Part shown: positions 1 to 64,000 of the stretch, in pieces | How positions within the stretch are numbered: the stretch's first letter is position 1 | How the letters are laid out: each line of letters opens with the position of its first letter | From: Candidatus Obscuribacterales bacterium | GTDB lineage: Bacteria; Cyanobacteriota; Vampirovibrionia; Obscuribacterales; Obscuribacteraceae | Assembly: GCA_020050835.1 (NCBI GenBank) | Contig: JAGVKB010000139.1 | Span: 1-64,000, forward strand | Direction: 5' to 3' | Length of the DNA: 64,000 nt | Made by a program: the position numbers and the translations under genes | Notes under the pieces: generated by a model | Seen by the model: the letters and a program-made list of their open reading frames with translations, nothing else | Databases searched by the model: none | What the model was told of the DNA's origin: nothing

Positions 1-839
1 GGCGCGCTGTCCGCAATCTGCCTGTTGGTTGGCACCGGAAGGGGTGGCGCGGACACCAGCGCCCGCGCCGGCTGGCTCGGCTGCGGACTGGACATCGCTT
101 GTTGCGCCTGAACAGTCGGTTGCGGCAATGGTCGGGCCGCGAGGTGCGTCGCAGATTGAACCGGCTTCGGTTGAGCATCGGTGTTGTTCGCCGTCTTCCG
201 GCTTTGGGCAGGTGAGACTTGCCTGTGTTGAGTCACCCTTCCCGAATCTCTGGTATTTCGCACCGAAGCCATATCCTGCTTGACCGGTGGCTTATCCGGG
301 AGCTGACTTTCCTGAAACCGAATCTCGATCAATTGAGACGAAGGTGGTTTCGGAACCAGAAAGAAGGCTGCTAGAACGAGGCAAGTAGCCATCGCTGCAC
401 AATGAAATAGATATGATCCGCTCGCTGCTTCGTTGAGTTCGACAACGTGTCCTGGATAGAGCTTCCGTCGCCTGGTCGAAGCCGCCCGATCGTAAGCGTC
501 GCGCACGGCGTAGCCGACGAACATCAGCGCCAACCCAAGCATAACAACGGATAAAGGACTGCCCCAATGCGCTTGATTGAGCGCATTCATCAATGGCGCA
601 TTCGGCTTGAGATGGGCCGCTCGCCCGAAAGAGTTGATTGCTCCCGCCAGCTGGCTGGACCAGGCAGTCAACCAGAGCAAGAGGTAGTTGATCGCAGCTA
701 CCTCCAGAAAGAGTAAGCCTTTGCGCGGCTCGCCATTATAGAGCTGGCCGAGACCTGGCACGACCGATAGCAGAGCGGCCGTAAAAGGGCTAGCGTCCGG
801 TCTTTCATAGTTATTGAGCAGATAAGTCATTTTGTTCAT
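1..839 (-). CDS. TonB-like membrane protein, 3' end cut by window edge
   Basis: An open frame on the minus strand starts at ATG 839-837, directly after an in-frame TAA, and runs without a stop off the left edge (about 279 residues visible). Residues 17-40 carry a PGLGQLYNGEPRKGLLFLE segment, a motif common to TM2/DUF5683-type small membrane proteins. Further hydrophobic stretches lie near residues 45-60, 97-110 and 148-162. After the last one the protein becomes Pro/Gln/Ser/Ala-rich, like the periplasm-spanning linker of TonB proteins; a C-terminal TonB domain would lie outside the window. No clear Shine-Dalgarno is seen. TonB-like is inferred from architecture only; a polytopic envelope protein of unknown role is the alternative. 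Confidence 0.6.
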   Translation of the reverse strand, partial: MNKMTYLLNNYERPDASPFTAALLSVVPGLGQLYNGEPRKGLLFLEVAAINYLLLWLTAWSSQLAGAINSFGRAAHLKPNAPLMNALNQAHWGSPLSVVMLGLALMFVGYAVRDAYDRAASTRRRKLYPGHVVELNEAASGSYLFHCAAMATCLVLAAFFLVPKPPSSQLIEIRFQESQLPDKPPVKQDMASVRNTRDSGRVTQHRQVSPAQSRKTANNTDAQPKPVQSATHLAARPLPQPTVQAQQAMSSPQPSQPARALVSAPPLPVPTNRQIADSA

Positions 840-1087
840 TGCTTAAAACTAGTCCGATTGGGAAGTCATCTCATTGCCATCCGGGCGAGCTGCCAGCGAT
901 GGAAACCTAGACTAAACATATGAAATTCGACGCACATTTTTAACGCCAAGCTAACTGAATCGCACCTGGGGTTTACCCTAGAACGACGGTGACCTCCCAG
1001 CCGACAGTCCACCTGTCCGCAAAATACATGCCGCCTCGTTCATGTCATAATGTCGGCTTGTCGACCACAGGAGTTCGGACTGTCACC

Positions 1088-1741
1088 ATGCTAAAAGCAA
1101 TGTCCATTCGGAACACACATCGGCTGCTCGTTTTATTCTCGCTAGCATCAATTGCCACGCTTCCTTCGCAACAGCCGTCATCAGCCGCTCAGCCCGACAC
1201 TACCAGTGGTGCCAACCTCAAAGGCGGAGTCGAGCAGCAGGCGCTGCTGGCCGAGTCCGGAGTTAGAGAGCTGGAAGAGACCTCTCGTTATCTAAGGCGA
1301 GCGGTAATTGATCTGATCGGCGAAGTGGAGAGGCAAGACTATGTCACGGTCGGCAGTCCGAACATGATAGGCTCGATGGTGATTCCAGCCATGCCAACAC
1401 CGAGCGGGCAGATCGCCACCGGTGACATATTGCCGGCCCGCAAGAAATGGGTCGACATTTTCATGAGCGAGATTTCGAAAGCGGTGATCGCTCTGACGCA
1501 AGAATGTTCCCAGCTGGTTATGCCGGCCGAGAAGCAAGCCAGCGTTGCTCAACCGCTAGTCGAGTTGAAAACGCTGATCAAAGACATCGATGCTCACTAT
1601 CAAAATCTCTTACTGGTCACAAAAGGCCCGACTTATGAGAATTTGAAAGTTGGCAAGGAAACGCTGGCCATCTATGACGACTTGAGGCCTTGCGAAGAGC
1701 AACTCAAGAAGATTTATCACTTGTTGAAAGATAAGAGTTGA
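1088..1741 (+). CDS. Secreted protein of unknown function
   Basis: The frame is open from 989, but the preferred start is ATG 1088: it begins a basic then hydrophobic signal peptide (MLKAMSIRNTHRLLVLFSL...) with a likely cleavage after an Ala-rich stretch near residue 34. An AGGAG lies at 1069-1073, a longish 14 nt upstream; ATG 1100 is an alternative. The mature part, about 180 residues, is largely helical and charged (LEETSRYLRRAVIDLIGEVER; EEQLKKIYHLLKDKS at the C-terminus) with no recognised domain. Probably exported to the periplasm. It stands alone on the plus strand; the small opposite-strand ORF at 1750-1881 converges on it. Confidence 0.7.
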   Translation: MLKAMSIRNTHRLLVLFSLASIATLPSQQPSSAAQPDTTSGANLKGGVEQQALLAESGVRELEETSRYLRRAVIDLIGEVERQDYVTVGSPNMIGSMVIPAMPTPSGQIATGDILPARKKWVDIFMSEISKAVIALTQECSQLVMPAEKQASVAQPLVELKTLIKDIDAHYQNLLLVTKGPTYENLKVGKETLAIYDDLRPCEEQLKKIYHLLKDKS

Positions 1742-1749
1742 ATCGTCAC

Positions 1750-1881
1750 CTACAAAACGATTCCGAGCATTTCGATCAGCGGTCCTACCAGCGGTACAGG
1801 AGCCAAGATCTCTGAGGCGATCATTATGAGCGCTCCGACCAAGAGCCTGTCGTAAATGTTCCTTTGGGTGCGCATCTTCAC
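1750..1881 (-). CDS. Small hydrophobic protein, 43 aa
   Basis: A 43-codon frame begins at GTG 1881-1879 (ATG two codons later) and ends at TAG 1752-1750. An AAGGAGAG lies 9 nt upstream of the GTG, which is what makes it credible. The product reads VKMRTQRNIYDRLLVGALIM then IASEILAPVPLVGPLIEMLG: a basic N-terminus and one long hydrophobic segment, as in a single-pass or amphipathic small membrane protein. It fills part of the 340-base gap between the flanking plus-strand genes. No family recognised; conservation of the peptide is not known, so it could be chance. Confidence 0.45.
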   Translation of the reverse strand: MKMRTQRNIYDRLLVGALIMIASEILAPVPLVGPLIEMLGIVL

Positions 1882-2081
1882 TAGGGCTCTCTCCTTCTTT
1901 TCGGTGCGTCCAAGCTAAGCTTGAAACGAAGCGGTTTAAGAAGCCTTTAAGAGCGCTCTGACTCGTTACGCGCGGACGAGCGCCGCTGAAGCGCGTAGAT
2001 TCTTTCCTGATTGCAACAACGCTGTACAGACTCAGTTTGCCTCTGGCCACAGGCGGGTAAGTTTCTCAAACGGAGTATCTC

Positions 2082-3578
2082 GTGAGCCAGCCAACCAAAA
2101 TGAAAGAATTGTTGGACCGTTGGCAATCTTTTCAAAAGATTGCCAGGCAAAAGCTCATAGACAATCCCAGGGCGAAATGGCTGCAGCGCGGTCTCTTTGC
2201 TGTTTCGCTTGGTTTTGCCGCCGTGATTGGCGTGCAGAGCATTCCCTACTACACATACATCGGTGAGGGCAAACGAGCCTATCTACGGGGTCAATACCCT
2301 CAGGCCGAACTAAAGTTCAAGGCTGCGCTCAAGGAGTGCGAAGCGCTCGGCTGGTATTACTTCGGTGGTCCGCAGAGAGACCCTCGCCTGGCAGCTTCAA
2401 TCAATAATTTGGCCGAGCTCTATCGGGTCGAAGGCCGGTACAAAGAGGCGGAAGCACTCTACCAGCGCTTGCTGTCTGTCGCTGAAAAGCTCGGTAAGAA
2501 TCATCAGGGCTTGCCGATGAGTTTGAACAATTTGGCCGCACTCTATCGCGAGCAAGGGCGGTATGCGGAGTCAGAAGCGCTCTACAAGCAGGCAATTGCC
2601 ATCTGGGACAAAGAGATCAAACGGCCGGACGACAGCAATTTAGCCAATCTCTACAACGGGCTGGGCAAGCTATATCGTGACGAGGGCTCTTACGCGCAAG
2701 CCGAGCCGGCTTACATGAAAGCGCTTCAAATTAGCGAGAAGGCGCTCGGTCCGAATCAGCAACAAGCGGCGACAATCCTGGACAATCTAGGTGGGCTTTA
2801 CCGGGAGCAAGCTCGCTACGCTGACTCCGAGCAGACTTATAGAAAAGCGCTGGCGATCGACACGGCTCTCCTCGGCAGCGAGCATCCTGACACCGCAACC
2901 GATCTAAACAACCTGGCTGGCTTGTACAGAGAGCTGGCCCGCTACGCGGAGGCAGAGCCGCTTTACAAACAGGCGCTGGGCATTCGTGAGCGGACGCTTA
3001 GTCCGGAGCATCCTTATGTCGCAAAATCGCTGACCGGTTTAGGGGAGCTGTATGCCGCCCAGCATCATTATCCGGCTGCCGAGGAGCTGCTGGCGCGCGC
3101 GCTCAAAATCAGGCAAGCAGCCTTAAGTCCGCTCCATCCAGACATTGCGACCAGCCTCGATACGCTGGGCACTCTCTATACTAATCAGGGCCAGCTCCAG
3201 CCAGCGGAAGCTGCGCTGACCAAAGCGCTGGAGATTCGCCAGCATTCCCTAAACGCCAAGCATCCGGATCTAGCAACCAGTCTTTACGACCTGGCAGAGC
3301 TCAGGCGCAAGCAGGGAAAGTATGGCGACGCCGAACCGCTTTACAAGCAAGCGCTTGCCATCGCCGAGCAGGCTTTCGGTCCGAATCATCCGTTAGTGGC
3401 CAACAATGCCGCCGGGCTTGGCCGGCTCTATCTGGCCGAGCGGCGGTACGAGCAGGCCGAATCGGAGATCAAACGCGCCTTGAGCATCCGCGAGCAAGCG
3501 CTGCCGCCGTCGCATCCGCTGATTGCGGAATCCAAACGGCAACTGGACGAGCTGTCGGCAAAGAGGAAGCGCACTTAG
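2082..3578 (+). CDS. Membrane-anchored kinesin-light-chain-type TPR protein
   Basis: 498 residues from GTG 2082, with GGAG at 2072-2075 giving a good spacing. A cytoplasmic N-terminus of about 35 residues is followed by one membrane segment (about residues 38-58, GLFAVSLGFAAVIGV...). The rest is some eight TPRs of the 42-residue kinesin-light-chain type, each with the LNNLAxLYRxxxRYxEAExLYKxAL pattern and the typical HPxxAxSLxxL linker (HPDTATDLNNLA, HPDIATSLDTLG, HPDLATSLYDLA). TPR arrays of this type bind peptides or proteins; the partner cannot be told. The anchoring suggests the array faces the periplasm. Not obviously in an operon. Confidence 0.9.
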   Translation: MSQPTKMKELLDRWQSFQKIARQKLIDNPRAKWLQRGLFAVSLGFAAVIGVQSIPYYTYIGEGKRAYLRGQYPQAELKFKAALKECEALGWYYFGGPQRDPRLAASINNLAELYRVEGRYKEAEALYQRLLSVAEKLGKNHQGLPMSLNNLAALYREQGRYAESEALYKQAIAIWDKEIKRPDDSNLANLYNGLGKLYRDEGSYAQAEPAYMKALQISEKALGPNQQQAATILDNLGGLYREQARYADSEQTYRKALAIDTALLGSEHPDTATDLNNLAGLYRELARYAEAEPLYKQALGIRERTLSPEHPYVAKSLTGLGELYAAQHHYPAAEELLARALKIRQAALSPLHPDIATSLDTLGTLYTNQGQLQPAEAALTKALEIRQHSLNAKHPDLATSLYDLAELRRKQGKYGDAEPLYKQALAIAEQAFGPNHPLVANNAAGLGRLYLAERRYEQAESEIKRALSIREQALPPSHPLIAESKRQLDELSAKRKRT

Positions 3579-3713
3579 AACAGGAGCGCCGAACGTCTGC
3601 TCGCTCCGGGCGAACTGGCTTTATATATCAATTTTTAGTTATGGAAGCGGCGGCAGCAGAGCTGGGCGACTATGATCACTTTGGAATGACCAGTTTAAAA
3701 GTGAGCTAGAACC

Positions 3714-4799
3714 ATGCCGACCGGTGACCGTACAAAATTGACCGAAGAGGTGATCCGCAATGCTCTGAGCGCGGTGATGGACCCTGATCTCCATCGCGAC
3801 ATCGTCAGTCTCGGTTTCATCTCCGACATAAAAATAGAGGGATCGGCGGTAGCGTTCAAGCTGACGCTGACAACTCCGGCTTGTCCTGTGCGTGAGAAGC
3901 TCGAATCGGAAGCGCGTGAAGTTGTGGCCGCTTTGCCGGGAGTCGAGCGGGTGGACCTGGAGACCACGGCGGTGGTGCCGTCGCAACGCAAATCCAGCAG
4001 CCGCGAACCGGTAGTCGGCATCAAACATATCATCGCCGTCACTTCAGGCAAAGGTGGGGTCGGTAAGTCAACTGTAGCAGTCAATTTGGCGGTGGCGCTT
4101 TCGCAGCTGGGAGCAAGAGTTGGCGTGCTCGATTCAGACATTACCGGACCGAACGTACCTTTGATGCTGGACGTAGCCGACTACCAGCCGGTTGGGCGAG
4201 ACAACAAGATTGTTCCGCCGGAAAACTATGGCATCAAATGCATGTCGATGTCCTTTTTCGTCTCTAAGGACACTCCAGTCATCTGGCGCGGGCCAATGCT
4301 GGATAAAGCGATTCGCCAATTTTTGCGAGACGTCGAATGGGGCGAGCTCGACTATCTGATCGTGGATATGCCGCCTGGCACCGGCGATGCGCAACTAACG
4401 ATGGTACAGGCCGTCGAGCTGTCGGGCGGCATCATCGTCACCACCCCGCAAGACGTTGCTCTCCTGGATGGACGCAAAGGCTTGGCGATGTTCAAGCAGA
4501 TGGCGGTGCCGGTGCTTGGCTTTATCGAGAACATGAGCTTTTTCGTCTGCCCTCATTGTGACGGGCGGTCTGATATCTTCAGCCACGGCGGCGGGCAGAA
4601 GCTGTCCCACGAGATGTCCGTGCCGTTTTTAGGCGAGATACCGCTGGATATCAAAGTCCGGGAAGGTGGAGATACCGGTGCACCGATTACGGCAGTCGAC
4701 CCGGATCATCCTGTGTCCAGAGCATTTCTCGAATGTGCCAAAAAGGTAGCCGCGCAGATCAGCATTAATACGCTTGCACCGGTCGCCTCACCAGCCTGA
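3714..4799 (+). CDS. apbC: Mrp/ApbC family iron-sulfur carrier P-loop ATPase
   Basis: 361 residues. Residues 8-90 form a MIP18/DUF59 domain (VMDPDLHRDIVSLGFI, TTPACPVRE). A deviant Walker A follows at 111-120 (SGKGGVGKST), then PPGTGDAQL and ENMSFFVCPHCDG, whose CxxC pair holds a bridging Fe-S cluster in this family. Mrp proteins assemble and hand over 4Fe-4S clusters in the cytoplasm. The N-terminal DUF59 fusion and length are usual for bacterial Mrp. It stands alone, 135 bp after the TPR gene. Clients in this window could include the radical SAM protein and QueG, but that is inference. Confidence 0.95.
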   Translation: MPTGDRTKLTEEVIRNALSAVMDPDLHRDIVSLGFISDIKIEGSAVAFKLTLTTPACPVREKLESEAREVVAALPGVERVDLETTAVVPSQRKSSSREPVVGIKHIIAVTSGKGGVGKSTVAVNLAVALSQLGARVGVLDSDITGPNVPLMLDVADYQPVGRDNKIVPPENYGIKCMSMSFFVSKDTPVIWRGPMLDKAIRQFLRDVEWGELDYLIVDMPPGTGDAQLTMVQAVELSGGIIVTTPQDVALLDGRKGLAMFKQMAVPVLGFIENMSFFVCPHCDGRSDIFSHGGGQKLSHEMSVPFLGEIPLDIKVREGGDTGAPITAVDPDHPVSRAFLECAKKVAAQISINTLAPVASPA

Positions 4800-4953
4800 G
4801 TTGGCGGCCCGCAAGCTGTCACCGCATTTGGTACCACAGCCGGCTTGCCAGCCAACAAGCCTCGCCCTGGTATATCCAAGGGATATCCCGCCTCTTTCCT
4901 TTTTTCCTGCGCACGATATTATATTGGCGGCAGGTGGCAATTAGCGGTGATAC

Positions 4954-6654
4954 ATGCTCTTAGAGCTGGAGATTAGAGATTTTGCCCTGATCGATAAGGT
5001 GAATGTATCCTTCACCAGCGGGCTCAACGTACTTACCGGCGAGACCGGCGCCGGCAAATCAATTTTGATTGATGCCGTCAATGCCGTTCTGGGAGGCAAG
5101 ATTGGCGGGCAAGCGATCAGAGCCGGTGCAGACAAAGCGGTAATCGAGGCTACTTTCAGCAAGAGCCCCGAGCTTGCAAATTGGCTCTCGGCCCAGGAGC
5201 TCGACAGTGAGAGCAAAGATGAACTCTACTTAGCGCGAGAGATCACCCGCAGCGGCGGCCGGCTGCGCATCAACGGTACGCTGGTCAATACTGCGCTGGT
5301 ATCCGAGTTAAGGGCTCGACTCCTATCCGTACACGCCCAGCATGAGGCGCGCACACTTCTTTCGGCGCAGGCGCAGCTGGAGCTCCTGGACGGGCTCGGT
5401 GAAGACAACCACAAGCGGCTCAAGGCCGATGTCCGCTCTCATTACGCCCGCAAGCGCGAGCTACAGGAGCAATTGAACGAGCTCAAGCTCTCCGAGGACG
5501 AACGCCTACGCTTGCTGGATTTTGCCAACTTTCAGCTCAAGGAGCTGGTGGAATCCGAGCTGACCGACTCTGATGAAGACGACCGGATCGCTTGCGACTG
5601 CCGTATATTAGAAAATGTCGTCGCGCTCGAAGATGCCATCACTGAAGCTCAACACGGCTTGAGTGGTGGCGAATCCGACCGCTCAGCTTCGACTATCGAC
5701 CTTTTGCAAACTGCAATCCGCCAGGTCAAACAAGCTGCTGAGCTGGATTCCAACTTAGTTGAAATCGCTCAATCATTGACCGGCGCACTCGAGACGATTG
5801 AGTCATCCGCCCGTGAGCTCAGGCGCTACCGCGACCGGCTCACAAGCGACCCCGAAACGCTTTCCGGCTTACAGTCACGCCTGAATCAACTGGCGGCGGT
5901 AAAGCGCAAGTACGGTCCCACGCTCAAAGAGGCCATCGCGCGACGCTGCGAGCTAACCTTGCAGGTCGAAAAGTTGAGCAACGCCCAGGTAGCGGTCGAG
6001 CAGCTCGAAGCGCAGCTAGCGGCAGCCGACAAGAGATTGCAGAAAGCAGCCACCGAGCTTTCGTCAGCCCGGGTCAAGCTGGCTGCCAAGCTGTCGAAGG
6101 AGATTCAAGCAGAGCTGAGCGAGCTGGCCATGGAGCGCTGCCGCTTTGAGATCGCCGTTGAAACAGCGGCGGTCGGCGCCAACGGTTGCGACAAGGTGGA
6201 GTTTTTGATCTCGCCCAATCCCGGGCAACCGCTTTTTCCGCTGGCGAAGATTGCCTCTGGCGGGGAGCTTTCGCGCGTGATGCTGGCCGTCAAATCGATC
6301 TTTGCGCAAGCCGATCAGGTGGCCACCGTAGTCTTCGATGAGATCGACACCGGCTTGTCGGGCCGGGTATTGCAAAACATGCGCGATAAGCTGGCCCGCC
6401 TGGCCCTTTCCCATCAGATCCTTTGCATTACTCACCAACCGATAATAGCCTCGGTGGCGGACAATCATATACTCATTCGCAAGCGTCAGAGCGCCTCCAA
6501 CACAGTTGTGCAAGCGACGACTCTAGACGCGCCGGAGCGTGTCAAATCGCTGGCCGAAATGGCCAGCGGGCATAGCAATCAAAGCGAGGCTCTTCAGTTT
6601 GCCCAATCGCTCTTGGATGAAGGTAGTCGACTGCGTTGCTGTAATAGCTTGTGA
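4954..6654 (+). CDS. recN: DNA repair protein RecN
   Basis: 566 residues, usual RecN length. It starts MLLELEIRDFALIDKV with Walker A GETGAGKS at residues 29-36. A long coiled-coil middle follows, then the C-terminal ABC-type signature (ASGGELSRVMLAVKSIFA), Walker B (VVFDEIDTGLSG) and switch region (ILCITHQPIIASVAD). RecN is an SMC-like ATPase acting at double-strand breaks in recombinational repair. The start ATG 4954 has only a weak upstream SD. No LexA-like box was recognised upstream. Monocistronic by appearance; tRNA-Gln follows 67 bp downstream. Confidence 0.97.
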   Translation: MLLELEIRDFALIDKVNVSFTSGLNVLTGETGAGKSILIDAVNAVLGGKIGGQAIRAGADKAVIEATFSKSPELANWLSAQELDSESKDELYLAREITRSGGRLRINGTLVNTALVSELRARLLSVHAQHEARTLLSAQAQLELLDGLGEDNHKRLKADVRSHYARKRELQEQLNELKLSEDERLRLLDFANFQLKELVESELTDSDEDDRIACDCRILENVVALEDAITEAQHGLSGGESDRSASTIDLLQTAIRQVKQAAELDSNLVEIAQSLTGALETIESSARELRRYRDRLTSDPETLSGLQSRLNQLAAVKRKYGPTLKEAIARRCELTLQVEKLSNAQVAVEQLEAQLAAADKRLQKAATELSSARVKLAAKLSKEIQAELSELAMERCRFEIAVETAAVGANGCDKVEFLISPNPGQPLFPLAKIASGGELSRVMLAVKSIFAQADQVATVVFDEIDTGLSGRVLQNMRDKLARLALSHQILCITHQPIIASVADNHILIRKRQSASNTVVQATTLDAPERVKSLAEMASGHSNQSEALQFAQSLLDEGSRLRCCNSL

Positions 6655-6721
6655 AACGTTGTCTGCTTTGCAAGTTGACGACAGCCAGTCTACTTATATA
6701 GAATGGCTTTTTGCGCTACGG

Positions 6722-6793
6722 TGGGGCGTCGCCAAGTGGTAAGGCAGCTGGTTTTGGTCCAGCCATTCCGAGGTTCGAATCCTTGCGCCCCAG
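6722..6793 (+). tRNA. tRNA-Gln (anticodon TTG)
   Basis: A complete cloverleaf can be drawn. Acceptor TGGGGCG pairs with CGCCCCA (6786-6792), discriminator G 6793. The D arm is GCC/GGC, the anticodon stem GCTGG/CCAGC with loop TTTTGGT (anticodon TTG, reading CAA), and the T arm has TTCGAAT in the loop. The 3' CCA is not encoded (GAAA follows), unlike the tRNA-fMet in this window, so CCA must be added by a nucleotidyltransferase. Confidence 0.97.
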
Positions 6794-6842
6794 AAAGCTC
6801 GCCGCTTCAAGCCGGTTAATCCCGTCTTTTGAAGTGAGAGAA

Positions 6843-6951
6843 AGGCTCCATTAGGAGCCTGCACCAAAAAGGATGAAAGCTTGCCGGCTTTATGCCGCTT
6901 GAATTTGTCCTCTGCGCCTTCTTTCGGGCGCGCAGAAAGGTGTCGACAAAT
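6843..6951 (+). promoter_or_regulatory. Structured leader between tRNA-Gln and rplY
   Basis: Two strong structures lie in the 275-bp gap before rplY. The first is a perfect 7-bp hairpin AGGCTCC-ATTA-GGAGCCT at 6843-6860. The second is nested: ATTTGTC 6903-6909 pairs with GACAAAT 6945-6951 and encloses TCTGCGC 6911-6917 paired with GCGCAGA 6930-6936. No U-tract follows either, so they are not classic terminators on the plus strand. They may process the tRNA transcript or form a 5' leader controlling L25; this is inference. Confidence 0.4.
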
Positions 6952-7068
6952 AGCCAAGCAGCAGAACATCCTGCTGTAGAGCGACTGGTCGCGCTTCGGC
7001 AGCAGCAATTCGGGCCAACCACGCCAGTTTAAGCTTTTGCCACAGCGCTCAATAGAGGGTAAATTGTC

Positions 7069-7689
7069 ATGCAAAAGTTCAAATTAACGCTCGAAAATCG
7101 CGAGCAAAAGACTCCCAATCAGTTGCGCCGGGAAGGCAAGATTCCGGCTACTGTCTATGGTCGGGGCGTGCCATCCAAGTCGGTTCAAGTCAACGCTAAA
7201 GAGTTCTCTCACCTGCCACATGCGGCCTTTTCGCATGTGATCGAACTGGATGGCGGTCAGCACGGTTCGACCAGCGCTCTGGTCAGGCAGGTGCAGCGGC
7301 GCGCTACCACGCACCAGGTCTTGAATGTAGAGTTCTATCAGGTGCAAGCGGACCGCAAGCTGACCGTGCGCATCCCACTCAAGTTTATCGGCACATCGCC
7401 GGCGATCAAGCTTGGCGGACAATTAGTGGAGTTCCACCAAGAGGTCGAAGTTGAGTGCCTGCCTAAGGACATTCCTGATTGCATCGAAGTAGATCTCGCT
7501 CAGATCGTCGAGCTCGATCAGGGCATTCACTTTGCCGCACTCGTAGTGCCTAAATCGGTAGAAATTTTGAATCCGCCCGATGAAATTGTGGTGCGAATCT
7601 CGACTCCCAGAGCCGGCGTCGGTGACTCCGATAAGCAAGCCGACTCAGGCTCAGGTGAAGCTGCCGCTTCCGCAGCCGAAAAGGGCTAA
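7069..7689 (+). CDS. rplY: 50S ribosomal protein L25 (Ctc type)
   Basis: 206 residues. The N-terminal 5S-rRNA-binding L25 domain (about 1-92) has LRREGKIPATVYGRG and VNAKEFSHL; the C-terminal Ctc/TL5 beta domain (about 93-180) has VRIPLKFIGTSPAIKLGGQLVEFHQEVEVECLP interrupted by typical loop residues. An acidic/Ala-rich tail ends the protein. L25 binds 5S rRNA in the central protuberance of the large subunit. ATG 7069 is preceded by GAGGG. In many bacteria rplY is followed by pth; here it is instead convergent with a histidine kinase, whose stop lies only 20 bp away. Confidence 0.95.
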   Translation: MQKFKLTLENREQKTPNQLRREGKIPATVYGRGVPSKSVQVNAKEFSHLPHAAFSHVIELDGGQHGSTSALVRQVQRRATTHQVLNVEFYQVQADRKLTVRIPLKFIGTSPAIKLGGQLVEFHQEVEVECLPKDIPDCIEVDLAQIVELDQGIHFAALVVPKSVEILNPPDEIVVRISTPRAGVGDSDKQADSGSGEAAASAAEKG

Positions 7690-7708
7690 GCGACAAGTCA
7701 CTTGCCTT

Positions 7709-8905
7709 TTAGCCTTCAGCGGCCGCCTTCGATTCACTGTTGGCGGCTGCTGGCATTGTTGGCGCAGGCTTTGCCGGCTCCTTGTTCTCCTCATTGACCG
7801 CAGCCGGACTCTCTGCCTTGCCTGAACCGGCGCTCTCCTTTTTCGATTTGGATACCTGCTCTTTTTCGGCCAGCGGCAGTCTGACTGTGAAGGTCGAACC
7901 TTTGTTCAGCTCGCTTTCGAGGTCGATCGAGCCGCCGTGTGCCTTGAGAATGGTCAAAGCGATCGCCAGCCCGAGCCCGGTGCCGCCGCCATAGAGCCGG
8001 CTGCGCGTACGAGAGCGTTCGATCCGATAAAAGCGATCAAAGATTCTTTGCTGATCGGCCGGCGCGATGCCGATGCCGGTATCGATAATCCTCACGATCG
8101 CCTGTTGGTTGCTCGAGCGCAATGTCAAAGTAACCTTGCCGCCGCCTTGGGTCGCCTTGATTGCATTGTTCGTCAGATTGAGAAATACCTGCTTGAGCCT
8201 GTCGCCATCGGCATAAACCCAGACGGCCTTTTGAGGAACGATAAATTGAATCTCGATCTGTTCCGGTGCAATTACAGAGACAGTGTCTTCGACTGACGAA
8301 ATGACCGTACGCAAGTCGATTACTTCTTGCTGGTTGATCACAGCTTGACCGGCATCGGCGCGGGCCAATTGCAACAAATCAGAGACCAGCCGGATCAATC
8401 TTCCCGATTCGTCCGAGATAGTTTGTAGCGCTTCGGAGAGAAGTTGCGTGTCGATGCTATCGCGTCTTCTTTGCAACAGTTTGGTATACCCTTGAATCGA
8501 CGTCAGCGGGGTCCTGAGTTCGTGGCTGGCATCAGCCACGAACTGGCATTGAATGTTGAGCGACTCCTCCAACCTGTTCAAGAGCCGATTGAAGGACTTT
8601 CGCAATTCAAACGTCTCGAGCGGCTCGTTGGGATCGACGTCAAGGCGCTGGCGAATATCCATGGTAGCCAGCTTGGTAGTAGCGTGCATCAGCTGCCGGA
8701 GCGGAGTGAGAACTAATCCGGACAAAAACCAATTGACCAAGACCAAAACCGGCAAGAGCGGTAGATACCAGGCCAGATCGGCAACCCGGAAACCGGCTGT
8801 GCCGGCGACAATCAAGTGACAGAGAACAATTGGCAGGATGCCTGAGGCGGACATGACCAATGCCATGCGTGCGCGGATGGATCTAGACCACTGAAACTTG
8901 CCCAT
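7709..8905 (-). CDS. Membrane sensor histidine kinase
   Basis: 398 residues. Two membrane segments lie at about 15-38 and 45-66 with almost no periplasmic loop, then a HAMP linker (LRQLMHATTKLATMDIRQRL). HisKA has the phosphoacceptor H128 in ADASHELRTPLTSIQGY. HATPase_c shows the N box (VFLNLTNNAIKAT), G1 (DTGIGI) and G2 (GGGTGLGLAIA). A 50-residue Ala/Lys/Glu/Pro-rich tail ends it. No response regulator is adjacent, so it is an orphan kinase. The lack of a sensing loop suggests sensing within the membrane or envelope stress. It lies 54 bp downstream of the IMPase-family gene and may be co-transcribed. Confidence 0.93.
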   Translation of the reverse strand: MGKFQWSRSIRARMALVMSASGILPIVLCHLIVAGTAGFRVADLAWYLPLLPVLVLVNWFLSGLVLTPLRQLMHATTKLATMDIRQRLDVDPNEPLETFELRKSFNRLLNRLEESLNIQCQFVADASHELRTPLTSIQGYTKLLQRRRDSIDTQLLSEALQTISDESGRLIRLVSDLLQLARADAGQAVINQQEVIDLRTVISSVEDTVSVIAPEQIEIQFIVPQKAVWVYADGDRLKQVFLNLTNNAIKATQGGGKVTLTLRSSNQQAIVRIIDTGIGIAPADQQRIFDRFYRIERSRTRSRLYGGGTGLGLAIALTILKAHGGSIDLESELNKGSTFTVRLPLAEKEQVSKSKKESAGSGKAESPAAVNEENKEPAKPAPTMPAAANSESKAAAEG

Positions 8906-8959
8906 TACCGGATGCTTACCTTTTGCCGAACGCTCCTTGATTAAACAGCCACTCCCACT

Positions 8960-9820
8960 CTATTTATGCCACGCTCCGATCCGATTTTCAGAGAGTACTC
9001 TTAAGATCGGCTCATGCAGAAGTCCATTGCTTACAAGGCAACTGCCTTCATAGATCGACTCGCCACCACTTAAATCGCTAAATCGACCGCCGGCCTCTTC
9101 GACGATTACCTTCATCGGAGCAAGGTCCCAGGGCTGGACGCCGATCTCTAGCATGGCCTCGGCCTTGCCTTCAAACACAAAGGCAAACCCGAGATAGTCT
9201 CCGAAGCCGCGTTGCCGGCAGGTAGCCGAGACCAGCTTAGTCAGCCCATCCCAGTAGCCTTCTTGCAAGATGCGGTTCGGTCCGCCGAAATTAAACAAGG
9301 CATCAGCAAGCCGAGCTTTGTCGGATACCTGCAAGCGGGCGCCGTTCTTGAATGCGCCGCCTCCGCTTTCCGCCCAGAAAGTATCGCCGACTGCCGGGGC
9401 ATGGATGACGCCCAGTGCTACCCGGCCATTAGTTTCAAGTGCAAGCAGTGTAGAGAAGATTGGGATGGCGCGGGCATAATTGTAGGTTCCGTCAATCGGA
9501 TCGATAATCCATTTGCGAGCGGCACCGCCTTTGACGCTGGCGCCTTCTTCTTCACCCAAGATGTCATCGCCGGGAAACTCATTTTGAATCGCGGCTCGGA
9601 TGATGCGCTCGCACTCTTTATCAGCCGCAGTCACCGGCGAGCCGTCGTCCTTCAAGCAAGATTTAACGCCGGCGTTTAGATAGTCCATAGCAAGAGCGCC
9701 AGCTTTCCTGCAGATTTCAAGGGCGAAAGACAGCTCGCGACTTTGTTTCAACTGAACTCCTTTGCAGTAATGGAATGATTCCGGCTTACGGTCGCCGGCG
9801 AGGGCGCCGCTGTTAATCAT
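8960..9820 (-). CDS. Inositol monophosphatase family protein (HisN/SuhB-like)
   Basis: Carries the metal-binding signatures of the family: LGEEEG, WIIDPIDGTYNYARAIP and the C-terminal QPWDLAPMKVIVEEAGGRFSD split around conserved Asp. Such Mg-dependent phosphatases hydrolyse inositol-1-phosphate, histidinol phosphate or PAP; the substrate cannot be told here, with histidinol phosphate plausible. The open frame begins at ATG 9820, but a TTG at 9751 has AAAGGAG five bases upstream and begins exactly where family members begin (LKQSRELSFALEICRKAG), so the true protein is probably 263 residues. The 55-bp spacing suggests an operon with the downstream histidine kinase. Confidence 0.9.
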   Translation of the reverse strand: MINSGALAGDRKPESFHYCKGVQLKQSRELSFALEICRKAGALAMDYLNAGVKSCLKDDGSPVTAADKECERIIRAAIQNEFPGDDILGEEEGASVKGGAARKWIIDPIDGTYNYARAIPIFSTLLALETNGRVALGVIHAPAVGDTFWAESGGGAFKNGARLQVSDKARLADALFNFGGPNRILQEGYWDGLTKLVSATCRQRGFGDYLGFAFVFEGKAEAMLEIGVQPWDLAPMKVIVEEAGGRFSDLSGGESIYEGSCLVSNGLLHEPILRVLSENRIGAWHK

Positions 9821-9853
9821 CTCATCCTGTCAGCCGTTGAATTCCAATATGAA

Positions 9854-9881
9854 GCTCCCGCCTGGATTGCCGGGCGGGAGC
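9854..9881 (-). terminator. Hairpin downstream of the SLH-protein gene
   Basis: A perfect 9-bp stem, GCTCCCGCC 9854-9862 with GGCGGGAGC 9873-9881, lies just after the stop of the minus-strand SLH gene. The bases after it on the minus strand (TTCATATTGG) are only weakly T-rich, so it may be a terminator or an mRNA-stabilising 3' hairpin. Confidence 0.5.
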
Positions 9882-9913
9882 CTCAAAGGATTCAGGTCAG
9901 GAAGAAGCTGGCC

Positions 9914-10477
9914 TTAGAACAGGTAATCGTAGATGGCGCGCGCTCCGCGTCCAACACCGACACCGATATCTCTTACGTCAATCAAGGTTCCCTTGACTAC
10001 ACGCTCAAGCAAGAACCCCTTTTGCCGTTCAGCATATGCCAATCGCATATCTTGTTCAATATTCTTCTCCTCGACAAGCTTCATGCGACGCTCGAGATCA
10101 TCGACGCGAGATTTCAATTTATTGAGCTCTCCACGAAATTCCTCAAGCAACGCAGCGAACTTTTCGAGGTCGGCTTTATCAGCCTTTTGCGCCAAACGTG
10201 CTTGAATGCACTGCTCGTACTTATATAGCGCGGCAGCTAATTCAAAACGTGTCGCAGATTTTTGACCACGATATGTCCGGTCGGGATAACCGACCAGGAC
10301 GTGACATTCATTATTTACTAATTCTTTGAGCGCGTTATATGCCCACTCGTTTCCTACAACGTCGGTCAGTTCATTGATATTGGTGGCACCTTGCGCAAAC
10401 GCAGGGGCCATGCTTACACAAAGACTTGCTGAAGCAGCAACAACTGTAGTAACGAAGGTCGCAATCCCTTTCCTCAT
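9914..10477 (-). CDS. SLH-domain and coiled-coil envelope protein
   Basis: A signal peptide ends APAFAQG. One S-layer-homology domain follows (TDVVGNEWAYNALKELV, then VGYPDRTYRGQKSATRFELAAALY), then a heptad coiled coil (ADLEKFAALLEEFRGELNKL...) of about 45 residues. This is the N-terminal layout of cyanobacterial SLH porins (SomA/iota-22 type), in which the SLH domain binds peptidoglycan-linked polymer. The 400-residue beta-barrel of those porins is absent: the protein ends about 65 residues after the coiled coil. It could be a periplasmic spacer or outer-membrane tether. ATG 10477, with AAGGAG 11 nt upstream, is preferred over GTG 10489. Confidence 0.85.
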   Translation of the reverse strand: MRKGIATFVTTVVAASASLCVSMAPAFAQGATNINELTDVVGNEWAYNALKELVNNECHVLVGYPDRTYRGQKSATRFELAAALYKYEQCIQARLAQKADKADLEKFAALLEEFRGELNKLKSRVDDLERRMKLVEEKNIEQDMRLAYAERQKGFLLERVVKGTLIDVRDIGVGVGRGARAIYDYLF

Positions 10478-10489
10478 ATTTTTGACCAC

Positions 10490-11033
10490 TCCTTCGAGTC
10501 GACCTAAATCCTATGTGCCAATCTTATCTCAAATAGAAACGGGGAGAGTAGTACCAAGTTTAGTAAAAACCACCTCGGCCAGCAGTATCACTCTGAAAGC
10601 TGCATCAGGAGCCGATCGCCGCCTCCTTAAATAACATTAATATCTTAAGAACTTCGCGCCCAAAATATATCCGATCGAAACTCTCGAAAGGCAATAGAAC
10701 TGCCGGTTCATGGCAACCACTCGTCAAGAATTCAAACCACTGATCGCTATTTGCCGACAAGTCAACGGTGGCTGATAATTCGGCTTGCCGAGACGATTTC
10801 AAGCCAGCTGACTGCAATCGAGCACAGTAACCAAGTGAAAATGCATCTTATCAACCCGGTTTGAGCACCACCGGTAGTATCGCACCGCGCGGTTGGTAAG
10901 ATGCATTTTCATCCTCAAAGTCCAGGCAACCACTTTGCGACTGCTACCGCCGGTGATTGCACGCTCAAAGAGCTGTCAATCTACGAAAACCAAAACTGCC
11001 AGCAAACTAATTTAGAAAAATGGACTCGCCGGG
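10490..11033. other. 544-bp intergenic region with long inverted repeat
   Basis: This gap lies between the 3' end of the Ycf46-cluster operon and the 5' end of the SLH gene, both on the minus strand. It contains the 76-bp hairpin listed separately and presumably the SLH gene promoter near 10500-10600. A 70-codon minus-strand frame at 10605-10817 starts with TTG, has no SD and resembles no family, so it is not called. Confidence 0.6.
10836..10911. repeat. 76-bp inverted repeat (21-bp arms, 34-nt loop)
   Basis: Arm 10836-10856 and arm 10891-10911 are inverse complements at 20 of 21 positions (core ATGCATCTTA/TAAGATGCAT). The loop is GC-rich and contains CACCACCGGT. No T-tract follows either side. 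Position after the radical SAM stop fits an operon-end hairpin, but the length is more like a small RNA, a miniature inverted-repeat element or the ends of a lost insertion. Confidence 0.75.
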
Positions 11034-11708
11034 CTAAATTTGAAAGGACTGCCCGCCGAAGCCGGTGAAAATGATCGTCCCGTTCGGCAGCACGTGCACT
11101 TCGGTTACATTTTCGTCGAACTGGCGTTCAACTTTCAAGAAGTCCGGTTTAAGCCAGATCAATCGTTGGTTGGAGCTGCCACGCCAGATATGCGCTTTGG
11201 GATCGGGGCTTTTGAGAGCCTCGACGTAGCGCCCATCGATTAAAAGGTCAATCTCCCGCAAAAACTCTTCACTGGCGTCGGCCGCCTTGGGACCGGTTAA
11301 CTCTTCGTAGGTGAAGCCGCTGTAGCAAACAGTGGTCAGGCCTCTTTCAGCGCGAATGATGCGAGAGACTTGAGCCAAACCGCGGGCCTGCAAAAATGGC
11401 TCGCCACCTGAGAATGTGACACCACGGTGGTTAGGATTAGCCAAAATCTTTTTGGCCAGCTCTTCAGCCGAAATCAACTTTACAACCTTCTGGGTATCCC
11501 ATGTGTCGGGATTCTGGCAGCCCGGGCAAGCATGTCGACAGCCCTGCGTCCAGACTACCGCTCGCGGGCCGCCCGGTCCGTTGGCCAGACTCTCTTCCAC
11601 ATATCCGGTAATGTTGAGCAATCCGGACTCCCGATAACCAGAGACCGGCGAATTGACCTGAAGACGCTTGCGGCTTTGACGATTTCTTTCAGGCTTGCTG
11701 CTTGCCAT
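11034..11708 (-). CDS. NrdG-like radical SAM activating protein in the Ycf46 cluster
   Basis: 224 residues from ATG 11708, chosen because AAGGAG sits 4 nt upstream; the frame is open further. The radical SAM motif is CRHACPGC (Cx3Cx2C), preceded by GPGGPRAVVWTQG, as in NrdG and pyruvate formate-lyase activases. A glycine-rich SAM site (TFSGGEPFLQ) and the ISRIIRAERGLTTVCYSGFTYEEL context also match the NrdG/4Fe-4S single-cluster group. No anaerobic ribonucleotide reductase (NrdD) is nearby. Instead it is last in an operon with DUF2997, Ycf35 and Ycf46, overlapping the DUF2997 gene by 20 bp. Its substrate is therefore probably not NrdD; it may act with the cluster proteins. Confidence 0.88.
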   Translation of the reverse strand: MASSKPERNRQSRKRLQVNSPVSGYRESGLLNITGYVEESLANGPGGPRAVVWTQGCRHACPGCQNPDTWDTQKVVKLISAEELAKKILANPNHRGVTFSGGEPFLQARGLAQVSRIIRAERGLTTVCYSGFTYEELTGPKAADASEEFLREIDLLIDGRYVEALKSPDPKAHIWRGSSNQRLIWLKPDFLKVERQFDENVTEVHVLPNGTIIFTGFGGQSFQI

Positions 11709-11919
11709 AACACTCCTTGTTGACGCGGCGAGTAATCTCGCCAAGTCTCGCTTCCAGCGCGCCTGCTAACTGATCGCACTCTTGCGCGCTTGTCCCGACG
11801 GTCTCCAGTAAGATGTTGCCTCTGCTGTCAACAGCTATATGAATGCTCAACTCCTGAGCAGAATCCTCTATCTCCAATTTGGCCATCGCTTCATCTTTTT
11901 GCTCTTTTTCGCTGGGCAT
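11689..11919 (-). CDS. DUF2997 family protein
   Basis: 76 residues. The pattern LSIHIAVDSRGNILLETVG, a Cys (SAQECDQLAGALEARLG) and a C-terminal NKECYGKQ agree with DUF2997 (beta strand, ISPxGxxxxET-like turn, conserved Cys before an LExxLG helix, terminal Y). The family is small, of unknown function, and in cyanobacteria is commonly found near Ycf35 (from memory). An N-terminal extension of about 20 charged residues is unusual. ATG 11919 has GGAAG 7 nt upstream. Confidence 0.8.
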   Translation of the reverse strand: MPSEKEQKDEAMAKLEIEDSAQELSIHIAVDSRGNILLETVGTSAQECDQLAGALEARLGEITRRVNKECYGKQQA

Positions 11920-12053
11920 TGATTACTTCCTTTCCTGCGCCTTCCTATTTACTTAGAACTCCGACTTGACATAACTGAATGCCGGAGGCCACGGCTGCCA
12001 GCGGCGACATTCGCCGCCACATTAGTGGCCTCCTCCATTTGCTTCCATGATCC

Positions 12054-12431
12054 TTACCGCTGGACAATCAGTTTTACCGTACCGTCCTCTTGGACCGTTT
12101 GCTTCGTCAAGTTGTAACCGAGCCGCTTGATTTCGGCGATGGTCTTGTTGACGGCATACTTCTGATTGATAGAGTCAAGAAGTTGCTGTTGATTGTGCTG
12201 TTTCGCAACTCCCCAAAGATCAGCCACCAGATCAAAGGTTCCATCAGCATTTTTGGTCCAACCCAGATCGTAATGACCGGGTAGTACCGCCACCACGTCT
12301 GCTTGCAGGCGCAGCCCATTATGGCCACGAACCTGCGCGCTGGCTCCTACTGTAAAACCTAAGTCCTGTAAGCTTTTGATCAAGATTTCGGCATCAGTGA
12401 TTTGTGTCTTGATAGTGCTAAAGTGCGACAT
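12054..12431 (-). CDS. ycf35: Ycf35 / DUF1257 family protein
   Basis: 125 residues beginning MSHFSTIKTQITDAEILIKS, the hallmark N-terminus of DUF1257. It then has VRGHNGLRLQADVVAV, YDLGWTKNADGTFDLVADLW and the C-terminal basic strand region; the whole matches Ycf35 of cyanobacteria and algal plastids. Function is unknown. TGGAGG sits 6 nt before ATG 12431. It lies between the Ycf46-like ATPase and DUF2997 in one leftward transcription unit. Confidence 0.9.
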   Translation of the reverse strand: MSHFSTIKTQITDAEILIKSLQDLGFTVGASAQVRGHNGLRLQADVVAVLPGHYDLGWTKNADGTFDLVADLWGVAKQHNQQQLLDSINQKYAVNKTIAEIKRLGYNLTKQTVQEDGTVKLIVQR

Positions 12432-12500
12432 TCGATACCTCCAGATATCTTCAAAGGACTTTGTCGATTTATGCGATTCCAGACATCACCTCCAGTGTTG

Positions 12501-14177
12501 TCAAAGTGAAGATTCCATTCGTAAATACTCGTTTTGATCAATCAAGGTATCCGAGCTGGAAGCCATGCGAGCGCGATCTTGGGCCCAATCTCGCAAGGCG
12601 CTCACCTGTTCGGCCATCGATTGAGAGAGAGGCTTGGTCGCTTCAATCGCCCGGATGATGTCAAATTGAGTGAATTCACGACCGTCATCCGCAAACGCCT
12701 CATACATTGCCGAAATGATGGCCTGTTCTATTTCCGCTCCTGAGAATCCCGACGTTCGGGCAGACAGATCGGCCATTTCGTAAGCGCTGATATCAGATCG
12801 GCGCATCTTTAGATGAATCCGAAAGATCTCCTCTCTCTCTTGTGGATTGGGCAGATCGATAAAGAAAATCTCGTCAAAACGCCCTTTTCGCAAGAACTCG
12901 CCAGGCAGCCTGTCGACGCGATTTGCTGTGGCAATCACAAAAACTGGCGTCCTTTTCTCTTGCATCCAGGTCAAGAATGTTCCAAATACACGGGCAGCTG
13001 TTCCGCCGTCGGCCCCCATCGAACTGGCCATGCCACCGAAAGCCTTATCAACCTCATCAGTGAACAAGAGGCATGGTGCAAGCGACTCGGCTGTTCTTAG
13101 CACCGACCGCAGGTTTTGTTCAGAGGAGCCGACTATGCCGGCAAATATTCGCCCCATATCGAGCTTCAGCAAGGGGAGATTCCAGAGATTGGAGACTGTC
13201 TTGGCCACCAACGACTTGCCGCAGCCAGGAACGCCCAGCAACAAAAGCCCTTTCGGTTGAGGCAATCCATAACTGCGGGCGCTTTCGCTGAAGGAGCCCT
13301 TGCGCTCATCGAGCCATTTCTTGAGATTCTCCAGCCCACCCACTTGGCTTAGCGTGCGCGGTTCTTCCCAGAACTCTAGAATCTGCGATCGGCGAATTAT
13401 CTGTTTCTTCTCGGAAAGGACAATATCAAGCACATCTTGCGAGAGCTTACCGGTCGAAATTAAGGCTCTGGTGTAAACCTTTTCAGCCTCATCGACGGTC
13501 AAACCAAGCGCTGCTCGCAAGAGAGTCTCCTTTTCGTCTCCGGCTACAGGCGGGTGCTCTGAAGTATTCAAACGCTTATCTAGAAAAACTCGATCGAACA
13601 CCTGGCCAATTTCGCTCATCGTCGGCAAGCGAAAATCCAGTACCGCCACGTCCTTTTCCAGCTCGGGCGGAATTCTCAAGACCGGCGACAGGATAATGAT
13701 CGTCTGCTCGAGTCGGCAGGATCGATAATGCGAAACTGCGTCTCTGAGCCACCGCACAACAGCCGGGCTATCTAAGAATGGATGGAGATCCTTAAAAGCG
13801 AAGATCGTCGGATCGCTGCGCTTGGTGGCGAAGTCAAGCGCAGCTTCCGGTGAAATCGTCCCTGGAATCGTTTGTCCCCACAATCCAGCTTGAAAGTTGC
13901 CGGGCATCTGGTTGGACTGAGACGGCGAAGCCGCCGCCCCGAGTTGATTTACCTGTATGGATTGACAAGTATGGCTAGATTGTGGAGCAGAACTGGCCTG
14001 CACTGGACGTTGAAACGGTCTAAAACCTTGAGTAACAGCCCAGACATAAAGCGGCTTGAAAGACTGGTTTTCAGCAATTTGGGCGATTGATGCCAGCGCC
14101 CGGTCTTCTTCGGGAGTAACTAAGTAGATCAGCGGATAGCGAGCTCGAATGAGGATGTCCAATTCCTGCAATTTCAT
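12501..14177 (-). CDS. ycf46: Ycf46-like AAA+ ATPase
   Basis: 558 residues from ATG 14177, matching the family N-terminus (MKLQELDILIRARYPLIYLVTPEEDR). AAGGAGG lies at 14181-14187, next to a tandem ATG 14180; the frame is open to 14342 but the extra residues look non-coding. N-terminal inactive domain with a Gln/Ser/Pro-rich insert (about 60-95), then the AAA+ module: Walker A GVPGCGKS about 315-322, Walker B LLFTDEVD about 370, sensor 1 ATANRVDRLP and arginine finger in RKGRFDE. Ycf46 in cyanobacteria is linked to carbon-supply responses; here no photosynthesis genes are seen. It is the first large gene of the operon. Confidence 0.92.
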   Translation of the reverse strand: MKLQELDILIRARYPLIYLVTPEEDRALASIAQIAENQSFKPLYVWAVTQGFRPFQRPVQASSAPQSSHTCQSIQVNQLGAAASPSQSNQMPGNFQAGLWGQTIPGTISPEAALDFATKRSDPTIFAFKDLHPFLDSPAVVRWLRDAVSHYRSCRLEQTIIILSPVLRIPPELEKDVAVLDFRLPTMSEIGQVFDRVFLDKRLNTSEHPPVAGDEKETLLRAALGLTVDEAEKVYTRALISTGKLSQDVLDIVLSEKKQIIRRSQILEFWEEPRTLSQVGGLENLKKWLDERKGSFSESARSYGLPQPKGLLLLGVPGCGKSLVAKTVSNLWNLPLLKLDMGRIFAGIVGSSEQNLRSVLRTAESLAPCLLFTDEVDKAFGGMASSMGADGGTAARVFGTFLTWMQEKRTPVFVIATANRVDRLPGEFLRKGRFDEIFFIDLPNPQEREEIFRIHLKMRRSDISAYEMADLSARTSGFSGAEIEQAIISAMYEAFADDGREFTQFDIIRAIEATKPLSQSMAEQVSALRDWAQDRARMASSSDTLIDQNEYLRMESSL

Positions 14178-14205
14178 CATCCTCCTTAGCGCCCCACCCC
14201 GGGCC

Positions 14206-14442
14206 TTACGTGCTGCCGACCGGCAGTTTTGAAAACCTCTCCATCTTTGGATCAGGCACAAATTCCAACTTGCAATTAGGACAGACGACCGGGTCTTCCT
14301 CACTGATCTCCAGTAAATATCGTTCGAACATCCTTTCTGCAAGCTCGGACATCTTCATCTCCAGATGAACCGACCGCAGTTTGAGCAATTTGTGAAGTTC
14401 CGGACGTACATACAGTGTGACTTTCGATTTAGATTCGTCCAC
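14206..14442 (-). CDS. Ribbon-helix-helix protein with CxxC tail
   Basis: 78 residues from GTG 14442 with AGAAGGAA about 9 nt upstream. Residues 6-45 read as a ribbon-helix-helix DNA-binding fold (KVTLYVRPELHKLLKLRSVH, then MKMSELAERMFERYLLE). A short C-terminal part has VVCPNCKLEFVPDP, a single CxxC that could bind metal or pair across a dimer. It is the first gene of the Ycf46-Ycf35-DUF2997-radical SAM operon, 28 bp before ycf46. RHH proteins commonly repress their own operons, and TGACGT repeats lie about 70 bp upstream. Autoregulation is inference. Confidence 0.8.
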   Translation of the reverse strand: MDESKSKVTLYVRPELHKLLKLRSVHLEMKMSELAERMFERYLLEISEEDPVVCPNCKLEFVPDPKMERFSKLPVGST

Positions 14443-14512
14443 TTACCTATTCCTTCTGTAATGACTTGAGTTTGCCAATGAGAGAACTCACCTTAATATC
14501 TACCCGGATTTT

Positions 14513-14544
14513 TGACGTTTTAACAGCATGACGTTTTGACGTCA
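14513..14544. promoter_or_regulatory. TGACGT repeat cluster, candidate operator
   Basis: TGACGTTTT occurs at 14513-14521 and again at 14529-14537, and TGACGTCA (a perfect palindrome) at 14537-14544: three TGACGT units starting 16 and 8 bp apart. They lie 70-100 bp upstream of the RHH gene start (minus strand). Ribbon-helix-helix dimers bind such short tandem sites, so this is a candidate operator for the cluster. Confidence 0.5.
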
Positions 14545-14638
14545 GGACGCCTGGGTTAAATTCGGTTTATATTCAACCACTCGGCTACTAAATCTGCACA
14601 TCAACACTCAAGCTACCGGTTTCGCCATTGTTCTGATA

Positions 14639-14676
14639 GAGGCTGTTAGAAAAACTCGAGAATATCTAACAGCCTC
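14639..14676. repeat. Inverted repeat shared with 26536-26568 (gatD copy)
   Basis: GAGGCTGTTAGA 14639-14650 is the exact inverse complement of TCTAACAGCCTC 14665-14676, with a 14-nt loop. The inner CTGTTAGA-N14-TCTAACAG occurs again, with the same spacing, upstream of the AbiEi-like gene; the outer bases AAAAA and CCT are also shared. No U-tract follows. The copy lies about 105 bp upstream of the GatD-like start. Best read as a protein binding site; an RNA hairpin is the alternative. Confidence 0.75.
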
Positions 14677-14779
14677 CTCTGGGGAAAAGTCTGCTGATCT
14701 AGCAACCGCTTGAAGCGTAAGCCGTTCATCTAACATGCGAGAATCTGAAAGTTCAGACAGATGGAGTGAATTTATTGAC

Positions 14780-15508
14780 ATGCCGGAAGCAATGGTGCTT
14801 CGAATTGCACATTTGTACGCTCACTTCCTAAACATCTACGGAGATCGGGGAAACATCTTAGCCTTAAGCAGGCGGACCCAATGGCGTGGAATTGCCGTTG
14901 AGGTAGACCCGATTGGGTTAGGGCAAGCGATCGACTCGGAACGCTACGATCTCTACTTTATCGGCGGTGGTCAAGATAAGCAGCAGCAGATAATCGCCGC
15001 GGACTTAGCGCGGCACGCCACAAGCTTGAGAAAAGCCGTTTCAGAGGGTGCCGTCATCTTGTCAATTTGTGGTGGATATCAGCTGCTCGGTCACTATTAC
15101 AAGCCGCATGAGGGCGACGAGTTGAGGGGCATTTCTCTGATGGACACTCATACAGTGGCCGGGCAGCGCCGGATGATCGGCAATGTGGTTGTACGCCGGC
15201 CCAACGGTTCCACCCTGGTTGGATTTGAAAACCACAGCGGAAAGACATTCTTGGGATCTGCCGTAGAGCCCCTCGGAAAGATTGTTTCAGGCAATGGCAA
15301 CAACGGCGACGATGGTTGTGAAGGAGCAGTTGCCGGAGGCGTTTATGGTACATACTTGCATGGCTCTCTGCTTCCAAAGAACCCAGCGCTTGCCGACGAG
15401 CTTATTACCTTGGCGCTTCGCCGGCGGAACAGCGGAGTTTCGTTAGCACCACTTGACGATGCGATTGAATCGTCGGCCCACAAACGGGCTCTTGCGCTCC
15501 CGGCATAA
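14780..15508 (+). CDS. gatD: GatD-like type 1 glutamine amidotransferase
   Basis: 242 residues from ATG 14780 (GGAG 13 nt upstream); the frame opens at 14735 and ATG 14792 (GGAAG upstream) is also possible. It begins LRIAHLYAHFLNIYGDRGNI, typical of the CobQ/CobB-like GatD group. The nucleophile is C97 in ILSICGGYQLLG and the catalytic His is H194 in GTYLHGSLLP. GatD supplies ammonia to MurT, which amidates the glutamate of lipid II in the cytoplasm. MurT is not adjacent, which is unusual since murT-gatD normally form an operon. An inverted repeat shared with the AbiEi-like gene lies upstream. Confidence 0.85.
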   Translation: MPEAMVLRIAHLYAHFLNIYGDRGNILALSRRTQWRGIAVEVDPIGLGQAIDSERYDLYFIGGGQDKQQQIIAADLARHATSLRKAVSEGAVILSICGGYQLLGHYYKPHEGDELRGISLMDTHTVAGQRRMIGNVVVRRPNGSTLVGFENHSGKTFLGSAVEPLGKIVSGNGNNGDDGCEGAVAGGVYGTYLHGSLLPKNPALADELITLALRRRNSGVSLAPLDDAIESSAHKRALALPA

Positions 15509-15596
15509 GCATTTAATTGCGCGCAAGCAGCAAAACAGCTTTTCTAGTAGGCCACTTAAGTGTAGACTGATATTAAGAGTTGTCATACCCTGGGTA

Positions 15597-16130
15597 ATGC
15601 TTATGAAATTTCTTCCACTCATACTAATGGCAGCTGCAGCCGCACCATGTTTATCCGCAAGCGCGCAGGGCGGCTATCACTACGGCTATGGCGGATCGCG
15701 CGTAGTCAATCAAGGCCAAACCGGTCTGTATAATCCATCCGGCACCTATATCGGCGGGGGCACCATGAGCCAATCAGCACGCGGCTTGCCAGCTGGAGTG
15801 AGCTCAGGCGCTATGGGCGGTCTGCCACAGACAAAGATGGGAGCAAACGTTGGCACGCCCGGCGACAATCAATACACTGATGCAGTGCAGATTCAACGTC
15901 ATATGGGGCAACAGGTCAACATGCCGATTCAACGCCGGCAGATTAACTACGGACAACAACAACAACAGAGTCAGAACATGCACTATTACGTGCCTGGTCA
16001 AAATGGGGGCGCAATTAAGCAGGGACAATTCGTCTCACCCGGTCAGCGCTATAACACCAATGGCGCCGCGGCTACTTATGCTGAGACTGATCAATACAAC
16101 GTCAATAGCAGCGGAACTTTCCACTATTAG
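15597..16130 (+). CDS. Secreted Gly/Gln/Asn-rich protein, paralogue A
   Basis: 177 residues from ATG 15597 (or 15603); the frame extends upstream to 15453 but the signal peptide (MKFLPLILMAAAAAPCLSASAQG) fixes the start. The mature part is rich in Gly, Gln, Asn, Tyr and Ser, and nearly lacks hydrophobic core, so it may be disordered or form a repetitive surface structure. A block of about 65 residues (from GGSRVVNQGQTGLYNPSGTY to VGTPGDNQYTD) is strongly conserved in the tandem gene at 16814. A poly-Gln run (QQQQQ) lies mid-protein. No known family recognised. Confidence 0.75.
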   Translation: MLMKFLPLILMAAAAAPCLSASAQGGYHYGYGGSRVVNQGQTGLYNPSGTYIGGGTMSQSARGLPAGVSSGAMGGLPQTKMGANVGTPGDNQYTDAVQIQRHMGQQVNMPIQRRQINYGQQQQQSQNMHYYVPGQNGGAIKQGQFVSPGQRYNTNGAAATYAETDQYNVNSSGTFHY

Positions 16131-16253
16131 TGTGCCAAACTTTTGCTGGCTTTTGCCGCTGCCAGCCCCAGCTGTAGCAAGCTTAAACTTTAGCATCCGC
16201 ACCCCTGAGCCTTGATGCCTCGGCTGCTCTCCCTCGTTTCAGGTACGCTTGGC

Positions 16254-16538
16254 CTATTCACGACAGACTTGATTCAAGTGCTTCCCGGGCGGAGAGCCGG
16301 TCACTTGCATAGTCGTTAAAGATTGCTCAAAAAACGACTCAGCTTGTTCAAATCTTTGGTCGAGCAGACAGCTGTGCCCCAAGGCACTCAAAATGGGGGG
16401 CAGACTTTGTTTTTTGTCGTCAGCGAGCTGCTCTTTGAGAGAAAGTAGCTTGCGATAAGGTGCTTTGGACGCTTCAAACTTTATGCTCCAGAAAATAGGT
16501 GTCCGCCTGATTGAGCAATATCTTTCGACAAAGCGCAA
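16254..16538 (-). pseudogene. TPR-like fragment, probably a decayed gene
   Basis: A 94-codon frame whose C-terminal half reads like one TPR (PPILSALGHSCLLDQRFEQA then ESFFEQSL). Its first 20 residues do not look like a protein start. In a neighbouring frame just upstream (about 16470-16525) LLNQADTYFLEHK again looks TPR-like, and a third frame gives a signal-like MLTQIRFLVALTFNVCALS. Three frames each holding a plausible piece suggests a secreted TPR gene broken by frameshifts, though a short intact gene cannot be excluded. It lies between the two secreted paralogues. Confidence 0.4.
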
Positions 16539-16813
16539 ACATTGAAGGTGAGCGCAACCAAGAAACGGATCTGGGTCAGCATGACAAAGCGCTCTTACCG
16601 ATCACCGCAAGCCAATCTCTCATTAGGTCAGCATTTCAGATGCACTCCAGCATAACTGGCTGTCACGGCATTGTCACAACTTTTTCCTACAATCTCGGAA
16701 CAAAGTCGCCCATTGGCGCGTTTACCAGTGTCGCATCGGGACCAGGAAGAGCACAAACAGACTGCTTACTGCATCCTGGCTGTCGGAACTAAAGTTCGAG
16801 GGAAAGACGAGCA

Positions 16814-17344
16814 ATGATTAGCAAGGCAGATACAATCGCTATCACACTTCTGGCAAACGCCTTGATGGCACTTGGCCAGCCGGCGCAGGCCCAGAGCTAC
16901 CACTACAGCTGGGGTAACTCCCGGGTGGTCATGCAAAATCAAACCGGGCTCTATACGCCGTCAGCTACTTATATTGGGGGCGGTACTATCAGCCGTTCGG
17001 CGCAAGGATTACCGGCCGGAGTCAGTTCGAGCGGCTTGAACGGACTACCTCAAACTCATTTCGGAGCCAATGTCGGCACTCCCGGCGACAATCAATATAC
17101 CGACCGCGTTCAATATGCGCGGCACTATAGCCGACAACAACAGATGCCAGCCGGCCGGATGAGCCCTTGCGTCGGTACGCCAGGCGACAACATGCGCTCT
17201 GACCTGCACCCCTACACTCCGGGGCAAAATGCCAGGAATGCCTCCAGCCCATACGGCGGACAAGGCGACGGCGCAGAAAGTTCCACCGCCCCGCAGACCA
17301 ATGCTTACAACATAAGCCGCAGCGGAGCGTTCAATTACAACTAG
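16814..17344 (+). CDS. Secreted Gly/Gln/Asn-rich protein, paralogue B
   Basis: 176 residues from ATG 16814 with a signal peptide cleaved near AQAQ-S (residue 27). The N-terminal half closely matches paralogue A (SRVVMQNQTGLYTPSATYIG, then GLPAGVSS, GLPQT, GANVGTPGDNQYTD); the C-terminal halves differ. A second VGTPGDN unit occurs at about residue 124, so the motif is internally repeated. Both proteins end in a similar aromatic tail (GTFHY / GAFNYN), which could be an outer-membrane or secretion signal. Function unknown; probably envelope or extracellular. Confidence 0.75.
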   Translation: MISKADTIAITLLANALMALGQPAQAQSYHYSWGNSRVVMQNQTGLYTPSATYIGGGTISRSAQGLPAGVSSSGLNGLPQTHFGANVGTPGDNQYTDRVQYARHYSRQQQMPAGRMSPCVGTPGDNMRSDLHPYTPGQNARNASSPYGGQGDGAESSTAPQTNAYNISRSGAFNYN

Positions 17345-17524
17345 AGATGCAGGCGCCTTGTCCGCCCTCAAATCACTGTACGGCTTGAAGCAGGGCAGCG
17401 CTTTCCCAGAGCCAATCTGACTGTCGTGCGTATACCATTACTCGAAATTGCGTCGAGCTGATAAACTATTTCCAGCAAGATCGGCTCTGCTTGCGGAGCC
17501 ATACAGTTCTCGGGGTGACGAATC

Positions 17525-18718
17525 GTGAAGATAATAGTGCTTGGTGGAGCCGGAGCGATGGGACAGGTAATCGTTCGAGATCTGTCAGAATCCGAGCCAG
17601 TTAAGTCCGTAGTAATTGCAGACTTTGACAAAGTCAAAGCCGAAGGGCTGAAAGCCGCCCTCAACAGTCGAAAAGTCTCAGCCGAATTTGCCGATATTAA
17701 AGACAGCAAGGCGCTGATCAGCCTTCTCAGCGGCGCCACCGCCGTCATCAATTCCACTCCCTACTATTTCAACCTGCAGGTGATGGAAGCAGCGGCAGAG
17801 GCCGGATGCCATTACCTAGACCTCGGCGGTTTGTTTCATGTCACTCGTCAGCAGCAAGAGCTCGACTCTAAGTTCAAGCAAAGGAACCTGCTGGCAGTGC
17901 TTGGGATGGGAGCCGCTCCGGGCATGACTAATGTGATGGCCCAAGCAGCGGTCCATGAGTTAGATACCGTCGAATCGATCGACATCGCCGTTGGTTGCAT
18001 AGATTTTGCCGAGACCGACCACCCGCTTTATCCACCCTACGCGCTTGACACGTTGCTAGACGAGTACACGAAAGAGCCGATGGTGTTTGAGCAGGGCGAA
18101 TTCCTTGCTAAGCCGGCGATGTCCGGCGAGATCATGCTCGACTTTCCGCAACCGGTCGGGCAGTCAAAAGCCTTTTACACACTCCATTCCGAAGTAGCGA
18201 CACTGCCCAAGTCTTATGCCAGCAAAGGGGTGAAGAAGGTCACATTCCGGCTGGGTCTTCCCAAAGAGTTTCACGAGCGGCTGCAATTCCTCGTCAAGCT
18301 CGGATTCGGCAGTAACGAATCATTTTGTGAGGAGACTTCTAAACTTAGTGCGCGCCAGGTTCTGGCCCGGATGCTGGATCGCTTTCCCGCTCCAGCCGGC
18401 GATCCTTGCGATTGCGAAGTGGTTAGAGTTGATGTCAAAGGGCAAATCGACGGCGGCGCTGCGCTCGTCCGATTGGAGACTACCGTCAGATCTTACGACC
18501 GCTGGAAGGTCTCCTGCGGAGCGCTCGACACCGGCGTGCCACCGTCAATAGTGGCACAGATGATCGCCCTCGGACAGATCAAAGAGCGTGGCGTACTGGC
18601 ACCAGAGTTGTGCGTGCCAGCCCAACCTTTTTTTGACGAATTGTCCAAGCGTTCGATCGTTGTTCGCAAAATACTCGAGCGCTCACTGGTCAGACAACAG
18701 CTAGTTTCCGGCCGCTAA
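17525..18718 (+). CDS. Saccharopine dehydrogenase family oxidoreductase
   Basis: 397 residues from GTG 17525. The N-terminus is a Rossmann NAD(P)-binding motif (MKIIVLGGAGAMGQVIVRDL). Then come ATAVINSTPYYFNLQVMEAA and GCHYLDLGG, typical of the saccharopine dehydrogenase/LYS9-like family, then an LGMGAAPGMTNVMA motif. Substrate is not fixed: family members act in lysine metabolism, carboxynorspermidine synthesis or unknown routes. No lysine genes are nearby and it stands alone, 180 bp after paralogue B. Confidence 0.88.
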   Translation: MKIIVLGGAGAMGQVIVRDLSESEPVKSVVIADFDKVKAEGLKAALNSRKVSAEFADIKDSKALISLLSGATAVINSTPYYFNLQVMEAAAEAGCHYLDLGGLFHVTRQQQELDSKFKQRNLLAVLGMGAAPGMTNVMAQAAVHELDTVESIDIAVGCIDFAETDHPLYPPYALDTLLDEYTKEPMVFEQGEFLAKPAMSGEIMLDFPQPVGQSKAFYTLHSEVATLPKSYASKGVKKVTFRLGLPKEFHERLQFLVKLGFGSNESFCEETSKLSARQVLARMLDRFPAPAGDPCDCEVVRVDVKGQIDGGAALVRLETTVRSYDRWKVSCGALDTGVPPSIVAQMIALGQIKERGVLAPELCVPAQPFFDELSKRSIVVRKILERSLVRQQLVSGR

Positions 18719-18739
18719 ATCGCTTGCACGATCGGGCGC

Positions 18740-19129
18740 TTAGGCCAACAACACTCCGAAAATCATCCGATCGCGCGACTGCTTGACGCGCAAATCGATC
18801 AACTCTAGCGCCCGCGCACCGGCAGTAATCGCGTGGCAGCCTCCAAAGCTTAGACTAAAGCTAGACCCGGCCCGTTGCAGACCGCCGTTCAGGTCATTCA
18901 ACAAACGCCTTTCACCGACAACGCCAAACAGCTGTGCTGCCCGGCAAAAGCTCTGAACAATCCGGTCACGTTCGCATTCATCTCTACCGAGCGAGCCGGC
19001 AGCCAGAGTCTCTACCATCAATTCGAATTGAATTCGATCTGAAATTATCCGATCGACCGGTCGCCTCTCCGTTCCTCGATAGTCAAAACACATAGAGGTT
19101 CCGCTCGTCAGGGATTTCGATTCCTGCAT
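18740..19129 (-). CDS. Hypothetical protein, 129 aa
   Basis: ATG 19129 (TTG 19132 also possible) is preceded by GAAGGAG at 4-6 nt, a strong SD supporting translation. The product (start MQESKSLTSGTSMCFDYRG) contains an amphipathic C-terminal half (AGARALELIDLRVKQSRDRM) and several Cys but no motif I recognise. It is downstream of, and on the same strand as, the TPR gene ending at 19357, separated by the 37-bp direct repeat. Confidence 0.5.
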   Translation of the reverse strand: MQESKSLTSGTSMCFDYRGTERRPVDRIISDRIQFELMVETLAAGSLGRDECERDRIVQSFCRAAQLFGVVGERRLLNDLNGGLQRAGSSFSLSFGGCHAITAGARALELIDLRVKQSRDRMIFGVLLA

Positions 19130-19264
19130 CAAGCTCCTTCGTCCAGTCCACTAGCTAAGTATTGGCTCGCAGGAAAAAATTGTCAGCGCTAGTAATACGC
19201 AGGCAAGACGTAGTTACCCCACTAAAGCGTTGCTGGACCATCTGAGGTGCTGACCGAACACCGG

Positions 19265-19373
19265 GCTACAGCCGCTGGTCGCGCTCAGGCGACGTTGCGA
19301 CCCCGCGTTCCGCCGCACATGCTTATGGATCTTGAAGCTACAGCCGCTGGTCGCGCTCAGGCGACGTTGCGAC
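19265..19373. repeat. Two 37-bp direct repeats, 72-bp period
   Basis: An identical 37-bp unit (starting GCTACAGCCGCTGGTCGCG) occurs at 19265-19301 and 19337-19373, separated by a 35-bp unrelated spacer. Each unit contains the dyad GTCGC-GCTCAG-GCGAC. The right copy overlaps the last codons and stop of the TPR gene. Only two copies exist and no cas gene is in the window. Confidence 0.85.
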
Positions 19374-20034
19374 GGTAAAGACCGATGCTATCGAAACTTT
19401 GAGCGCGCCCCGGGTTATTAACGAAGATTTGGTCGATCTCCTTAACCTGCTCTGGCCTTTCGGTCAGAACAAAAAGCCTGCGCAAAGTGACCATGATGTC
19501 GCAAAGCAGGGAGCGATCATCTGTCGCTGCCAATCCGGTTTTCAGCCAGTAAAGCTGGAACGACGCAGCCTGCTTCAATCTTTCTTCAGCTTCAAGATAG
19601 TTGGCCTTTTCAATCAACACATGACCGAGATGCAGGAGCAGTTTCGCCCTCAGACTGAGGGCCGGAAACGGGCCTTCCGACAGAATGGCCAGAGCATTTC
19701 TCAAGCTCTCTTCCGCGGCCAAAGGCGCGCCCTGCAGGATATCCAAAACCCCTTCCCAATCCATCGCTTCGACTACTTGCAAATCGTATGGACCATAGTG
19801 CCGCGAGATCAGCTGCCTCATGCGTTTGAACACATAGGATGCTTCGCTGTATGCCCCTTGCAAGACATAATATGAACCGAGCGAGCGCAATTGCTTAGGA
19901 ATCTCAACATCATCAGGATTCGCTTCCCACAACCGAGAGATCAGATCATTCAGCCGTTCAACCTCGCAGGTAAAATCTGATTCGCTGCTGCGTTCTTGAG
20001 GCAATTGCTCGCCGGCATGATTTTTTCCGCTCAT
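19357..20034 (-). CDS. TPR-like cytoplasmic protein
   Basis: 225 residues from ATG 20034 (GGAGAAGAGAG immediately upstream); the frame is open to 20304 but the extra stretch looks non-coding. The helices (LGSYYVLQGAYSEASYVFKR, LLLHLGHVLIEKANYLEAEE) fit degenerate kinesin-light-chain TPRs, three or four of them. No signal peptide. It lies 211 bp downstream of fabD on the same strand and may be the operon's last gene or separate. Its last codons (RRNVA) are formed by the 37-bp direct repeat, so the C-terminus may have been altered by the duplication. Confidence 0.75.
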   Translation of the reverse strand: MSGKNHAGEQLPQERSSESDFTCEVERLNDLISRLWEANPDDVEIPKQLRSLGSYYVLQGAYSEASYVFKRMRQLISRHYGPYDLQVVEAMDWEGVLDILQGAPLAAEESLRNALAILSEGPFPALSLRAKLLLHLGHVLIEKANYLEAEERLKQAASFQLYWLKTGLAATDDRSLLCDIMVTLRRLFVLTERPEQVKEIDQIFVNNPGRAQSFDSIGLYRRNVA

Positions 20035-20245
20035 CTCTCTTCTCCAGCTGATTGAAAGGACTTGATCAGTCCTCGCCCGAGACCTCTGAGGAGGACTAGT
20101 CAAATCTACTTGCCGTTCGTGGAATCTTTGTGGAACCTTTTGCCGCTTATCTACAACTGACTTCCGGCATGAAAGACAGTCATTGCGCCGATAACCGCAA
20201 CCAAAATCAGCTTTTCTCAGCCAAGGCTGAAAGTTGGCAGAAGTT

Positions 20246-21193
20246 CTACTTGGCGATAACAGTACCAGCCAGCTCGGAAAGCGTCGATTTAAGACTCTCA
20301 TCATCGAAGATATTGAAAACTCGCGCGCTGCGATCGATCTTCTTTACCATTCCAGCAAGCGCCTTGCCAGGACCGATCTCAATAAAGTTCGAAACCCCTG
20401 CCGAAAGCATGCACTCAATCGATTCGCACCAACGAACCGCGCTCGGCATCTGCATTCTCAATTTACGACTAATCTCGTCGGCCGAGTCGGCTGCAGCGGC
20501 ATCAAAGTTCTGCACCACCTTTATGCGAGCATCGGCGAAAGTACAATTCTTGAGTTCTTGCTCGAACTCGCTAGCAGCCTTTTCCATGAGCGGGGAATGG
20601 AAAGCACCGCCGACTGGCAGCGGAATTACCTTGCCACCAGCAACTTTAGCCTTCCCACCAGCATTAACAACAGCTTCTGGGCTGCCGGAAATCACCAGCT
20701 GTTCCCGGGTATTGATATTGGCGACGATCACGATTTTGCCAGACTCGCCGCTGGCTTCCTTACAAATCTCTCCAAGCGTGGCCGCATCCAACCCGATTAC
20801 GGCTGACATTGCGCCGACCGGACAATCTTCCATCAATTGAGCGCGCTTGCCGACCAGCTTGACTGCATCTGACTGTGTCAGTACACCAGCAGCCACCAGG
20901 GCAGTAAACTCTCCCAGGCTATGGCCAGCTACGAAGTCAGGGAGCGGACCGTTCAATGCAAGATAGCAGCGCCACGCCGCCAGCGAGACCGCCAAAACAG
21001 TCGGCTGGGTATTAATTGTTCGCTTCAACTCCTGCTCCGGCCCTTCAAAACAAAGCTGGCTCAATTGCCGGCCGGCTTGTTTGTCGATTTCTTCAAAGAC
21101 CTGGCGAGCTACCGGAAAATTGTCATATAAACCCTTTCCCATCCCGGCGCTTTGCGCGCCCTGTCCGGGGAACAAGCAAGCGATCTTACTCAT
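20246..21193 (-). CDS. fabD: Malonyl-CoA:ACP transacylase
   Basis: 315 residues, standard length. It has LFPGQGAQ at residues 8-15, the nucleophile S92 in GHSLGEF and the catalytic His in GGAFHSPLM (about residue 201). FabD moves malonyl from CoA to acyl carrier protein at the start of type II fatty acid synthesis. It overlaps fabH by 8 bp, so translation is probably coupled. Confidence 0.97.
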   Translation of the reverse strand: MSKIACLFPGQGAQSAGMGKGLYDNFPVARQVFEEIDKQAGRQLSQLCFEGPEQELKRTINTQPTVLAVSLAAWRCYLALNGPLPDFVAGHSLGEFTALVAAGVLTQSDAVKLVGKRAQLMEDCPVGAMSAVIGLDAATLGEICKEASGESGKIVIVANINTREQLVISGSPEAVVNAGGKAKVAGGKVIPLPVGGAFHSPLMEKAASEFEQELKNCTFADARIKVVQNFDAAAADSADEISRKLRMQMPSAVRWCESIECMLSAGVSNFIEIGPGKALAGMVKKIDRSARVFNIFDDESLKSTLSELAGTVIAK

Positions 21194-22220
21194 TGGGAAA
21201 CCCCTCCGTCATCTGGCGTTCAGCAGCAGTCCATCGAATGATTGCTGCGCCCCAGGTCAATCCGCCCCCAAATCCGACTAGGGCACAGGTGGCCGGCGGC
21301 TTGATTTGACCCCGGGCCAGTGCGTCTCTCAAAGCAAGTGGAATAGAAGCTGCTGAAGTATTCCCGTATTGATCGAGATTGCTGACAATCTGTTCCGGCT
21401 TGAATTTAAGTCTCTCGGCAGCAGCTTTGATAATCCTTTGATTGGCCTGGTGGGGAACGAAGAAGTCGATATCCTCAACCCGGATGCCGGCGCGGGCACA
21501 AGCTGCACGCACCGCCTCAGGTACGGCATTGACTGCAAACTCGTAAATTGCTCGGCCGTTCATATGCAGATAGCGATTGACAGCCTTGGGTGGAGTGGTG
21601 CCAGCATGCGGGTAGGCAGTGCCGTAGTTAGGGATGGAGAGCAGATGCCCACCGGTGCCGTCGGCTCGCAGATAAGTAGCAAGAATCTCATTTTCGCCAT
21701 CGGCAGCTTGCATCACTAAGGCCCCAGCAGCATCACCGAAGAGGATACAAGTGTTGCGATCCTCCCAGTTAAGGAAACGGGAGTGGATATCTACCCCAAC
21801 CATCAAGACCGTTTTGAATGTGCCTGAACCAATAAATTGCTGACCGACTGCCAGCGCATAAATAATGCCGCTGCAGGCAGCCTCAAGATCGAAAGCAGCC
21901 GCTCGTTGAGCCCCAACAGCAGCCTGCACCATGCAAGCGGTAGACGGGTAGAGATTGTCCGGAGTGGAAGTCGCCACAATGATGAGATCAATCTCTCCGG
22001 GCGCAATTCCGGCATAAGCGATCGCTTCGCGGGCAGCGGCGACCGCTAATCCGGTAGCCGTCTCATTTTCGCTTACAACCCTCCGCTGCTTGATGCCCGT
22101 GCGCGTAGTAATCCACTCGTCTGAAGTATCAACCAATCTTTCGAGATCGGCATTCGTCACAACGGAAGCGGGAACGGCTGCGCCAACCCCGGTTATCCGC
22201 GCTCCCACCGGTTGAATCAC
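21186..22220 (-). CDS. fabH: 3-oxoacyl-ACP synthase III
   Basis: 344 residues from GTG 22220, which forms a GTGA start-stop overlap with plsX and has GGGAG 8 nt upstream; ATG 22256 in the same frame would lie well inside plsX. Catalytic triad visible: Cys in EAACSGIIYAL (about residue 116), His in PHQANQRII, Asn in YGNTSAASIP. FabH condenses acetyl-CoA with malonyl-ACP to begin fatty acid synthesis. Middle of the plsX-fabH-fabD operon. Confidence 0.97.
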   Translation of the reverse strand: MIQPVGARITGVGAAVPASVVTNADLERLVDTSDEWITTRTGIKQRRVVSENETATGLAVAAAREAIAYAGIAPGEIDLIIVATSTPDNLYPSTACMVQAAVGAQRAAAFDLEAACSGIIYALAVGQQFIGSGTFKTVLMVGVDIHSRFLNWEDRNTCILFGDAAGALVMQAADGENEILATYLRADGTGGHLLSIPNYGTAYPHAGTTPPKAVNRYLHMNGRAIYEFAVNAVPEAVRAACARAGIRVEDIDFFVPHQANQRIIKAAAERLKFKPEQIVSNLDQYGNTSAASIPLALRDALARGQIKPPATCALVGFGGGLTWGAAIIRWTAAERQMTEGFPNE

Positions 22221-23242
22221 GATTTGCTCCCGGCGGCCACCAGCGATAGAGTCCATTCGATCTGCTTGATGATATTAGCGGCCACCATGTCTCTGGCCAC
22301 TCGAATGGCATTCTTGATGGCGGTATGTTTGGAGCCACCATGGGCGATGACGCACACACCCTTTACTCCGATCAACAGCGCGCCCCCAGATTCCTGATAG
22401 TCGATCCGGCGCTTCAACGCTTCAAATGCCGGCTTGGCGACGATCGACCCGAGCTTGCCTCTGACCGAGCTAATCAATTCATGCCGCAGCATTAGGCTGA
22501 TCATTTTGGCTATTCCTTCAGCCGTCTTCAGCGTGACGTTGCCCGTAAAACCATCAGTAACGACGACATCTACTTTGCCCAATGGGAATTCCCGACCTTC
22601 GACAAATCCATAAAAATTCAGCTGTTTGCTTTCTTTAAAGAGACGATAGGCTTCCTGAACCAGCTGCGTCCCTTTCGTCTCCTCACTGCCGATGTTGAGC
22701 AATCCGACCTTGGGTGACTTAGTTCCAAACAAGCCTTGCGACAAGATCGAACCCATCAATCCGAACTGAAGCAGCTGCTGCGCATCACTTTCGACATTGG
22801 CCCCGACATCGAGCACTATAACCGGTCGATAGACGGCAGTAGGCATTACACAAGCAATCGCTGAGCGCGCAACATTCGGAATACGTCCAAGCTCAATCTG
22901 AGCCGCTACAGCTGCCGCACCGGTCGAACCAGCAGCAACCATACCGTCGGCCAGTCCTTCTGAGACTTGCTTAGTAGTAACGACTATCGACGAATCCTTT
23001 TTCTTTACGATCGCCCGGGTCGGCTTTTCGTCCATCGCGACCACTTCAGATGCCGGGACGATGGTTATGTCCAGACCGCTGGTCTGATGGCGGGCCAGCT
23101 CTTTCGAGACGATTTCCGGCGGCCCGACCAACTGCACAGCTACGCCAAACTCTCGAGCGGCCAGGACCGCTCCATAGACGACCTCGCGGGGCGCATAATC
23201 ACCCCCCATGGCGTCAACTGCGATGCGCACCATTCCTGACAC
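22217..23242 (-). CDS. plsX: Phosphate acyltransferase PlsX
   Basis: 341 residues (GTG 23242; ATG 23233 is an alternative). It begins VRIAVDAMGGDYAPREVV and has MVAAGSTGAAAVAA, VLDVGANVES and TDGFTGNVTLKTAEG, all PlsX hallmarks. PlsX converts acyl-ACP to acyl phosphate, the donor for PlsY in phospholipid synthesis. It lies 37 bp after rpmF and overlaps fabH by 4 bp, the widespread yceD-rpmF-plsX-fabH-fabD order. Confidence 0.97.
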   Translation of the reverse strand: MSGMVRIAVDAMGGDYAPREVVYGAVLAAREFGVAVQLVGPPEIVSKELARHQTSGLDITIVPASEVVAMDEKPTRAIVKKKDSSIVVTTKQVSEGLADGMVAAGSTGAAAVAAQIELGRIPNVARSAIACVMPTAVYRPVIVLDVGANVESDAQQLLQFGLMGSILSQGLFGTKSPKVGLLNIGSEETKGTQLVQEAYRLFKESKQLNFYGFVEGREFPLGKVDVVVTDGFTGNVTLKTAEGIAKMISLMLRHELISSVRGKLGSIVAKPAFEALKRRIDYQESGGALLIGVKGVCVIAHGGSKHTAIKNAIRVARDMVAANIIKQIEWTLSLVAAGSKS

Positions 23243-23279
23243 CCGCCTTGACGTTCAACTCAAGCTCACCCAGAAACCT

Positions 23280-23471
23280 TTACTCCGTGACAATCGAGTC
23301 CCTGCGCCGCGCAGGACGACCGCGATAATAGCCACAGACCATGCAGACTTGATGTGGTCTGCTTGGTTGTGCGCAGTTAAGGCAGCTTACGATTGTCTGC
23401 GGCAAAGCTTTCCAGCGCGACCGCCGAGAATGTTGTTTCTGATGAGATGTCTTCTTTTTAGGTTGTGCCAT
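23280..23471 (-). CDS. rpmF: 50S ribosomal protein L32
   Basis: 63 residues. Starts MAQPKKKTSHQKQHSRRSRW and contains two CxxC pairs, CLNC and CMVC followed by GYYRGR, so this is the zinc-ribbon form of L32. The C-terminus is slightly longer than usual (RPARRRDSIVTE). Second gene of the operon, 44 bp after yceD. Confidence 0.96.
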   Translation of the reverse strand: MAQPKKKTSHQKQHSRRSRWKALPQTIVSCLNCAQPSRPHQVCMVCGYYRGRPARRRDSIVTE

Positions 23472-23515
23472 GGTTAGGCAGCCTCCAACACATACATAGT
23501 AGAGTCAAATATTAT

Positions 23516-24052
23516 CTACGACTTTTGCCCAGAATCTTCTTTTGGAAAGAGAGTCTTTAAGTTCTTCCAGCGAGGATCTAGTTTGGAGTCGTCCTGCTTA
23601 TCTCGGACTAATGAAGCGCCGTCTCCCGCTCCGTCAGGCAGAGGCGGTCCTGGGCACTCCTCTCCACACAAGCAGAATGTAGGAGAAGCCAACGTTACAG
23701 CTTGATACACAATGTCTCCGATGTCAAGCATCCCGTTGATTGGAATGGGCTCTACGAAATCATCTTTAAGTAGTTCGCGGTCGCGCCGTCCCGCTCGATC
23801 TTCTACTTGGTGAACAAGCTGCTCGTCTATAACCACGTTTAAACTTTGGAAGTAAGCTCTCAAACAGCGCCCACAAGTCAACTTGAGCAGGGTCTGCACC
23901 CGCCCACTCACCTGTACTCCCCACGACCCGAGCGTCAGCGTAAGGTCGCCGACCACCGGTTTTACCGCGTCTGCAACCGCAAGGGCTTCCCGGAAGCTCA
24001 ACAACATACGCTGCTGCGGCTGGCTCCTGAGCTCATCTAAGCTTATCTTCAC
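23516..24052 (-). CDS. yceD: DUF177/YceD family protein
   Basis: 178 residues. The central TCGRCLRAYFQSLNVVIDEQ is the DUF177 signature, followed by an acidic stretch and, near the C-terminus, two further Cys (FCLCGEECPGPPLP), then DPRWKNLKTLF, again typical. YceD is needed for 23S rRNA accumulation in E. coli and plastids. Position directly before rpmF confirms the call. Leads the fatty-acid operon; a TATAAT is just upstream. Confidence 0.92.
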   Translation of the reverse strand: MKISLDELRSQPQQRMLLSFREALAVADAVKPVVGDLTLTLGSWGVQVSGRVQTLLKLTCGRCLRAYFQSLNVVIDEQLVHQVEDRAGRRDRELLKDDFVEPIPINGMLDIGDIVYQAVTLASPTFCLCGEECPGPPLPDGAGDGASLVRDKQDDSKLDPRWKNLKTLFPKEDSGQKS

Positions 24053-24077
24053 TAAGTCAACCGGATAAGAGTCAGAT

Positions 24078-24106
24078 ATTATATTCTAACCAAACGCTCT
24101 CCGACT
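24078..24106 (-). promoter_or_regulatory. Putative promoter of yceD-rpmF-plsX-fabH-fabD
   Basis: On the minus strand a perfect TATAAT lies at 24083-24078, 25 bp before the yceD ATG. The -35 position 17 bp upstream (AGTCGG) is poor. No FapR-like palindrome was recognised. Confidence 0.4.
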
Positions 24107-24248
24107 GACTAATTGCTGGAAAGGGAGTTGGATTTCCACTCAAACTGCCAGCGACTGCTTGCCTGACCGGAACCTCGGGCGTCCGTTTGTTTTCTGTCAA
24201 GCTGATTGCTTTAGCTTGTCCTATAAATATGGATAGCCGGACTAAGTG

Positions 24249-25676
24249 ATGTCAACAAAAAAACGACTGAATCTGACAGCCAAGTGGGTAGTTCCGGTTT
24301 CAGATCAACCGCTAGAAGATGGCGTGGTCATAGTCGCAAACGATCGAATTGAAGCGACCATGAGTCGCAGCCAGTTTGCAAACACTTATGAAGGCGAAGA
24401 GCTTATCAATTATGGCGAGGCGATTATAACGCCCGGTCTGATCAATCTGCACACTCATATAGAGTACTCCGCCTTAAGACTCTTCGACACTGACTCCAAA
24501 CTTTTTGATTGGATAAGAGGATTGACCGGACGTACATCAGCCTGGACGCCGGAGCAATGGCGCCAATCCGCCCTCTCCGGAGCCAGCGAGATCGCTCTGT
24601 CTGGAACAACCTGTATCGCCGATTGTTCCTATAGCGGAGCTGCCGCCTGGGCAAGCTCTCAGGTCGGACTGCGCGCGATTGTCGCTTTAGAGCTTTTCGG
24701 TATCGACGATTCATTGGCAGAGCAAAGATGGGCTGCTTGGCTCGCCCACCTGGAAGCATTGAAAGACTCACCCAATCTCAATCTCCAGCAAGCGCTACTC
24801 AACGGCACCTTGCGATTTTCAGTTTCTCCGCATGCACCATATACGGTGTGTCCCGCACTTTGGCGCAAAGCTCATGACTGGGCCGGAGACAATGGTGTGC
24901 CAATCCTGACCCATATCTGCGAATCAGTCGAGGAGGTCAATTGGATCGCCTCGGCTGCACCAGAAATAGACCAATTCCTACAAGCGATGCTTCCGACCGG
25001 TTTGCCAAATTCAGAAAGGCTCCGCTGGAAAGCAGCTGGACAGAGCCCGGTAGAGCTATTAGCCAGCCAAGGATTACTTAAGGAACGTACCGTGGCCGCT
25101 CATGCAGTCAATCTCAGCCAAAGTGACATCACATTACTATCTCAGTCTGGCTGCGCAGTCGCTCACTGCCCACGCAGCAATGCTCGACTGCGAGTAGGGC
25201 GAGCACCGATCGAGCGACTCCTTCAATCCGGCGTAAGAGTCGGGTTCGGCACGGACAGCGCTGCTTCCAGCGATGACTTAGATTTACTAAACGAAGCCCG
25301 TTTCGGCATAGCTCTACACAAAGCGATTGAGCCGTCCTTTTCAACATCCTCGCCACAACTCTTCAGAATGCTAACGTTAGAAGCTGCGGAGATTTTGGGG
25401 ATAGGAAGTGAGATCGGCAGCCTTGAACCGGGGAAGCGCGCAGACATTGCTGTGTTTAAAATCAGCAGAGGCGCACCAGCAGCCAATTCACGCCCCTACG
25501 ATCTCCTCATCTATGGGCAGTGCCAGTTACATGACTTGTTTGTTGACGGGAAGAAGATCGTAAATTCAGGCATTGTCAAGCACCCAGACAAGACTTACTC
25601 CGGGCAGAGTAATCTGGATTCCCAGCTTGCTCCACCCATAGAATTGCATTATTCTAATGTAATGGGTTTGGTCTGA
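24249..25676 (+). CDS. Amidohydrolase, cytosine/MTA-SAH deaminase-like
   Basis: 475 residues from ATG 24249 (GTG 24246 directly before). Metal ligands of the amidohydrolase fold are visible: GLINLHTHIEYS (HxH), SPHAPYTVCP, ILTHICES, AAHAVNLS and GTDSAASSDDLDLLNEARFG. The sequence belongs with the SsnA/TrzA/MtaD branch, which deaminates or dechlorinates purine or triazine-like substrates. The exact substrate (5'-methylthioadenosine, SAH, guanine, 6-amino-6-deoxyfutalosine) cannot be told. Stands alone, divergent from the fatty-acid operon with a 196-bp shared upstream region. Confidence 0.85.
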   Translation: MSTKKRLNLTAKWVVPVSDQPLEDGVVIVANDRIEATMSRSQFANTYEGEELINYGEAIITPGLINLHTHIEYSALRLFDTDSKLFDWIRGLTGRTSAWTPEQWRQSALSGASEIALSGTTCIADCSYSGAAAWASSQVGLRAIVALELFGIDDSLAEQRWAAWLAHLEALKDSPNLNLQQALLNGTLRFSVSPHAPYTVCPALWRKAHDWAGDNGVPILTHICESVEEVNWIASAAPEIDQFLQAMLPTGLPNSERLRWKAAGQSPVELLASQGLLKERTVAAHAVNLSQSDITLLSQSGCAVAHCPRSNARLRVGRAPIERLLQSGVRVGFGTDSAASSDDLDLLNEARFGIALHKAIEPSFSTSSPQLFRMLTLEAAEILGIGSEIGSLEPGKRADIAVFKISRGAPAANSRPYDLLIYGQCQLHDLFVDGKKIVNSGIVKHPDKTYSGQSNLDSQLAPPIELHYSNVMGLV

Positions 25677-25753
25677 AACCACTTCGGGCACAAAGGGCCT
25701 GGGATCCGCGAATTCACAATTCCAGCACATACTTTCAAGAAGGCAAAACTTAA

Positions 25754-26449
25754 ATGGTAGGAATGCAAGATCATATTTGTAGCTCGACATGCATGTTTTG
25801 CCGAGTACTGGACAATCCGCAGCGAACAAAGCTTACGGGCGGCAGGAGTACTTTGGACAATCAGGTGCTTGAACGAGTTAAGGAGCTAGAACAACGATCC
25901 ATCCTATCGGGCACGCAAGCATCGTTGACCTCAGCCAAAGGAGAGGAATTGGAGCGGCTAGCTCTTCTTGACTCTCTCACCGAGCTGTACAACTCCCGAA
26001 CACTGATTAAGGAATTGAAAGACGAGCTTAAGCGCGCCAAACGCTACAAAAGACCAGTCTCATTAATCATGCTTTCAATTGATGGCTTCAAAGAGCATAG
26101 CCGCCAGTATGGCGCATTGACCGCCGATGCCGTACTCAAGGTCGTCGCAAATGTAATGCGCTCCTGCGTGAGGGATGTAGATATTCCAGCACGATATAGT
26201 GCAGACGATTTCGCAATTATTCTTCCAGAAACCAACGCTTCGGGAGCGGCAATCGTAGCGGAGCGTATTCGACAGAGAATAGGTACACAAGCAATCACAC
26301 ACAATTGGCATAACTTAAAGGTGACTGCTAGCATCGGCTTAGCATCATTTCCTGCTCATGCTCGAGAGCACGATGAATTGATAGCCAGAGCGATTCAGGC
26401 CCTAGAGTTAGCTGTCCAGCGCGGAGGCGATCGCGCCTGCACCGTTTAA
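25754..26449 (+). CDS. Degenerate GGDEF-domain protein
   Basis: 231 residues from ATG 25754. Residues 65-230 form a GGDEF fold (LALLDSLTELYNSRTLIKEL, then PVSLIMLSIDGFKEHSRQYG, ARYSADDFAIILPET, TASIGLASFPAHA). The active-site GG(D/E)EF is replaced by SADDF, so cyclic di-GMP synthesis is unlikely; it could bind c-di-GMP or act as a regulator. Near the N-terminus HICSSTCMFC gives Cx3Cx2C, which could bind metal. However a TTG at 25853 with AGGAG 4 nt upstream may be the real start (198 residues), which would remove that motif. Confidence 0.8.
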   Translation: MVGMQDHICSSTCMFCRVLDNPQRTKLTGGRSTLDNQVLERVKELEQRSILSGTQASLTSAKGEELERLALLDSLTELYNSRTLIKELKDELKRAKRYKRPVSLIMLSIDGFKEHSRQYGALTADAVLKVVANVMRSCVRDVDIPARYSADDFAIILPETNASGAAIVAERIRQRIGTQAITHNWHNLKVTASIGLASFPAHAREHDELIARAIQALELAVQRGGDRACTV

Positions 26450-26535
26450 GTCAGTTAGCCAATTAGGTTTCCATTCTTACACAATTCCTGACAACTCCAT
26501 GGCGCCCTGTTGAACTTTTTTGTTCATTTTCCAGT

Positions 26536-26568
26536 CTGTTAGAAAAAGACAGGAAAATCTAACAGCCT
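26536..26568. repeat. Inverted repeat shared with 14643-14675 (AbiEi copy)
   Basis: CTGTTAGA 26536-26543 and TCTAACAG 26558-26565 flank a 14-nt spacer; the 33-nt element shares both 12-nt ends and the exact length with the copy upstream of gatD, while the central 9 nt differ. Its 3' end is 14 bp before the start codon of the AbiEi-like gene and touches the SD. AbiEi-type antitoxins bind inverted repeats in their own promoters, so this is a likely operator. Confidence 0.75.
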
Positions 26569-26582
26569 GTAGAGGAGGGAAA

Positions 26583-27233
26583 ATGTGGACAAGTTCCCAT
26601 ATCAAAAGGCACCTTCACAAGCTTCTGCCTGGCATGCTGTTCACCACAAGAGACTTGTTAGCATATGGAACAAGAGCTGCAGTAGACCAAACTTTATACC
26701 GATTAGTAAAACAAAGATTCATCAAGCGATTAGCGCGAGGCGTTTTCTGTCTTTATGATGAACAAAAATCCACGCCACCGCCATCGGAAGTCGCTGCAGT
26801 CAAGGCAGCCGCCTTTGGCAAACAAATTTTCATCTATGGAGCGGATGCAGCCACACTTCTAGGAATTCCTGTTAGAGCAAGTCGTCCCAATACCTTCTTT
26901 GTGAATGGGAGCACGAGTTCCTTTCGGTATGGAAAAGTAGTGGTCTATTTCAAATCTTCTTGCCCAAGGAGAGTCAGTAGACAAGAAACTCAGACTGGAC
27001 TGGTAATCAAGACTCTTCTGCATTTCGGCCGTAACCGGTGCGACCAGAAACTTTTTTCTTTGATCACAGCCCAGCTGGGCCGCACAGAGAAAGAGGAGCT
27101 TCGTCGATTTGCTGATTTAGTACCAGCCTGGCTGAGCGATATTTTCAATAGGCAGTTTCGACTACCGAAAAGATGGACAACGAGCAGTTGGGACACCGTA
27201 GGCCCAACGAAACTGCAGACTAACTTAACTTAG
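26583..27233 (+). CDS. AbiEi-like (DUF6088) winged-helix protein, orphan
   Basis: 216 residues from ATG 26583 with AGAGGAGGG just upstream; the frame is open to 26520. The N-terminal 70 residues are a winged-helix of the AbiEi/DUF6088 type (LPGMLFTTRDLLAYGTRAAV, TLYRLVKQRFIKRLARGVF). The rest (KAAAFGKQIFIYGADAATLLGI, NTFFVNGSTSSFRYGKVVVYFK) matches the AbiEi C-terminal region. In AbiE systems this is the type IV antitoxin and repressor of the nucleotidyltransferase toxin AbiEii. No AbiEii follows; secD is next. It is thus an orphan and perhaps purely a regulator. An inverted repeat sits at its start. Confidence 0.8.
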   Translation: MWTSSHIKRHLHKLLPGMLFTTRDLLAYGTRAAVDQTLYRLVKQRFIKRLARGVFCLYDEQKSTPPPSEVAAVKAAAFGKQIFIYGADAATLLGIPVRASRPNTFFVNGSTSSFRYGKVVVYFKSSCPRRVSRQETQTGLVIKTLLHFGRNRCDQKLFSLITAQLGRTEKEELRRFADLVPAWLSDIFNRQFRLPKRWTTSSWDTVGPTKLQTNLT

Positions 27234-27338
27234 AAAGCAGCAATACCCGACCGTTCAGGTTAGAATTGGAACTTCGGCATCAAGTTCACTAACTGAAGCC
27301 ACTGTTGGCGCGTATTCCCTTTTAAACGAACGAAGAAA

Positions 27339-28892
27339 ATGCTTGGAAAAAAATGGAAGCTCCTGGTAGTTATCGGAGTCCTAGCTTGGTCGATGCTTAC
27401 TCTGTTTCGCCTCGCATCAGAAAAGGAATTGCAACACTTAGAACATCTTGCGTCCCTTCCGCCGACAGACTTGCAAAGAGAAGTAGTGGAGAAAGCTCGG
27501 AAAGTGCCTGGCTGGGACAAGTTGAATAACTTCGAACAAGAAGATGCCATCAAGCGCGGTTTCGAAGAGGCTCAATACGCCAATAACATCCAAGTGTTAT
27601 CACGCTGGCATAGTCCGGCACTCTCCCAAGTACCGGTCTTGTCTGAATATGCAAATGGTTGCATTCTGACTAATCTAAAGCTTGGTCTTGACTTGCGTGG
27701 CGGCAGTCAACTCCTCCTGCAAGCCTTGCCTTCTAAGCAAGTTCCTGAGATTACACCCGAAGTAATGCGAGGCGTAGAAACGGTTATCAACAACCGAGTC
27801 AACAGCCTGGGGGTATCGGAGACGATCGTGCAGCGGACCGGTCAGGACCGCTTGATCGTTGAGCTACCAGGTGTCAAGGATCCCCAGCAAGCCAAAGACA
27901 GAATTGGCACGACCGCTCTGCTGGAATTCAAAGAGCTGTCAGTCCTGGCTGAAGGACAGCCTGGCTGGGTCGATGTCGGATTGACCGGAGCTGAATTCAA
28001 GCACGCCCAAGCCGTTCCAATGGTTTCTGGCGGCACTTGGCGGATACTTTTCGAATTTAAGCCCGACGGGGCAAAGAAGTTCGGCGATCTGACATCCCGC
28101 CTGGTCGGTCGTCAGATCGGCATCTTCCTTGACGGCGAGCCAACCGAGCGCGGCCCTGATGGTCGCCCGTTACCGGTCGATCAGTATCGCGGCATCACCG
28201 TCCGCGAGCCGATTCTTGGAGGCAACGGCGAGATCACAGGCAATTTCACTAAAGATCAAGCTGTCGACCTGGCAGTAAAGTTGAATGCAGGCGCATTACC
28301 TGTCCCGGTCAAAATTCTGCAGGAACGAACTGTCGGCGCGACGCTCGGTCAAGATTCAATTCACAAGAGTATGGTGGCAGGAGTAGTGGGCATCGCCCTG
28401 GTCATGCTCTTTATGGTCGGTGTTTATGGTGTCCCCGGACTGGTCGCCAACACAGCACTGATCCTGTATACGCTTACGACCTTGGCCATCTTCCAAACGA
28501 TTCCCGTAACGTTGACGCTGGCAGGTATAGCTGGCTTCATTCTCTCAGTCGGGATGGCAGTCGACGCAAATATACTTATTTTTGAACGAACTAAAGAAGA
28601 GCTCAAGAACGGAAAGAACCTCTATACAGCGATCGAAACCGGCTTCTCGAGAGCCTTTTCGGCAATTTTTGACAGCAACGTCAATAGCTTGATCGCTTGC
28701 GGCGTTCTAATGTTATTTGGCACCTCAATTGTGAAAGGCTTCGCCGTTACACTGGCAATCGGGGTGGCGGTCTCCATGTTCAGCGCAATTACCGCCAGTC
28801 GCGAGTTGTTACATTTAGTACCAAAGCGATTTGCCCTGTTCGGAGTTAAACACGACCGAAAGAAGCCGAAACTGGTCAGCAAGGAGGCATAA
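27339..28892 (+). CDS. secD: Protein translocase subunit SecD
   Basis: 517 residues. Six membrane segments: one N-terminal, five C-terminal. Hallmarks are LGLDLRGGSQLLL, the P1 head region (VINNRVNSLGVSETIVQRTG, LIVELPGVKDPQQA), GRQIGIFLDGE, and the C-terminal SVGMAVDANILIFERTKEEL. SecD with SecF uses the proton motive force to complete export through SecYEG. Forms an operon with secF (3-bp gap). yajC is not present upstream. Confidence 0.97.
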   Translation: MLGKKWKLLVVIGVLAWSMLTLFRLASEKELQHLEHLASLPPTDLQREVVEKARKVPGWDKLNNFEQEDAIKRGFEEAQYANNIQVLSRWHSPALSQVPVLSEYANGCILTNLKLGLDLRGGSQLLLQALPSKQVPEITPEVMRGVETVINNRVNSLGVSETIVQRTGQDRLIVELPGVKDPQQAKDRIGTTALLEFKELSVLAEGQPGWVDVGLTGAEFKHAQAVPMVSGGTWRILFEFKPDGAKKFGDLTSRLVGRQIGIFLDGEPTERGPDGRPLPVDQYRGITVREPILGGNGEITGNFTKDQAVDLAVKLNAGALPVPVKILQERTVGATLGQDSIHKSMVAGVVGIALVMLFMVGVYGVPGLVANTALILYTLTTLAIFQTIPVTLTLAGIAGFILSVGMAVDANILIFERTKEELKNGKNLYTAIETGFSRAFSAIFDSNVNSLIACGVLMLFGTSIVKGFAVTLAIGVAVSMFSAITASRELLHLVPKRFALFGVKHDRKKPKLVSKEA

Positions 28893-28895
28893 CTA

Positions 28896-29858
28896 GTGAA
28901 CGGGCCCAAAGTAGACATCGTTAAATACCGTTGGATCTGGTTCGGAATCTCCTTGGCCATTACAGTGCCCGGGCTGATCGGCATTTTGCTCTGCTTAGTG
29001 CAATTCCATGCTCCCTTGAAACCAGGCATCGACTTTACCGGCGGGTCAATTCTTCAATATCAGTTTGAGCAACACGCTGATCTCGAGACCGTCAGAAAGA
29101 TCTTGGCTGATACCGGACTGGAAGGTTCGCAAGTACAAGAAGCCAACATTTCCGGCAAAGAGGTAATCGTCATGCGCACCAAAGCGCTCGACGATGAGTC
29201 GCTTAAGCACAAGCTGGACGATCAGTTGAAGAGCAAGCTTGGCGAATTCAAAGTGCTGGCAGTCGATAAAGTCAGTGCCACAATCGGTCCGGAGCTGCTC
29301 GGAAGCGGGTTGGTTGCACTAGTAGTAACGTTTGGCATGATGGTCGCATACATTTCATATCGCTACATGTTCGACTATGCCATCTGCGCAATCGTCGCCT
29401 TGACCCATGACGTTCTAGTCTTGTGCGGCATTTTCGCTATCATGGGGTTAACGGTCGGGACTGAAGTCGATAGCTTGTTTATCAGCGCCATCCTAACTGT
29501 GATTGGTTTTTCGGTGCACGACACGATCGTCGTATTTGATCGGATTCGTGAAAATTCAAAGTATGTCGGCAGCAAAACCACCGACGCCAAGACTGGTCAG
29601 GATTTTCGCAAGACCTTCGGAGACGTCACAAACGACAGCGTCAACCAAACGCTCGCCCGCTCTATTTATACTTCTTTGACAGTGATTATCACACTGACTG
29701 CTTTGTTCCTGTTAGGCGGCGTCACGACTCGCGACTTCGTCCTTGCTATGTTGATTGGCATTATCTCAGGAACTTATTCTTCCATCTTCAACGCCAGCTG
29801 CTTACTTGTCTTTTGGCGTGAGTTGAAGACCAAGACTAAGCAACTTAAGCCGGCCTGA
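28896..29858 (+). CDS. secF: Protein translocase subunit SecF
   Basis: 320 residues from GTG 28896, with AAGGAGG upstream inside the secD end. Contains [15 protein letters not shown], the [16 protein letters not shown] region, and [19 protein letters not shown], typical of SecF, with six predicted membrane segments. Works with SecD in the inner membrane. An insertion of about 15 residues after FDRIREN ([16 protein letters not shown]) is somewhat long. The SDR gene begins 5 bp downstream. Confidence 0.97.
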
Positions 29859-29863
29859 GCCAA

Positions 29864-30646
29864 GTGAGCTTCGCCGGAAAGGTAGCAGTAATAACGGGCG
29901 CCGGCTCGGGAATCGGCAAGGCTACGGCGCTTGCCTTCGCGGCCGAAGCTGCCCACTTGGCCATCATTGATCTGAACGAACGATCGTTGGCCCAGACAGC
30001 AAAAGAGCTGGAGGCGCTTAAAGCTCAATACCTGGCGTTTCCTGGCAGCATCGCTGATGCTTCATTGGTAAATGAAGTGGCCTCAGCAGCCGCCTACCGC
30101 TGGAATCGCATAGACTTTCTGTTCAACAACGCCGGCATGGAATTCGTTGCCTCACTTTTGGATACAAGCACGGAAGATTGGGATGCCGTCCTGGCTACCA
30201 ACCTCAAAGGAACCTTTCTTACTACTAAAGCGGTTCTACCGACAATGCTAAACGCCGGCTCCGGAGTAATCGTCAACAACGCCTCCGATGCTGGATTGAG
30301 AGGAATTAAGCTGAGCGCAGCCTATAGCTCTTCAAAAGCAGCGATTATCCACCTTACACGCTCAGTGGCGCTAGACTATGCCGGCTCAGGCATCCGCTGC
30401 AACTGTATCTGCCCAGGTTGCATCCGTACTCCCTTGTGCGAGCGTTTCAATGAAGAGGTCGGAGCACGTAAAGGCAAAACGGGACAGGAAGCACTCGATG
30501 ATTTCGTAAAGGCCAATGTACCTATGCAGCGGGTTGGTGAAGCGGCTGAAGTAGCCTCGGTAGTTCTCTTCCTCTGCTCGCCACAAGCCAGCTACATCAA
30601 TGGCGCAATCTTACCGGTAGATGGCGGACTTACCGCCGGCATGTGA
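29864..30646 (+). CDS. Short-chain dehydrogenase/reductase
   Basis: 260 residues from GTG 29864. Classical SDR: cofactor motif [10 protein letters not shown] (residues 11-20), NNAGMEF, catalytic Ser-Tyr-Lys (the Tyr-Lys in YSSSKAAI), PG turn ([11 protein letters not shown]) and C-terminal [11 protein letters not shown]. An Asp at the end of beta-2 (AIIDLNE) favours NAD(H). The substrate is unknown. The 5-bp gap to secF suggests co-transcription, probably without functional link. Confidence 0.92.
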
Positions 30647-30657
30647 GCCGGTAAGTC
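30627..30657. terminator. Bidirectional hairpin between convergent genes
   Basis: GACTTACCG 30627-30635 pairs perfectly with CGGTAAGTC 30649-30657, spanning the stop codons of the SDR (plus) and queG (minus) genes. No clear U-tract on either side, so termination activity is a guess from position. Confidence 0.45.
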
Positions 30658-31769
30658 TAGTCTAGATAAGCAGCAATCTCCGCTTTGACAGTTTGATCGC
30701 TCTCCTTTTCATATAACTTGTGTGCAACTCTTCTCTCTCCACAGCGGACCAGAGCCCAAACGGCATGCTCCCTCAACATGCTGTCCGGTTGGCCGGTTGC
30801 AAATCTTTCCAGCGGCGGCCCGACATCCCCCGGCCGGCGATTACCTAGGACAACCAGAGCATTTCGAAGCAGTCCTCGACGCTTGGGCCGGCTAAGCGGC
30901 GTCGTCCCGAACCGTCGCTTGAACTCACTGTCGCTGTCTATCTCCAACAATTCGAGTAGGTCGATAAAATGCCCAACACCGGACTCCGGTCTAAACTCTA
31001 CCCACGGCGTGGCCGGCGGCCGCTGATTGTACGGACAGACCTCCTGACAGAGATCGCAGCCAAACAACCAGTAACCGAGCGCTTCTCGCATCTCTACCGG
31101 TACGCCACCCTTGTTTTCAATCGTCAAGTAAGAGATGCACAACCTGGCGTCGACAGTTCCGGCAGCCGTAATCGCCCTGGTTGGACAGATATCGCCACAA
31201 CGGAAACAACGACCACAAGTGCCTTCGTAAGGCTGATCGGCTTCGAGTGCGAGATCGGTAAACAGCTCAGCAATAAAATGATATGAACCAGTTAGCTTCG
31301 GTCCGATGATCATCGTATTCTTGCCCTTGAACCCCAAGCCTGACCGCCCGGCATATGCTTGCTCAAGCAGCGACACATCATCGGTGTAACCCCGGCCCAT
31401 AAGCGGCCGGTCTAACTTCTCTTCGAGCCGCTCTTTAAGCTGAATGAGCTTGCTTTTCAAAACAATATGGTAATCTTGTCCGACCGCATAACGAGCTACT
31501 CGACCGAAACGAGGGCCAGGGTCGGCTGGAGGCTCGGTATAGTAACTGGCAGCCACTACTATCGCCGAGCGTGCACCAGGAAAGAGCAGTTGAGGCGATG
31601 CCCTAAAATGAGGGTTGCGCTTCAGGTACTCCATTCCGGCCGCGTAGCCCTTAGCCAACCAGGCTTCAAACTCTACCAGCTCGGTTTCCAGCGGCTCCAA
31701 ACTACCGATTACGGTACGCTCAAAACCAAGCTCTGCAGCAGCATCGCAAATCGTCGCTTTCAAATCCAT
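30657..31769 (-). CDS. queG: Epoxyqueuosine reductase
   Basis: 370 residues from ATG 31769 (frame open to 31820; GGTGGGAA precedes the chosen start). Two ferredoxin-type clusters are visible: CGRCFRCGDICP and CDLCQEVCPYN. GRSGLGFKGKNTMII and the C-terminal HEAT-like segment (MLREHAVWALVRCGER) are typical QueG. It reduces epoxyqueuosine to queuosine in tRNA, using cobalamin and two 4Fe-4S clusters. Divergent from queA, which makes its substrate. Confidence 0.96.
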   Translation of the reverse strand: MDLKATICDAAAELGFERTVIGSLEPLETELVEFEAWLAKGYAAGMEYLKRNPHFRASPQLLFPGARSAIVVAASYYTEPPADPGPRFGRVARYAVGQDYHIVLKSKLIQLKERLEEKLDRPLMGRGYTDDVSLLEQAYAGRSGLGFKGKNTMIIGPKLTGSYHFIAELFTDLALEADQPYEGTCGRCFRCGDICPTRAITAAGTVDARLCISYLTIENKGGVPVEMREALGYWLFGCDLCQEVCPYNQRPPATPWVEFRPESGVGHFIDLLELLEIDSDSEFKRRFGTTPLSRPKRRGLLRNALVVLGNRRPGDVGPPLERFATGQPDSMLREHAVWALVRCGERRVAHKLYEKESDQTVKAEIAAYLD

Positions 31770-32895
31770 GTCAAATTTCCCACCTAATGAAAATTGTAGC
31801 CGCTCGCCCCTGACCAGCAATAACCAGGAGCCGGACCTGGAACTTTACAGCTATGACCTACCGGCTGAACTAATCGCGCAGGAGCCACTGGCCACAAGAG
31901 AGCACTCCCGACTTCAGTATCTAAGGCGGGACGACGGACAGATCGCCGATCATCATTTCGGCGATCTGCCCTCATTGCTCCAAGCCGGCGACCTGCTCGT
32001 AGTCAACGACACAAGGGTGATTCCAGCCCGCCTGCTGGCCCGCCGAGCGACCGGCGGTTTAATTCAGATCCTGCTTCTCCGTCCATCCACGAAAAAGCCA
32101 AATTTATGGCTTGCGCTCGCCCAACCGATGCGCAAGCTTAAGATAGGAGAGACTCTCCAGCTGCTTTCCACCGAGTCCGGCGCTCCGGAGATCCAGGTGT
32201 GCGATATCGTTCTGTCCCAAGACGGCCGCAAGCAGCTCATCCTCGATCTTGGTCCGGAAAGGCTTGTCTACCAACTGCTTTCTAAGCACGGCTATGCACC
32301 GCTGCCGCCCTACATAGCGCGCACCGGTGAAATCGAGAAGCGCCAGGACGACCTCAGCCGCTATCAGACCGTCTTTGCTAAAACACCAGGAGCGGTGGCA
32401 GCCCCTACGGCCGGACTGCACTTCTCGAGCGAGATTCTTTCTGACCTCGGCAAACTTGGGGTCGAGGTCGCAAGCATCACACTGCATGTCGGTCCAGGCA
32501 CATTCAAGCCGATCACCACTTCGGTGGCAGAGCATACGGTGGATCCGGAATCCTTTTCGATTTCGCAAGATACCGCCGATTCAGTCAACCTGGCCCTGCG
32601 CGAAGGAAGGCGCGTAATAGCCGTCGGCACGACTTCCTGCCGCGCCCTGGAAACAGCCGGCAGAGACGGAAAGTTGAAGCCAGTCGAGGACAGCCAAACT
32701 TCACTCTATATAAAACCGGGCTTTCAATTTCGAATCATCTCGGGATTGCTCACCAACTTTCATTTGAGTCGCTCCAGCCTGCTCGTACTGGTCTCTACCT
32801 TCGCCGGACACGCGCTGATTAAGAACGCGTACCGTGAAGCAGTCTTGAAAGGCTACCGCTTTTATAGCTACGGCGATGCGATGCTGATTCTTTAG
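31768..32895 (+). CDS. queA: tRNA preQ1(34) S-adenosylmethionine ribosyltransferase-isomerase
   Basis: Contains YDLPAELIAQEPLATREHSRL, LVVNDTRVIPARL, GAVAAPTAGLHFS, HVGPGTFKPI and NFHLSRSSLLVLVSTFAG, each family-typical (long motifs given in part). QueA adds the ribosyl part of SAM to preQ1 in tRNA, giving epoxyqueuosine. The first ATG (31768) shares its CATG with the queG start, but the 23-residue extension is not family-like and lacks an SD. A CTG at 31837, with AGGAG 6 nt upstream, would start the protein LELYSYDLPAELIAQEP as in other QueA. The true start is probably there. Confidence 0.96.
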   Translation: MSNFPPNENCSRSPLTSNNQEPDLELYSYDLPAELIAQEPLATREHSRLQYLRRDDGQIADHHFGDLPSLLQAGDLLVVNDTRVIPARLLARRATGGLIQILLLRPSTKKPNLWLALAQPMRKLKIGETLQLLSTESGAPEIQVCDIVLSQDGRKQLILDLGPERLVYQLLSKHGYAPLPPYIARTGEIEKRQDDLSRYQTVFAKTPGAVAAPTAGLHFSSEILSDLGKLGVEVASITLHVGPGTFKPITTSVAEHTVDPESFSISQDTADSVNLALREGRRVIAVGTTSCRALETAGRDGKLKPVEDSQTSLYIKPGFQFRIISGLLTNFHLSRSSLLVLVSTFAGHALIKNAYREAVLKGYRFYSYGDAMLIL

Positions 32896-32925
32896 AACGA
32901 CAGCAGCTAGCTCGAGTTAAAGCTT

Positions 32926-33816
32926 CTAGTCAAGCGGCTCATCGGTTTCGACCGGAATACAGATGTCGAATTCGCCCGAGCGGGTCTCCGGATCAAAGCG
33001 CTCGCCGTAAAGCTCGAAATCCGGACCGCTGGACTGCTTGTACTCGTTTAGATTACCGGGTATCCAGGTGCCCCAGATGTAATCAATCGTATGTGGCAGC
33101 GCATCCAGCGAGCCGTTGTGAGTAAACACTGCATATTTCGCCCGTGGTATCACACACGATACCATCCCAGGCGGCAGCCGCCCAAGCTCGGAAACAGGCG
33201 AACCGGCCATATACACAAACGTCGCGCCGTCTTTGATCGGCACCTTGTCGTGGCTGGCCAGACAGACACCATAGGCCGTTCCGGCTACCCGACCTTCAAT
33301 TTCGGGTTGCCGCCTGACAAACTCAGCCCAGAGCTGCTCGATTTCCGACTGGCACCCTGTCGAGAAGCTGCCGGCCAAGCCGACCACCAACACCGGACCC
33401 TTAACCTCAAAACGCGGGGTCAAAGTAATTCCTTTCTGGAGATGATCGATCATAGCTTTGGTTGTCCTCCCTTTGCGATAACTCGTTCCTTTTGCACTCT
33501 GTCTTCTGTATTGATTGGGCGAGACACCGAACATCCTTTTGAACGCCCGACTGAAAGATTCCTGCGTCTCGAAACCGCTTTCCAGCGCCAGATCAAGAAT
33601 AGATCGCTCAGAGCATTCCAATCGCCCGGCGGCCTCCGAAATCCTCCGCTTGCGAATATAGGCCGCGACCGACTCACCGAGCATTCCCTGAAAAATGCGG
33701 TGGAAATGATATTCGGAAAATCCGATCTGCGCGGCGACCGAAGCAACTGATATCTCCTCGGACAGATGGTCCTCAATGAAATCAATCGCCGCTCTAATCC
33801 GCTCGCAGTAGTTCAT
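32926..33816 (-). CDS. AraC-family regulator with GyrI-like effector domain
   Basis: 296 residues. The N-terminal AraC double helix-turn-helix (residues 8-105) reads IRAAIDFIEDHLSEEISVAS and GFETQESFSRAFKRMFGVSP. The C-terminal 150 residues are a GyrI-like/BmrR effector domain (FVYMAGSPVSELGRLPPGMV, DYIWGTWIPG, DFELYGERFDP). Such Rob/SoxS-like proteins sense small hydrophobic or cationic compounds and often control efflux. No efflux gene adjoins it; the target is unknown. Confidence 0.92.
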   Translation of the reverse strand: MNYCERIRAAIDFIEDHLSEEISVASVAAQIGFSEYHFHRIFQGMLGESVAAYIRKRRISEAAGRLECSERSILDLALESGFETQESFSRAFKRMFGVSPNQYRRQSAKGTSYRKGRTTKAMIDHLQKGITLTPRFEVKGPVLVVGLAGSFSTGCQSEIEQLWAEFVRRQPEIEGRVAGTAYGVCLASHDKVPIKDGATFVYMAGSPVSELGRLPPGMVSCVIPRAKYAVFTHNGSLDALPHTIDYIWGTWIPGNLNEYKQSSGPDFELYGERFDPETRSGEFDICIPVETDEPLD

Positions 33817-33912
33817 CAGCTTGTCTAAACGAGTGTAAGCGAATTTAAGGCGATTGTTTTGACATTTTCTGCTAACTTTCTTCGGACTAAGGTCGACACT
33901 AAGTTCGCCGCT

Positions 33913-35247
33913 TTACTTGTTTGTAAGTTGGCCGGGATCGATCAGATAGAGCCGCACCATATTCAGTGCTTCATTGGCTGTGCGCTGGCGGATCTCTGTC
34001 CGCGAAAGTGAGCTGCTGTAACTGAGCTTCTTGACGCAGCGGAACCGCTCGGACACCAGGGCGATAAAAACGAGACCGACCGGTTTATCTTGCGTACCGC
34101 CAGCCGGCCCGGCGATGCCGGTCACCGCCAAGCCCAGATCGCAGTCCGACAGTCGGCGCACTCCATCAGCCATCGCATACGCACATTCAGCACTGACCGC
34201 TCCGTGCGCGGCCAGAATGCTCTCTTCCACTGCCAGGAAGTCCCGCTTGGATTGGTCGGCGTAAGCAACCAGATTGAGCTTGGTGTAACGCGAGCTGCCT
34301 GGCACATCAGTCAAACGCTTACTGACCAACCCACCGGTACACGATTCAGCCACAGCCAGACTGAGCGCTCGCTCGGTCAGCATGGCGCCAACCACAGACT
34401 CGACCGTATCATTGTCCACTCCATAACAGAGGCTACCGCTCTTCTGCCGGACTTTCTCGATCGTACCGCTGGCAAGCGCTTTGGCTGCCTCGAGACTGCC
34501 AGCCTTAGCAGTCACACGCAACCGGCATTCACCTGTTCCGGCCAGCGGAGCAACCGTCGGATTCGTGAGCCCCAGCAAGTCAGCATGCAGCTCCGCCAGC
34601 GCCGATTCACCGACGCCAAAGTGTTTGAGATCTAGAGACCAGATTGCCCCGGAACCAAAGGTCTCGAGCAAGAAGGATCGGGCAGTCATCCGCCACATAT
34701 CGGTCATCTCGGACGGCACTCCAGGAAATGTCAAAACATACCTAGGTCTTTCCGGACTACTCAAACCCGCCTGCCTAAGCAAAACGCTGTCGAGCTTCCA
34801 GATAATGCCCGGAGCCGTTCCTAAGCGATTGGGCAGCACCGCCGCACCGCAAGGACGCAAGGCCTGCTTGCGGTTCGACTCCGGCATCGGCAAGCGCCGC
34901 TGACTGAACTTGTCGGCAATATCTTCCCAGACTGGCTGACTGAACTCCATCGGCACTTCGAAAAATTCCGCCAGACACTCGATTGTCAGATCGTCGGCGG
35001 TTGGACCCAAACCACCTGTAACAAGCAAAACATCAGCCCGCTCGAAGGCGATTCTTAGACACTCTTTGATTCGAATCTTGTTGTCGCCGACAGTCGAATG
35101 CCAATGACAGTTCAGCCCAATCGCCGCTAATTCTTGGGTTAAGAACTGAGTATTTGTATCCAGGATCTGACCGAGCAGAAGCTCTGTGCCGACAGTAATC
35201 ACCTCAACCGCCGGCTGACTGCTGTTGTCTGATTGCAGCTCAATCAT
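33913..35247 (-). CDS. cinA: CinA family protein (MoCF domain plus nicotinamide-nucleotide amidase)
   Basis: 444 residues. The N-terminal COG1058/MoCF domain has VITVGTELLLGQILDTNTQF, LLVTGGLGPTADDLT and the TFPGVPSEM loop. The C-terminal PncC domain starts at about residue 280 (ALSLAVAESCTGGLVSKRLT) and ends GIAGPAGGTQDKPVGLVFIA. Together they act in NMN recycling: ADP-ribose pyrophosphatase activity and deamidation of NMN to NaMN. recA is not adjacent, unlike in Gram-positives. Confidence 0.95.
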   Translation of the reverse strand: MIELQSDNSSQPAVEVITVGTELLLGQILDTNTQFLTQELAAIGLNCHWHSTVGDNKIRIKECLRIAFERADVLLVTGGLGPTADDLTIECLAEFFEVPMEFSQPVWEDIADKFSQRRLPMPESNRKQALRPCGAAVLPNRLGTAPGIIWKLDSVLLRQAGLSSPERPRYVLTFPGVPSEMTDMWRMTARSFLLETFGSGAIWSLDLKHFGVGESALAELHADLLGLTNPTVAPLAGTGECRLRVTAKAGSLEAAKALASGTIEKVRQKSGSLCYGVDNDTVESVVGAMLTERALSLAVAESCTGGLVSKRLTDVPGSSRYTKLNLVAYADQSKRDFLAVEESILAAHGAVSAECAYAMADGVRRLSDCDLGLAVTGIAGPAGGTQDKPVGLVFIALVSERFRCVKKLSYSSSLSRTEIRQRTANEALNMVRLYLIDPGQLTNK

Positions 35248-35396
35248 TCTCTTTTACACCCAACCATAACCGGCACTTCGAATCAGCCATGATCTTAATA
35301 CTTCCGTCCCTGTTTATCCGTCTTTCAGTAGACACCGGCTCCAAAGTTTAAAGCTTGAGCTGGTAGACTGAAAGATAGAATCGGTTGGGGGCTGCC

Positions 35397-36233
35397 ATGA
35401 ACCGCTTTGACGGCTTTACTCTATCAACCATGCTGTTAGTAGCGCTCACACTAGGCGGCATCGGCCCCGCCCAGGCCGACAGCCTACCGGCCCACAGCAC
35501 TGCCGACCAGGCCGCTCACATAAGCGAGCCTGCGGGCGGCCAAGCGCAAGCTGCCACGAGCGCCGAAAAAACCACCGCCGAGCCAGACCAGACTAGCAAA
35601 GCTGCCCCCGAAAGACAACAACCCTCCACTGAGCCTGGACAAGCAGCAGCGGATACCGCCGGCTGGCACGGGCTGAAAAGCTCCGCCGTTTGGCGCTCGG
35701 CGCCCGGCACTGAGATCAAGCAATCAGAGCCGGATAAGATTGAGATTGAACGCGGTGAAGTTGTGATCGAACCGAATCGCTCCATTACCGTCATCACTCC
35801 GCTTTCGCAAACGCAGATCATGCACAAATCAGCCGTGCTATTTCGCGTCAAACGCGGCAGCGAGCGCTGCATGGTGCTCTGGGACAATGGACCGGATGCG
35901 GTGACAGTCATCAGCCACAACCATAAGCTCAAACTCGGTCCCGGTAAAGAAGTGCTGATTACCGATCACGATCCTAATTATCGCGAGATAACCGAATCGG
36001 ACGACATCGGTCGGCGCCGCATCAAAATGCATCAGGTCGGCTCACACCAGCACGTTGTCACCGCCGAATTCTATCTGCTCCACGCGCTTCAACGCGATCC
36101 GCTTCTTTACGACGTTGCCCACTCCAAAGACAGGCACGACCAGACCTTGCGCGAGCACATTTTGAAGACCGCAGCCGTGCTCAACATGGTGACGCACGGG
36201 CACGGATTCTACGCCACTAATTCCGGCTATTGA
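35397..36233 (+). CDS. Secreted FecR-like domain protein
   Basis: 278 residues from ATG 35397, with a GGGGG run upstream. A signal peptide (LVALTLGGIGPAQA) is followed by an Ala/Glu/Gln/Ser linker of about 90 residues. A FecR-like beta domain comes next (IERGEVVIEPNRSITVITPL... VLFRVKRGSE... AVTVISHNHKLKLGPGKEVL). The C-terminus is His-rich (HQVGSHQHVV, HGHGF). Probably periplasmic or outer-membrane associated. No FecA or sigma factor is near, so it is not a classical iron regulator. Confidence 0.7.
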   Translation: MNRFDGFTLSTMLLVALTLGGIGPAQADSLPAHSTADQAAHISEPAGGQAQAATSAEKTTAEPDQTSKAAPERQQPSTEPGQAAADTAGWHGLKSSAVWRSAPGTEIKQSEPDKIEIERGEVVIEPNRSITVITPLSQTQIMHKSAVLFRVKRGSERCMVLWDNGPDAVTVISHNHKLKLGPGKEVLITDHDPNYREITESDDIGRRRIKMHQVGSHQHVVTAEFYLLHALQRDPLLYDVAHSKDRHDQTLREHILKTAAVLNMVTHGHGFYATNSGY

Positions 36234-36279
36234 AAGTACGTCTCGACAGACTCTCTGTCAAACTGCCAGGCTGTGCGCT

Positions 36280-36492
36280 CTATGCCACCACGTTTAGTGC
36301 TACGTGCGGAGCATACTGACCGTCTTGCGGCAAGATCATGCCACCATGCCCGCCACCGGCCGGTTTGGCCTCCGGAGCGTTGGCGTTGTAAGTAAAGACA
36401 GCGACCAGTCCGATCGACATGACCAGGATGAAACATACAAAGAAGAAGGTTAACCACCCCAAGCTGACATCGCCGTGCGTTCCTTCACTCAT
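36280..36492 (-). CDS. Small single-pass membrane protein with His/Gly-rich tail
   Basis: 70 residues from ATG 36492. A short polar N-terminus precedes a strong membrane segment (LGWLTFFFVCFILVMSIGLV), then a Gly/His/Pro tail (KPAGGGHGGMILPQDG). The size and shape resemble small respiratory-oxidase accessory subunits, but no oxidase genes are nearby and I do not assign it. It is convergent with the FecR-like gene. Confidence 0.65.
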   Translation of the reverse strand: MSEGTHGDVSLGWLTFFFVCFILVMSIGLVAVFTYNANAPEAKPAGGGHGGMILPQDGQYAPHVALNVVA

Positions 36493-36595
36493 ACCTGTTC
36501 TCTCCTGACAGCCACCTAGAACCTACGTTTATCATAACGCAGCAGGGATGCTGTTTCACCCCAGAATTTGCAATTTTTCAACCGGATGTTGTCGC

Positions 36596-37207
36596 CTATA
36601 TTCCTTTGATGGACTTGAGCAGCTGAAGCGTCGCTTGGAGATTGTAAGGAGCACCCTGCGGCTGCATTCCGTATATAAAAATCGTCTCCGACTTCGTTTC
36701 GCTGACGATACAGCCGACCATCCCTTCGGCCTTGTTGCCAGTATTGTCGGTCATCGTGCCGATGATATAGGGCATGCTCAAACCAGCCACAGTCTCGGTT
36801 CCCTTCGACTTCACATCCTCGAACTTGGCCTGCGTCTGCTGAGTCTTGACACCCTTCTCGAAAAGCTCGTTGACCATCGTTTGAGCATCGGTCTTATCTT
36901 TTTTTGGAAAGCTCATGATAATAATCGTCTGCTTGTCATCAGCGTGCTCGACCGTAACAGTTTTTATACCGGCCAAATCCATCCCCATCAGATACTTATA
37001 GCCTTCGGGCAACGGCTCGGGAAAGTCGGCGATCGATTGGGACACTTTAGCGATCGCCACCGGATCGGTCCACTGCTTGGAGGCGTTTTGGAAGAAGACA
37101 ATTCCTCCCACAACCAGACCGCCCACTCCTAGAATCACGACAATTACCAGGCCGATCAAGACTTTTGCCCAGGTTGGCAAGCCACCTTTGCCTTCTTCAC
37201 TTGTCAT
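36596..37207 (-). CDS. Membrane-anchored protein of unknown function
   Basis: 203 residues from ATG 37207 with GGGAG 7 nt upstream. A cytoplasmic start (MTSEEGKGGLPTWAK) is followed by a Val/Ile/Gly-rich membrane helix (about 14-40) and an external domain of about 160 residues (FPEPLPEGYKYLMGMDLAGI, TETVAGLSMPYIIGTMTDN). No family recognised. It shares strand with the small membrane protein 103 bp downstream. Confidence 0.75.
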   Translation of the reverse strand: MTSEEGKGGLPTWAKVLIGLVIVVILGVGGLVVGGIVFFQNASKQWTDPVAIAKVSQSIADFPEPLPEGYKYLMGMDLAGIKTVTVEHADDKQTIIIMSFPKKDKTDAQTMVNELFEKGVKTQQTQAKFEDVKSKGTETVAGLSMPYIIGTMTDNTGNKAEGMVGCIVSETKSETIFIYGMQPQGAPYNLQATLQLLKSIKGI

Positions 37208-37349
37208 CAGAATTCTCCCTGCAGTATGTCTTCTGCCTTGCCAGACTGCCGCCGCCAGTCTTGCCAGACCTTGATTCCCAGGTTTTAAGAGCGGTCAAAA
37301 GGACAAAATGCGTCCGAAAAGATTCCGTGCATTGTAATACGGCAAATTT

Positions 37350-38246
37350 CTACTTACCAGCCATCCTGGCCTCGTAGGACATCAGGGTATTGGAAAGAAG
37401 CATTGCAATTGTCATCGGACCTACACCGCCCGGTACCGGCGTGATCTTAGCCGCCTTCTTAACGACCTCGGGAAAGTCCACGTCACCAACCACTTCACTT
37501 TCACCGGCCTTCGGGCCGGCGGTAATCTCCCGCTTGTGGATGCCCACGTCGATTACAACCGCGCCCGGCTTCACCCAATCCGCTTTCACCATGCACTGAC
37601 GGCCGGCCGCCACCACCAGAACATCGGCCGTCTTGGCAATCTCAGCCAGATCCTTAGAGCGACTGTGACAGACAGTGACTGTCGCATGCTTTTCAAGCAA
37701 CATCAAAGCAACCGGCTTACCGACCAAATTTGATCTGCCAATTACAACTGCATTCTTTCCTTTCAACTCCACCGCGTAACGCTCGAGCAGAACCATCACC
37801 CCCTGAGGCGTGCACGGTCGCAAACCAGGTTTACCGGCAGTCAAAATGCCGAGATTTAACGGATGCAAGCCATCGGCATCTTTATCCGGCGACACAGCAT
37901 CCAATATCCTGTCGGTCGGCAGGTGCGCCGGCAGCGGCAATTGCACCAGGATGCCGTCGACCTGCTCTGACCGGTTTAGCTCGTCGATACAAGCAAAAAC
38001 TTCCTCCTCTTTCACGTCGGCCGGAAACTGCCGAAGAAAGCTCTCAATTCCAACCTTTTTGCAGGCCTGAATCTTGTTCTTCACATAGATATGGCTGGCC
38101 GGATTGTCTCCGATTAGCACCACTGCCAAACCAGGCGCTCGCATTCCTTGCTTGCGGCAATCTTCGACCCGCACACGCAACTCCTCGCGCACCTGATTGG
38201 CTACGGCTTTACCATCGAGAATTTCGGCGGTTGTATCGGCTTGCAT
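37350..38246 (-). CDS. folD: Bifunctional methylene-THF dehydrogenase/cyclohydrolase FolD
   Basis: 298 residues from ATG 38246 (GGGGGA upstream; an upstream TTG 38264 is in frame). Family motifs: PGLAVVLIGDNPASHIYVKN, the catalytic Lys in YVKNKIQACKKVGI, QLPLPAHLP, DKDADGLHPLNLG, PCTPQGVMVLL, VIGRSNLVGKPVA and TPVPGGVGPMTIAML. FolD interconverts 5,10-methylene-THF and 10-formyl-THF in one-carbon metabolism. The neighbours are unrelated apart from thiL. Confidence 0.97.
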   Translation of the reverse strand: MQADTTAEILDGKAVANQVREELRVRVEDCRKQGMRAPGLAVVLIGDNPASHIYVKNKIQACKKVGIESFLRQFPADVKEEEVFACIDELNRSEQVDGILVQLPLPAHLPTDRILDAVSPDKDADGLHPLNLGILTAGKPGLRPCTPQGVMVLLERYAVELKGKNAVVIGRSNLVGKPVALMLLEKHATVTVCHSRSKDLAEIAKTADVLVVAAGRQCMVKADWVKPGAVVIDVGIHKREITAGPKAGESEVVGDVDFPEVVKKAAKITPVPGGVGPMTIAMLLSNTLMSYEARMAGK

Positions 38247-38385
38247 TTCGTCCCCCAACGTCAACGTTTATCATCAACCAAGCGACCAGCTAGAAAGTCG
38301 CATTACAGAGTTTACTCCCAAGTCGAGGGCGTAGCGCCCGCCCAATTCGAAAACCCAGGCTCCGGCTGGGCAGCTATCCGGGCTT

Positions 38386-39333
38386 TCAATCTGGCCAATG
38401 TTGAAAGCTTTGCGATAGATCGATCTGACGCTGGCAGCCGTTTGATAGCGTAACAGCCGATCCGGCGGTGACTTTACCGATAACAGTAAATCGGTGCCGG
38501 CCGGACAGCCCTAAATTCTGCCAGACGGATGCCGAGACAGTCCCAACCAGCTCATAATCTTCACCACCGTAGAGCACCCAATCAATGTAGTTAACACCAG
38601 CCAGCTTGGCAACCTCGAGGGTTTCCGGATGAACCGGAACGCAATTGAGATCCACCGCCATACCAACCTGACTGGCCCGAGAGATCTGCACGAGCGCATC
38701 GGCTAAACCATCGCTGGCATCCATGAGCGAGCCCCGGCCGCCTGAATGTTCGACCAGCTCCCAGGCATCGCCAAAACGCGGACAGGGGCGCAAATGGCAG
38801 CGCCGCGGATGCATGAATCCGGGCACGCCTGATTGCAAAAGCCACAATCCGGCGGCGCTGGCCCCGAAGTCACCAGAGACAATTACCAGATCACCTTCAC
38901 GCGCACCGGCTCTCAAAAGACAACCTCGCTCATGCGCTTCACCCAAGACCGTCAAAGTCAAGGACAGGACCGGACCACGCGTAAGATCGCCGCCGGCGAT
39001 CTCAGTCCGGTATTGACCGGCACAGTCCACTATCGACCGGTAAAGTCGGCGAAAGTCAGGAAAGGAAAAGTCCGGCGGCAGCGTTAGATTGACCAGCAAT
39101 TGCCGCGGTCGGCCGGCCATCGCGGCGATGTCGCTCAGATTTACCGCCACCGCTTTCCAGCCCAAATCGCTGAGCGCTGTTAAGGTGCGCAAAAAGTGCG
39201 TGCCTTCCACCAACGTGTCCGACGTTATCAGCGACTGCCCTGGTAAAACAGCGCAGTCATCGCCGATGTAGCTGCCGCCGGCTACACTGCGTATCCAATC
39301 AATTAGTTTGTGCTCGCAAGTTTCGGTTTTCAT
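38386..39333 (-). CDS. thiL: Thiamine-monophosphate kinase
   Basis: 315 residues. SYIGDDCAVL, SDTLVEGTHF, WKAVAVNLSDIAAMAGRPRQ and DASDGLADALVQISR are ThiL/PurM-like hallmarks. It phosphorylates TMP to thiamine diphosphate. The start ATG 39333 fits the family start. Lies upstream of folD with a 139-bp gap that holds small GC hairpins; other thi genes are not in the window. Confidence 0.95.
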   Translation of the reverse strand: MKTETCEHKLIDWIRSVAGGSYIGDDCAVLPGQSLITSDTLVEGTHFLRTLTALSDLGWKAVAVNLSDIAAMAGRPRQLLVNLTLPPDFSFPDFRRLYRSIVDCAGQYRTEIAGGDLTRGPVLSLTLTVLGEAHERGCLLRAGAREGDLVIVSGDFGASAAGLWLLQSGVPGFMHPRRCHLRPCPRFGDAWELVEHSGGRGSLMDASDGLADALVQISRASQVGMAVDLNCVPVHPETLEVAKLAGVNYIDWVLYGGEDYELVGTVSASVWQNLGLSGRHRFTVIGKVTAGSAVTLSNGCQRQIDLSQSFQHWPD

Positions 39334-39415
39334 CTGTCGATTGCTGGCCGGCCCGCTTCAAAGACCGATAAATGTTACAATCTAGCAGTGTAGAAAGTCC
39401 AGGAAAGGTGGAAGC

Positions 39416-39673
39416 GTGTTAGACATTGGTGCAATGCTCACCGGGCTACTCCAGTTAATTTCCATGCTGATCGTAGTTTGGTGCCTGTTGAGTTGGTTTC
39501 CGAACATCAATTGGCACGACCAACCATTCAAAGCGCTCGATCAAGCGGTTCGCCCGATGGTTATGCCGTTTCGACGTTTAATCCCACCGATTAGCGGACT
39601 CGACCTCTCGCCGATGCTGGCGATTTTCGTTCTGCAAATGCTGACCACACTGGTCCGCCATCTCATCCCTTAA
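39416..39673 (+). CDS. YggT family membrane protein
   Basis: 85 residues from GTG 39416 with AAAGGTGGA upstream. Two membrane segments (LLQLISMLIVVWCLLSWF and SPMLAIFVLQMLTTLV) flank the YggT loop (QAVRPMVMPFRRLIPPISGLD, given here in family form). In cyanobacteria and plastids the YggT homologue (Ycf19/CCB3-like) acts in membrane and nucleoid organisation. Ends 9 bp before the beta-propeller gene, so probably co-transcribed. Confidence 0.92.
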   Translation: MLDIGAMLTGLLQLISMLIVVWCLLSWFPNINWHDQPFKALDQAVRPMVMPFRRLIPPISGLDLSPMLAIFVLQMLTTLVRHLIP

Positions 39674-39682
39674 CGACAGAAG

Positions 39683-41647
39683 ATGAATATCTCGCGAAGA
39701 GTCTTCTTGCTAGGTGGATTGGGACTTGCTCAGTCATACTGCCTTTCGCCCTCAATGGCAAGAGGAAAAAACAAGAACGTCAAAGTCGGAATTCATTGCG
39801 TCGCCCGGCAAGACTGGCCACCGGCGATCGTTCCCGATCATGCCGCTTTCATCGACAAAGGTTATTCCTGCTTCGCCGATCAATTTGGGCGCCTGGCGAT
39901 CGTCGATTTCAAGAAAGTCACCACTCCAAAGGTGATCGGTGAGCTCGGGCTGCAAACGAAGAAATTGCTCGACTTCGTCGCCGTTCGCCAACGCGCCTAT
40001 GCCCTGACAACGCAGGATTCCGCCTCCGGAGACGTGCAGTTTGTGCTGGTAACAATCAGTCTGGCACCGGCAACTGAGCCTAGTATCCTTTCGAAAGTCA
40101 TCCTGACTCAGTTCGCCGACGCATCGTGCCTGACCGCTACGACCGATTACGTCTGCATCGGAGGCGCCACCGCCCGCGGTGCAAACGAAGTGGCGATTTT
40201 CGCTGCCCGGGGCAAGTCAACGGAGCCGGGCTTGATCGCCTCTTTCGCTGTCGACAACCCGATTACCGATCTCGATCTGCAGGAGCGGAATCTAGTAGTG
40301 CTGGAATCAGGCAGCAGCTCGCAGCTCGACTATGTAAATCTCTTCTATCCACAGAAGCCTCAGCTCCGCAAGAATATGAAGCTAGACGGCGATTTCCGGG
40401 TGCTGGCCCGCAGCAAGGATCTGCTGGTGCTGGCCGGACAATCCGCCGCTGGTCAACTCGAAGCAAAGACAGTCACGCTCGAGCCCGCACCGCATGTGAT
40501 GCAAAGCGAAGCGCTGCACGAATTGAGCAGCGTCTTCTGTGCAGTTGCACAGAAGGACCGATTCTATTTCTTGGGCGAACACAACGGCGAAAGACGCTTA
40601 GTGGAATTCTTGATGGGCAAGGACCTCAGGCTGACTGCCGAGAAAACCACCGAATTGACCGGCGGCAAGGTCGGCACCGGAGCTGTTTTCGCGATGGCGA
40701 TTTCGAACCGCAGCATCAATGTCGCTGCCGGCTGGCAGGGAGTCGATGTTCTCACCCTCGAGAAGCAAGACTGGCGGCACACCTTCACTTACTCCATACC
40801 TCGCTTTCCGGCTTCCGGTGTGGCTACCTGGGACAATTTCGTGCTCCTAGCCGGCGCCGATCTCAAACTCTACGACATCTCGACACCGGAGAAGCCGGTC
40901 TTGGTGCAAACCACCGAAACAGGTGGCACGGTTAAAGCGATCGCCACCGCCGGAGTCTTTCTGATTAGCCTGTCGAAAAACACTCTCTCCTTGCGCCGGC
41001 TGGATAGCCTCACCAATCAAATCGCCTCCACCGAAGTTTCCGGACAGGATATGTCCTTCGATAAGAAACAACAGAAAGCTTATGTCCTGCATGCCCAAGA
41101 GAAGAAGACCGTCATTACTCCAGTTAAGGCATATTCGAACAAACTGGTGGCCGATTTACCACTGGACTTACCGGCGGGCTACCGGCGGATTCTAGCCGAT
41201 GACGGCGCCATTCTGCTTTGCAGCTTAAAGGAGGTCGCTCTCTATCAAGCCGGCAAGACGCTTGAACTTGTCGGAAAGCAAACTCTGGAGGGTTATGCGA
41301 TAAGAGATGTGGCGATGACCGACGAGCAGATTGTCGTGACCGCCGTCGATCATTCTTCGAAAGGCTATCTCTTTGTGCTCGCAAGAGACGGCAAAGACCT
41401 GAGTCAATTAGGCGCCATCGCGCTGCCAGACGACGGAACTGCGGTAGCGGCCGCGGGCAATCAAGCAGTCGTAGTCGGCCGGACAGCCGAAGGGAAAGAC
41501 CTCGCTTCCATTATCGATTTATCCACACCGGCAATTCCGCGCATCGCCGCTTCCTTTCCATCGGTTGAAGCATCATCGGCGGTGACTATCAAAGATCGCC
41601 TGGCGATCGTGGTCGGTCGAGGGCTGGAGATCCTGTCGCTCGGCTAA
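39683..41647 (+). CDS. Secreted LVIVD-type beta-propeller protein
   Basis: 654 residues. The N-terminus MNISRRVFLLGGLGLAQSY has the twin-arginine pattern SRRxFL, so export is probably by Tat. The rest is beta-rich with LVIVD-like repeats (GRLAIVDFKKVTTPKVIGEL; DLKLYDISTPEKPVLVQ; ASIIDLSTPAIPRIAAS), suggesting one or two seven-bladed propellers. LVIVD proteins are large extracellular or periplasmic proteins of unknown role. Lies 9 bp after yggT. Confidence 0.75.
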   Translation: MNISRRVFLLGGLGLAQSYCLSPSMARGKNKNVKVGIHCVARQDWPPAIVPDHAAFIDKGYSCFADQFGRLAIVDFKKVTTPKVIGELGLQTKKLLDFVAVRQRAYALTTQDSASGDVQFVLVTISLAPATEPSILSKVILTQFADASCLTATTDYVCIGGATARGANEVAIFAARGKSTEPGLIASFAVDNPITDLDLQERNLVVLESGSSSQLDYVNLFYPQKPQLRKNMKLDGDFRVLARSKDLLVLAGQSAAGQLEAKTVTLEPAPHVMQSEALHELSSVFCAVAQKDRFYFLGEHNGERRLVEFLMGKDLRLTAEKTTELTGGKVGTGAVFAMAISNRSINVAAGWQGVDVLTLEKQDWRHTFTYSIPRFPASGVATWDNFVLLAGADLKLYDISTPEKPVLVQTTETGGTVKAIATAGVFLISLSKNTLSLRRLDSLTNQIASTEVSGQDMSFDKKQQKAYVLHAQEKKTVITPVKAYSNKLVADLPLDLPAGYRRILADDGAILLCSLKEVALYQAGKTLELVGKQTLEGYAIRDVAMTDEQIVVTAVDHSSKGYLFVLARDGKDLSQLGAIALPDDGTAVAAAGNQAVVVGRTAEGKDLASIIDLSTPAIPRIAASFPSVEASSAVTIKDRLAIVVGRGLEILSLG

Positions 41648-41861
41648 GCCGGTTACCAAGAGCGCCGCTGAAACGATTAGTTACGAAAGCCGAACAGATC
41701 ACCTTAGAAGGCTCGTGCAATGCCTGCCGCCGCAAGATCGATGATGCCAAGCGCGCGGAGTTAATGGCGAGTCAGATTAAATGTACAGCCCGTTGCACTC
41801 AATTCGGGTAGAAATGGAGATAGGAGAACGTTCAAGTTTTCGCGCCCAATCTGGAGGCTTC

Positions 41862-42800
41862 ATGAGCACTGTTCACGAAAAAACGCGCAAGCGCTTCCCA
41901 CGCATTACCTCTGCCGCCTTCGAGCATCCGTCCGACCGGATAGCGCTCGAGGCCGTAAAGAAAATCCCGGTTTTGGACAAAGTGTTCCGCAAGTTCCTGG
42001 AGCTTGGCGTCGAGCGGATTATGCGCATCCAACTGATGGGGCAAGCGATTCATGTCACACCCAAACAATGTCACAAGATATACAAGCTGTTTAAAGAATC
42101 GGCCGACATACTGGACATGCACGAGCCGGATCTTTTCTTGATCTCGCAACCTTATCCCAACGCCTTCACATTCGGTGTCGACCGCCCGTTTATCGCTCTG
42201 CATTCGTCGCTGGTCGATCTCTTGACCGAAGAAGAGTTAATGGCGGTGATGGCTCACGAATTGGGTCACGTCAAAGCCGGTCACGTCCTCTATCGCAGCA
42301 TCGCCTACTTCCTGGCGCATATCGCTTCGCGTATGCTCGGACTCGGTGGAATCGCCTCGCTCGGTCTGGCCGCAGCGCTCTTCGAATGGTCCAGGAAATC
42401 GGAGCTCACCGCTGACCGAGCGGAGCTGTTGGTCGTCCAAGATGTAGACGTGTGCATGCGCTTGAATATGAAGCTCGCCGGCGGGTCGAAAACGGTTTAC
42501 GAGCAAATAGACGCCCAGGAATTCTTGAAGCAAGCAGAGCGATACGAAGATCTCGATCACAACACTTTGAACAAGATGTACAAGTTTATGCAGGAGCTCT
42601 GGCTCGATCATCCGCTGCCAATCTTCCGCGCCAAGGAGATCAAAGCTTGGTCCGAAAGCAAGCAGTTTAAGGAGATAATGGCCGGCCGCTATCCGACCGA
42701 AGAGCCCGGTCTCGATATCAGGAACTGCCCTCATTGCGGAGCCAAGGTTAGCCCTTCATTCTTCTTCTGTCCTGATTGCGGCAAGAACGCCCGCATGTAA
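41862..42800 (+). CDS. M48 family metalloprotease with C-terminal zinc ribbon
   Basis: 312 residues from ATG 41862 (TGGAGG just upstream; frame open to 41781). The zinc protease site is VMAHELGHVKAGH, with the third ligand likely the Glu in SELTADRAEL; a hydrophobic hairpin (YFLAHIASRMLGLGGIASLG) lies between. The C-terminus carries a zinc ribbon CPHCGAKVSPSFFFCPDCGK. M48 relatives (HtpX) degrade damaged membrane proteins, but the zinc-ribbon form is a distinct, poorly studied group. The next gene (minus strand, convergent) also has a C-terminal zinc ribbon. Confidence 0.9.
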   Translation: MSTVHEKTRKRFPRITSAAFEHPSDRIALEAVKKIPVLDKVFRKFLELGVERIMRIQLMGQAIHVTPKQCHKIYKLFKESADILDMHEPDLFLISQPYPNAFTFGVDRPFIALHSSLVDLLTEEELMAVMAHELGHVKAGHVLYRSIAYFLAHIASRMLGLGGIASLGLAAALFEWSRKSELTADRAELLVVQDVDVCMRLNMKLAGGSKTVYEQIDAQEFLKQAERYEDLDHNTLNKMYKFMQELWLDHPLPIFRAKEIKAWSESKQFKEIMAGRYPTEEPGLDIRNCPHCGAKVSPSFFFCPDCGKNARM

Positions 42801-42821
42801 AGTCGCAGCCGACCGCCTAAC

Positions 42822-43298
42822 TCAGTTGGTGCTAGCGTCGACGCTATCGCAGCTCTTACCGCCGTTGGCATCTTTGAGCACGCCACCACAGGCCGGACAA
42901 AACGATTTGTCGGAAGCCGCCGGTGCCTGACAGTGCGGGCAGACGAAGCCGGGAGTGGCAGTATAGCCAGCCTTGGCTTCCGCTCTTTGCGAAGCCGGCC
43001 GATCCGGGTCGTACTGAGCCTTGAGTTGGTCCAACTCCGCCTGCAAGATAGTAATCTCTTGCTCGAAACCGGTAATCTCCTTGGCCTTGTCCATCAACCG
43101 CTCTTCTGACACGTCAACCGCTCTTTGATACTTTTCAAAAACGAGTCGGCCGATCTCAATCAATGTCGCAGATTTTTTCCCTTCGAGCACTCTGATCTGG
43201 CTGCTGAGCTGATAGCTCTGCATCATCTCCTGACCGCGGCTTTGCACCCGGGAGAACTCTCGGTTGACGCCTTGTACGAAATCATCGATTAATCCCAT
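42822..43298 (-). CDS. Coiled-coil protein with C-terminal zinc ribbon
   Basis: 158 residues. The N-terminal 100 residues are helical (VNREFSRVQSRGQEMMQSY, EERLMDKAKEITGFEQEIT) and probably form a coiled coil. Then come a linker and a zinc ribbon (FVCPHCQAPAASDKSFCPACGG). No membrane segment. The pattern fits zinc-ribbon proteins of unknown function; the ribbon resembles that of the adjacent protease, so the two may be linked. Confidence 0.75.
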   Translation of the reverse strand: MGLIDDFVQGVNREFSRVQSRGQEMMQSYQLSSQIRVLEGKKSATLIEIGRLVFEKYQRAVDVSEERLMDKAKEITGFEQEITILQAELDQLKAQYDPDRPASQRAEAKAGYTATPGFVCPHCQAPAASDKSFCPACGGVLKDANGGKSCDSVDASTN

Positions 43299-43480
43299 TT
43301 CCTACTCCCTCTCTTGAAGCTCCAATAGTTTTCTGGGTCAGCAGTGATCAGTGCGGAATCCCTGACATCGTAATTGGATCGAAAAGCGAAATCCTACCTG
43401 CCTATTATTTGAGCATACCCAGCTCGGCAACGATCAAAATGATCTGCTTCCGCTTATGAAATCAAATGGAACATCGGCGG

Positions 43481-45226
43481 TCAATCGCCGCCAGGCGCCG
43501 CTAGCGCTTTCGAAGCGACACAAACTCGATTTCTGCCACTTTGCTTGGCCTGATACAACGCTTCATCTGCCTGCCGGAACAGACCATCAGGCTCATCAGC
43601 ATGAGCTGGAAAGTTTGCGACGCCGATGCTGGCCGAAATCGGGCCGACCCCCTCGAGCTCAACTTCGCTAATTTTCTTGAGCAGGCGCTCGGCGGTCTGC
43701 TCTGCCATTTCAAGCTCCGTATTCGGTAAAAGCACACAAAACTCTTCTCCACCATAGCGAGCCGCCAGATCGATCGAGCGAGACCCCTCGTGCAGGACTC
43801 TCGCTATCGCCTTGATCGCTTCGTCGCCAACTTGATGCCCGAATGAGTCGTTAATCTTCTTGAGATAATCGAGATCCGCTACGATTAAGGAAAGTGGCTG
43901 CTCGTATCGCTTGGCACGCTCGAACTCCAGAATGAAAGCTTCATTGAAATGGCGTCGGTTTGCCACTCCGGTCAAACCATCCGTCACCGATTGGCGCTCG
44001 CGCTCCTGATGCAGCTCGGCATTCTCGATGCTGACCGATAACAAGTCAGCCAGAAAGCCGAGCAGCGCCGTATCGTCAATACTCCAATCCCGCGTCGATT
44101 CGCAGTCTTGCAAGAAAATCACACCGACCTTCCGGTCGCGCAAGATCAACGGCACGATCAGCCCCGAGCGCAAGCCGAGCCGGCGGAGGAATTCGCGGTC
44201 GTACATGCTTTGAGTGTCGGTGCTGGGATCGTGCAGATCTTGCAGGGCCTCTCTGGTCATCGCTTTACGCAGGAAATTCAAACCGGCTTCACTGTCGAAT
44301 AGTTCGACCGCCGAGCTTTGTGAATTGCTGTGGTATTCGTATGCCGCCAATCTGACTTCAGGCTCCAGTTGCCGCAGTAAGATACAACGACTGACCGACA
44401 GAGACCGGCCGATCTGATCGACCGCCGTCTGCAGCACCTCCTGCAGTCTGAGCGAGCTGCGCACAGCATTGCTGATTGAATAAACCAGCCGCTCACGCTC
44501 AACTTTGCGCGTATGCAAAGCATCTTTGGCCGTAAGATCATGAATGACCTTGCGGGTCTGCTCTTCCATCGCGCTGATGCTGTCTTCGAGATGCTCGTAC
44601 TGAGTGCGCAAGCGCTCGTTCTCTCTTTTCAGCTCGCGAAACTCCCAGGCCCGACCGAGCGCGCCCGCGAAAGGGATTTGCGCGAGATTATCTTCGAGCT
44701 CCAGCAACCGGTCATCAGACGGTCCGGCGATCAAAATGCAAGCGACCAACAGCTGCCCCTCGAAGACTCGATAACACTCCAGCGGAGATAGCCCCTCCTT
44801 CAGATCTACCGCGAAATCAGCCGGGTCCAGCCCTTGCACTTTCTGCATCGCTGGCTCGTATTGCTCGGTGAAGCGTTCTACCAGTTCGAATAGCTCTGCC
44901 TTTCTGCTGCCAAATACTGCTTTATCGCTGAAACTTTCCATGTCATGGTCCCACATCAGGACCGCCACCGCTGACGAGGCCGTTAGCTGCATGGTTAGCT
45001 CGGCAGCCGTCTCCATCGCCTGGTCGAGGTCCGCACAGGCGAGCAGCTTCAGTATGCTCTGGGTAATATCTGCCTTCATAGCAACGCGCAACGCGCGCTT
45101 GAACTCCTCAATTTCCGACTCTTGCCTTTGCTGCCGCTCAATCTGCGTTGTTCCACACGGCTTGCCAAGTCTCACCCGCTTTACTGACAACCATAACCAG
45201 TTAAAATTATCACTTACTGTGCTCAC
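43481..45226 (-). CDS. GAF-GGDEF diguanylate cyclase
   Basis: About 581 residues. Two GAF-like regions (about 45-185 and 255-405) flank a coiled coil (FRELKRENERLRTQYEHLED); the second has GLRSGLIVPLILRDRKVGVI. The C-terminal GGDEF domain is intact: TDGLTGVANRRHFNEAF, LIVADLDYLKKINDSFGHQ, ARYGGEEFCVLLPNTE. It should make cyclic di-GMP in response to a cytoplasmic signal. The start is uncertain: the frame opens at 45268 with a TTG inside hisS; GTG 45226 is preferred. Divergent from hisS with almost no gap. Confidence 0.93.
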   Translation of the reverse strand: MSTVSDNFNWLWLSVKRVRLGKPCGTTQIERQQRQESEIEEFKRALRVAMKADITQSILKLLACADLDQAMETAAELTMQLTASSAVAVLMWDHDMESFSDKAVFGSRKAELFELVERFTEQYEPAMQKVQGLDPADFAVDLKEGLSPLECYRVFEGQLLVACILIAGPSDDRLLELEDNLAQIPFAGALGRAWEFRELKRENERLRTQYEHLEDSISAMEEQTRKVIHDLTAKDALHTRKVERERLVYSISNAVRSSLRLQEVLQTAVDQIGRSLSVSRCILLRQLEPEVRLAAYEYHSNSQSSAVELFDSEAGLNFLRKAMTREALQDLHDPSTDTQSMYDREFLRRLGLRSGLIVPLILRDRKVGVIFLQDCESTRDWSIDDTALLGFLADLLSVSIENAELHQERERQSVTDGLTGVANRRHFNEAFILEFERAKRYEQPLSLIVADLDYLKKINDSFGHQVGDEAIKAIARVLHEGSRSIDLAARYGGEEFCVLLPNTELEMAEQTAERLLKKISEVELEGVGPISASIGVANFPAHADEPDGLFRQADEALYQAKQSGRNRVCVASKALAAPGGD

Positions 45227-45256
45227 TTTAGCGAGTCCGCTTAATCCGGAGGAACA

Positions 45257-46615
45257 TTGACTAGTCAACCAGACGGCAACTCCGCTCAGCTAAAACCAAC
45301 TATTTCGGCAGAAAAGATCAGCTTAACCCCCCCGAAAGGCACGTACGATCTGCTGCCCGGTGAAACCGAGCTCTGGCAAGAGCTGGAAGACTGTGCTCGC
45401 AGAGTCTTCAGCTCCGGCGGCTATCGCGAGATTCGCCTACCGATCTTCGAACACACGGAGTTGTTCAAGCGTGGCGTGGGTGAAACCACCGACATAGTCA
45501 ACAAAGAGATGTACAGTTTTTCCGATAAGTCGGACCGCTCGCTTACATTACGCCCGGAAGGCACCGCCGGAGTTGTCAGAGCATATCTTAACGGCGGGTT
45601 ACACCGCTGGAGCCCCCCGGTTAAACTCTGGTACGCCGGACCGATGTTTCGCTATGAAAGTATTAAGACCGGCAGACAACGTCAGTTTCACCAGATCGGA
45701 CTGGAAGCGTTCGGCTCGGCCGGACCGCTGATCGATGCTGAAGTCATCCTTTTAGCGGTTCAGTTCCTCGAGTCGGCCGGAGTCACCAACCTCGATCTAC
45801 AGATTAATTCAATTGGCTGTGCGGATTGCCGTCCGGCTTACCGTCAGGAGCTGAAAGCTCACTTAGAGCCGCATCTACCAAACCTTTGCGCCGATTGTCG
45901 CCAGCGCTTCGAGCGCAATCCATTGCGCATGCTTGATTGCAAGATCGCTGCCGATCAAGCTTATTACCAGGCTGTGCCGGTCAGCATTGACTATCTCTGC
46001 CCGGTCTGCCAGAGCCACTGGCATGGTCTCAAGAGTATCTTGTCGGCCCAAGGCACCAAGTTCAAGGTCAATCCGCGTCTGGTCCGAGGGCTCGACTATT
46101 ACTCTCGCACGGTTTTTGAAGTCGTGACCAGCAGCCCCAAGCTGGGAGTGGAAAGTACTATCTGCGCCGGCGGACGTTATGACGGACTGCTCGAGGTTCT
46201 AGGCGGCAAACAAACGCCGGCGGTCGGCTGGGCGCTCGGCGTCGAACGGCTTGTCCTGCTTCTAGACCGGACGGTCATAAGGCTACCGTTGGTCTTCATA
46301 GTCTCCTCCAACCAGATCGAAGCGTTGAAATTAGCCGTTGAGTTAAGAAAAGCTGGGATTTCTTGCGAACTGGACTTCCCTGCAACCGGCTCCGAACCTC
46401 GGAAATTGACCAAGCAGCTCGAGCAGGCGAACAAGTCAGGAGCGCTCTGGGCCGTGATTCAAGGGGATGAAGAGCTCGCCGCCGACGAACTTACACTCAA
46501 AGACATGCGTTCGCGAGAACAAAAAAGACTTAGCCGGCAGCAGTCGCTCCAATTCCTCACGGCGCTGGAACCACCGAATAATTGCGACGAGCAGCGAGAA
46601 AAGCCGGTAAAATGA
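45257..46615 (+). CDS. hisS: Histidyl-tRNA synthetase
   Basis: 452 residues from TTG 45257, supported by GGAGG 5-6 nt upstream. Class II motifs: PPKGTYDLLPGE, TLRPEGTAGVVRAYL, WYAGPMFRYE (motif 2), LVRGLDYYSRTVFEV, CAGGRYDGLLEVLGG and ALGVERLVLL (motif 3). A C-terminal anticodon-binding domain follows. Two extra CxxC pairs in the insertion domain (CADCRPAY, CADCRQRF, CPVCQSHW) may bind zinc. Confidence 0.97.
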   Translation: MTSQPDGNSAQLKPTISAEKISLTPPKGTYDLLPGETELWQELEDCARRVFSSGGYREIRLPIFEHTELFKRGVGETTDIVNKEMYSFSDKSDRSLTLRPEGTAGVVRAYLNGGLHRWSPPVKLWYAGPMFRYESIKTGRQRQFHQIGLEAFGSAGPLIDAEVILLAVQFLESAGVTNLDLQINSIGCADCRPAYRQELKAHLEPHLPNLCADCRQRFERNPLRMLDCKIAADQAYYQAVPVSIDYLCPVCQSHWHGLKSILSAQGTKFKVNPRLVRGLDYYSRTVFEVVTSSPKLGVESTICAGGRYDGLLEVLGGKQTPAVGWALGVERLVLLLDRTVIRLPLVFIVSSNQIEALKLAVELRKAGISCELDFPATGSEPRKLTKQLEQANKSGALWAVIQGDEELAADELTLKDMRSREQKRLSRQQSLQFLTALEPPNNCDEQREKPVK

Positions 46616-46637
46616 GGCTGACTTAGGAGAAAGATTA

Positions 46638-47048
46638 ATGCCCTGGTTAAACGAGCGTGGTCCAAGCGGTCTGGAAAGGGTCATCGGTGGGCTCTGCTAC
46701 GCCACTTTTGGTCTGGCTGGACTGCTTTACATAATCATCTCCGGGCAACGCAGCCAATCGCAGTTCTTTCGCTTTCATTTTCTGCAATCGATAGTAGTGG
46801 GAATTATCGGATTACTTCTCTCCTGGTCATCCAACATTTTCATTCAAATATTCGGCGATTTGCTCGCCATGATCTCTCCGATGTTGGGCGAAAACGGACC
46901 GACAGTCAGCTTCTGGGTAGGCCAGGGGGTTTCAATCATCTTGAATGCCTTTTATCTGCTGCTCGTCTATGGAATGATCTGGGCCTTTATCGGCAAATTC
47001 GCCGAAATCCCCTTCATCTCCGACGTCGTTCGGCGCCAGATGAGATAG
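46638..47048 (+). CDS. Tic20-like membrane protein
   Basis: 136 residues, four hydrophobic segments. Segment 1-2 region ERVIGGLCYATFGLAGLLYI and the FFRFHFLQSIVVGIIGLLLS segment resemble cyanobacterial Tic20/Ycf60 (ERxxxALCYL... FIRFHxxQAILL). Tic20 is a plastid import channel component; the role of bacterial homologues is unknown. Lies 23 bp after hisS in the same direction, so co-transcription is likely. Confidence 0.75.
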   Translation: MPWLNERGPSGLERVIGGLCYATFGLAGLLYIIISGQRSQSQFFRFHFLQSIVVGIIGLLLSWSSNIFIQIFGDLLAMISPMLGENGPTVSFWVGQGVSIILNAFYLLLVYGMIWAFIGKFAEIPFISDVVRRQMR

Positions 47049-47128
47049 CAGCGGTACGAATGTAGAGCTGTGAGGAATAAAGGATCGGCAAAAGACCGGC
47101 AAAGTCTTCAGGCTTGGGAGTAGCGCAA

Positions 47129-47986
47129 TTGGCTAAAGAACGCAAGAAACACATTATCTGCATAGCTAATCAAAAAGGCGGAGTGGCAAAAACGACCAGC
47201 ACCGCCTATCTTGGCGCGGCGCTCGCTCGTCTGCACCGGCACGTTTTGCTGATCGACTCCGACCCGCAATGCAACCTCACTTACAGCCTCGAACTCGAAC
47301 CTCCACAGCTGGACTTCTGCCTGGAAAACAACCTGGCATCCGTTTATGAATCCGGTCAACCAGTCGAAGAGGCGCTCGTCTCCATTCGAGAGAATCTTGA
47401 CCTAATCGCCGCCTCTCCTGACCTCGTGATGACCGAAGTCACACTCGACAGCCAACCAGATACGCTCTCCGGAGAGCCCGAAAGGCTTTTGAATCGTGCC
47501 TTGGCTCCAATCGCCAATCGATATGACTACATTTTGATCGACTGCCCGCCCAGCCAGGGCATGCTTACCCTGAACGGATTAGTAACTGCTGACTGGGTAT
47601 TGATTCCAACTCTCGCTTCGGTCATTAGTTTGACCGGTCTGGAGCGAATGATCGAGCAGATTCATGAGATCGTTCAGGGCGAACCACCGCTCAATCCAAA
47701 CTTGAAGATCTTAGGCGTTTTGCTTACGAAGTTCCGAAAGGACCGCACGGTCGAAATCGAATTGGAAGAACGTCTGCGCTCCTTGCCGGAAGAATTCACC
47801 GTATTCAAGACGGTCATCCCAGATCGCAGCCAGTTCGAGCTGTTGGGCGAGCTCAAAGCTCAAACCGGCAAGCATCTGCTCGACCTGTCGATGGTGAGCT
47901 ATTCGCTCTTGCCGTACCTCACGCTCGCAATGGAGATCGAAAAGATGCTTCGCCAGCGAAGCTGGGCTCAATCTGCCGGCACCTAA
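47129..47986 (+). CDS. ParA/Soj family ATPase, without adjacent ParB
   Basis: 285 residues from TTG 47129 (GGAG 7 nt upstream; TTG 47114 also in frame). Deviant Walker A NQKGGVAKTTS near residue 13, LLIDSDPQCNLTY (A'), and YILIDCPPSQGMLTLNG (B). ParA ATPases segregate chromosomes or plasmids with ParB. No parB or parS was seen nearby; it may work with a distant ParB or position another cargo. Confidence 0.92.
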   Translation: MAKERKKHIICIANQKGGVAKTTSTAYLGAALARLHRHVLLIDSDPQCNLTYSLELEPPQLDFCLENNLASVYESGQPVEEALVSIRENLDLIAASPDLVMTEVTLDSQPDTLSGEPERLLNRALAPIANRYDYILIDCPPSQGMLTLNGLVTADWVLIPTLASVISLTGLERMIEQIHEIVQGEPPLNPNLKILGVLLTKFRKDRTVEIELEERLRSLPEEFTVFKTVIPDRSQFELLGELKAQTGKHLLDLSMVSYSLLPYLTLAMEIEKMLRQRSWAQSAGT

Positions 47987-48008
47987 ATCACCGCTTTCCA
48001 GCCAGTCA

Positions 48009-48084
48009 CTGCTCTCTTGCGGCAGTTAGCTTGCTCGGGGCCGGTCTGAGGTCTCCCGAGCCTGGCCACAGGCCAGGAGAGCAG
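48009..48084. ncRNA. Putative structured RNA, three-helix junction
   Basis: Three perfect helices fit together: closing stem CTGCTCTC 48009-48016 with GAGAGCAG 48077-48084; inner hairpin GCTCGGG 48033-48039 with CCCGAGC 48055-48061; inner hairpin CTGGCC 48062-48067 with GGCCAG 48071-48076. The last two and the closing stem abut with no unpaired bases, leaving only a 16-nt linker on the 5' side. It lies in the 279-bp gap between parA and the next plus-strand gene. Strand undetermined; no known riboswitch class recognised. Confidence 0.45.
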
Positions 48085-48265
48085 CTCTACCCGTCAGGGG
48101 TTGCGGTGCCGAATTGACGATTAAGCAGAAATTAGAATTTTGGCTGTCAAGCTGGAGCGTAATTTGCCTATGATGTACATGCTGGAAGTCGGACGCAGAC
48201 CGCGCCGGCTGTTCTTTTTGTGCCTCTCCAAGAGGCTGGGTCTCGGCACAAAGGAAGGTAGACCA

Positions 48266-49018
48266 ATGCAGCTAGGCCAGTTTTTCGCCAAGCTTTTGAA
48301 ATCGACACCGGTTAGAGAAACTGAACCGGTTCAAGCCGCTCTAGCTGCCCCCGCACAGCAGCAGGCGAACAGATCGACCGAAAATGAGCTTGTCACCATG
48401 CTTGGTGTCAAGTACACCTGCCGCTACTCCTGGCAGATTGTGCCACCGGCCGGCTGGCAACGCCAGGAGTCCGGTCTGGACGGAAGCTGGCCATTCAGCG
48501 GCGTCTCACCGTTTGTATCCTTCAAGAGCATGACCTTGCCGACGGGTGAAAAGGCGATGATCCGCTGGCAACTATCCGGAACTCCAGTGGACAGAGAATC
48601 TCACGACCTGTTAGAAAGACTGCTCTCCGGTCAAGCACCGCTAACGGCCTCGTCGGTGCGCAGGCTTACCGCACCCGGCCTGGTCACCAGCATGAAGATT
48701 ACGGCAGTCGATCGGTTGACACTGTCCGGCGGGCTGCCGGCGATCGAGATTACGGCCCGCTATCTGGATTTAAAAGGGGAAGAGCCGTTGCTCCGGTCGG
48801 TGCTAATCCTGCCAGACCGAGTGATGAACGTAAAAGGCGAGCGCTCTTTTTTCCGCGAAACCATTCAATACGTGGCGACCGAATCAAGCTTTGCTGCTAA
48901 CGAGCCGCTGTCCCTTGCCTCAATCGAAACATTCCGGCGCAACGATGCAAACAAGACCGCAGACGAAAAAGGATTCGTGTCGGGAGCATTTCCGGTAACA
49001 GCAGGCTCGCAACTCTGA
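48266..49018 (+). CDS. Hypothetical protein
   Basis: 250 residues from ATG 48266 with GGAAGG 8 nt upstream (frame open to 48140). No signal peptide or membrane segment. The core (GVKYTCRYSWQIVPPAGWQR, then PFSGVSPFVSFKSM, LPAIEITARYLDL) is beta-rich and reads like a globular cytoplasmic domain; it resembles no family I can name. The gap upstream holds the putative structured RNA. Confidence 0.65.
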   Translation: MQLGQFFAKLLKSTPVRETEPVQAALAAPAQQQANRSTENELVTMLGVKYTCRYSWQIVPPAGWQRQESGLDGSWPFSGVSPFVSFKSMTLPTGEKAMIRWQLSGTPVDRESHDLLERLLSGQAPLTASSVRRLTAPGLVTSMKITAVDRLTLSGGLPAIEITARYLDLKGEEPLLRSVLILPDRVMNVKGERSFFRETIQYVATESSFAANEPLSLASIETFRRNDANKTADEKGFVSGAFPVTAGSQL

Positions 49019-49117
49019 AAGCTTGCCAGCAAAAACAACTAAACAACCGCTGGCCGCACGATTCAGCCAGGCGCAGCCCGAGCATTCCGGCTGGGCATAA
49101 TCGTATTATGGCCGGCA

Positions 49118-51052
49118 ATGCAGTTGTTCAATTCAGTAATGAAGACGCTCATAAAAATTATTTCGGCGCCAGCTGGCAGATACGCCCTGATCCATTTGAG
49201 CCACACTGCCCAAAGCAGATTGCTTGTACTGTGCCTCCTGCTGTCGTTCAGCGGACAAGTATTGGCCGCCTTGGCCGATGAAGAAACTTCACCGCCGGAG
49301 CAGTCAAGCCCGGCACAGTCTGATCCGATGCAGGCCCTCAAGGCACCGGACCAGAATGCTATTAGCGGTCCGTCCGACAATATCGGCTTTACCGGATATC
49401 TTCGCCGCGGGTCTACTCTCATGCAGATGGGCGAGTACGAAAGCGCCCTGGACGCACTGTTGAAGGCCAAGGCGCTTGAGAAAGATAACATCGTCAGTCA
49501 CGTCCTGCTGGGAGATGTTTACGCCAAGCTCCACCGCTATAACGAAGCGGAAAGCGAGTATCAGCACGTCATGCTGAGACAACCCACCGATACCGCCATT
49601 CTTGCGAAGCTAGGTGAGCTTTACATGGATCAGGGCAATTTCAATAACGCCCAGAACATGTACAGAAAGTTGTTGTCTCTCGAGCCTAAGAATCCACAAG
49701 CGATGCTCGCGCTCGCCCGTGCGCTCGAAGGGTCAAACGACTTGAGCAGCGCTGCCGATTATTACGATCGCCTGGTGCGCGACTTTCCCAATACCAACTA
49801 CTCCAAAGCCGCTCAAGCCAGAATCAGCCAACTCAACAAAGCTGACGAGGAAGCGCGCTCCGACCGCTTCTTCCCGATCGACGTCGGTCTCGGGCCGGAG
49901 GGCCTGGGCTGGTGGGACCTTAAGCAGATGCCGCTGCATGTCTACATAGATGACGGATCCGATTCGCGCGGATTTCGTCCGGAAATGAGGAATGCCGTCT
50001 ACAAAGCGTTGCAAGCCTGGTGGGGAGCCTCGCGCGGCGCACTAACCTTCACGCTCGATCCGCCCGATCAAGTCAAAGAGTTTGAATGGAAGAAAATTGA
50101 ACGGCAGGAAAGGCTGCCCACCTTCAATACGACCGCCGATCTCGCCCGAATGCCAGCTGATCCGGTATCGTCTCAGATTCATGTGCATTGGTCCGATCAC
50201 CTCTCTCACGCCTTGGGAGTGAGCTGGACAAGCCGGCTCAAAGACGGCAGAGCGTTGCTCAGCAAGGCCCATGTCTGGATCGGTACAAACAAGCTCGAAG
50301 ACGGCACTGTCGTTCCGACTCACGTAACGCCGGCGTTCTCATCATTCTTCGAGGCTCAAAATAAGTTGATCGATGAAGTCGCCACTCACGAGTTCGGGCA
50401 CGTGCTCGGACTGCCACATCTCACTAACCCCAATGACATTATGGCTCCCGGAATGTCCGGACTGCACGCCAGCGACGAGGCTAGCTCGCGGGAGCTTTCA
50501 CCCAGAGATGTAAAGGCTCTGGCCGAACACTATGACTTCTTTCGCGACTCGAATGTTGCACCACAAGTGATATCACAATTAGCGCAGGAGACCTCCGAAC
50601 CACGGACGCCGGGCAGCGAGGATACCGCAACGCCTCCTGCCTCCGTCAGCCTGGCGGCAGACCGGTCGGATCGTGCCGCACCGCACGAGCCACCAGCGAC
50701 ATTTCACAGCGCAAGTACCAGCCTCGAACCGTCGCCGCTGTTTCAACACGCAGACAGATCGCCGGGACAGCACATCCACTCAAGCACTTCTGCTTACGAT
50801 CCTCTGAAGGAGGCGATGTTCTTGATCAACTCCCGGCAGTATGAAAAATCATTGGAGACGCTCAACCGAGTCCTGGGGTCCAATTGCAACAATCAAAATG
50901 CCCGCTATCTGCGCGCCTGCGTCTATGTGTACCTCAGACGATACTCGCTTGCTGTCCTCGATTACCAGCAGGTTTTGAAGTTGTCTCCTCATTCAGACCT
51001 GGCTAAACGCGCCGCCGAAGGTCTCAAGCGGATATCACCACAGCTTCAATAG
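49118..51052 (+). CDS. Matrixin-type metalloprotease with TPR domains
   Basis: 644 residues with an N-terminal hydrophobic segment (LLVLCLLLSFSGQVLAALA, about residues 35-53) serving as signal or anchor. TPRs at about 85-230 (YNEAESEYQHVMLRQPTDTA). A peptidase M10-like domain at about 255-475: zinc site HEFGHVLGLPH starting at H424, then NDIMAPGMSG as Met-turn. A low-complexity Ser/Pro/Ala linker follows, and a C-terminal TPR module shared with the next gene. Such a TPR-matrixin-TPR order suggests a secreted or cell-surface protease with docking parts. Substrate unknown. Confidence 0.85.
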   Translation: MQLFNSVMKTLIKIISAPAGRYALIHLSHTAQSRLLVLCLLLSFSGQVLAALADEETSPPEQSSPAQSDPMQALKAPDQNAISGPSDNIGFTGYLRRGSTLMQMGEYESALDALLKAKALEKDNIVSHVLLGDVYAKLHRYNEAESEYQHVMLRQPTDTAILAKLGELYMDQGNFNNAQNMYRKLLSLEPKNPQAMLALARALEGSNDLSSAADYYDRLVRDFPNTNYSKAAQARISQLNKADEEARSDRFFPIDVGLGPEGLGWWDLKQMPLHVYIDDGSDSRGFRPEMRNAVYKALQAWWGASRGALTFTLDPPDQVKEFEWKKIERQERLPTFNTTADLARMPADPVSSQIHVHWSDHLSHALGVSWTSRLKDGRALLSKAHVWIGTNKLEDGTVVPTHVTPAFSSFFEAQNKLIDEVATHEFGHVLGLPHLTNPNDIMAPGMSGLHASDEASSRELSPRDVKALAEHYDFFRDSNVAPQVISQLAQETSEPRTPGSEDTATPPASVSLAADRSDRAAPHEPPATFHSASTSLEPSPLFQHADRSPGQHIHSSTSAYDPLKEAMFLINSRQYEKSLETLNRVLGSNCNNQNARYLRACVYVYLRRYSLAVLDYQQVLKLSPHSDLAKRAAEGLKRISPQLQ

Positions 51053-51138
51053 GTCAGACGGCAATCCGTCCGGCCAAGTAAGGTAAATATTGCTAAAATC
51101 GAAGCAAGCAGATGGTGCAGGCAGCAGGTGCTCGACCA

Positions 51139-52041
51139 ATGAAATCCAGGAACGTAAGCTCTGCAGACCTCCGATTGGCAAACGCACTGCAAGGGTCTTT
51201 CCTGATTTGCCTGTTATCTGCCACCCTTGGTTCGGCGGCGCACGCCCAGGATGCAGCTTATCCTTATGCGCCGATGAATCCGTATATTCCGATAGCGCCG
51301 CCGGATGCTCCGACTCAGGGAGCAGGCTCGTCGGTACCGTGGCCATACAATCCGCTCGGTACGCCGGCTGCCCCGCTTCCCAATCAAACCTTGCCCAATT
51401 CGCAGGTGCCGACACCGACCATCAGCCCGCCTAACAATCTCAACACACCAAACCCGATGCCGAGGGACGGCGCAATCAACCCGTTTGGACAGAGCACAGC
51501 ACCGGGCTATACACCTGAGCCGCCGGTCCAACCAGTGTCGGCGACGCCATCGTCCGCTCCGCCGTCAGCAATGACACAGCCCGGCTCAATTACAGATGGC
51601 AAACTGCCGGATGAGAAAAAATCCGATGAGCCTGGGCCGGATGACAAGAAAACCAAAGATCCTGGCAAAGACTCCGAAGGCAAGAAGAAGGATGAAGCAA
51701 AAAAGGACGACGAAAACGGCAAAGGTGACGATAAAGACAAGCAGGCCGAAGAGAAGGATAAGAAGCAACAGTTTGGCGTTGCCATTTACAGCCCGATTCG
51801 CGAAGCGCTCTTCCAGTTGAACACGAAACAGTATCCGAAAGCGCTTGAGACACTAAATAAGGTGCTCTCGAATAATCCCAATCATCCGCAAGCTCGTTAT
51901 GTTCGCGCCGTCGTCTTTGTCAATCTGCGTCAGTATCCAGACGCCATGAAAGACTACAAGGAAGTGCTGAGACTCACCCCTAACTCCGACCTCGGGCGCC
52001 GGGCAGCTGAGGGTTTGAAGAATATCAGCTTCTTACCTTAG
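51139..52041 (+). CDS. Secreted Pro-rich/Lys-rich TPR protein
   Basis: 300 residues from ATG 51139 (frame open to 51112). Signal peptide ending GSAAHAQ-D, a Pro/Asn/Tyr-rich stretch (about 40-140), a 60-residue Lys/Asp/Glu low-complexity block, and a C-terminal TPR module (FQLNTKQYPKALETLNKVLS, ARYVRAVVFVNLRQYPDAMK). That module is closely similar to the C-terminus of the preceding metalloprotease, so the two genes probably share an ancestral segment. Overlaps the convergent GDPD gene by 17 bp. Confidence 0.8.
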   Translation: MKSRNVSSADLRLANALQGSFLICLLSATLGSAAHAQDAAYPYAPMNPYIPIAPPDAPTQGAGSSVPWPYNPLGTPAAPLPNQTLPNSQVPTPTISPPNNLNTPNPMPRDGAINPFGQSTAPGYTPEPPVQPVSATPSSAPPSAMTQPGSITDGKLPDEKKSDEPGPDDKKTKDPGKDSEGKKKDEAKKDDENGKGDDKDKQAEEKDKKQQFGVAIYSPIREALFQLNTKQYPKALETLNKVLSNNPNHPQARYVRAVVFVNLRQYPDAMKDYKEVLRLTPNSDLGRRAAEGLKNISFLP

Positions 52042-52774
52042 CGAATCGATCGAGGAAATTGACTAAACCGAGCGGGTCGTCTGTGACGATGCCATCGAGC
52101 CCGACTTTCAATGCATAATCCCATTTGCGTGCGTCGTTCAAGGTCCAGGCGTTGATCTCCAACCCGGCTGCGTGCGCCTCGGCCACCGCATCAGCATGAA
52201 GCGAATCGACGCAAGGGTGCCATGCGGTTGCGCCAATTCGCCTTGCATAATCACCGAGATCGACGAAAACCGCATCCGCAAGCAGAGCCAGCTTGAGATC
52301 GGGAGCCATCTGGTGAATTCTCATCACGACTTGATGATCAAAGGAGCTGATGATTAGCTTTTCACGGTGCGGATAATCTTCGAGCAGCTCGAGCAGATCA
52401 TTCTCAATGCCGGGATAATCGATCGGAGTATTCTTGATTTCAATGTTTAAAATTACTTTGCCATCGAGCAGATCGAGTACCGACGAAAGCAACGGCACGC
52501 TCTCTTGTCGAAACTCCTCATCGAACCACAGTCCAGCGCTCAGGCGCTTAAGTTCTGGATAGCTTATGTCTTTGATCAGGCCGACACCATTGGTGGTGCG
52601 TCCGACATCAGGGTCGTGAAAAACGACCAGCTCGCCGGTGTTACACCGCTGCACGTCGATTTCAATGCCATCCACTCCGAATTCAAGACTCTTCCGGAAA
52701 GCCGCCATTGTGTTTTCCGGGGCCCAATCGCTGCCACCGCGATGCGCAAATACTTTCGGTCTGCGTTCGTCCAT
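52025..52774 (-). CDS. Glycerophosphodiester phosphodiesterase
   Basis: 249 residues. KVFAHRGGSDWAPENTMAAF, DGIEIDVQRCNTGELVVFHD (with the catalytic HR...E.D...HD pattern) and NIEIKN identify the GDPD family (GlpQ/UgpQ). No signal peptide, so cytoplasmic like UgpQ. It releases glycerol-3-phosphate from deacylated phospholipids. Convergent with, and overlapping, the TPR gene on the other strand; LemA-like gene is 18 bp upstream. Confidence 0.95.
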   Translation of the reverse strand: MDERRPKVFAHRGGSDWAPENTMAAFRKSLEFGVDGIEIDVQRCNTGELVVFHDPDVGRTTNGVGLIKDISYPELKRLSAGLWFDEEFRQESVPLLSSVLDLLDGKVILNIEIKNTPIDYPGIENDLLELLEDYPHREKLIISSFDHQVVMRIHQMAPDLKLALLADAVFVDLGDYARRIGATAWHPCVDSLHADAVAEAHAAGLEINAWTLNDARKWDYALKVGLDGIVTDDPLGLVNFLDRFAKVRS

Positions 52775-52792
52775 GATGCAATTCCTAATTTA

Positions 52793-53425
52793 CTACTGGG
52801 AGCTATTCTCTTTGGACTCTGGTTCTAATATTCCGCTGGGAATGACAGACTTTCTAGGAGTCGGCAGCTTCAGCTTGATCTTGAGCGGATACCGGCTGAA
52901 AACATCCTTGAATTCGAACTCGCCGACAGACTCGCTTGCCAGCCTCTTCGCCATCACGCTGACTGGAAACAATTGCCGTTGATGATTGAAGCGCACCACC
53001 AGATCATTATGCTCTTGAACGGAGATCGTCAGTGAATCTTCCACATCGAGCACGCTGTCTCGTTCAAAACCGTAACTATCGCTATTGTAGAGCTGCTCGT
53101 CCTCCTGCAAGGACTGAAGCAAACGGCCCAGACAATCGCCCAATTCGTTTTCGCATTCCTCACGCGATTTGAGCGGACTCTCCTCAGCGACCGCAGCCTT
53201 GTCGAGAGCCTCTTTCAGCTTTTTTGAAAGCTCTGGTTGTTTGGAAAGTTCATCGCTGAGCGCAGCTGTGAATTTGGTGACAGCTTGATGGCGCCGCTTG
53301 AGATGCTCCTTGACCTTATTGGCAGCCGCAGCAATGCTGCCGCGCAGATCGGCAAAATTCTTGTAATTCATCCCGAACCAGAGCGCCAAACTGATTATCG
53401 TTAAGGCGATCACCGCATAGAGCAT
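52793..53425 (-). CDS. LemA-like membrane-anchored protein
   Basis: 210 residues from ATG 53425 (GGGAGAGG upstream; GTG 53440 also in frame). An N-terminal membrane helix (MLYAVIALTIISLALWFGM) is followed by antiparallel helices in the LemA manner: KVKEHLKRRHQAVTKFTAAL and near the end VQEHNDLVVRFNHQRQLFPV, matching the LemA YNxxxxxFN...FP pattern loosely. LemA function is unclear. The C-terminal 40 residues (RYPLKIKLKLPTPRKS) are an extension. Likely in an operon with the gene upstream. Confidence 0.65.
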   Translation of the reverse strand: MLYAVIALTIISLALWFGMNYKNFADLRGSIAAAANKVKEHLKRRHQAVTKFTAALSDELSKQPELSKKLKEALDKAAVAEESPLKSREECENELGDCLGRLLQSLQEDEQLYNSDSYGFERDSVLDVEDSLTISVQEHNDLVVRFNHQRQLFPVSVMAKRLASESVGEFEFKDVFSRYPLKIKLKLPTPRKSVIPSGILEPESKENSSQ

Positions 53426-53511
53426 CGAGGCCTCTCCCACGACCCTGAGAACCAGCCAAATTTGCCTCTACAGAATAGCACCGCCCAGCTTTCGACGCAT
53501 TGGCGGAAGGC

Positions 53512-54105
53512 TCAAACGATATCAACTGTTCGCTGGACCGGAAACACTCCCAGCCGAACAGTAACTTGCAACTTGGGCGGATCGATCAAGATGCGCTCAA
53601 GTCCCAGCTCGATGCCATTTTCAACCGCCTTTAGACCGACGATATCCTTGAGAACAAGCTTCCCTTTCTCCCGAGAGATTTCAAACTTGATAAGCTCTTT
53701 CGCCTTAATAATGTAGTTGCCCCAGCGCTCGACAGCAGCATGCTCATTAATGATGTTAATCACGTTGGACTGCCGGATGGTCTCTTTCATATGTCCGGCC
53801 AAAACTGAAATTAATCCCGGTATATGCTCCTTGTCGCCAAACGCTTCGACCAGAAGCCTGTCGACGACATAACCCGGCAATGAGGAATTCTCCGGGCGTT
53901 CGTGCAAGAAGCGCACGACCGCCGAAACCGGGTCACCCGCCGTTCGCAAAAGCCTTTTCGCAACATCGACGAGATCTTGCTCCACAGAGACAAGCCTCTG
54001 TACCAGCTGGTGATTCAACAACTTCTTGCCGGAGCAACATTGGCAACTCAATTGAATTTCCTCAATCCGGTCTGACTTAAAAGGAGCATTAGCGCTGAAT
54101 GCCAT
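53512..54105 (-). CDS. Hypothetical protein with CxCC motif
   Basis: 197 residues from ATG 54105. Early LSCQCCSGKK gives closely spaced Cys. The middle is helical (GYVVDRLLVEAFGDKEHIPG), and the C-terminus is beta-rich (GIELGLERILIDPPKLQVTV). No family recognised, no membrane segment. It precedes the LemA-like and GDPD genes on the same strand, gaps of 86 and 18 bp. Confidence 0.65.
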   Translation of the reverse strand: MAFSANAPFKSDRIEEIQLSCQCCSGKKLLNHQLVQRLVSVEQDLVDVAKRLLRTAGDPVSAVVRFLHERPENSSLPGYVVDRLLVEAFGDKEHIPGLISVLAGHMKETIRQSNVINIINEHAAVERWGNYIIKAKELIKFEISREKGKLVLKDIVGLKAVENGIELGLERILIDPPKLQVTVRLGVFPVQRTVDIV

Positions 54106-54333
54106 GTTCTACAGTCTGGGCTGATATTTTACGCGGAGCCCAATCCACCATATTTTCGATTCTATGTCTCTTGGTATCCAGGCGCAAGGCTTAATTTGAG
54201 GCGCTTCTAATTGCTTGACAATCACCCGGCGGCAGCTCTCCCTGATTTAGCACCATTTTCTTAAATTTTACTCATGTACAGCAACAGCTCTTAAGGAAAA
54301 CTGGCAGATCGCTAGAGCCAGAGAGGATGATCC

Positions 54334-55089
54334 GTGCCTGAAAAGCCCAACATCGTAGCCATTATTCCGGCCCGTTATGCTTCAACGCGCTTCCCGGGCA
54401 AACCGCTGGTGAAAATCAGCGGCTTGACTATGATCGAGCGGGTTTATCGCCAGTCTGAAATGTCTTCGCTGGTAAGCCGTATTCTTGTTGCCACGGACGA
54501 TCAGCGCATTTTTAGAACAGTCGAGGGCTTTGGCGGCAACTGTGTGCTAACCAGCAAAGAACATCTCTCGGGCACAGACCGGCTGGCGGAAGTAGCCGCT
54601 CAAAACGACGATATCGATCTAATCGTAAACGTTCAAGGCGACGAGCCGTTAATCGATCCAGCAGCGATTGACGCGGCGATCCAGCCGTTTCTGGCCGACA
54701 CCGATCTGCAAATGTCAACGCTGGCAAGAAAGCTTTCCACCCCAACCGAAGTCGAGCGTGGGGAGCAAGTGAAAGTGGTGACTGACAATTCCGGCTTCGC
54801 TCTTTACTTCTCTCGTGCGGCAATTCCGTGTTACAGAGACAACCGAGAATTTTCTGCCCGCAACTACCTGGGCCACATCGGACTTTATGTCTACCGCCGC
54901 GACTGCCTGTTGCGCCTGGCAGCGCTGCCACCGACCGTACTCGAACTGGCCGAATCATTAGAGCAACTCCGCGCCCTGGAAAACGGCATTAGAATCAAGG
55001 TGGTTGAAACACTCTACCGCTCGCTGGCGATCGATGTGCCATCGGACATCAAAGCCGTAGAAGCTGCGCTGTCTGCCAATCCCAATTGA
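54334..55089 (+). CDS. kdsB: CMP-Kdo synthetase (3-deoxy-manno-octulosonate cytidylyltransferase)
   Basis: 251 residues from GTG 54334, with GAGAGGA 8 nt upstream. IPARYASTRFPGKPLVKISG, TDDQRIF, SGTDRLAEVA and VQGDEPLIDP are KdsB hallmarks, as is HIGLYVYRRDCLLRLAALPP. It activates Kdo with CTP for lipid A core synthesis, so the organism probably makes LPS. Other Kdo genes are not in the window. Confidence 0.97.
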   Translation: MPEKPNIVAIIPARYASTRFPGKPLVKISGLTMIERVYRQSEMSSLVSRILVATDDQRIFRTVEGFGGNCVLTSKEHLSGTDRLAEVAAQNDDIDLIVNVQGDEPLIDPAAIDAAIQPFLADTDLQMSTLARKLSTPTEVERGEQVKVVTDNSGFALYFSRAAIPCYRDNREFSARNYLGHIGLYVYRRDCLLRLAALPPTVLELAESLEQLRALENGIRIKVVETLYRSLAIDVPSDIKAVEAALSANPN

Positions 55090-55180
55090 ACAATCTGTTT
55101 GACCGTGCGACTGCTTCAACTATAATCTTGGCATTCCAGCCGGGAGAAAAAGCAATGAGCCGGTTGCCAGGAGATTGAAA

Positions 55181-55963
55181 GTGAGTAAATTACCTCCCTC
55201 GTTACTGCTAACCGGCCTTCTTTGCCTAACACTTACTTCCGAAACTTTTGCCGCGCCAAACGATTCGCATACGCCGCGATTTGGTGCCGGCCCTGCTCCA
55301 GCAGCGATACCGGGTCGCCTGATGGAGCCCAAAAACGTGCCGGACTTTGCCGCCACTCCAGCTGGCGAGCGAAAGACCGGCACTGCGCTGCAAGCCGGGT
55401 TGCAATCGACGACTTTGCCGGTGGAAACTCGACTCAAATTGGTCGTCGAGTATGCAATCGACGCCAGAACAAGCCAGCCTGGAGATATCTTCGAAGCACA
55501 CGTGCGTGACGATCTCTCCGTCGGCAGCAGCTTGCTCTTGCCACGCGGCAGCCTGGTGAGAGGGCGAGTCACCGAAGTGAGCAAACCAAGGCTAATCAGC
55601 CGCGCCGGAAAGATCGGCTTGCGCCTGGAGCAGATCGTCACACCAACCGGCGAAACTGTGCCGCTCGATGCCGCACTCGAGTTTCAGAAAGGAACCACCA
55701 ATCAGCGCGGCGAGCTCGACCCGGGTACCAGCTTCTCAACTCGGGTCGGAGAGGACGTACGTTCGGTAACCGGTCTGAATTCAACAGGTCCGGCCCGCGG
55801 TGCGCTGATGGCAGCCAACATTGCCACATTAGGAGCGCCGGCAGTCGCCACCATGTTGGGCAGCTCGGCAGTGGCACTTTTCCGCTCCGGGGACAACATC
55901 GCATTGACACCCGGCCAGGAGATCGAGATTCTGCTGACCAACGATCTCGGCGTTCAGCTATAA
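55181..55963 (+). CDS. Secreted beta-rich protein of unknown function
   Basis: 260 residues from GTG 55181 (AGGAG 7 nt upstream; TTG 55175 in frame). Signal peptide LLLTGLLCLTLTSETFAAP. A domain with DIFEAHVRDDLSVGSSLLLP, then RGSLVRGRVTEVSKPRLISR and IGLRLEQIVTPTGETVPLDA resembles the barrel of TrbI/VirB10-type or related periplasmic proteins, though no conjugation gene is here. A hydrophobic segment (about 205-232) and ALTPGQEIEILL end it. Possibly an outer-membrane-associated protein. Confidence 0.7.
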   Translation: MSKLPPSLLLTGLLCLTLTSETFAAPNDSHTPRFGAGPAPAAIPGRLMEPKNVPDFAATPAGERKTGTALQAGLQSTTLPVETRLKLVVEYAIDARTSQPGDIFEAHVRDDLSVGSSLLLPRGSLVRGRVTEVSKPRLISRAGKIGLRLEQIVTPTGETVPLDAALEFQKGTTNQRGELDPGTSFSTRVGEDVRSVTGLNSTGPARGALMAANIATLGAPAVATMLGSSAVALFRSGDNIALTPGQEIEILLTNDLGVQL

Positions 55964-56101
55964 GGCAAGACTTTCTGCCCGGCCGGAAGAGGCAAGCTAA
56001 CCCGGACCGCCAAGACGCGTTCGGTGAGGTTGGAAAGCAGCTCTATTGGTGACCGCCGCAAACTGTTTCTCAACGGTCTTCCGTGAGAGCCGGCCGGCGG
56101 A

Positions 56102-57157
56102 CTACATTCCCTTTTTCAACTGGGTGCGCACTAAGGCCACATTAGTGTGGAAGACCTTATTACCAGGATCCAGCCGCAGAGCCTTGTTGAACTCTTCATC
56201 GGCCTCTTCCAGATAATTGCGCCGCTGATAAATCACACCGAGATTGTTGTGAACCAGCGCATTATTCGGCTTGAGTTTCAAACAGAGCTTGTACTCCTTT
56301 TGTGCTTCCTCGAGCCGCCCCTGCTCGACCAGCAAATTAGCCAGGTCATAGTGAGCTATAAAAGAATAGAAATGTCCTTCAATCGCTTTCTTGAACTCCG
56401 CTTCGGCACCAGCTTGGTCTCCGGAAGTCTTCAAAAGTGTTCCCAAATTGATTCGCGCCTGAATATCTTCCGGTTTTATCTTCAGATACTGCTTATATTT
56501 CCTAATAGCCGTCTTCGAGTTACCCATCATTTGATACACGAAAGCCATTTGATAGCGGGCCTCAAGATAGCTCGGGTTGTGCAAAAGGGCCTTTTCCAGC
56601 GCTTCCAGCGCCTCCTTATAGTTTTTGTCCTTGGTCAGTTGAACGGCCTTTTTATAATGTGGAACCGGATCGATATCGGCACGCTTTTCGTCGCCGGTCG
56701 CCTGCGTTTCAGCCTTTTCCACTTCAGATTCTTCATCAGAAGGCGCCGAATCCGACTCCTTAACAGTTTCTCTATCCGGAATCGGGTCGCCGACCTGCGG
56801 CATCATATCGTCGGTGCGCGTCGTATCCATCGCTCTCGCTCTGAATGGCCGGTCGCTATCAGCCGGCGAGTCGAAAGTCGGCGAAGATCTGTGCTCGCCG
56901 GAGTCCGCACTTCGCTCGCTTTCATCCGAGCCTTCCATTTCCGTTTGAGGCTTGCCCGCCTCATCTGAGCTGCTTGCTTCGGCTGGAGCTGGTCTCAGCT
57001 CTTCTGCATCTGCCTGCGGTTCACAGTTAGCCGGGCAGAAACTGCTGCCAATGCTAACTCCAGCCCAAGCTCCGGCAATCAGCATCGCCGCTAAGGGCCG
57101 CCTACCGGCCCGCATGACTTGAACAGCGCGCTCAAACTTTTTTGCGAAAAAACTCAT
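56102..57157 (-). CDS. Secreted or anchored TPR protein
   Basis: 351 residues. N-terminal hydrophobic segment (about 21-40) with a Cys in SSFCPANCEP, then about 120 acidic, Ser/Glu/Asp-rich residues, probably disordered. Residues 165-345 hold five canonical TPRs (NYKEALEALEKALLHNPSYL, SKTAIRKYKQYLKIKPEDI, RLEEAQKEYKLCLKLKPNNA, LEEADEEFNKALRLDPGNK). Likely periplasmic; partner unknown. Confidence 0.88.
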   Translation of the reverse strand: MSFFAKKFERAVQVMRAGRRPLAAMLIAGAWAGVSIGSSFCPANCEPQADAEELRPAPAEASSSDEAGKPQTEMEGSDESERSADSGEHRSSPTFDSPADSDRPFRARAMDTTRTDDMMPQVGDPIPDRETVKESDSAPSDEESEVEKAETQATGDEKRADIDPVPHYKKAVQLTKDKNYKEALEALEKALLHNPSYLEARYQMAFVYQMMGNSKTAIRKYKQYLKIKPEDIQARINLGTLLKTSGDQAGAEAEFKKAIEGHFYSFIAHYDLANLLVEQGRLEEAQKEYKLCLKLKPNNALVHNNLGVIYQRRNYLEEADEEFNKALRLDPGNKVFHTNVALVRTQLKKGM

Positions 57158-57269
57158 TTTAAACCTGTCTGCCCGCCGATTCTGAAGCTACTTGAACCCT
57201 GTACAGCACACATCAAATAACGCCCGCAGCCGAGCTGTCAAGGCACCGAAATTAACCCACAACGGAAAA

Positions 57270-57731
57270 TCAAACGGGCGCGGGCGCCGAGCCGAACTGA
57301 TTCTCCAATAGGAGCGTTACCGGTCCGTCATTGGTCAATGATACTTCCATATGCGCGCCGAACACGCCAAGTTCGACCGGAACTGCCAATTTGCGCAGCT
57401 CATCGGCGAAGTGAAGATAGAGGCATTGGCCCAATTCGGGCTTCGCGGCCCGGATAAAGCTCGGACGCCGGCCCTTTCGCCAATCGGCCAGCAGCGTAAA
57501 CTGCGAGATCACCAGGCAAGCTCCGCCCACGTCTTTGACTGAAAGATTCATTTTGCCCGCCGGATCAGAGAAAATTCGCAGGTCCGCCGATTTTTGAGCC
57601 AGGTAGGAACTATCCTTTTCACTGTCTCCCTCTTCCACTCCAAGCAAAATGACCAGTCCGGCTTCAATCTCGCCGACCACTTTGCCGTCGACTCTGACCA
57701 TCGCCTTAGAGACTCTCTGTAACACTGCCTT
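57270..57731 (-). CDS. dtd: D-aminoacyl-tRNA deacylase
   Basis: 153 residues from ATG 57731 (GGAAGG upstream; frame open to 57761). MKAVLQRVSKAMVRVDGKVV, SQFTLLADWRKGRRPSF and the C-terminal NDGPVTLLLEN match Dtd, including both cross-subunit Gly-Pro and SQFTL motifs. It removes D-amino acids and glycine from tRNAs. Stands just upstream of tRNA-fMet on the opposite strand. Confidence 0.96.
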   Translation of the reverse strand, partial: KAVLQRVSKAMVRVDGKVVGEIEAGLVILLGVEEGDSEKDSSYLAQKSADLRIFSDPAGKMNLSVKDVGGACLVISQFTLLADWRKGRRPSFIRAAKPELGQCLYLHFADELRKLAVPVELGVFGAHMEVSLTNDGPVTLLLENQFGSAPAPV

Positions 57732-57836
57732 CATATCGCCTTCCCACCAGCGCCCCCACACAGCCAGCCGTGAGTCATAATTAACTTCACACCCTGGCTA
57801 CCGCGCCGAATTATGTTAACATTCAAATGTCAGTAT

Positions 57837-57913
<77 letters not shown>

Positions 57914-57928
57914 ATTAAAACCATGATG

Positions 57929-57961
57929 AATCGGCGGTCTCCAGCGAGAAGCCGATTTTTT
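57929..57961 (+). terminator. Rho-independent terminator after tRNA-fMet
   Basis: AATCGGC 57929-57935 pairs with GCCGATT 57951-57957, followed by a run of Ts to 57961. Confidence 0.8.
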
Positions 57962-58323
57962 ATTGGGGTAGTCTTCAGAGCGCGCCTTACCCTCTGCCTT
58001 ACCCTGAGCGAGAAAGCAGCGATTTGAGCTTTTTCTCTCTTCCGCTGCTTTCGTAATTGTTCACTCTCATATGCCGAAATCAGGCTGAAGAGCACGAGTT
58101 AACAAGATTTCACACTCACCAGAACTTCCAGATGCGTTAGAGCATGACACTAAATGCAGTGCCTGTCACCGTGCGCGGCCGCGGCAACGCTGCGCGAGAA
58201 ATCAAACGCAAAATGTAGCGCTTTTGCCATGTATAGAGCGTTATTCATGGCATTTCCACTACATTCTTTGATCATTCCTTTTGTCTTGTTGCACCGTTTT
58301 GCCAGAGCACGACCGGCTCTTGT
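57962..58323. other. Gene-free stretch at the start of the putative island
   Basis: About 360 bp with no frame I can support; short minus- and plus-strand frames lack SDs and family likeness. No integrase and no repeat of the tRNA 3' end was seen here. It may hold remnants of an integration module. Confidence 0.5.
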
Positions 58324-59028
58324 TCATCTTGTTGGCAGTCTTTGATCGGTTGGTCGTGTGTCATCCCATTCTTTGAGCAGCCCGCTTTGGTGATTGCGCA
58401 AGACTTTTGCTACGGTCCGGTGGTATTTGCCTACATCTCCTGCCAACACTTCAAAAGTATTGATGTCATAATTCGCCGTTTTGCCGCCAATTTCTACCTT
58501 GCAGTGTGGGCGGCCAGGATGCCTGCTTTCGTTCGGATAAAAGATGACTCGAAAATCGTCGATTTCCTTGTATAGCTTTTCGTTGAGCTCTTGCAAGCCA
58601 TCTTCACGCAATACGCCCAGTGAGCTGATTTCGTTGCGCATTGATTCAAACAAGCTGCCAGTTAATTCGATCTCCTTCAACTCATCTTCAACTCCGCTAG
58701 CGAACTTTTCGGAGCTAGTGGCATTCACGCCTGTCACCGATTTCTCAACAGGTTCGAGTTCAAAGGACCAATTCAAAACTTGCATCACTAGCACTTGTGG
58801 GCGCCCTACTGGCGACAATTCTCTGGCGATCCTTTTTGCATGCTCGCCCACCATCTCAAATGTTTCCGGGCTACTCAAAAAGTATTCGCCGTGCGGAAGG
58901 TGAAATTTTCCGAGTTCCGTATCGATTGTACGCATGCAGCCAAGTTCCTCCATGCGTTCGTGGAGAGCAATGTAGTCTCCTGAATCTCCAGGAAGTTGGA
59001 TACGGATTACGTACGGCAAATAGGTCAT
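58324..59028 (-). CDS. Two-domain protein with C-terminal DUF4160
   Basis: 234 residues from ATG 59028 (TTG 59046 also in frame). Residues 1-80 (TYLPYVIRIQLPGDSGDYIA, GEYFLSSPETFEMVGEHAKR) could be a ferredoxin-like fold as in Cas2/GhoS-type proteins; this is a weak guess. Residues 165-228 match DUF4160: FRVIFYPNESRHPGRPHCKV, ANYDINTFEVLAG and KVLRNHQSGLLKEWDD (compare HxPHxHV... LxxNxxxLLExW). DUF4160 proteins occur in toxin-antitoxin-like pairs. Located in the island and transcribed towards tRNA-fMet. Confidence 0.65.
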   Translation of the reverse strand: MTYLPYVIRIQLPGDSGDYIALHERMEELGCMRTIDTELGKFHLPHGEYFLSSPETFEMVGEHAKRIARELSPVGRPQVLVMQVLNWSFELEPVEKSVTGVNATSSEKFASGVEDELKEIELTGSLFESMRNEISSLGVLREDGLQELNEKLYKEIDDFRVIFYPNESRHPGRPHCKVEIGGKTANYDINTFEVLAGDVGKYHRTVAKVLRNHQSGLLKEWDDTRPTDQRLPTR

Positions 59029-59321
59029 TCCAAACACTAAAAACAAAACCTCAGATCTAGACGGATACCTTCATTCGTCGGCAATGACATGAGCAGCGAT
59101 GTTCTAGTGTATCAAGTTCCCAAGAGATTCGCCTGCTTTTTCTGCCACTGGTATCAATGAGTTCATTCGGCTGCCTCCGTGCATGTCTTAACGTGCGGAG
59201 ACTGACACAACTTCCAACTGCTTCCAATGGCAGGCCCCGACCGGGGCGCGCACGCGCGTCCATTGGGCATCTGAAAGTCGTGTCCACTAAGACGGCACTA
59301 ACACGCACTAGAGGTGCCACC

Positions 59322-59720
59322 ATGAACAATACCATTCAGATCGTAGGTTATGTCGGACAGAACCCGCATGCCATCTCATTTGAAGATACCGGAAACAAAG
59401 TCGTCAAATTTTCCGTAGCCGTGAAAGAGTTTTCAGCGAATACGGACGAAAACAAGACACTCTGGCTCGATGTTGACGCCTGGAACGGGCTTGGCGAGCG
59501 CGTTCTTAAGACAATCACCAAGGGGCGCGAAGTTGTGGTACACGGGCGACTGTCGCTCTCCACTTACAACAAAGACGTGAATGGTGTAAAAGTGGAGATC
59601 ACAAAGCCGGTGATCAAGCTGACGAGTTTTCATCTGTGCGGTCGCAGGCCTTCTGAGCCATCAAATGAGCCTGCAACAAACGCAGGCAAGAAGAGTCGCC
59701 TGTCCGCTGTAAAAAGCTAG
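59322..59720 (+). CDS. ssb: Single-stranded DNA-binding protein
   Basis: 132 residues from ATG 59322 with AGAGGTG upstream. OB-fold of the bacterial SSB type: MNNTIQIVGYVGQNPHAISF, KVVKFSVAVKEF, LWLDVDAWNGLGERVLKTIT, GREVVVHGRLSLSTY. The acidic DDDIPF-like C-terminal tip that recruits partners is missing; it ends in basic residues (KKSRLSAVKS). This and the context suggest an accessory, mobile-element SSB rather than the chromosomal one. Confidence 0.9.
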   Translation: MNNTIQIVGYVGQNPHAISFEDTGNKVVKFSVAVKEFSANTDENKTLWLDVDAWNGLGERVLKTITKGREVVVHGRLSLSTYNKDVNGVKVEITKPVIKLTSFHLCGRRPSEPSNEPATNAGKKSRLSAVKS

Positions 59721-59732
59721 GCGCTCAACCAG

Positions 59733-59758
59733 GGCAGGAACTTTGTTCCTGCCTTTTT
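59733..59758 (+). terminator. Rho-independent terminator after ssb
   Basis: GGCAGGAAC 59733-59741, loop TTT, GTTCCTGCC 59745-59753, then TTTTT. Strong, 13 bp after the ssb stop. Confidence 0.9.
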
Positions 59759-59806
59759 CATAGGCTCAGGCATGCACCCGTCAATTCTTAAGAACACCTA
59801 TAAAAA

Positions 59807-59837
59807 TTAGCCAAAATTTAGCCACCTCTTGTATACT
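59807..59837 (+). promoter_or_regulatory. Promoter with repeated TTAGCCA sites before the island operon
   Basis: TATACT at 59832-59837 is a good -10, 22 bp before the RHH gene start. TTAGCCA occurs at 59807-59813 and 59818-59824, 11 bp apart (one helical turn), over the -35 area. This placement fits an operator for the RHH protein encoded just downstream. Confidence 0.5.
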
Positions 59838-59859
59838 AAAGGTCTGGAGGTCCAACTGG

Positions 59860-60072
59860 ATGGCAGATAAGAAGACTATGACACTCAATCTGACAGAGCA
59901 GGAAATGACTGTTCTGGAAGAACTCGCAATCAAAAAGGACCTTAGCAAAACTGCCGTACTCAGGCAGGCGCTGAAACTTTATCAGCTCGTAGACGTCCGC
60001 CTTTCGCAAGGTGAACGGATGTTTTTTGAAAATGGGGATAAAGAAGAAAAGATGGAGTTAGCAGTGCTATAA
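59860..60072 (+). CDS. Ribbon-helix-helix regulator of the island operon
   Basis: 70 residues from ATG 59860, TGGAGG upstream. RHH pattern: TMTLNLTEQEMTVLEELAIK then LSKTAVLRQALKLYQLVDVR, with an acidic C-terminus. RHH proteins act as antitoxins or operon repressors. First gene of the group with TIGR04255 and two unknown genes; TTAGCCA repeats at its promoter are candidate sites. Confidence 0.8.
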   Translation: MADKKTMTLNLTEQEMTVLEELAIKKDLSKTAVLRQALKLYQLVDVRLSQGERMFFENGDKEEKMELAVL

Positions 60073-60174
60073 AAACAATGTCGAGCGTTGCCAAGCGGCA
60101 TTCCGCCGGGCCGCAGGCATCTACTAAGTCCGCTAGAATAGCAAGCAAGATTACTAGGATTCATCGGAAGAAAC

Positions 60175-61017
60175 GTGCAAAAAATGGCAGAGTCAGCAAA
60201 GGAATTGGAGAAAGCGCCGCTTCCCGATTATGAGAGGCCACCCGTGATTGAGGTGGTCTGCGGAATTACTTTCAAATCGCTTGATCGACTTCTTGCTCCT
60301 CACCTTGGTATGTATTGGGAGAAAGTCAAAGACCGCTATTCCGGGTGCGCTGAACGCCCACCCCTGGTTCCAGTAATTGAGGCTCCAGCAGGGCGAGACC
60401 AAGTTGATCTGGAGTTCGTTGACGTTCCACCAATCCCAAGAATTTGGTTCGTAAATCAAGAGAGCAATGAACTGATTCAAGTGCAGAGAGATCGTTTTTT
60501 GCATAACTGGAGAAAAAAAGACGAAGATACAAGGTATCCAAAGTACAAAAGTGTTATCTCTGAATTCAATGCGCAGATCCGCACGTTCTCAGAGTTTCTC
60601 GCGAAACATGATCTTGGCGAAATCGAGCCAATTCAGTTTGAACTGACATATGTAAATCACATCCCGCAGGGTGACTGCTGGGAATCAGCCTCGGACCTGA
60701 GCCAACTATTCGTCGCATTCAATAAGCAAGTTTGTCACCAACAATTCTTGCCAGACGTTGAAGGTCTTAATTGGACAACGACGTTTGCATTGCCAAACGA
60801 CAGCGGACGCCTTTACGTACAACTTCGGACAGCAGTAAAATCTGACGATAATCAAAAGAAACTACTGCAGCTGAATTTAACAGCACGAGGAATTGGAAAG
60901 TTTCAGAAACTTGGTGATATGAACTCATGGTTTGATATTGCGCATGAATCAATCGTAAAGGGATTTGCAGACCTTACAACAGAAAAGGCTCAGAAAGAAA
61001 TCTGGCGGAGGAAGTAG
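60175..61017 (+). CDS. TIGR04255 family protein
   Basis: 280 residues from GTG 60175 (ATG 60184 possible). The start region LPDYERPPVIEVVCGITFKS, then RIWFVNQESNELIQVQRDRF and HNWRK, is the TIGR04255 pattern. The family is sporadic, of unknown function, and often in mobile or accessory loci (from memory). The codon use is more AT-rich than the core genes. Ends 2 bp before the next gene, so translation is coupled. Confidence 0.85.
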   Translation: MQKMAESAKELEKAPLPDYERPPVIEVVCGITFKSLDRLLAPHLGMYWEKVKDRYSGCAERPPLVPVIEAPAGRDQVDLEFVDVPPIPRIWFVNQESNELIQVQRDRFLHNWRKKDEDTRYPKYKSVISEFNAQIRTFSEFLAKHDLGEIEPIQFELTYVNHIPQGDCWESASDLSQLFVAFNKQVCHQQFLPDVEGLNWTTTFALPNDSGRLYVQLRTAVKSDDNQKKLLQLNLTARGIGKFQKLGDMNSWFDIAHESIVKGFADLTTEKAQKEIWRRK

Positions 61018-61019
61018 GT

Positions 61020-61451
61020 ATGGTTCAAACACTTCAAAGACGCTATCAGGCACCAAGTGACGGCTCAGCAGAATCTGTTGAGACCTCTGTTCAGCCATTT
61101 TCTGTTGACAGCGAACTACTTACTTCTGACAATGTTTATGTAACTGAACACCATAGAGAAAATGTTCAGCAGCAGCCACGCAAACAGCGTGCTGAAGCGG
61201 CTGGTAGCTATACAACGATTGCGGGTCAGGTCATTGCCTTCCCTGGTTTTGAAGACTCCATTATCGGTATCACTGAAGGCGACTTGCGCGAGGCACAAGT
61301 TTTCTATGAATCGCATGATCGAGACTTGGTGGTCACGCATACTCGTAGCGTTTTATTCTCTAAAGAAATTTCCATTGATCCAAAGGCTATGCGACGCCTG
61401 CAGCCAAAAATCATCCTTGAAGAGGGATATCGCTCCCGAGACGATGACTAA
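61020..61451 (+). CDS. Hypothetical protein of the TIGR04255 operon
   Basis: 143 residues from ATG 61020, GGAGGAAG upstream. N-terminal half polar and probably disordered; C-terminal half (GDLREAQVFYESHDRDLVVT, FSKEISIDPKAMRRLQPK) more structured. No family known to me. Overlaps the next gene by 8 bp (ATGACTAA), a typical coupling arrangement. Confidence 0.75.
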   Translation: MVQTLQRRYQAPSDGSAESVETSVQPFSVDSELLTSDNVYVTEHHRENVQQQPRKQRAEAAGSYTTIAGQVIAFPGFEDSIIGITEGDLREAQVFYESHDRDLVVTHTRSVLFSKEISIDPKAMRRLQPKIILEEGYRSRDDD

Positions 61452-62016
61452 CCTCTGGTATGCAGAAGTTCCCCCAGAGACCGAGATCACTCAAGGTGAT
61501 CTGATAATGGGCTGCCCGGTTCTCGAATGGAGTAAGCCTGCCGCAGATTACACACCAGAATCGCTTAAAGCAATTTGTGATGGAATTTCTGCCGACGTCG
61601 TAGTAATGACGCAAGCCTGTGATTTGGCTCAAAAGAAAGTCGACAACGTTATTGTTTGCGCACATTATTCTCTGTCCGAGTACAAAACAAACTGGGAGGA
61701 GACGAAGAAAGCAAAAGGGCAAACGGCGAACGCCAAAGAGTGGAAAAACCTTTGCAATGATGTTTGCGATGGATACCGTTGGCATCTATCAATGCTTAAT
61801 GGCAAAGACGACGGCGATCTGAAGATAGAGCGGCGAATCGTGGACTTCCACTATATCTATTCTCTGCCGATTGAATTTCTTCAATCCTTTGTCAAATCGC
61901 AGAACACACCTCGGTTAACGCTATTACCACCCTATCGGGAACACTTGTCACAAGCGTTCGCTCGATTCTTTATGCGAGTCGGATTACCCATTAACATCTC
62001 TAAATCCTGGGATTAA
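61444..62016 (+). CDS. Hypothetical protein, last gene of the TIGR04255 operon
   Basis: 190 residues from ATG 61444. Contains EITQGDLIMGCPVLEW, ADVVVMTQACDLAQKKVDNV and VICAHYSL-like strands, then a Lys-rich helix and RLTLLPPYREHLSQAFARFF. The TQACDLAQ segment recalls a small group of accessory proteins with a TQ(S/T/A)CD motif of unknown function. No catalytic site can be named. Tight coupling with the TIGR04255 gene suggests one complex or pathway. Confidence 0.75.
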   Translation: MTNLWYAEVPPETEITQGDLIMGCPVLEWSKPAADYTPESLKAICDGISADVVVMTQACDLAQKKVDNVIVCAHYSLSEYKTNWEETKKAKGQTANAKEWKNLCNDVCDGYRWHLSMLNGKDDGDLKIERRIVDFHYIYSLPIEFLQSFVKSQNTPRLTLLPPYREHLSQAFARFFMRVGLPINISKSWD

Positions 62017-62069
62017 AACGGGCAAACCCACAAGCACCATATTTAGTATCAGCAGAATCCGTACCAGCG

Positions 62070-63167
62070 CTACTCTGCTCGATGAACTCGAACGTAATCG
62101 CCCTTGAATGTTTTGTCTTCTTCCAGCGACAGTCCGTCGCCCGGTCTTCCATCCCTATGCATTGATCCGATTATCTTGTACTGAATGCTATGACCGATAG
62201 CTCCCGAGTCCACATCAGTAAAGTTAATCGATTGAGTACCTTCAATGTTACCGGGCATATCCCACTTGTTCTCATCCTTGGTGAGGTCGGCGCCAGTTCT
62301 AGGACTTCCATGAACGAACTTGGACAGTCGGAGAGGAATGTCTTTTGAAGAAACATAGATGCGCGTCTTGTCGGCGTTTGCTGCGACCTTGAAAAAATAA
62401 TTCTTGAAGGTTGCCCGATCAATGTCTGGAGACGTGAGCACCACCTCGCGGAATCGATCAGGACTTCCGTTCTTCTTGTCGTATCTCGACTGGAGATACC
62501 AGTTAACAAGCCGGTTTCCCATGCTATGCGAGACCGTCATGAGATGTTTGCTGTCGAAAAACTGTTCCATCCCTTGCATGAATACCTGGAACGGGCGTAC
62601 GCTCCATTCCGCATTACATTCGTCGACGGTGTACCCTTTAAGTTTAGCGGCCGACGGCCATGAGAAGAGAACAACAGGCTCTTTGAGCGCAAGTTCCAAC
62701 CTCGCCGCTGACCCGGCGGCTCCGGAAAACTTATTGTTGTAGCCGTGGACAAAAACGCAAGTTTCTTCGTACTTCGTGATCTGATGCCGACCTTGCAGAG
62801 CCTTGTAAAAATCGTCGCGCGAAAGTTTTTCGATTTTTACTTCCTTGCGTTTCTTTTTCTCTGAATCTTTCCAGCCCAATTTAACCATCGAAGTTTTGTC
62901 GACGTCTGTTGCGGTTTCTGCCGGAATCGTCACGGTGACAATTCCGTATTCCACACCCTGATCGTCTTTGGCTAAGTTGCGGGCACCTGAATAGTCTTGC
63001 TTGCCGTCTACTGCACTACGAGTTGTCGCAAAAAATACTGGGACGGAAACCCAAGTTCCAGACTTCTTATCGGCAGCCAGACAAGGTTGCTGGTATAAGC
63101 AAATCAAGATCACTAGGATAACTTGCCATTTGACAGGGAGCAAAGTAGAGAACAACGACAAGGACAT
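62070..63167 (-). CDS. Secreted alpha/beta hydrolase, DUF900 family
   Basis: 365 residues. Signal peptide (LILICLYQQPCLAAD region, cleavage near residue 32). PVFFATTRSAVDG and ETCVFVHGYNNKFSGAAGSA are DUF900 hallmarks. The nucleophile Ser is in VSHSMGNRLVNWYL. Lipase-like fold; substrate unknown, periplasmic or extracellular. It is convergent with the TIGR04255 operon (53-bp gap), so may be cargo of the island or part of the host. Confidence 0.88.
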   Translation of the reverse strand: MSLSLFSTLLPVKWQVILVILICLYQQPCLAADKKSGTWVSVPVFFATTRSAVDGKQDYSGARNLAKDDQGVEYGIVTVTIPAETATDVDKTSMVKLGWKDSEKKKRKEVKIEKLSRDDFYKALQGRHQITKYEETCVFVHGYNNKFSGAAGSAARLELALKEPVVLFSWPSAAKLKGYTVDECNAEWSVRPFQVFMQGMEQFFDSKHLMTVSHSMGNRLVNWYLQSRYDKKNGSPDRFREVVLTSPDIDRATFKNYFFKVAANADKTRIYVSSKDIPLRLSKFVHGSPRTGADLTKDENKWDMPGNIEGTQSINFTDVDSGAIGHSIQYKIIGSMHRDGRPGDGLSLEEDKTFKGDYVRVHRAE

Positions 63168-63492
63168 TAGCTAGGTCCTCCCGACCGACAATTACAACCG
63201 GGATCATAGCCGCTGTGCAGCCCTAACAGATCTTGACTTCTTTTGCGTGTTCATGCGCCATTGCCGAAAAAATGACGCAGCAATTCTTTGCCCCGCACGG
63301 TCTGGGCTGGTACCGGAAATAGACAAAGTGCATTCCTCGTGGACGCTCCATTCTACGGGGGCAGCACCACCGCGCATCAAGCGCACCTGAGTACAGCAAA
63401 GAGAAGCAAGCACCCACCGCTTGACTCGCAGAGCCGCCCCCGTACCCCGATTTGCGTTAGGCGAAAGCCGCAACATAACCGGAGGTATTGGT
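63168..63492. other. Divergent intergenic region
   Basis: 325 bp between the divergently transcribed hydrolase and radC-like genes; no supported gene. Apart from the GGAGG before radC, no promoter or repeat stood out. Confidence 0.5.
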
Positions 63493-63960
63493 ATGAATAG
63501 CAGAACGTTGAAAAAACATCTTAGATACATCGTTCCAGAAATGCGCCTGGCACTGATAAGAGAGCCCGGTCCTAACCCGCTCCCAGTCAATTGTCCCGAT
63601 GACATCGAAAGATTTGTAGAACCTCTTCGGCGTTATTCTGAAGAATATTTCGTTGTCTTTCATCTCTCGGCGCGCAATGAAATTTGCAATTATCAAATTG
63701 TGTCACATGGCAGTCTCGCGGCATCTTTAGTGCATCCGCGTGAAGTGTTTAAAGGCGCTTTGATCGCAAATTCGTTTGCAATAATTGTCGCTCACAATCA
63801 TCCAGGCGGATCGCTAACGCCTAGTCGAGAAGATCTCGAAACCACGGAAACGCTCATCAAAGCTGGCGATTTACTGGGAGTGAAAGTGATCGACCATATC
63901 ATTGTCAGCTCAAATGGATTGAGCAGTCTCCGAGAGACTCATGGCTACATGTGGCAATAG
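63493..63960 (+). CDS. RadC-like JAMM-domain protein (short form)
   Basis: 155 residues from ATG 63493 with GGAGG 7 nt upstream (frame open to 63421). The MPN/JAMM metal site is AIIVAHNHPGGSLTPSRED, preceded by a region typical of RadC (VSHGSLAASLVHPREVFKGA). The helix-hairpin-helix half of chromosomal RadC is missing, as in the short RadC proteins carried by plasmids and integrated elements. Biochemical role unknown despite the historical DNA repair name. Confidence 0.9.
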   Translation: MNSRTLKKHLRYIVPEMRLALIREPGPNPLPVNCPDDIERFVEPLRRYSEEYFVVFHLSARNEICNYQIVSHGSLAASLVHPREVFKGALIANSFAIIVAHNHPGGSLTPSREDLETTETLIKAGDLLGVKVIDHIIVSSNGLSSLRETHGYMWQ

Positions 63961-64000
63961 AACTGGCTAAAGCAAGCTCAAAGTGTTTTTTATGCTTTGG

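Follow-up and report, generated by a model that had tools for sequence, protein, structure and literature searches.

A Ycf46-type AAA+ operon with DUF1257, DUF2997 and radical SAM genes in a relative of the phototrophic cyanobacteria, and its possible role in protein remodelling

Five open reading frames were found in a tight leftward cluster (minus strand throughout) in the window, i.e., the whole stretch of 64,000 nucleotides that was analysed; they encode a ribbon-helix-helix (RHH) protein with a CxxC pair at the slr0373 position (14206..14442), a Ycf46-type AAA+ ATPase (12501..14180), a DUF1257 protein of the slr0376 type (12054..12431), a DUF2997 protein (11689..11919) and an NrdG-like single-cluster radical SAM protein (11034..11708). 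Five leftward genes in close order, the last two overlapping, had been described in the first-pass annotation of this DNA, and the open reading frames and family matches confirmed it: the radical SAM gene begins with an ATG within the last part of the DUF2997 gene (overlap 20 bp), and the candidate starts of the latter are the ATG codons at 11919 and 11886. Family matches were as follows: RHH protein – 36 bits (E 5e-9) against NF052617, under the cut-off of 100 that was passed by two phototroph genes (161-172 bits); AAA protein – 99.5 bits (Pfam AAA), Walker A (GVPGCGKS) and Walker B (LLFTDE) intact; DUF1257 protein – 92.1 bits, together with the tree; DUF2997 protein – 19.5 bits against PF11211, short of the gathering cut-off of 24.1, together with alignments and context; radical SAM protein – 112 bits (Fer4_12, 2.6e-32), CxxxCxxC present.

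A candidate operator is a cluster of TGACGT boxes (14513..14544) that lies 71-102 bp ahead of the RHH gene; the RHH protein probably acts through it to regulate the operon. The cluster holds 4 of the 22 TGACGT sites of the window, one pair being the palindrome TGACGTCA, and the same TGACGTCA box was found upstream of the RHH gene of a relative of the same family (G306). TGACGT boxes as a general operator were rejected, since they are essentially absent upstream of the phototroph operons (none in 15 of 16 regions, one box in the other). A CobB/CobQ-like glutamine amidotransferase gene (14735-15508) lies divergently from the RHH gene of the window; a glutamine-amidotransferase-like gene occupies the same spot in G306.

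The host genome (7.0 Mb, 95.7% complete) belongs to the same phylum as the phototrophic cyanobacteria, and probably to their non-photosynthetic sister class. PsaA/PsaB were found neither in it nor in the 15 related genomes tested, with 3/3 phototroph controls positive. The survey covered sampled genomes within this one phylum, plus plasmids and phages, and its counts are those of a sample; many loci were seen as stretches of 3-4 kb, and absences there are weak. Among cyanobacteria, Ycf46, Ycf35 and the slr0373 operon have a wide distribution, and many algal plastids carry Ycf46 and Ycf35; we know of no biochemical role for any of them.

The order RHH-Ycf46-DUF1257 was the same as in the window at all 16 phototroph Ycf46 loci examined; Ycf46 itself was present at ≥60% identity in 16 of the 18 phototroph genomes sampled. 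The AAA protein of the window is 60-62% identical to phototroph Ycf46 and 80% identical to that of G306, and these two form the sister group of phototroph Ycf46 (support 100/100). In G306 the RHH gene again precedes the AAA gene (match E 3e-34), where the contig stops; RHH-AAA is thus kept, and the exact five-gene order was found in no second genome. By gene order and trees, the RHH-AAA-DUF1257 part of the window corresponds to the slr0373-slr0374(Ycf46)-slr0376 operon, with AAA and DUF1257 as orthologs; slr0376 of Synechocystis is taken from gene order as presumably its DUF1257 gene. Recent transfer of the operon from phototrophs is not favoured, because AAA and DUF1257 are sister to, and not nested in, the phototroph clades. 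The earlier idea of a cluster outside cyanobacterial biology was not borne out, the host being of the same phylum and three of the five genes corresponding to a cyanobacterial operon, AAA and DUF1257 as orthologs.

The slr0373-slr0374-slr0376 operon (Singh and Sherman 2002; Jiang et al. 2015; both as cited in PMC7496141 and PMC7283877) is induced in Synechocystis by many stresses (PMC7496141, PMC7283877), and slr0376 is among the most abundant transcripts of this organism (PMC3516471). That Ycf46 serves carbon supply, as reported in Synechocystis, and that the window has retained its copy for some related use of carbon or bicarbonate, is considered very unlikely. In its favour, an slr0374 mutant shows reduced EcaB carbonic anhydrase activity (Jiang et al. 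2015, as cited in PMC7496141), and low inorganic carbon elicits a response of slr0373-0376 (PMC7283877). Against it, iron, sulfur, nitrogen, salt, light and oxidative stress elicit a response of the operon too (PMC7496141), a breadth that fits a general stress role, and AAA genes of the Ycf46 family occur in many non-phototroph genomes, PsaA/PsaB being absent wherever tested.

The DUF1257 gene of the window, which directly follows the AAA gene, had been labelled Ycf35; this was rejected by the tree, in which it groups with the slr0376-position genes (100/100), apart from Ycf35, the DUF1257 protein beside DUF2997 and Fed7, and it is an slr0376-type paralog. Its predicted model was confident (pLDDT 91) and gave no fold match in the PDB; the DUF2997 model was poor (pLDDT 65), so that its structure matches were unusable and were discarded. 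Alignment, an invariant Cys, the LExxLG motif and position support the DUF2997 protein as a divergent member of its family; the Cys is kept in 97/97 distinct sequences collected (phototrophs, modules, phages and the window). The gene that immediately precedes radical SAM is DUF2997, both in the window and at the five other distinct radical-SAM-bearing loci of the Hsp70-type modules described below.

In phototrophs, the ferredoxin gene fed7 follows DUF2997-Ycf35 (cluster g; PMC4284462). At 29/30 such loci (L004-L033) a tandem LGG-type motif was observed at the N-terminus of Fed7; it was also N-terminal in LRV, FGE-like and pentapeptide proteins beside AAA-DUF1257 loci (L218:4999-6105, L219:723-1850, L221:4278-5690). 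The forms seen were SGLEPELGG x2, DAVLGG..AVLGGIEG and PVIGG..PVLGG, and LExxLGG of DUF2997 resembles them. The motif may act as a tag by which DUF1257 or the AAA ring docks.

The radical SAM protein had been described as keeping Cx3Cx2C without an NrdD partner, and the search of the genome agreed: no NrdD was detected (controls positive, assembly completeness as above), and no Gly_radical domain (PF01228) either (controls positive). NrdD was likewise not found in 28 of the 29 related genomes searched, G016 being the sole carrier. That the protein is a true NrdG or another glycyl-radical activase, with an incidental place in the operon, is largely refuted and extremely unlikely; its best NCBIfam and PHROG matches are indeed NrdG (115 and 107 bits), but the former (TIGR02491) is below the equivalog cut-off of 126.1, and the gene repeatedly clusters with AAA and DUF2997. 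With neither NrdD nor a glycyl-radical domain in the host, the protein is not a working NrdG there, NrdG function was rejected, and the alternative of a tight NrdG grouping beside an orphan nrdD does not hold.

Radical SAM orthologs of cyanobacteria were ≤50% identical to the window protein, that of G096 59%; G096 keeps radical SAM and DUF1257, whereas AAA was not matched there under the threshold applied. A genome scan had hinted that the gene is near-universal in phototrophs; this was rejected, sampling having given 6 of 18 genomes. Linkage to the other operon genes in phototrophs was rejected as well: DUF1257, DUF2997 or RHH genes were near none of 80 phototroph radical SAM loci. The phototroph proteins, though unlinked to Ycf46, fall with that of the window in the tree.

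Co-occurrence of DUF1257, DUF2997, Ycf46 and NrdG-like genes, for which the first-pass annotation had proposed a search, was found in many genomes, and the cluster is not confined to one: the gene set occurs in at least five orders across branches with its content kept (RHH-AAA-DUF1257-DUF2997-radical SAM; DUF2997-radical SAM-AAA-DUF1257; AAA-DUF2997-radical SAM-DUF1257; DUF1257-DUF2997-radical SAM-AAA; radical SAM-AAA-DUF1257-DUF2997). Constant content in variable order goes beyond chance and speaks strongly for a functional link.

The host genome carries a second module, in which GrpE-like and Hsp70-like genes are divergent from DUF2997-radical SAM-AAA-DUF1257, in two near-identical copies on short contigs (L037:1155-6101, L038:3396-8342). 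A NusA-like gene was seen beside both copies; L038 also has a conjugation-coupling-protein-like gene (by eye), for which reason the second module is probably mobile. Related Hsp70-type modules were found in G296, G320, G321 and G016. In G315 and G318 the module has no radical SAM gene inside; these genomes carry a module-type radical SAM gene away from the AAA module (L203, L236:4522-7604), followed in G318 by a gene for a large protein that matches beta-propellers weakly.

Plasmids of Pseudanabaena, Geminocystis and Nostoc bear AAA, DUF1257 and DUF2997 without radical SAM; matches to HEC-02 defence candidates, RloB and zeta toxin are interleaved with these genes (L152:7430-9003; L153:4945-10360). 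On three phototroph chromosomes AAA, DUF1257, DUF2997 and GrpE-like genes stand together, an Hsp70-like gene being present in the stretch examined at one of the three loci. A further AAA paralog of the Ycf46 family stands in phototrophs behind genes that by eye resemble yidC and jag (L223, L226, L227, L230), which suggests a link of this paralog to membrane protein biogenesis.

In a class-wide search, a Ycf46-family AAA gene was found in 101/382 genomes, mostly within a single family of small genomes whose members are probably gut bacteria. Among 28 loci of this family, radical SAM was present at 21, DUF2997 at 26 and both beside AAA at 20; between AAA and DUF2997 there is often a divergent DUF1257 (for the one checked, hhalign gave a probability of 92% and E 5.5e-7). 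The trees of AAA and of radical SAM gave the same three-way split: window and phototrophs; small-genome family; Hsp70-type modules.

These loci bear also on a different origin, namely that a mobile conflict or stress-defence module (GrpE, Hsp70, AAA, DUF1257, DUF2997, radical SAM and variable proteins) is at the root and the window operon is its domesticated chromosomal branch. This is judged unlikely. It would account for the HEC-02, zeta-toxin, RloB and DUF4007 genes beside the plasmid versions, for the variable neighbours (WD40, HEAT, LRV, FGE-like, pentapeptide) and for the patchy presence in the order (7/53 genomes by DUF1257, a search that alone understates the module, since small-genome copies are too divergent for the Pfam model). 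Phages add to it: the marine T4-like cyanophages carry an overlapping DUF2997-DUF1257 pair in ~75/80 contigs (L239-L317), in P-SSM2 near gp43 (L319:3802-4381), and the phage family PHROG 8638 matches nearly the whole Ycf46 AAA protein. However, the Ycf46 branch of the window is sister to phototroph Ycf46 as in descent, with operon order kept; the Synechocystis operon answers nutrient, light and carbon stress (PMC7496141, PMC7283877); and the PADLOC matches of the AAA protein cover the AAA domain only, as does its match to the defence family IetAS (NF042959; 84 bits, cut-off of 510 not reached).

The preferred reading is that the Ycf46 stress operon and DUF2997 form one protein-remodelling system, coupled to a 4Fe-4S protein; we give it an even chance. 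The Ycf46 AAA+ ring would act in remodelling a protein, presumably in a physical complex in which DUF1257 and DUF2997 serve it as dedicated small partners or adaptors. A 4Fe-4S protein (radical SAM in the window and related non-phototrophs, Fed7 beside DUF2997-Ycf35 in cyanobacteria) would supply a one-electron step on the target of the ring, the direction of electron flow being presumed. The Cdc48-like AAA+ protein, the small partners and the Hsp70-GrpE pair of the sister branch point to protein remodelling, and the recurrence of a 4Fe-4S protein next to them suggests that this target also undergoes an electron-transfer or radical step. DUF2997 would be the likeliest target, near its invariant Cys; its pairing with the radical SAM gene, together with this Cys, favours it as the substrate. 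Loci without a radical SAM gene close by keep the Cys as well, so that another residue may be the one modified, and the presence of radical SAM in only six of the 18 phototrophs, unlinked, means that it is not required in them. To name DUF2997, or DUF1257, as the radical SAM substrate is a guess.

A fuller version of this reading is doubtful: the radical SAM protein would modify DUF2997 or place a radical on it, the Ycf46 ring with DUF1257 would read or remodel DUF2997, Hsp70 and GrpE would take part in one branch, and cyanobacterial and plastid Ycf46 and Ycf35 would be descendants in which Fed7 has replaced the radical SAM protein. From the sequences, AAA, DUF1257, DUF2997 and radical SAM are probably one machine that does not need photosynthesis. 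The conserved, photosynthesis-independent AAA+ machine with a radical SAM partner proposed in the first-pass annotation therefore largely stands, by its recurrence in genomes without PsaA/PsaB; the Ycf35 label and the placing outside cyanobacterial biology do not.

As far as searched, the RHH-AAA-DUF1257 operon and the Fed7 cluster were already known and the extended set is undescribed. In the openly accessible literature on DUF1257 and DUF2997, the passages found held no tie to AAA or radical SAM, and nothing was found that joins Ycf46 with Hsp70 and defence, or Melainabacteria with radical SAM. The recurring clusters without PsaA/PsaB link AAA, DUF1257, DUF2997 and radical SAM, add an Hsp70-GrpE branch to the Ycf46 family, give Ycf46, Ycf35 and the slr0373 operon concrete partners and a candidate substrate, and argue against photosynthesis as the basic role of the family. 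Should the radical-SAM/DUF2997 reading be true, the system would be of an undescribed class, with cyanobacterial and plastid Ycf46 and Ycf35 as its descendants.

Four known systems are close. NrdG (TIGR02491) is likewise a small Fer4_12 radical SAM protein with CxxxCxxC; the window protein differs by its score under the equivalog cut-off, the want of NrdD and its operon with AAA, DUF1257 and DUF2997. The GAP1-N2 GTPase conflict systems (PMC7159879; neither 'Ycf' nor 'DUF1257' in its text) share with the sister module an Hsp70-GrpE pair in variable loci, but where they have the GTPase, the sister module has a Ycf46-type AAA with DUF1257/DUF2997. The slr0373-slr0374-slr0376 operon has the same RHH-AAA-DUF1257 order with AAA and DUF1257 orthologs; the window, in a host without detected PsaA/PsaB, adds DUF2997 and radical SAM and has a diverged RHH protein. 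Cluster g (DUF2997-ycf35-fed7; PMC4284462) of cyanobacteria also sets DUF2997 and DUF1257 beside a 4Fe-4S protein; unlike the window, it has the ferredoxin Fed7 for this protein, is without AAA and holds DUF1257 as the Ycf35 paralog.
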